A stretch of DNA of 22,987 nt. It comes from Terfezia claveryi (lineage: Eukaryota > Ascomycota > Pezizomycetes > Pezizales > Pezizaceae). The notes beneath the pieces are model-generated. The model was not told the DNA's origin, ran no database searches, and worked only from the letters and a program-made list of their open reading frames with translations. The translations under genes and the position numbers were made by a program. Positions 1 through 22,987 of this stretch are shown here, piece by piece. How positions within the stretch are numbered: the first letter of the stretch is position 1; each line of letters begins with the position of its first letter. The stretch is taken from NCBI GenBank assembly GCA_015179025.1, contig WHUX01000488.1, positions 1 through 22,987 on the forward strand. Reading direction: 5' to 3'.

Positions 1-2783
1 GATGTAGAACCCATTACCAGAACTGCTGACCCCGCCACTGACCCCCCTACCGACAGATGTCCATATACCACTGACGTCACTAGGTGGCCTTTCACCAGAT
101 ATCAGGCTGGACAGCCTGTACACAAGTATCCATTTGTGAATTAGCACTCAGCCAGGTACAATCACCTCTATATATTTCTCTACACATAGGATTATAAGCT
201 TCCCCGCTTTTTTATCCTTAGCAAGGTTCCAAAGCACAGGATTGATGGTTTCTTCTATGACAACTTATTACTGAGTACGCTCGGCATCAGTCTGACGTCA
301 AAGGTCTCGTTCAAATTGGGGTACACGTTATGGAAGCAAATGGACAAAATGGTTGCAGATCCTGAGTAGACTACAGGATCTGTGCAATATGCATTATGTC
401 TGAAGTCTGATTTCTACTATCGGAACATAGTAGATTGCATTAAATATCTCTTGCGGCAGAGAGTATTTGTGATCCATGTGGTCTGGGAACTAGTGAGGTT
501 ATTTAATAAGGATAACGACCGAATATATTCCGAGATGAACACCACAACCTAGTGGTGGGAGTAACAGGTATGTTCCCTAATTATCCTACCATGGCTCCTT
601 GCTTACATCTTAAAGAAGCTCATTTCCATCAGGTCTACACTGGTCCCCATCCTTTTGGCATCGGACCAGACCCATCTTACAAACTTTTCTAGGGACAAGA
701 AATTTTAGCCCATATACATGAGCATAGGGAACATCAAGTCCACCATACACAATAAACCAACTATGAATACTTGGATCCCAATTGTACTATTACCTATCCC
801 CCCTAAGTGTCTCGACAAGATTCCTGACAACCCAGTCAAAGCACAGGAATTGGACGCCCTCCAGGTCACATATGAGATTCTAAGTTTCATCCTCAGCCCT
901 TTGGCTGACGCAGGATGTTAGGAAGGGATAGAAATGGTCTGCTGTGATGAGAAGGTATGCAAATGTGTACCTAGACTCTCTGCCTGGTTGGCCGATCACA
1001 TGGAGAATGTCATGATTCATGGCATTCTCACCAATCGATGCCCAGTTTGCATTGCCCCCTCAAATAAATTTGGAGACCTCCCGGATATGCTACACAACCT
1101 CCAGCAACACTCCTGGTATGCCACCACATACCGCAAGTCCAACCAGGCCGTACTACAAACTGACAGAGTCAAGCAGATTAACAATGCCCTTTGGCATGTC
1201 CCTAACCTCGAACCCCATACACTTGTTCACAGGGATACATTACATATACTATATCTGGGGATGCTAAAACACTTGATGAAATGGATCCTACAATTCCTGG
1301 ATTACATTAGACGCCCTACGGTTTTCAATCATATTTGGTCCTGATTGCCACCATTCCCGAGGTTTATGAGACCAAACAAAGCATACCGATCTGTCTCCCA
1401 ATGGTAAGGGAAAGAAATGCAGAACCTACTACGGGTACTTTTAGCAGTATTTGCTGCTGTACTCAGTCGGACCTCCGATGCCCCTGCTCTTGCGACCTGA
1501 CATAAAGCATTATACCATAATACAATATTGTATGTTAGGTATATCACTGACTTTATCCTAATTGCACAGTACAAGGTCCACACCTCAGGAACGATCCAAT
1601 CAATGAAGGATTATCTTGAAGACTTCCACAAATACAAGGAACTATTTCTTCAGTTTCGAGCATCCAAGTCCTCTAAAGCTGCAGCAACGTTGGCATCGAA
1701 AGACCTCTAAGCAGAATATCTCTGACTGCTTGCGTCAGAGAAATTACGTCCAGCGACCCAAACAAAATGGTGGAAGCTATAGCAGGAGCTACTGGAAGAG
1801 GCAGAGGAATTGGTCTATGACATGCTGACTAGTGGGGTGCACTACAATTTTCCAAAAATATATTTGATTTCACATTTTGTGGATCAAATTGCAGAATATG
1901 GATCTCTGCCGCAATTTTTGACAGATATCTGTAAGGCTTTACATAAGCCTCTCAAGGATGGATACTGGCGGAGCAATTATGTCAATGCGGTACCTCAAGT
2001 GATTCATACACACGAGCATACAATTTCGCCATGCACGAGAAGAATATTGCCCAATAGGTCACAGAGCTTCCCCATATACCCGATGAAATACGAACTATCC
2101 TTCATCTGATAACATGGGGTATACATCTGCCGAGAGAAGCTGCCCCTGACCAGACTAGACATAAGTTGCAAGTGCCAATAAATACAAAAGATATACATAA
2201 TCTGCAAACATTGCAGACACTATACCAGCTACCCAACCTACTTAGTCTTACAAGCACCTTTCTTGCATGCAATTACCCCCAGTCCACCAACCTAGAATCT
2301 GACATTACACATTTACAACACACCCTGGTGGAGGTATTTAACACCCTCTAAGTCACAGTTCTCACATTTAATGATGATGAGTACATATTACACTATCTGT
2401 AGTATACTGGAGGTAAGTTCCGAAACCAAGATAAAAGACATGACTGGGTATTTGTTCGACAGTGCATGTCTGCACTAGGGAAAGCCCTTGGTGGACTTGA
2501 CGGCAGGGTTCCTGCCCAACTAAATTCCATGTTCAAACTGCGAGTAGGAAACAATGATACGTACCACCTTGCATATGTTTCACTAATGACAGTAGTCGGG
2601 TCATCGACGCCAGATGGCCTAGAGGGTATGGTGCGCGTCGGCTTGCCGAAGAAGAATCAGGTAATAAGAATTGCCGACATAGAGGGCATGGCCTATCTCA
2701 TCCCCTTTTCTGATCAAGAGCTTTACATTGTTAATAACTGTATTGATCTCCATACATGGAATGATATTCATAATAGAAACTAG
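1..2783 (+). pseudogene. Plavaka-type DNA transposase relic, 5' end outside window
   Basis: Fragments in all three plus frames read in order as one Plavaka (CACTA-related, fungal) transposase. Near 90-130 is the RYQAG-PVHKYPF segment; at 515-560 RIYSEMNTTT-WWE; at 640-720 PILLASDQTHLTNFSRDKK followed by PIYMSIGNIKSTI. At 934-1344 come LADHMENVMIHGI, NRCPVC, NNALWHVP and LHILYLGMLKHLMKWI, the most diagnostic block. At 1590-1710 are YKVHTSGTIQSMKDYLEDF and FLQFRASKSSK. The C-terminal domain at 2432-2783 reads RHDWVFVRQ, GGLDGRVPAQLNSMFKLR, HLAYVS, GMAYLIPF and ends at TAG. Many in-frame stops are TAG where Trp or Gln is expected (for example FxPIY near 706), so the gene is dead. Assignment is from remembered family motifs; the frame breaks and the order of blocks are seen directly. 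Confidence 0.8.
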
Positions 2784-3185
2784 GGACCCAGTAGCATGCA
2801 GAATAATAATCAAGATATAGCTGGCAAAACAATACAAGAACTTGAATAGAATATATATAGAGTATTACGCAGTCAAATATGTATATCGTAAATCAGATAT
2901 GTGACGTCTAGGGAGTAATACAGACAGAGACAGATTGCCTGACAGAATGCTTGCATGTAATTAGTGTCTGACGCAAATGCCATGACGAATGGTGTCAGGA
3001 TCATATTCTGACATAGTGGGGGCTGTAGTATCGTCCAAATGGTTATCGCGACGCAGTTGTTGTGGTGGTAGTGTCGTCTGGACAGAGTTGCGATTCAGTA
3101 GTGCGTCCTAATGCACAGGACGCACAGGATGCAAAATGGCGTCCAGACGCTTGGTGTAGCGTCCGGACACCCAATTTTTTTTTTT
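2784..3185 (+). repeat. Plavaka 3' flank with subterminal GCGTCC/GGACGC repeats and hairpins
   Basis: Non-coding stretch after the transposase stop. From about 2900 to 3170 it holds many scattered, both-orientation copies of a GACGC/GCGTC-type motif: GTGACGTC at 2901, CTGACGC at 2968, TCGTCC at 3034, GCGACGC at 3049, TCGTCTGGAC at 3074, GCGTCC at 3103, GGACGC at 3118, GCGTCCAGACGC at 3139 and GCGTCCGGACAC near 3159. A perfect 9-bp stem is formed by 3101-3109 and 3117-3125. Clustered short subterminal repeats are typical of CACTA-like elements. The block ends in 11 T residues (3175-3185), directly against copia integrase sequence. I could not identify the exact terminal inverted repeat because the other end is outside the window. 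Confidence 0.55.
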
Positions 3186-3567
3186 GATGTAGCTGAATGC
3201 TTCAACTGAACAATACAGAATATGATGAGGGCTATGTTGACGAATATAGACAAAAGATTCTAGGCTGAAGCATGCTCAAGTTCAACCTATCTCCAAAATC
3301 GGTCACCTTATAGTGCTATTAAAGGGAAGACTCCCTACGAGGTCTTTTACAGCAATAAACCTACTATCTCTCACCTTCAACCTATCGGCAAGGAATGTTA
3401 TATACACATACCTAAGGAACGACAACCTGTGGACAGTAAACTCCTACCATGGGTTGAGAAAAGTATATTCATTGTTTATACTAATAGCACAGCTATCTAT
3501 AAGGTCCATGTACCTTCTAGAAAGCATACTTATACAGTTCGAGCATAAGATGTTTCTTTTGGACTGA
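3186..3567 (+). pseudogene. Ty1/copia integrase C-terminal fragment
   Basis: The reading begins abruptly with GVAE-like residues (Asp-Val-Ala-Glu-Cys-Phe-Asn, then TGA for Arg). This is the segment carrying the last acidic residue of the integrase D,D-35-E triad, Glu at 3195-3197. It continues TIQNMMRAML, KRF then TAG (Trp expected) AEA, YLQNRSPYSAIKGKTPYEVFY, then KPTISHLQPIGKECYIHIPKE and PWVEKSIFIVYTNSTAIYKVHVPS. The first part of the integrase, Gag, protease and 5' LTR are absent, and the cut lies exactly at the oligo-T end of the Plavaka flank. TGA for Arg (CGA) and TAG for Trp are C-to-T type changes. Confidence 0.85.
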
Positions 3568-4228
3568 GTACAATTCTAGAAGGGGTACCTCTACCTACAT
3601 CTAACTTGACTAATCTATCACAGTTACCAACTACGAATACTCCTCCTCCTACTGCTTCTCCACTTGAAGTAATCCCATACACTAGCTCAGAATTTCCAAA
3701 CAAATATTTCTAGCAACAATGGTATATACGAAATCTAAAACAAGCAGAAGAATGGTATTTCAAGGGACACCCACTCGTTCATGAAGCATGGTTCCCTGGT
3801 ATGACTCTTTCCCACCTGACTGAAACAATATCGGACACAACTACTTCCTCACTATCTATTCCTCTAACATTAACTGCAATGTTATCTTCCCCTCCACTAG
3901 CTTCTGAACCTATTTCCAAACCAACTCCACAAGTTCACTTACCTCTTCCACCTCAAAATCGAGATAAATATTTATTACTTAATTTACTTCCTCAAGACCT
4001 TTGACAATCTTTACCCGATGACTCTAACGATGGAAACTTCACCCAAATCGTTAGCGGAAAAATAGTTAGACTTACAACCATTACTAAGGCAGGTCAAGCT
4101 GTTTTTAAGACAATTAAATTCGGAACTGCACAAGCTCCTATTGTCCTTATAATTGGTACAAAGATACAGTTTGATAGTCATTCTAGATTAATCGAAGACC
4201 CACCTGAAGTCATTGATGAGGATAATGA
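3568..4228 (+). other. Degenerate copia integrase-RT linker
   Basis: Between the integrase and the reverse transcriptase the sequence is low-complexity, rich in Ser, Thr and Pro codons (for example 3640-3660 and 3800-3990). That fits the variable linker of copia Pol proteins. Frames change several times and no domain is recognisable. The segment 4160-4228 becomes acidic (EDPPEVIDEDNEED) just before the RT, as is common in these elements. Confidence 0.5.
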
Positions 4229-5840
4229 AGAAGATAAAGTATTGATTGCTTTAGTCTTATAACATGGTAATGAACCTCAAACCTTTAAACACTGGCAGGT
4301 TCTTAATTCACCTGATAAAGAAAAATGGAGAAAGGCTATGAGCGATGAGTTGGAAGCTATGAAGGATCAAGATGTTTAGAAAGTGTTTCCAACACTATAG
4401 GATAGGAATATTATAGGAAGCAAGTGGGTATTTAAGATTAAGCGAGATGCTAATAGGAATATTGATCGGTACAAGGCTCGTCTAGTTGCACAAGGTTTCT
4501 CACAACAACCCAACATAGACTTTGATGAAATCTTTTCTCCTGTTGTCCGATATAACTCTCTTCACCTTCTCATTGCTTTATCTGCCCACTTCTAATGGGA
4601 ACCTCAACAAATGGATATCAAAGCAGCCTTCCTTTACGGCTCTTTGAATGAAATTATCTACATGCATCTCCTAGAAAGCACCTGTATTGATGGCATATGT
4701 GCTAAACTTAACTGATCTATTTATGGATTAAAGCAGTCTCCTCGTCAGTGGTATGGATGATTAATATCTTTTCTCCTGACAATATTTTTCTCTGCTTGTG
4801 CCTTTAACCCCTATGTCTTTGTCCATAAGTCTGGCACAATTATACTCACCCTTTATGTCAACGATATTACTCTATTCGGATATAAAGACTTAGCCATTAT
4901 GAAGTCTACCAAACAGTCACTCAAATGAGAGTTTAAGTTAACTGATATGGGTAACTTACATTGGCTTCTAGGAATTGGAATTGAGTACTCTAAGCATAGT
5001 ATCACACTATCCCAATCCTTCTATATCGACAAGATCCTTGAATGTTTCAGTATGATGGACTGTAATTCCATCACTCTTCCTCTTGACTCAAACCATACTC
5101 TTAGACAATACACAGATAAAGATGAGGTTACTGACATCTCCCTCTATCAACAAATTATTGGATCACTCATGTATGCAGTTATTGGCACACGTCCTGACCT
5201 GGCTTACTCTATAATTGTTATCTTACAATTCTCTCACAAACCATTGAAGGATTACCTTGGAGCAGTTAAACGTATCCTACGCTACCTTATAGGTGCTTGC
5301 GAACTTACCTTGACCTACAAACTCAGACAACTTCTTTCACTCGAAGAATTTACTGATTAAGACTTTGCTAGATGTCATAACACTTAATGGTCGACCTTAG
5401 GATATATCTACAAGCTCGCCTCTTGTACCATCTGCTGGAGATCACAAAAACAAAAATGCGTGACAATCTCTACTACTGATGCAAAATACATTGCTAGTTC
5501 CACTACTGCTAAACAACAAATTTGGCTTCAGAATGCATTAAGTGAGCTCTCTATCAAAGATATTCTCTCGGCCCTCTCTTGTAACAATAACAGCTCTATC
5601 GACCTGTCTCATAATCCTCAAATCTCCGATAAGTTAAAGCATATTGACATTACTTACCACTTCGTCTGCAAACTTATTAACTCTAGTACTATCATACTGT
5701 TACACATTCCTGGTGAACACAACCCTGTGGATATATATACAAAAGCCTTTCCTGGTCTACAGTTCTTGTATCTCAAAGGATTAATCATAAGATTTCAAGT
5801 TAGAAAGAGTATTGAAAATAAACATTTCCTTTTGATATAG
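4229..5840 (+). pseudogene. Ty1/copia reverse transcriptase and RNase H relic
   Basis: One plus frame carries the copia RT with stops: KEKWRKAMSDELEAMKDQDV (4318-4377), GSKWVFKIKRDANRNIDRYK, ARLVAQGFSQQPNIDFDEIF (4474-4533), MDIKAAFLYGSLNE, SIYGLKQSPRQWY, then the catalytic box reading YVND at 4854-4865 where the family has YVDD, so catalysis is lost. The RT connection continues open from 4947 (LHWLLGIGIEYSK, LYQQIIGSLMYA, TRPDLAYSI). RNase H follows with STTDAKYIASSTTAKQQIWL at 5463, DKLKHIDITYHFV and PVDIYTKAF near 5725-5750, ending at TAG 5838. Stops include TGA for Arg at 4711, 4756 and 4926 and TAA for Gln near 4593. Family assignment is firm; the copy is inactive. Confidence 0.9.
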
Positions 5841-6440
5841 TTAAGTATTTCCATACAATATATCTTTCTCTTTTATAATTACTTCCATATTATACTGATA
5901 CCCAATATGGATACTTGCTACCCGATTAAAGATATCTGTATTATTTCTTTCATATGTGTTTACATATTCCTATTATCTTTGCTTACTTTCCTAACTTAGT
6001 ATCTATTATCATTGCATAATGCTGCTTTACTATATAAGGTTACTGCTTACTTGTCTCAGTTGTTATGACTTAACAATCACCTCTTCTATGACTTTCTGTT
6101 ATATTCGTTAACTCAAATTACTGTCTTAGTCGCATACCTCTTTGTATTTCTTCATTTATATGTGCACGATATACTATTTTTAGGTTATGTAACTTAGACT
6201 CTCTTACTAGATCTTTACCCTCAACTCGTACTATTATATACGAGTTTCCTACTCCTATATCTAGTTCCATACACTTCTCGATTAGACTCAATAGACTGTC
6301 TACTCTCGACATAGTTTTACTATCAGCTATCTCGCACTTCTGCTCACTCGTACTCTCTGGTTAAACAGTACTACTATCTACCACTACTCCCTCTATAATT
6401 ACTACCATGATACCTCCGCTCATAGTAACCTTTCAATATC
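5841..6440. other. AT-rich non-coding segment, possible copia 3' LTR
   Basis: No coding signal in 600 bases. It directly follows the copia RNase H stop, where the polypurine tract and 3' LTR would be expected. A TATA-like CTATATAAGG lies at 6030-6039, in keeping with an LTR promoter. No partner LTR exists in the window because the 5' half of the element is missing, so LTR ends cannot be fixed. The end at 6440 is where similarity to the gypsy LTR begins. Confidence 0.3.
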
Positions 6441-6608
6441 TCTTGCCTTTTGCCTCTTGCCTCTTGCCTCATGCCTCTTGTCCTTGCCCCCCCTGTTCTA
6501 GTCTTCCCTTAATCACACACGTAGCGTTCCTATGTATGTATCTTACCATAGCCCTGCTCTTGCTCCGGTATACCCCTTGGTTGCCTTGTCCCCAGAGCCA
6601 TTATTACA
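6440..6608 (+). repeat. Gypsy copy A, 3' part of 5' LTR
   Basis: Similar to the last 160 bases of copy B's LTRs read on the minus strand. Shared blocks include CACACACGTAGCGTTCCTA (6511-6529), GTATACCCCTTGG-TGCCTTGTCCCCAGAGCCATT and the terminal ACA at 6606-6608. The upstream 350 bases of the LTR, with its hairpins, are missing, and the boundary near 6440 is diffuse. After the LTR comes CTACATTGGAT, matching CTACGTTGGAT of copy B; a primer-binding site starting at TGG a few bases inside is possible but unproven. Confidence 0.7.
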
Positions 6609-7443
6609 CTACATTGGATTCTTTTGAACTAACTAGTATGCAGTCATGTCAGGAGCAGCTCTCCCACCACCCGCCATCAGGTTCCAGACCTAGAGAAGCT
6701 TCCCTATATCCTTAGGCCCAAACAAATTGAATGTCTATCATCGAGAAATCATCGATATTTTTGAGACTATATATGCTATTGAGGCCGAACTCAACAATAG
6801 CCTAGCCATGGCTGAATAAAAACTGAGATCTGCTAATGAAGAGATCATAGTCCTCCAGATGGATCTTGACCATGTAAACCTTGCCCTGGTTAACGAACGG
6901 ACTATGGTCCAAAACCTCACCCCTGCTCTAGGGAACCTCGCAATACCAACAGCAGCTAGTAGTAATTAGACCAAAAGTATTTCAACTCCCCTCAAGTTCA
7001 ATAGGGACCAGGTTCATCTACAAGCCTGGAAAAATACAGTCAACTTCAAACTAAACGGGGATTCTGTCAGGTTCCCGTCAGAACAACATTGACTGGTATA
7101 CATTTTTGCCTTGCTAGAGGGGAAAGCTTGTAACCAGATCTAGCCATATATCTTTGAAACTGGAATTAAGCTTAACAATATCTCGGTCCTTATGTCAATC
7201 CTGGATAAGGTGTTCGAGGACCCTGATGCTATTGGCACTGCTAGTAGAGCCCTACAAGCCCTCAGGCAGAAAAATATCGATCTATCTACTTATGTAGTAG
7301 AATTCTCAAGACTGGCAGCAGAGGTCCAATGGAATGACCAGTCCAAACTATAGCAATTCCAGGAAGGGCTAAATGACGAAATCCAGCAGGCTATAGTCAG
7401 CCTCTCGGAAGCCAAAACCCTTGATGAATTGATTGACTAGGCT

Positions 7444-8205
7444 AGTGTGCACATTAGCCCGAGTTGAGGTGAGTTTGCCAACTATTTTTCCTACTCAATA
7501 CTGATTCGCGCCAATGGCATTTTATAAGAAGCAAGCTCGCACTGACTTGCCAGCTACTCAGGAGTACTCGCCAAGCCCTTTTGTTACAGAGAATAGGCTA
7601 GTATCTTACCTACACCATCCATATATACATAAAATTCATGCATTTCTGGCTTATATATATATATGGAATTTATTCATTCGTGGCTTAATATATATATGGA
7701 GTTTGTGCATTCCCAGCTAGTACATACCTAATCCATGTATATATATATAGGCCGTGAATGCATGATTTCTATGTATATATAGAGGCTACAAATATACAAT
7801 ATAGAGGCCATGAATGCATGATTTTCATATATATATATATGCAATGAATGTATGATTTCCATATATAGATATAAGCTATAAATGTATGACTTCCAGGCAT
7901 ATATGTAAGGGGCAAATGCATGATTTCTATGTATATATATAAGCTGTAAACATATGACTTCCATGTATATATATAAGCTAAGAATGTATGATTTCCATCT
8001 ATATATGGGTGGTGAAGGGAGGCTTTCAGCCTATTCCCCATAACAAAAAGGCTTGGTGAGTACTCGTCGGCTGCTCGGCTCTGGCCCGAGTATTCCAAAG
8101 AATTATGTAGCCAACTCGCTGAGTTTGTAGGTTGGGCAAAACTCGGCCATCAGCATGAGTCTTAGCAAGTCTGCATAGGGAAAACTTACCTCGGTGCACA
8201 TGCTA
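7444..8205. mobile_element. Foldback (MULE-like) MITE inserted in gag
   Basis: A 762-bp non-coding element bounded by a 9-bp target duplication: GACTAGGCT at 7435-7443 and GACCAGGCT at 8206-8214. Copy B has the uninterrupted site (GACCAGGCT read on the minus strand near 15786-15794). The ends are long imperfect inverted repeats. The left begins AGTGTGCACATTAG; the right, reverse-complemented, begins TAGCATGTGCACCGAGG. Further in, left GTACTCGCCAAGCC, TTTTGTTACAGAGAATAGG and CACCATCCATATATA are mirrored on the right at 7992-8062. Inside is a ladder of AT-rich units (see 7620-8005). Long TIRs with a 9-bp duplication fit non-autonomous Mutator-like elements. The single C/T difference between the duplicated sites shows mutation continued after insertion. 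Confidence 0.8.
7620..8005. repeat. Inverted AT-rich minisatellite inside the foldback element
   Basis: Units of roughly 40-48 bp contain TATATATATAAGC, GAATGYATGATTTCC and CATGTATATA. In the right two thirds (about 7736-8005) there are around six units in one orientation (CATGATTTC at 7763, 7817, 7919 and variants between). In the left third (about 7620-7710) two or three units run in the opposite orientation (GGCTTATATATATATATGG, GGCTTAATATATATATGG). The whole element can therefore fold into one long hairpin. Apparent open frames here on either strand are Ile/Tyr-rich by-products of the repeat. Confidence 0.75.
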
Positions 8206-8599
8206 GACCAGGCTTCCCGGGTAGAACAGCAGATGTCCTGACTCTGCAACTGCTCCTTGTTCAGGCCAGCACTCCATGTCCTAAAACCCCAGCTTTAGTA
8301 ACATCATGCCACCAAAACAGCTAAGGCCCCTGCCTTCGCTAATAATCTAGCATGTACATTGCTAGTGGCAGGGGGGCCTACCTCCATGGATCTCTCATCT
8401 GGAAGGCCTCATCTAACCCAGAAGGAAAGAGACTGGCACTGCCACAATGAGTTATGCATTGCATGTGGAAAAGGGGATCACTTCATTGTAGCTTGTCTTT
8501 TGAGAAAGAATCGCTCCCTAGCCATACATGAAGTATCCGAGACTCTAGAGGAGTCGGGAATAGTGGAGTCCCTTGCCTAGTTGCTGACACTAGTAAGGG

Positions 8600-9323
8600 A
8601 CCTATTTTGAGTCATTTCTCTTTGTCTGCATTTTCTTTGCCTACATCTATATCTGTTAATGAGTCTCGCCTGTTTGGTGAGCACTTCATTGTACCTATAA
8701 CTGTTAAGTTCAAGGATAAAATAGTAGTTATATCAACTCTTATAAATTGTGGTACTTTAGGAATAGCATACATTAACTAGACCTTTGTTAGTAAAAACTC
8801 TATACTAACCTCCAAGCTAAAGACCCCCCACCTTCTTGATATCATTAACGGCCGCCCTATCTCTTCTGGAGTGATTACTGACTTTGTATACCTACCCAGT
8901 GCCATAAGTGATCACTTGGAAGATCTCTCAAAATTCGTAATCAAGCTAAAGTACCCTATTGTTCTGGGGATTCCGTAGCTAAGGATGCATGATGTCTCTG
9001 TCAACTTTGGATTATATACCCTGCAGTTTAATGGTCCCTATAGCAAGAAGTATTATAGAAGTCTAAGAATTGCTGTTACTAGGCTGTGTGTACTGCCACC
9101 CCCCATAGTCCACCCAACCCAGGTAGTATATCAGACTGCCCATATCAATACTGTGACTTCCACTGTCTCCCCTGTCTCCTCTGTCTCCTCTATCTCCTCT
9201 GTCTCCCCTGTCTCCCCCCTAATTTCTCTCTACCCCCCTGCTCCACCAGTTCCCTTAAAGCCCCTAAATATTAACTTTATTGAACGAGAGCTTTTACTTA
9301 CCTTACTAGGAGGCACAGGCTGA
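8600..9323 (+). pseudogene. Gypsy copy A protease and protease-RT linker
   Basis: Frame is -1 relative to Gag, as in copy B. From 8625 it reads FSLPTSISV-ESRLFGEHFIVPI, then the aspartic-protease motif at 8745-8756. That motif now reads Asn-Cys-Gly-Thr where copy B has Asp-Cys-Gly-Ala, so the catalytic Asp is gone. YPIVLGIP at 8952-8975 and LRMHDVSVNFGLYTLQF near 8982-9030 match copy B. The linker at 9163-9219 is a nine-base imperfect repeat (GTCTCCTCT / GTCTCCCCT) coding Ser-Val-Ser/Pro runs, followed by PLKPLNINFI. In-frame TAG at 8779 and 8976 stand where copy B has Gln and Trp. Confidence 0.75.
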
Positions 9324-10865
9324 AGGCTCATGCCTTCTCTATATATGATGTAAACCTGGAAATCAATAGGACAAGGTCCAAAGAAGAATAAAAGTCTATG
9401 GTCCTAGATGAATATCACCAGTTTCTTGACCTGTTCTCGAAAAAGGTCGCAGAAAAGCTTGCCCCCCATTGACCATATGACCACACAATTCCACTGATAG
9501 AAGGTTAAATCTCTCCCTATGGGCCTCTCTATGGAATATTCCAGGTAGAGTTGGAAGTCTTGAAAAAATATTTAGAGGAAAATCTTAAAAAGAACTTCAT
9601 TCGCTATAGCTCCTCACTAGTGGGTACCCCTGTGCTATTTGTGAAGAAGTCAGATGGCTCTCTTTAGTTGTGTGTAAATTATCATAGCCTGAACAAATTA
9701 ATAGTTAAGAACAGATACCTCTTGCCCCTAATATAGGAGACGTTAGCTAGGCTTTCCAAGGCAAAATGGTTCACTAAATTGGATCTGAGAGGGGCTTATA
9801 ACCTGGTACAGATTGCTAAGGGGGAGGAGTAGAAAATAGCCTTCCGGACACATTATGGCCACTTTGAGTACAACATCATATCCTTCAGCTTAACCAATGC
9901 CCCGGTCTTCTTCCAATACTTAATCAATGACACCTTACGAGACTTCCTAGATGTATTCTATATGGCTTACTTAGATAATATCCTAATCTATTCAGATACA
10001 CTAGCAGAGCACAAAATCCATGTTCGACAAGTCCTAGAAAAGCTGAAACAAGTAGGGTTGTACTTAAAGCCCAAGAAATATGAATTCCATATCCAAAAGG
10101 TGAAGTATCTGGGCTTAATAATCATAACTGAAGGTATCAGAATAAATGCTGCAAAAGTCATGGCAATCCAGGAATGGGAAATCACTACCAATTTCAAGGA
10201 CATGCAGGCCTTCCTGGGTTTTGCCAACTTCTATCGCCAGTTCATTCTGGGATATTCGAAGATCGTGGCAATATTGATAGCATTAACCAAGACCAAGGGT
10301 ATTAAAAGAGGCTAATACTTCTAGTAGAGTCTAGAAGCCTAGTCTCTCTTTGAGAAGCTCAAGGAAGAATTCTGCTCAGCCTCAATCCTTACCCACTTTG
10401 ACACTAACAGTAAGTGTATCATAGAAACAGATGCCTCTGATTATGTGTCTGCCGGAATCCTGTCCCAGTATGTCAATAGTATTCTCCACCCAGTAGCCTA
10501 TTTCTCCAAAAAGCACACTCCAGCAGAGTGTAATTACAAAATCTATAATAAGAAGTTAATGGCTATTGTACAAGCATTTAAGGAATGGAGGCCTAACTTG
10601 GAATCAGTAAAGGGAATCATAGAGGTTCTCTCAGATCACAAGAACCTGTAGTACTTCATAACCACCAAATTGCTGAACTGCTTATAGGCTAAGTAGTTGG
10701 AATTCCTTTCTCGGTTTAACTTTAAGATCAGATACCGTTCCGGGAATGCTGGTAGCAAGCTAGATACATTGACTAGGAGATCAGGAAACCTCCCTAAAGG
10801 AGGAGATGAAAGGCTAAAATACCAGAATCAGGTGGTACTAAAGCCGGAAAATCTCAATATAGCCA
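9324..10865 (+). pseudogene. Gypsy copy A reverse transcriptase and RNase H
   Basis: Gypsy RT in order: DHTIPLIEG (9481-9507), [20 protein letters not shown] (9520-9579), [20 protein letters not shown] (9598-9657), KNRYLLPLI, AKWFTKLDLRGAYNLVQIA (9760-9816), and the catalytic box at 9968-9979. The box reads YLDN instead of YLDD. Then come [34 protein letters not shown] and [13 protein letters not shown]. RNase H reads [17 protein letters not shown] at 10425-10475, [17 protein letters not shown] and VLSDHKNL at 10627-10650. Many TAG codons replace Gln/Trp (for example 9829, where copy B has TGG). The reading ends at 10865 against copy B's LTR. Confidence 0.85.
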
Positions 10866-11379
10866 TAACAATGGCTCTGGGGACAAGATGACCAAGGGGT
10901 ACGCTGGGGCAAGGGCAAGGCTAGGGTAATACATACGTAGGAACACTACGTGTGTGACTAGGGGAAAGGCTAGGGCGAGGGCAAGGACGAGGGCGAGAGA
11001 GGCACATGGGAGTAGTAGGAGGCAGCAGGGCTGCAGAGACAAGACAAGGCAAGGCAAGGAGAGGAGGTTCAGAGGGTGGGCAGCAGGGCTGCAGAATCGA
11101 GGGGAGACAAGAAGGTGCCCAAGGGAGATGCACCAACGTGGAGAGAAGCAAGGCCCTGTATTGGATATACAAGACATTGGATGGGGATCCAACAAGAGAG
11201 CAGAGAGAGCAAGCTATATATACAGGCTTCCTTCCTAGCCCAGGCCACCGGAAGGAATAAGGTTCCCAAGACTCTTTATCTTGGGAACAGATATAACAAT
11301 GATATCAATCAACAATAACGAGAGTCGGATGGAATCCCATCCGACTCTCAAACTCAGCTAGGAAAGGACGGTTGTGACA
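10866..11379 (-). repeat. Gypsy copy B 3' LTR
   Basis: About 514 bp. On the minus strand it begins TGTCACAACCGTCC at 11379 and ends near 10866. Positions 10866-11221 match 16617-16974 (5' LTR) almost base for base. The TG start directly follows a purine-rich stretch, as expected. The inner end should be ...TTGCA as in the 5' LTR but reads ...GTTA, a small change at the terminus. TATATATA near 11216-11223, read on the minus strand as part of TGTATATATAGC, is a plausible promoter TATA box upstream of the pyrimidine-rich transcribed part. Confidence 0.85.
11262..11349. repeat. Two perfect hairpins in the LTR U3 part
   Basis: First hairpin: GTTCCCAAGA (11262-11271) pairs with TCTTGGGAAC (11279-11288), loop of 7. 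Second hairpin: GAGAGTCGGATGG (11320-11332) pairs perfectly with CCATCCGACTCTC (11337-11349), loop of 4. Both lie between the LTR's TG end and its TATA-like sequence. Copy A's LTR and the truncated 5' LTR of copy B both lack this part, so conservation cannot be tested here. Confidence 0.75.
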
Positions 11380-11393
11380 CTATACCCCCTTTG
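11380..11393 (-). promoter_or_regulatory. Polypurine tract of gypsy copy B
   Basis: On the minus strand CAAAGGGGGTATAG lies immediately before the LTR's TGTCAC. This is the position and composition of the primer for plus-strand DNA synthesis in LTR retrotransposons. Confidence 0.65.
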
Positions 11394-11629
11394 GGCTCGG
11401 AGCCCCAGCGATGAAAAGTAAGGCAAAAAGGCAAGGCAAAAACAAACAAACAAACAAGGCGGATGAGTAACCAATAACATATAACACAACCCCAATGCCG
11501 AGAGTACGTACCAACAATAACTACAATAATAACAACCTTAATAACCAATTCCAGGATAACAAGAATATCATGGGGCGGGGTGGGGCTTTTGGGGGTAATG
11601 CTGGTAGAACAGGGCGACCAAGTCCTATG
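11394..11629 (-). other. Gypsy copy B 3' untranslated region
   Basis: Between the chromodomain stop and the polypurine tract. It holds AAC/AAT-rich and TTG-rich simple sequence (for example CAACAATAACTACAATAATA at 11511-11530 and AAACAAACAAACAAACAA at 11440-11457). Open frames on both strands here lack any family features and are judged accidental. Confidence 0.5.
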
Positions 11630-11765
11630 TATTTTCCAGATCTTTGGCGGGTTGCCAGGTCGACTCTTCATCCCCTAACCACTTGACCTTATACTGAACT
11701 CGCCTATAGCGCTTCTTGGAATCCAGTACCTCCTCAACCTCCCACTCCTCTTCACCTGCAATCAC
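11630..11765 (-). pseudogene. Gypsy chromodomain
   Basis: Minus-strand reading from about 11765 gives VIAGEEEWEVEEVLDSKK, RYRRVQYKVKWLGDEESTWQ and PAKDLENT, then TAG. The motif order (WEVEEVLDS, YKVKWLG, ESTWQPAKDLEN) is the classic chromodomain with its aromatic residues. The domain targets chromovirus integration to particular chromatin marks. It lies in a different frame from the integrase core, and one or more base indels near 11770 separate them. Confidence 0.85.
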
Positions 11766-11769
11766 TATG

Positions 11770-12870
11770 GGAGGGGGTGAGGGGTCCTTTTGCCTGGGAG
11801 GGGATTGTTGGCGGCTGGTTCAATCTCCGAGATGTGAACGACCGGGTAGCATTTGATGTCTTTAGGGAACTTCAACTGGTAGGCACGAGTGCCCACATTC
11901 CCCAATATCTCATACGGCCCTAGAACTTATGATCCAGATTACGAGAAGGTCATTCTGTCCGGAAGTGCTAGTTGGAGAGCCATACCTTATCTCCTGGCTG
12001 ATACATAGAGGCTGGCAACCATGATCCGTTGGTATACTCCACTTGCCTGGCTTGAGCATATACCAGTTTGGCTCTTAAGGTAGAGTACATCTCAGCAATT
12101 TCCATAGTGAACTACTTAGCTGGAGTGTTCTCCCTAGCCTTGTACAGGGGTGCTAGGGAGTCCACGAAACGAGGGTGCCAGCCATAATTGGCTAGAAATA
12201 GGGAGGTTTTTAGAGTCTCCAAGAAATGGTTGTTAGCAGTGAACTCACAGGTTGCCAGCAGCGAAACCCAGTTGTTTTGCTGGTAATTGATATATGCTCT
12301 CAGGTACTGCTCCATGATTGTATTCATTCGCTCAGACTGACCATCTGTTTGGGGGTGATACACTATGGAGAGGTGTATGTTGATTCCCAGAAGCTCGCAG
12401 AATACCTTCTAGAAGTTCGAGACAAATTAGGGGCCACGATCCGAGACGACTGACTTGGGGAGACCATAGTAGTAGAATATATAGTTGAGGTAGAGGCCGA
12501 CGAGGTCCCAGGCTGAACAGGTATCATGGCAAGGTATAACATGCCTCATTTTGGTCAATCGGTCTACTACCATAAGAATAGTATTAACCCCCGAATCCTC
12601 CAGCAACCCAGTCACAAAGTCTATGGTTAGGTGTTGCCAAGGTTAGTCTGGGATTTCCAGGGGCTTCAGAGTCCTATAAGGAGCATAACAGGTAGGCTTA
12701 GCATGCTTGTAAATATAGCAGTTCTATATGTACCGCTCTACCTCCTTCTATTGGTCAAACCATATATATTGCCTAGCTAGCAGCTCTAATGTTTTAGCTA
12801 CCCCAGGATGACCCGCAGCTAGGGTATCATGGTGTTCCTTGATCAGCTACATCTACAACTCCCCTTCAGG
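11770..12870 (-). pseudogene. Gypsy copy B integrase
   Basis: Reading down from 12850 the zinc-binding region gives HHDTLAAGHPGVAKTLELLA. The knuckle's second Cys reads Tyr (NCYIYKHAK near 12705-12730), so zinc binding is impaired. The core follows: VVDRLTKMRHVIPCH (first Asp, near 12570), GLPKSVVSDRGP (second Asp, near 12440), and YHPQTDGQSERMN at 12360-12320 carrying the catalytic Glu, so the D,D,E residues are present. NYQQNNWVSLLATCEFTANN and PRFVDSL follow at 12290-12150. The C-terminal part reads KFPKDIKCYPVVHISEIEPA near 11870-11815. TAG codons at Trp/Gln positions interrupt it. Confidence 0.85.
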
Positions 12871-13034
12871 TATATAGAGCCAATTTAGGTAGTATAGGAG
12901 GCCATCCTGAGTGGTGCACTTGGCTCGGGAAATCTTGGTATAACGGAGCTGTCTAGACTCCACTGTGGCGATTATATCCTTAACTAGGTTATCCTCTGCA
13001 TATGCCCGTCGTATCCACAGAAGGAGATCTGCTC

Positions 13035-13140
13035 CGGGGTTCGCTTCAGCTTTAGCATCAGCCTCAGTATCAGTATCAGTATCAGCATTAGTATCAGCAT
13101 TAGCATCAGCATCAGTATCAGCATCAGCATCAGCTATAGC
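13035..13140 (-). repeat. In-frame Ala-Asp/Thr-Asp repeat in the RNase H-integrase linker
   Basis: On the minus strand about 16 imperfect six-base units (GCTGAT, ACTGAT, GCTAAT, GCTGAG) code AlaAsp, ThrAsp, AlaAsn and AlaGlu dipeptides. They sit in the same frame as the integrase N-terminal segment (12853-13185). At the equivalent place in copy A the sequence stops at copy B's LTR, so the repeat cannot be compared. The opposite strand gives a Ser-Ala/Ser-Val artefact. Confidence 0.8.
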
Positions 13141-13189
13141 AAGGCTATTGGCTGCCAGGTTGAGATTTTCAGGTTTTAGTACCACCTGA

Positions 13190-13763
13190 TTTTGGTACTT
13201 CAGCCTTTCATCCCCCCCTTTAGGGAGGTCTTCTGATCTCCTGGTCAGTGCGTCCGGCTTACCCCTAGCTTTTTCAGGCCGATACTTGATCTTGAAGTTG
13301 AATCAAGATAAGAACTCCAACCACCTAGCCTGCCGTCGGTTCAGCAGCTTAGTAGTGGTGAAGTACTCAAGATTCTTATAATCGGATAGCACCTTAATGA
13401 TCCTCTTGGCTGACTCTAGGTAAGGCCTCCATTCCTCAAAAGCTCAGACAATAGCCATTAATTCCTTATCATAGATCTCGTAATTACACTCCACTAGAGA
13501 GTGCTTTTTGTAGAAATAGGCCACTAGGTGGAGGACTCCATTGACATACTAGGACAGGATTCTGGCAGAGACATAGTCGGAGGCATCCGTTTCCATGATA
13601 CACTCACTATCGGGATCAAAGTAGGCCAGTATAGGTGCTAAGCAGAAGGCTTTCTTGAGGTTCTAGAAGGTGGATTGGGCTTCTGGACTCCAGTGGAATC
13701 GCCGGTCTTTTTTGGTCAGGGCTATGAGGGGGTCACGATCTTGGAATATCCTAGAATGAACCG
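13190..13763 (-). pseudogene. Gypsy copy B RNase H
   Basis: Minus-strand reading gives [17 protein letters not shown] near 13610-13560 (first catalytic Asp present), [26 protein letters not shown] (Glu present), [34 protein letters not shown] and ARWLEFLS. It ends KPDALTRRSEDLPKG near 13205-13260. TAG at Gln and TGA at Arg break it. Corresponding copy A blocks are at 10370-10800. Confidence 0.8.
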
Positions 13764-14660
13764 TCAGTAGAAGTTGGCGAATCCTAGGAAGGCCTGAACA
13801 TCCTTGAGATTTGCTGGGATTTCCCATTCCTGAACAGTAGTGACCTTAGTGGGGTCCATTCTAATACCTTCTGTGGTAATGATCAACCCTAGATACTTAA
13901 CCTCCTGTACATGGAATTCACATTTCTTGGGCTTAAGGTACAACCCAGCTTGCTCCAGCTTCTCCAATACCTGCTGGACATGAATTTTGTGCTCTGCAAG
14001 GGTATCTGAATAAATCAAGAGATCATCGAGGTAGGCCGTGCAGAACACATCCAGAAAGTCCAATAAGGTGTCATTGATAAAGTGCTGGAAGGAGGTAGGG
14101 GCGTTGGTTAGGCCAAAGGGCATGACCTTGTACTCGAAGTAGCCATAACGTATCCGGAAGGCCGTTTTCCACTCCCCCCTTCAGCAATCAGTACTAGGTT
14201 GTACACCCCTCATAAGTCCAATTTTGTGAACCATTTTGCCTTGGAAACCCTGGCTAATGTCTCCTGGATTAGAGGCAGGGATACCTGTTCTTGACCGTTA
14301 TCTCATCCAGCCCCTGAGAGTCCACATATAGCCTAAGAGAACTATCCAATTTCTTGACAAATAGCACCGGAGCGCCCGCTGGTGAAGAGCTGTGGCAATA
14401 AAGCTCTTGTTGAGGGTTTCCTCCAAGTACTTCTTCAAAGCTTCCAGCTCTAACTGGGACATTCCGTAGAGGGGCCCATAGGGAGGGGTCTTACCCTCTA
14501 TCAGTGGAATAGTATGGTCATAGGGTTGGTGGGGTGTGAGTTTCTCCGCATCCTTTTCCGAGAACAGATCAATGAACTCGTGGTATTCATCCGGAACCAG
14601 GGACTTCCACTCCTCCTTAGGCCGCATCTTATTGATCTCCAGGTTCACCTCATATATAGA
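13764..14660 (-). pseudogene. Gypsy copy B reverse transcriptase
   Basis: From 14660 downward: [70 protein letters not shown] frame break follows near 14405-14420, after which the other frame continues [14 protein letters not shown]. The palm is open from 14123 to 13764: [20 protein letters not shown], then [14 protein letters not shown] with intact catalytic YLDD at 14022-14033, [20 protein letters not shown] and [11 protein letters not shown]. The catalytic box is preserved here and lost in copy A, which fits copy B being younger. Confidence 0.88.
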
Positions 14661-14731
14661 CAGGGCATGAGCCTTCAGCTTGTGCCTTCTGGTAAGGTAA
14701 GTGAAAGCCCCTGCTCCGATGAAGCTAACAT

Positions 14732-15433
14732 TCAGAGGTTTTTGGGGACTGGGGCATAGAGAGGACAGGGGAAACCGGGGCACAGGGGAACTGAGGGCAA
14801 AGGGGAAACTGGGAGCATAGGGGAAACCGGGGGAATGGTCGCATTGATGTGTGCAGGTGGGAGTACTACCTGAGTTGGGTGGATTATTGGGGTAGCAATA
14901 CGCACAGCCCAGTAACAGTGGTTTTTGGATCCCAACAGTGTTTTTTGCAATAAGGACTGTTGAATTGCAAGGTATAAGAGCCGAAGCTGACTGATACATC
15001 GTGCATCCTGAGCCAGGGGATCCCAAGGACAATTGGGTACTTTAGCTTGGTTACGAATATTGGGAGATCTTCTGAGTGGTCACCCATAGCGCTGGGCAGG
15101 CACGCGAGGTCGGTAATCGCCCCAAAAGAGATAGAGTGGCCGTCGATAACATCAAGAAGGTGGGAAGTCCTTAGCTTGGAGGTTGGTATAGAGTTTTTAC
15201 TAACGAAGGTCTGGTCAATGAATGCTAATCCTGAAGCACCACAATCTATGAAAGCTGATGTAACCACTGTTTTATCATTGAACTTGATAGATATAGGTAC
15301 AACAAAGTGCTCGCCAAACAGGCGAGAGTTATCAACAGACATAGATGTAGGCAAAGAAAATACAGACAAAGATAAATAATCTGGAGCAGGTCCCTTGCTA
15401 GTGTCAGTAACTAGGTAAGGAACTCTCCTTTTC
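14732..15433 (-). pseudogene. Gypsy copy B protease and Pro/Val-rich linker
   Basis: Open from 15369 to 14884. GEHFVVPISIKFNDKT precedes the active-site segment AFIDCGASG (Asp-Cys-Gly-Ala at 15235-15246). Later come KYPIVLGIPWLRMHDVSVSF and GSYTLQF. This is a retropepsin-like protease with Cys in place of the usual Ser/Thr after Asp. The frame continues upstream without a start codon through VTDTSKGP, overlapping Gag's stop in the -1 frame. The linker at 14767-14836 is a purine-rich imperfect repeat on the plus strand coding Pro/Val/Ser-rich peptide. Confidence 0.8.
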
Positions 15434-16580
15434 TCAACTCTTCAACCTCTTCGATCTGTGCTTCTGAGATGGCATGAACAGCTAGGGAGCGGTTTTTTCG
15501 GAGGAGACATGCCGCAACAAAGTGGTCCTCTTTTCTACATGCAATGCCCAACCCATTAGTGCGGCGTCGGTCCCTTTCCTCCTGGGTTAGTCGAGGCCTT
15601 TCTAATGATATGTCTATAGGGGTGGGTCCTCCTGCCACTAATGATAGATGTGCTAGTTTATTGGCAGGGGCCTGAGCTATTTTGGTGGCATGGTATTGCT
15701 GAGGCTAGGGTTGTAGGAAACAGGGTGCTGGCCGGAACGTGGGGTAGTTGCGGAGCCGGGACATCCACTATTCCACCCGGGAAGCCTGGTCAATCAATTC
15801 GTCAAGAGTTTTGGCTTTCGGGAGGCTGACCATGGCCTGCTGGATTTTGTCATTTAGCCCTTCCTAGAATTGCTCCAGTTTGGACTGGTCTTTTCATCGG
15901 ACTTCCGCCACTAGTCTTGAGAATTCTGCCACATAAGTGGACAGATCGGTGTTTTTCTGCCTGAGGGTTCGGAGGGCCCTACTGGCAGTGCCAACGGCAT
16001 TAGGGTCCCCGAACGCCCTATTCAGGATTGTGAAAAGGGCCGAGATATCGTCAAACTTGATCCCGGTTTCGAGGACATATGGCTAGATATGGTCACAAGC
16101 TTTTTCCTCCAGCAAGGTGAAAACGTATGCCAGTTGATGTTGTTCCGATGGGAACCTAGCAGAATCACCATTCACCTTGAGATTGACAGCATTTTTTCAG
16201 GCTTGTAGGCAAATCTGATCCCTATTGAACTTGAGGGGAGTCAGGATGCTTTCGGTCTTGTTGTTACTGGCTGCTGTTGTTGTTGGTATTGCTAGGTTTG
16301 CTAGGGCCCAGCTAAGGTTTTGAACCGTGGTCCTTTCAGTGGCTAGGGCAAGGTTCACATGGTTGAGATCAGTCTAGAGGATCGTGATCTCTTCGTCGGC
16401 GGATCTCAATTTTCGTTCAGCCACGGCCAGGCTGTTGCCGAGTTCGGCCCCGATAGCATCCATGGCCTCGAAAATGTCCATGATTTATCGACGGTAGGCA
16501 TTCAACTCGTTCAAGCCTGAGGGTATGGGGGAGCTCCTCCAGGTTTGAAACCTGACAGTGAGTGGAGGGGTTCTGGACAT
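15411..16580 (-). pseudogene. Gypsy copy B Gag
   Basis: One frame of 390 codons from ATG (16580-16578) to TAG (15413-15411), broken by several in-frame stops (first TAA at 16487-16485). Residues about 40-110 look helical (AERKLRSADEEITIL, NLALATERTTVQNL). The Gag core reads LTPLKFNRDQ, FPSEQHQLAY, TLRQKNTDLSTYVAEFSRL and EGLNDKIQQAM. The C-terminus has a zinc knuckle whose first Cys has become Gly (LGIACRKEDHFVAAC near 15550-15505). Copy A retains all four ligands. Gag forms the particle and binds RNA through the knuckle. Confidence 0.88.
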
Positions 16581-16616
16581 GACAGCATACCAGTTGGTCG
16601 AGAGGATCCAACGTAG

Positions 16617-16974
16617 TGCAACGATGGCTCTGGAGACAAGGCAACTAAGGGGTATGCTAGAGCAAGGGCAAGGCTAGGGTAATACACATGTAGGAACATT
16701 ATATGTATGACTAGGGGAAAAGGAAGGGTGGGGATAAGGGTGCGGGCGAGAGAGGCAAATAGGAGTAGTAGGAGGCAGCAGGGATGCAGAGACAAGACAA
16801 AGCAAGGCAAAGACAGGAGGTTTGTAGGGTAGGCAGTAGGGCTACAGAATCGAGGCAAGACAAGAAGGTGCACAAGGGAGATGCACCAACATGAAGAGAA
16901 GCAAGGCCTTGTATTGGATATACAAGACGTTAGATGGGGATCCAACGAGAGGGCAGAGAGAGCAAGCTATATAT
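16617..16974 (-). repeat. Gypsy copy B 5' LTR, truncated
   Basis: Matches 10866-11221 of the 3' LTR. On the minus strand it ends ...GTTGCA at 16617, followed by CTACGTTGGATCC leading to Gag's ATG 37 bases downstream. The first about 158 bases of the LTR (with the TG end and both hairpins) are replaced at 16975 by unrelated terminal-repeat sequence. The displaced LTR part is not found elsewhere in the window. Confidence 0.85.
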
Positions 16975-17131
16975 AGTGTGCGCACCGAGGCGATTTTTCC
17001 CCGCGCTGCCTCGCCAAGACTCGCGCCGACGGCCAAGTTTTGCCCAAGCCTCCAAATAGGCGAGTCGGCTATATGTCGCTCTGAATTACTCGAGCCAGCG
17101 CTGAGTAGCCGTCGACTACTTGCCAAGCCTT
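16975..17131 (+). mobile_element. Terminal inverted repeat of a MULE-like element
   Basis: Begins AGTGTGCGCACCGAGGCG. Its full 157 bases match the reverse complement of 8041-8205 (for example CGAGTCGGCTATATG, TTTTGCCCAAGC, CTACTTGCCAAGCCTT) and more loosely 7444-7586. It is thus the end sequence of the foldback element in gag, here GC-richer and apparently less mutated. It interrupts copy B's LTR; the flanking 9 bases (GCTATATAT, 16966-16974) should be repeated at the other end, which is not in the window. The similarity ends after CCAAGCCTT. It is either a lone TIR fragment or the left end of a larger element that contains the following region. Confidence 0.7.
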
Positions 17132-17415
17132 AGTGTCATCTACTGACGCATATTGCTCGACTGGAGGACCAGTTTCTCATATAATTCGGTTCAAATTTAA
17201 CTGAACACACCATGGATTGCTTGGATTAAAGCGATTCATTTTATGAGAATCAGAGTGTGCAGAAATTGATGAGGTATCAACGAATATAATTCACATTAGC
17301 ACGCAAGGCAGGGTAAGATTATACAGGAAAATGACGGGGGAATGGACGGAAGGTTAGCCACTAGTAGAATGCAGTTGAGAAATGGCGGTAAGGATTGAGC
17401 GGGAAGGAAAAGTTC

Positions 17416-17566
17416 AAGTCCATGACAGGAGGAGGAATCCATGACAGGCGGGGCAATCCGTAACAGGAGGACGGATCTGTGACAGGAGGACTGATCCGTG
17501 GTTATGGAATCGTCGCCATTTCTCACTGTCCTATAGTCGTCACGGAATTGCCTCAAGTTGTCACAG
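17416..17566 (+). repeat. 19-bp tandem array with ATCCGTGACA core, plus inverted copies
   Basis: Five copies start at 17416, 17435, 17454, 17473 and 17492, exactly 19 bases apart, with consensus ATCCRTGACAGGAGGA. Two more copies of the core in reverse orientation (GTCACGGAATT at 17539, GTCACAGAATT at 17560) are 21 bases apart. The array lies downstream (relative to the minus strand) of the H3-like gene. The core is shared with the arrays at 19322, 21054 and 21219. Confidence 0.85.
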
Positions 17567-17653
17567 AATTGTCTATTCTGGCAAATTACGTTTCACCCAG
17601 ATTGTGAGCTCTCCTAACATTCCATTTCCTACCATCACAACTTAATATAACCT

Positions 17654-17676
17654 AAAAAAAAAAAAAAAAAAAAAAA
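17654..17676. repeat. Poly(A) run of 23
   Basis: 23 consecutive A residues. It may be a simple homopolymer or a retroposition scar; no target duplication or LINE sequence was seen beside it. Confidence 0.9.
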
Positions 17677-17722
17677 CGGAGCTGATAGCAAGATATCTAT
17701 CCCCCAAATACATAACACAACC

Positions 17723-18763
17723 CTAAAAAATAACCCTATAGAAAAAGTCAAATGCCCTACTCCTGGCCTCTTCCTTCCGTTCCCCATACATCGTCAGAAC
17801 GCGATGACAATGTAGGCGATGCCAGCAGTGTAGGTCATACTGGAGGTGCAAGTGGTGCCGGCGAAGCAGGTGGTATCGCCAGTGAAGGAGGTGTTGCAGG
17901 AGATCTCGGGGCACTAACTGATGCCGGCAAAGGAGGAGTTGCAGGAGATGGCGGGGCACCAACTGATGCCGGTGATCTAGTCGACGGCGAAACTGATGGT
18001 GACGGTGAAGACGATAATTCTGATGATGATGATGATGAGGGTGATGATGGTAATGACGGTGATGATGAGGAGGATGATGAGGAGGATGATGAGGAGGATG
18101 ATGTGGGCGATGGTAGTACTGGTGGTACTTGGGGTGCGGGGCGGTGGTCACATTACCTCCAGATAGCCGATTGGCTTCCACCTGATGCCACAACACCACA
18201 TCCCTTCGTAGAATTGTTTGGCGTGGTGGGTTTTGGTCTCCGCTCTGTGTTGCATACAGGTTGATTGCTATTTCATACACCTGGTTAGTCTCACCCTGAC
18301 CTTCTCATGGTATATGCTTTATTACTTGTCAAAGGTTAATGGAGGTATGCCTCCGTAGCCTCTTGGAGGGCATTTGTTGCTATGATGCCAATTCTCTCCA
18401 CATTTGTCCGCCCACCGAGTATCGTAGGATAACTATTGTATTTAGTGTTAACATCCTATACGATCTCTCGATATAACCGTCGGAACGCAGTCTTCGGAAT
18501 GATTAATTGACTGCTGGCCTGTTGTCTCCGAATTTGTCTAATAATTGCCACTGACAGCAAACTTAGCATTCCAAGTTCAAATTGAACTGGAGGGAGTTGT
18601 TAGGCTGATCCACCCTTCTCTTTCGTGGGACTACCCTTTTCTTTTTGTGGAGTACCCTTTTCTTTTTGGGGAGTACCCCTCTCTTTTTTGGGACCACTGT
18701 AGGTACTCTCACAGGGGATACTATCGTCTTGATATTCCTAGCTCATTGTTTCGTTCCGGCCAT
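17723..18763 (-). pseudogene. Histone H3-like protein gene, decayed
   Basis: Minus strand. From ATG at 18763: MAGTKQ, TGA, ARNIK, close to H3's MARTKQTAR. Then comes a Lys/Arg-rich tail of PKKKRVL-like heptads (frame open to 18563). A second frame, 18551-18336, reads VAIIRQIRRQQASS (alphaN), PKTAFRRLYREIV, TAG, DV (alpha1; H3 has FQRLVREIAQD), a loop of about 20 residues, then ALQEATEAYL (alpha2; H3 has ALQEASEAYL). A third block, 18279-18151, reads YEIAINLYATQ then RQTILRRDVVLWHQVEANRL (alpha3). The breaks between blocks could be introns or frameshifts; no clean splice pair was proven. The C-terminal extension (to 17757 or 17723) is low-complexity and its frame is uncertain. Loop 1 is about 14 residues longer than in H3. 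Stops at 18745 (TGA), 18458 (TAG) and 18338 (TAA) are C-to-T type. A CENP-A-like origin is possible. Homology is likely; function is unknown. Confidence 0.75.
18618..18694 (-). repeat. 21-bp tandem repeat coding basic heptads of the H3-like tail
   Basis: About three and a half units of 21 bp (minus strand GGGTACTCCCCAAAAAGAAA and variants) code GVLPKKK, RVLHKKK and RVVPRKR. Period 21 keeps the frame. The heptads resemble monopartite nuclear localisation signals and give the tail a histone-like positive charge. On the plus strand the same DNA gives an unlikely Phe/Tyr-rich peptide. Confidence 0.75.
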
Positions 18764-19039
18764 TATATCTGTGTATTCGGGGGTACAAAAGAGTAAGTGT
18801 AATATCCACTGACTGAAGGTTGCAAATCGAAGGATCTGAGGTTTGGGATAGTAAGTTTGCTTGTATATGTATGTTCTCGAGGGCACGAAGTGGACGAAAA
18901 ATAGACTGATCTCAAGCATTGAGCTCTACAACAAAGTATAATTCATTGTTTATCTGCATCCCCATCTGTTAGCTCACTTATAACAAAGGGAGTAACAAAA
19001 AAACGTTACCTTAGTGTTACGCCATATTAGCCTGTTTAT

Positions 19040-19240
19040 ATCAAAAAAAACAAACAAGGAAAATACCCCGTAGAGATACACATAATTCTAAAACAAATAC
19101 CCCCTAGCGTGCTCAGTTGACATCAAAAAAATATACAAAGAAAATATCTCTCGCATACGCCATAGACATCCAAAAACAACACAAAAACGAAATACCCCTT
19201 GCTTCAGGCTGTAGTCATCCAACAAACATACAAGCAAAGA
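19040..19240. repeat. Degenerate 40-49 bp tandem repeat, A-rich
   Basis: About five units start near 19040, 19082, 19122, 19168 and 19217. Each has ATCAAAAAAA or ATCCAAAAAC, then ACAAAGAAAATACCCC or a variant, then a GC-richer tail (CTAGCGTGCTCAG, TCGCATACGCCATAG, TTGCTTCAGGCTGTAG). It lies upstream of the H3-like gene between its ATG and the 18-bp array. Confidence 0.65.
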
Positions 19241-19321
19241 TGCAATAAAATACACAATCAAACACAAAAGTAGTAGATACAATTAAACCTTAGAAAATTG
19301 TTAACGAACGACCATTCATGG

Positions 19322-19411
19322 CATCTGTGACAAGTTCTCCATCCGTGACAAGTTTTCCATCCGTAACAAGTTTTCCATCCGTGACATGTTTTCCATCCGT
19401 GACACTTAAAA
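19322..19411 (+). repeat. 18-bp tandem array with CATCCGTGACA core
   Basis: Five units start at 19322, 19340, 19358, 19376 and 19394, exactly 18 bases apart, consensus CATCCGTGACAAGTTTTC. It begins 30 bases beyond the stop codon of the unknown minus-strand gene (19441) and lies upstream of the H3-like gene. Differences between units are C/T and G/A (ATCTGTG, CCGTAAC), as elsewhere in the window. Confidence 0.9.
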
Positions 19412-19440
19412 GAAATCCAAATTAGTTCCCATTCTCCTCC

Positions 19441-20994
19441 CTAGTTTGCTTCTTCCCCATCCTCACTGTAATTGTCACCTTCATCATCATACTCACCCTC
19501 ATCCTCATCTGCTGGCTCATCTTTCTCCCCATCATTGCCTGCGACTTCTTCTCGCTTTGTCATCTTTATTGTTGTCGCTTGTTGTCATCGCAGCACCTTG
19601 ATGTAAAATCCGCTGATATACTTGTTCATTGACTTCACAATCTTCTCCTCGGTGGAATCCCTATAGTCCCCATCTTGGTGTCGCTTAGAAGCGATTCGGC
19701 AGGCCTATCTCCACTAGGTACTGACAACGCCTTTCCCCATTTGCTAGGAGTCGGATTCAGTTGATTGAGCTTCTTCTTCTGAAGAACCCTCCGAAGCTAC
19801 CCATCGGCCCCATAGTCCTGTATCTTGTCATCATCTTCCTTGTTGGGTTTGTCATCGTAGTCCTATCTACTTGTGAGTAAAGTTCTCAGATTTAGATCAA
19901 GCACGAGGAAGCACCTACCTCTTCAATATCCGTCCCAATGTCCTCATCACTTAAGCAATCGTCGGCACCCCCCTCAGCCAACTCCTCTTGTATAGTCTGT
20001 ATCCTGCTATCAATTGCTAGTGGTGTGTTGGGCCCTGTATCACTAGTCCCGTACCCAGACACTGTGTCACGTTCGGTTGGCTTATCAAATCGGGCATAGG
20101 CTTGGCGGTTGATCGGCACAACGCTAATGACCACTGCGAATTGCTGCACTGGCTTTACCCCTATTGCTTCCAACTCAGCATTGGGAATTTTGAATTCGGG
20201 GAGTCTTCTTGCTCCTGTAATTCCAAATAGACTCACTTCTGCTCGTCGGATAGCTGATGCCACTGGTACAAAATATATGCCTTTTTGCGGATAAATATCA
20301 GATCGCAAGTCCTTGGAACCAGTCGTTCAAAGTTGCCTCGTTCCACATCGGTTAACGAGGCCCTTCGGGTGCCTATTGCCCTTCCAGTAGTAGTGGCGTG
20401 TTCGGCCTCCTTAATCCCTGCTTTGAGCACCCTGTTTACCTTTTGCCTTTTCCAGTCCTTGGCCCGCTCCCACGACAGCGGGGGTCCAAGCAGTTTCTTG
20501 TGTGTTTCTCGAATTTTTTTCGTATGGGGATTAGTTGAGGTGCCCCATGCCTTCTCCCCCCACTAAATTCTGTGTCTGGATTAAACTCTCGAGGGCCCCA
20601 TGGGAAGTCGGCATATTTGGCATAAAGATTCTTTGGAACATCCTCGGCAAGTTCGGCTCTTGGCGTGCTTCTTGTTGGAACATCTGCAATTGGGGGTGGG
20701 TAGAAGGCTAGTTCGGCTCTTGTCCTTCTCCTTGTTGGAACATCCTCAACTGGGGGTGGGATGAGGGCTAGTTCGGCTCTTGTCCTTCTTCTTGGAACAT
20801 CCTAATTGGGTGAGCTAATTCTGCTCTTGTCTTCCTTTTTTGGGGAACATGCTCTGTGTGAGTTGTCGGCGTCTTCGGACCGGGCTGGCTGGCGCTCCTA
20901 GGGTTGTCTTTCTTTTTTTCTGCATGGGAGGTTCTGGTGCCTGGCTGGTTGGCGCTTTACCAGTTGTCTTTTTCTTCTCAGGATGGTTTGGCAT
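19441..20994 (-). pseudogene. Decayed gene of unknown family with repeats and acidic tail
   Basis: Not recognised. Coding-like blocks follow in order on the minus strand. A basic, Pro/Lys-rich start is at 20994 (MPNHPEKKKTTGKAPTSQAP). A repeat of about 20 residues follows (next entry), then NLYAKYADFPWGPREFNPD near 20630-20570. The block 20490-20233 has KDWKRQKVNRVLKAGIKEAE, GRAIGTRRASLTDVERGNF and ERLVPRTCDLIFIRKKAYIL, and ends just before a GTGAGT (possible 5' splice site). An open frame 20308-19892 follows, ending DEDIGTDIEE before GTAGGT, another splice-like site. Then comes a block with STEEKIVKSMNKYISGFYIK near 19660-19600 and an acidic tail ending DNYSEDGEEAN, TAG at 19441. Frame changes near A-runs (about 20515, 20910) and several TAG/TGA show decay or sequence errors. 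Exon structure is uncertain. Confidence 0.5.
20641..20870 (-). repeat. 60-bp tandem repeat coding a 20-residue unit
   Basis: Three units of close to 60 bp (starting near 20641, 20701 and 20761 on the plus strand) and a shorter fourth. On the minus strand each codes a version of DVPTRRRTRAELA followed by LIPPPVE, FYPPPIA or similar; the first unit in protein order is EHVPQKRKTRAELAHPIR. The frame is kept across the last three units and broken between the first and second. Confidence 0.8.
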
Positions 20995-21053
20995 TGCGAA
21001 TACTTAAACACAAACTTCGTCAGTAGTCTTTCCACTTTGGGCTCAACCTCGTT

Positions 21054-21099
21054 CCCTTGACACGACCTCTGTACACCTCTATGACAACCTCCGTGACAC
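21054..21099 (+). repeat. Degenerate 12-bp array related to CCTCCGTGACA
   Basis: Units start at 21054, 21066, 21076 and 21088: CCCTTGACACGA, CCTCTGTACA, CCTCTATGACAA, CCTCCGTGACAC. It lies 60-100 bases upstream of the ATG (20994) of the unknown minus-strand gene. Same core as the other arrays. Confidence 0.65.
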
Positions 21100-21218
21100 G
21101 ATTTTGTAAAACATACGTCTTGGTTCTGCTAGTTATTTAGAGGGAATGTCTGTGATTGAGATAAATGATAGTCAGTGAATAAGCTAACTATCATTCGACT
21201 TCAAATTTCTGGACACGA

Positions 21219-21294
21219 CCTCCATCACAGCCTCTGTGACATCCTCCGTGACGGCCTCCGTGACATCCTCCGTGACGGCCTCCGTGACATGGCT
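21219..21294 (+). repeat. 12-bp tandem array CCTCCGTGACRK
   Basis: Six units at 21219, 21231, 21243, 21255, 21267 and 21279, exactly 12 bases apart, alternating CCTCCGTGACAT-like and CCTCCGTGACGG, which gives a 24-bp higher-order period. It lies upstream of the unknown minus-strand gene and downstream of the reading frame at 21937-21467. The first unit is degenerate (CCTCCATCACAG). Confidence 0.9.
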
Positions 21295-21466
21295 TTGGAA
21301 CACATACCCTCTTCGTTATCTTACTGCAGATTATATAGATAGAAATCACCGTTGAAGCGCTGACGATTCCTTGGAATTTGCAGATAAATAGAAGATGACC
21401 ACCAAAAACCTCTGTTCGTGCAAATAAAGGAATTCATTCTTTGTTTACAAGCAAACCTGGATGCCA

Positions 21467-21937
21467 TTAACTGAACACGGGCACGTGACTAGCATCACCA
21501 CGATGCGTGTACCCATCATTGTGAATTTTACCTGTAGTCAAGTCTACGCATGAATATATTGGTGGTTTAATTTTGGTTAATATGGAACGATATCGGCCAA
21601 AATGAAAATCAGAAGAGCCTGGCCCAATGTCAATAGTAAGACTTCCCCCCACAGCGACCTCCTCCATGGCTCCTGCTTCCTGCTACCTTTGCCATCGCTT
21701 TTGTTTGGAACATAGGCGTCGCCGGGATGACCGCTCTTGAGACCTACCTTGCCCTTCTTGGGTTAATAATGGGGGGGGGTCAAATGATGGGGAAGGTTGT
21801 TTAGGTTGGGAATGTTCAAATGGCGAGTATGGGGATTGCCTGGGACTTGGACTAACAAAGAGAGGCTTCTCATTCTCTTTGTTTTCAACCCCTGGCTCAG
21901 GATTGTCCTCCTGCATCTCCACCACTAGTTCCTGCAA
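21467..21937 (-). pseudogene. Unknown Pro/Ser-rich protein frame with one internal TAG
   Basis: One minus-strand frame of about 157 codons, interrupted only by a TAG at 21685-21683 (QR, stop, QEAGAMEEV). Residues 1-80 are acidic then Pro/Ser-rich (NKENEKPLFVSPSPRQSPYS) and end in a basic stretch (SSRRRLCSKQKRW). After the TAG comes a more ordered segment (MEEVAVGGSLTIDIGPGSSD, HFGRYRSILTKIKPPIYSCV). No family recognised. There is no convincing start; an upstream TGA precedes a TTG, and the first ATG is eight codons into the frame. CAG-to-TAG mutation would explain the stop. Confidence 0.4.
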
Positions 21938-22733
21938 AACCCCCTCTCATTATCTCCTTCAGTTTCGGCTTCACTAGGGGTGGCTGGCACCTCTACCGTT
22001 GGACAACGTGACTGATTTGCACTCGGTATCGGGTTTGATAATCACTAAAGTTTGGGTAAAAGGAATTTGCTGCAAGCCAGTAATGCCATGTCAAATCAAG
22101 TGTGAGTTACCACACAATACTGCTATACGTCCTTTTCCTGTTCCTCACCGCAGATCAGTTTCCAGCAGGAGGAACCACATGACCTTGCGGCACATGTGTT
22201 TTCCACGCGCTTCAAACATGACCTGCTCAAGGTAACAGGAAAATAACAATTATCGTCATCTGTTCAGTGGAACCGCGCAAAATGGGACAAGCCCACATGG
22301 CTATCGCACTTACTCAAATAACACGGGACATGTACGCAACATCATATGGGGCAAGCAAAAAAGTATGGAAGTCATACCTTGACCCTGGAATTTCACCTCT
22401 TTGCCTGATAGTCAAATTAGCTGGCATACTTTCTTGTGGTATAGTAATAAAGGATAGGAGGTGCTTGATGCGGAATGACAAAAGGCTAGGGAGATGCAGA
22501 TAATGGAGGACAGAAGTTAATCGAGTGGTAGGAGGTGGGGACACGTGGAATTTATCTGGCCCCAGCAGACCCTGGCCTAAGCTACTGCCCCAAAACATCT
22601 CTAGTTACTCCCTGAGACATCCCTAAGTATGTGTTACCTGTTTCGGAACTGGCTTGGCTTGACCCAGACCCCTTGACCCATTGTACCTCACAAGGAGGCT
22701 CATGCAAGCAGACTACCTATACCTCTGCAAGTG
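21938..22733. other. No recognisable gene
   Basis: Short open frames on both strands (22267-22503 plus, 22314-22598 minus, 21999-22235 plus) overlap each other and show no motif, repeat or bias that would favour one of them. Nothing else is evident. Confidence 0.4.
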
Positions 22734-22934
22734 ATGAACGACATTATTGCTAGTAGAGCAATTGATGGGTCGATGAGATGTGAACGACTAGACTATATCA
22801 GGATTAATGATGCTTTTGAGAAGATGCATTGACCATTATCACATGAGACAGATAGAACGCTTCACCCAGCCTACCTTCTACTGGCTAAACTAACTCTTAT
22901 AGTATACAACAAAGTGTATCAGTACATGCCTTAA
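22734..22934 (+). pseudogene. Coding-like remnant of unknown family
   Basis: From ATG 22734 the plus frame reads MNDIIASRAIDGSMRCERLD, YIRINDAFEKMH, TGA (22830-22832; CGA-to-TGA would fit), PLSHETDRTLHPAYLLLAKL, TLIVYNKVYQYMP, then TAA. Composition is protein-like (balanced Ile/Leu, charged helices) and unlike the low-complexity frames around it, but I do not recognise the family. The match between the single stop and the C-to-T pattern of the window is suggestive only. Confidence 0.35.
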
Positions 22935-22987
22935 CCTCAACTACATAGGTTGACAATAACCAGTCCATCCCATTGACCAGTCAATCG

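What the first reader, a model, noticed from the sequence alone, without database searches (positions are those of the whole stretch)
18148..18763. Histone H3-like gene in transposon-rich, C-to-T mutated DNA
Seen: a minus-strand series reads like histone H3 from N-terminus to alpha3: MAGTKQ-stop-AR; a basic tail of PKKKRVL heptads; RQIRRQQASS; FRRLYREIV-stop-DV; ALQEATEAYL; RQTILRRDVVLW. H3 has MARTKQTAR, REIRRYQKST, FQRLVREIAQD, ALQEASEAYL and RVTIMPKDIQL at the same places. Loop 1 is about 14 residues longer than in H3. All three stops inside the homologous part are C-to-T type. RIP-like mutation hits repeated DNA, so this gene was probably multi-copy. That raises the possibility of a histone variant gene carried by a mobile element. 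I do not know of such a described system. The link to a mobile element is inference.
Basis: partly seen in the sequence, partly recalled or inferred. Interest (0 to 1): 0.95.

Follow-up and report, generated by a model that had tools for sequence, protein, structure and literature searches.

The report
Jumping gene with its own histone
What is very likely a desert-truffle genome holds about a hundred full or partial copies of a histone H3 gene that rides on a jumping gene (a hAT DNA transposon) and shows the marks of natural selection, and this histone likely lets the element wrap itself in chromatin that the host would find hard to mark for silencing.

Summary
Window 17723-18763 (-) is a decayed histone H3-like gene, three exons by prediction, 0.75 kb inside the right end (16974) of a hAT transposon that runs off the contig. 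The genome, very likely Terfezia claveryi, has at least 103 such loci, some partial. Complete elements (11.6-12.6 kb) have inverted ends, 8-bp target duplications, a hAT transposase on the opposite strand, a second gene of unknown family ('gene 2') and the H3-like gene. The spliced H3-like protein scores 45 bits on the core-histone model and groups apart from host H3 and CENP-A. Between subfamilies dN/dS is 0.08-0.18 where dS is measurable, so it is not a recent passenger. No readable tail has an ARKS motif; in subfamily A the residue at H3K9 is Asn. My favoured, untested mechanism: element-encoded chromatin that resists H3K9-based silencing, perhaps loaded by the gene-2 protein. H3-like genes in hAT elements are in print for Dothideomycetes (Manning 2013; Dhillon 2019), read there as captured host genes; the Pyrenophora element also has a 'central ORF'. 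New here: an old, intron-bearing, selected H3 lineage with a conserved partner gene, in Pezizomycetes. New variant of a known kind.

The parts
16974..22987 (-). Body of a hAT element of subfamily Aa, from its right end to the end of the contig; the transposase half lies beyond the contig
   Evidence: homology to other copies stops at 16974 and runs to the contig end against L011; contig length is 22,987
16974..16995 (-). Right terminal inverted repeat, reads TAGTGTGCGCACCGAGGCGATT on the + strand
   Evidence: shared end in 19 copies inspected, 12 exactly GCGCACACTA; left ends of the three complete elements start TAGTGTG
18604..18763 (-). H3-like gene, predicted exon 1: basic tail starting MAGTKQ, one stop
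18551..18603 (-). Predicted intron 1 (53 bases); acceptor CAG kept in 21 of 23 copies, donor lost in the window copy
18326..18550 (-). Predicted exon 2: alpha-N, alpha-1, loop 1 (14 residues longer than H3), alpha-2; two stops
   Evidence: PF00125 match 18339-18539
18268..18325 (-). Predicted intron 2 (58 bases), donor GTAATA, acceptor TAG, CTAAC branch-like motif
17723..18267 (-). Predicted exon 3: alpha-3 (to about 18152), then a His/Pro-rich C-terminal tail
   Evidence: open frame of 193 aa at 17723-18304; match 18152-18274
19892..20801 (-). Remnant of gene 2 in three overlapping frames (20436-20801, 20233-20562, 19892-20326)
   Evidence: match 20158-20625, 54% identity, E 5.9e-49, four stops; ORFs

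Best explanation
The window holds one decayed copy of a hAT DNA transposon that carries a divergent histone H3 gene (three exons by prediction, at least 103 matching loci in this genome), and the element likely uses that histone to build nucleosomes which the host's H3K9-based silencing would not mark. Shown by sequence: hAT ends, target duplications and transposase; H3 homology; a single H3 group; purifying selection between subfamilies; no ARKS motif in the readable tails; a second gene that travels with it. Inferred: that the protein is made, pairs with host H4, is deposited on element DNA, and that the gene-2 protein (basic tail, helical core, acidic tail) helps to load it. The H3K4 context ARTKQ is kept in subfamilies Ab and B, so active marks would still be possible.
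For: Three complete elements with inverted ends and 8-bp duplications; hAT dimerisation domain 9.7e-12; H3 gene and gene 2 linked in 67 of 103 H3 loci, transposase in 44 of 103, mirror controls 2, 1 and 4. dN/dS 0.08-0.18 in the four cross-subfamily pairs with measurable dS; gene 2 0.19 and transposase 0.08-0.14. H3-like rows form one group, 100/99. Tail: ARK[ST] in 0 of 21 readable tails, Asn at position 9 in 8 of 8 A rows; the host H3 has ARKS. Other fungal DNA transposons carry TET/JBP genes, also in Pezizomycetes (PMC12730594, passages), so epigenetic cargo is a known strategy.
Against: No expression, binding or chromatin data. Subfamily B has a Lys at position 9 in 12 of 13 rows, only its context differs. 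Subfamily Ac and the metagenome relatives lack ARTKQ. The loop-1 and loop-2 insertions and the lost K56 may prevent normal nucleosomes. Most listed copies are damaged or partial, and near-identical copies show dN/dS about 1. Whether this host has H3K9 or DNA methyltransferases was asked but not answered.
Confidence: 0.42

Rival explanations
1. Passenger: a host H3 gene captured by the transposon (transduplication) and amplified without use for the element, then inactivated by RIP-like mutation.
For: This is how both published cases are read (PMC3538342, PMC6710886). Many copies are decayed (14 of 33 Pfam matches with stops); a near-identical pair has dN/dS about 1.
Against: dN/dS 0.08-0.18 between subfamilies with dS of 0.94-1.97; only 37-44% core identity to the host H3; introns at places where the host H3 has none; one H3 group that includes other genomes; a co-conserved second gene.
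Confidence: 0.15
2. The H3-like protein serves transposition itself: a DNA-bending or end-bridging part of the transposase complex, or an aid to insertion into chosen chromatin, rather than a silencing shield.
For: It travels with the transposase under selection; the strongly altered loops and tails suggest a role other than bulk chromatin.
Against: The H3 tail start MARTKQ and the alpha-1/alpha-2 core are kept, which a mere DNA binder would not need.
Confidence: 0.2
3. Interference: the protein acts on host chromatin at large, as a competitor of H3 or CENP-A, for instance by taking up H4 or chaperones or by seeding centromere-like chromatin on the element.
For: Longer loop 1 and divergent tail are also features of CENP-A (recalled); many loci could give a high dose.
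Against: The tree puts it apart from CENP-A, the host's included. Broad poisoning of the host would be selected against (inference).
Confidence: 0.12

Closest known systems
hAT element with H3L in Pyrenophora tritici-repentis (Manning et al. 2013, PMC3538342; passages read)
   Same: TIR-bounded hAT element with three genes: transposase, an ORF of unknown function and an H3-like gene; multi-copy; ESTs for the H3-like gene
   Different: 5.6 kb, 26 nearly identical H3L genes (recent), H3L closest to bona fide H3; here 11.6-12.6 kb, several old subfamilies, loop insertions, no ARKS, selection shown. Homology of the two middle genes was not tested
H3-carrying hAT elements of Pseudocercospora fijiensis and five other Mycosphaerellaceae (Dhillon et al. 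2019, PMC6710886; abstract, section 4 and part 1 of section 10 read)
   Same: hAT element with 8-bp TSD, hundreds of H3-like copies, RIP-like decay; one of two H3-like copies per element has a 16-residue insertion; 51-55% identity to the host H3 coding sequence
   Different: read as an intronless captured transcript with no other domains, all copies dead; here introns, intact copies, purifying selection and a partner gene
Fungal DNA transposons that encode TET/JBP dioxygenases (Kojima 2025, PMC12730594; passages read)
   Same: DNA transposons, some in Pezizomycetes and some hAT, with an epigenetic gene as regular cargo
   Different: an enzyme acting on methylcytosine, not a histone
Virus-encoded histones (review PMC9145170; search listing only)
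   Same: a mobile genome with its own histone genes
   Different: viruses, not transposons

Membership tests
hAT superfamily | 8-bp target site duplication | tested here: met
   L009 AAAGTAGT 8 of 8; L014 TGAGTATT 8 of 8 but in a simple-repeat flank; L015 7 of 8. Not seen for the window copy, whose left end is missing
hAT superfamily | short terminal inverted repeats | tested here: met
hAT superfamily | transposase with hAT dimerisation domain | tested here: met
   PF05699 9.7e-12, 45 bits, in L029:5351-5830(-) of the complete element L029-L014; no Pfam hit over its cut-off in the other transposase pieces tested
core histone H3 | histone-fold profile match over alpha-N to alpha-3 | tested here: met
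   spliced L008 45.6 bits and L014 44.9 bits, cut-off 26.4; H3 chains best in PDB
core histone H3 | canonical tail with ARKS motifs and H3 loop lengths | tested here: not met
   ARK[ST] in 0 of 21 readable tails; loop 1 14 residues longer, insertion before alpha-3
core histone H3 | forms nucleosomes with H4 | not testable with these tools
   needs biochemistry
CENP-A | groups with CENP-A rather than H3 | tested here: not met
   tree of 21 rows: H3-like group 100/99 apart from both; most other forks unresolved (12 of 18 open)
CENP-A | sits at centromeres | not testable with these tools
   needs chromatin profiling
recently captured host H3 (transduplication) | close to the host H3, with host introns or none | tested here: not met
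   37-44% core identity; two introns at other places than the host's three
Pyrenophora-type hAT with central ORF and H3L | gene plan transposase, unknown ORF, H3-like | tested here: met
   against the description
Pyrenophora-type hAT with central ORF and H3L | homologous central ORF and H3L | not tested
   the published sequences were not at hand

The most novel reading that the evidence does not exclude
A deep class of hAT transposons makes its own chromatin: transposase, a dedicated H3 variant that cannot carry the H3K9 silencing mark, and a dedicated acidic-tailed chaperone (gene 2) form one old module; the H3-bearing hAT elements of Dothideomycetes, published as captures of host H3, are members of the same class.
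Probability: 0.25. Interest if true: 0.92.

Novelty: new variant of a known kind. Interest (0 to 1): 0.72.

Why it matters
Silencing of transposons rests on marking their nucleosomes. An element that brings its own H3, without the main silencing residue in one subfamily group and without its sequence context in the other, would evade the mark at its substrate; I recall no transposon described as doing so. It would also recast two published 'captured housekeeping gene' cases as possible members of an old, selected system, and it offers natural H3 proteins with K4 but no K9 for chromatin biochemistry.

Tried and rejected

Limits of the counts: the 103 H3-like, 90 gene-2 and 105 transposase loci were typed from the listed rows and merged. 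I left out the host CENP-A row, further pieces of the same copies and about three weak transposase rows; 13 distant hAT rows were set apart as a control. Some of the 103 are partial; four rest on exon 3 alone. The first looks were capped and end with 'more matches are not listed', so the numbers are lower bounds. The tail count used a start pattern that itself asks for Lys at K4, so K4 is not an independent count there; a few of the 21 tails are frameshifted before their end.

Unexplained: L009 and L023 differ little in the transposase (dS 0.32) but much in gene 2 (dS 1.43). Either the cargo half is exchanged between elements or the transposase 13 kb from the L023 copy belongs to another element.

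After it I re-counted ends and distances and mended the pLDDT range, the count of exon-3-only loci and the CpG/CpA statement.

Full report
What the window is. The window is a whole 22,987-base contig (C432) of a 72.6-Mb eukaryotic genome in 794 contigs. Proteins named as Terfezia claveryi lie on contigs of 310,300, 141,316 and 41,026 bases (P0090, P0091, P0011), exactly the lengths of C512, C45 and C274 here, so the host is very likely T. claveryi, a desert truffle (Pezizomycetes).

The gene. On the minus strand an exon with a basic tail (18763-18604), an exon with alpha-N, alpha-1, loop 1 and alpha-2 (18550-18326) and an exon with alpha-3 (from 18267) are joined by two predicted introns of 53 and 58 bases with fungal-type sites. 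A relative, L008, is open through all three exons (333 aa). Its histone part scores 45.6 bits on PF00125, that of subfamily B (L014) 44.9 (cut-off 26.4), and solved H3 chains are the best PDB matches. The window copy has three stops in the histone part and a lost donor site. In the Pfam search of the genome 33 of 40 matches belong to this family, 19 of the 33 without a stop in the matched stretch; the other seven are the host CENP-A, the host H3 and five matches that I did not study.

The element. Homology between copies stops sharply 1.2-2.4 kb downstream of the start of the H3 core. Of 19 copies inspected, 12 end with exactly GCGCACACTA and 7 with a variant, followed by differing DNA. Two complete B elements (12.6 kb; L014, L015) and one complete A element (11.6 kb; L009) have inverted ends and 8-bp duplications: TGAGTATT, 8 of 8 but in a simple-repeat flank; AGGACTTC/T, 7 of 8; AAAGTAGT, 8 of 8. 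The other end of the element codes, on the opposite strand, for a hAT transposase with the dimerisation domain. In the window the right end is at 16974 and the transposase half lies beyond the contig.

The linkage. Merging the own-genome searches gives 103 H3-like loci, 90 gene-2 loci and 105 transposase loci, all lower bounds. Gene 2 lies upstream of H3 on the same strand in 67 of 103 (56 of the 67 at 1.3-1.9 kb); the transposase lies upstream on the other strand within 20 kb in 44 of 103 (21 of the 44 at 7.3-8.7 kb); both in 38. Mirror-image controls give 2, 1 and 4 of 103. So 36 of 103 H3 loci have no gene 2 and 59 no transposase at the expected place; many lie near contig ends or are partial, but I did not sort these cases. 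Seen from the transposase, 53 of 105 have H3 or gene 2 on the expected side and 6 of 105 on the other; 0 of 13 distant hAT transposase loci have either within 20 kb. In another genome a gene-2 protein (P0080) and a decayed H3-like protein (P0097) are both listed with a 17,257-base contig, so they are probably linked there too. Gene 2 has named homologues in T. boudieri and Tirmania nivea.

Age and selection. Exon 2 compared between subfamilies gives dN/dS 0.09 (L008-L037), 0.08 (L008-L023), 0.18 (L008-L009) and 0.18 (L037-L014), with dS 0.94-1.97. In three further cross-subfamily pairs dS was saturated, and the within-subfamily pair L023-L037 had five nonsynonymous and no synonymous changes. 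Third positions carry 31 of 49 changes in the first pair. A near-identical pair (L008-L041) gives about 1, which fits decay after insertion. Gene 2 gives 0.19 in the one of three pairs with measurable dS, the transposase 0.08, 0.09 and 0.14. In a tree of 21 rows the element's four H3 subfamilies and two metagenome relatives form one group (100/99), apart from H3 and CENP-A; 12 of 18 inner branches are unresolved. Core identity to the host H3 is 37-44% and to the host CENP-A 36-38%. The host H3 has three introns at other places.

Tail. In 21 of 23 copies the start was located, by a pattern that itself asks for Lys at K4; of the other two, L028 keeps the region with a changed start and L022 gave no match. 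None of the 21 has ARK[ST]; the host H3 has ARK twice, once as ARKS. Subfamily A (8 of 8 rows) has Asn at position 9; B has Lys there in 12 of 13, in the context PKKN or LKKN. That H3K9 enzymes need the ARKS context is recalled knowledge. At the K56 position A has Ala, Gly or Phe and B Arg (H3 numbering recalled).

Gene 2. The L014 copy is a 356-aa open frame; homologues of 196-465 aa are listed. They have a basic N-terminal tail, a conserved helical core and, in full-length Terfezia and Tirmania proteins, an acidic C-terminal tail. The model of P0072 has mean pLDDT 56 and pTM 0.44; block means are 66-92 over residues 111-230. No Pfam family and no fold match worth the name. The charge pattern is what suggests a histone chaperone; this is inference.

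Mutation. C-to-T changes outnumber the reverse (window 20 against 3; L010 42 against 2; L020 60 against 0). Rates are highest at CpG and CpA. The L028 row is misaligned in part (215 transversions) and I set it aside; L008 and L014 have no C-to-T change from the consensus.

What is known. Manning et al. [quoted passage not shown] Dhillon et al. 2019 describe H3-like sequences in hAT elements of six Mycosphaerellaceae, intronless and, extra copies, all RIP-inactivated, one of two copies per element with a 16-residue insertion, and only 51-55% identical to the host H3 coding sequence (section 4; section 10 in part). That low identity and the insertion make me suspect that those, too, belong to an old element-borne lineage; I could not test it. 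So 'hAT with H3' is a known kind. What is new is a selected, intron-bearing H3 lineage with a conserved partner gene in Pezizomycetes, and the loss of the silencing motifs.

Verdict. Identity as a hAT-borne H3 variant: near certain. That selection has kept the gene as part of the element: likely. That it works by making chromatin that resists K9 methylation: my best single guess, untested.

Noticed in passing
window 922-1344 (+): Fragment of a Plavaka transposase (PF18759, 1.9e-20), a group reported elsewhere with TET/JBP genes in fungi.
   Followed up: no
window 3264-5840 (+), 9833-10315 (+), 12112-15441 (-): Decayed LTR retrotransposons: a Copia-like one (RVT_2 5.5e-7 just under its cut-off, SH3_retrovirus 9.4e-12) and two with RVT_1 (1e-17, 5e-25) that look Gypsy-like.
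   Followed up: partly
L009/L031 against L023/L032: Transposase parts are close (dS 0.32) while gene 2 is far (dS 1.43), as if cargo and transposase halves had different histories.
   Followed up: no
P0124 (Orbilia oligospora), P0176 (Colletotrichum), P0160 (Tricladium): Other divergent fungal H3-like proteins; long branches outside the element group. Whether they sit in transposons was not looked at.
   Followed up: partly
L008, L014, L023 exon 3: The C-terminal tails after the histone fold differ wholly in composition between subfamilies, His/Pro-rich in Aa and other low-complexity sequence in Ab and B.
   Followed up: no
L009 and L015 flanks, L031: A second H3-like locus in the opposite orientation lies about 10.6 kb from the L009 copy (C512:165888-166127), just outside its left end.
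   Followed up: no
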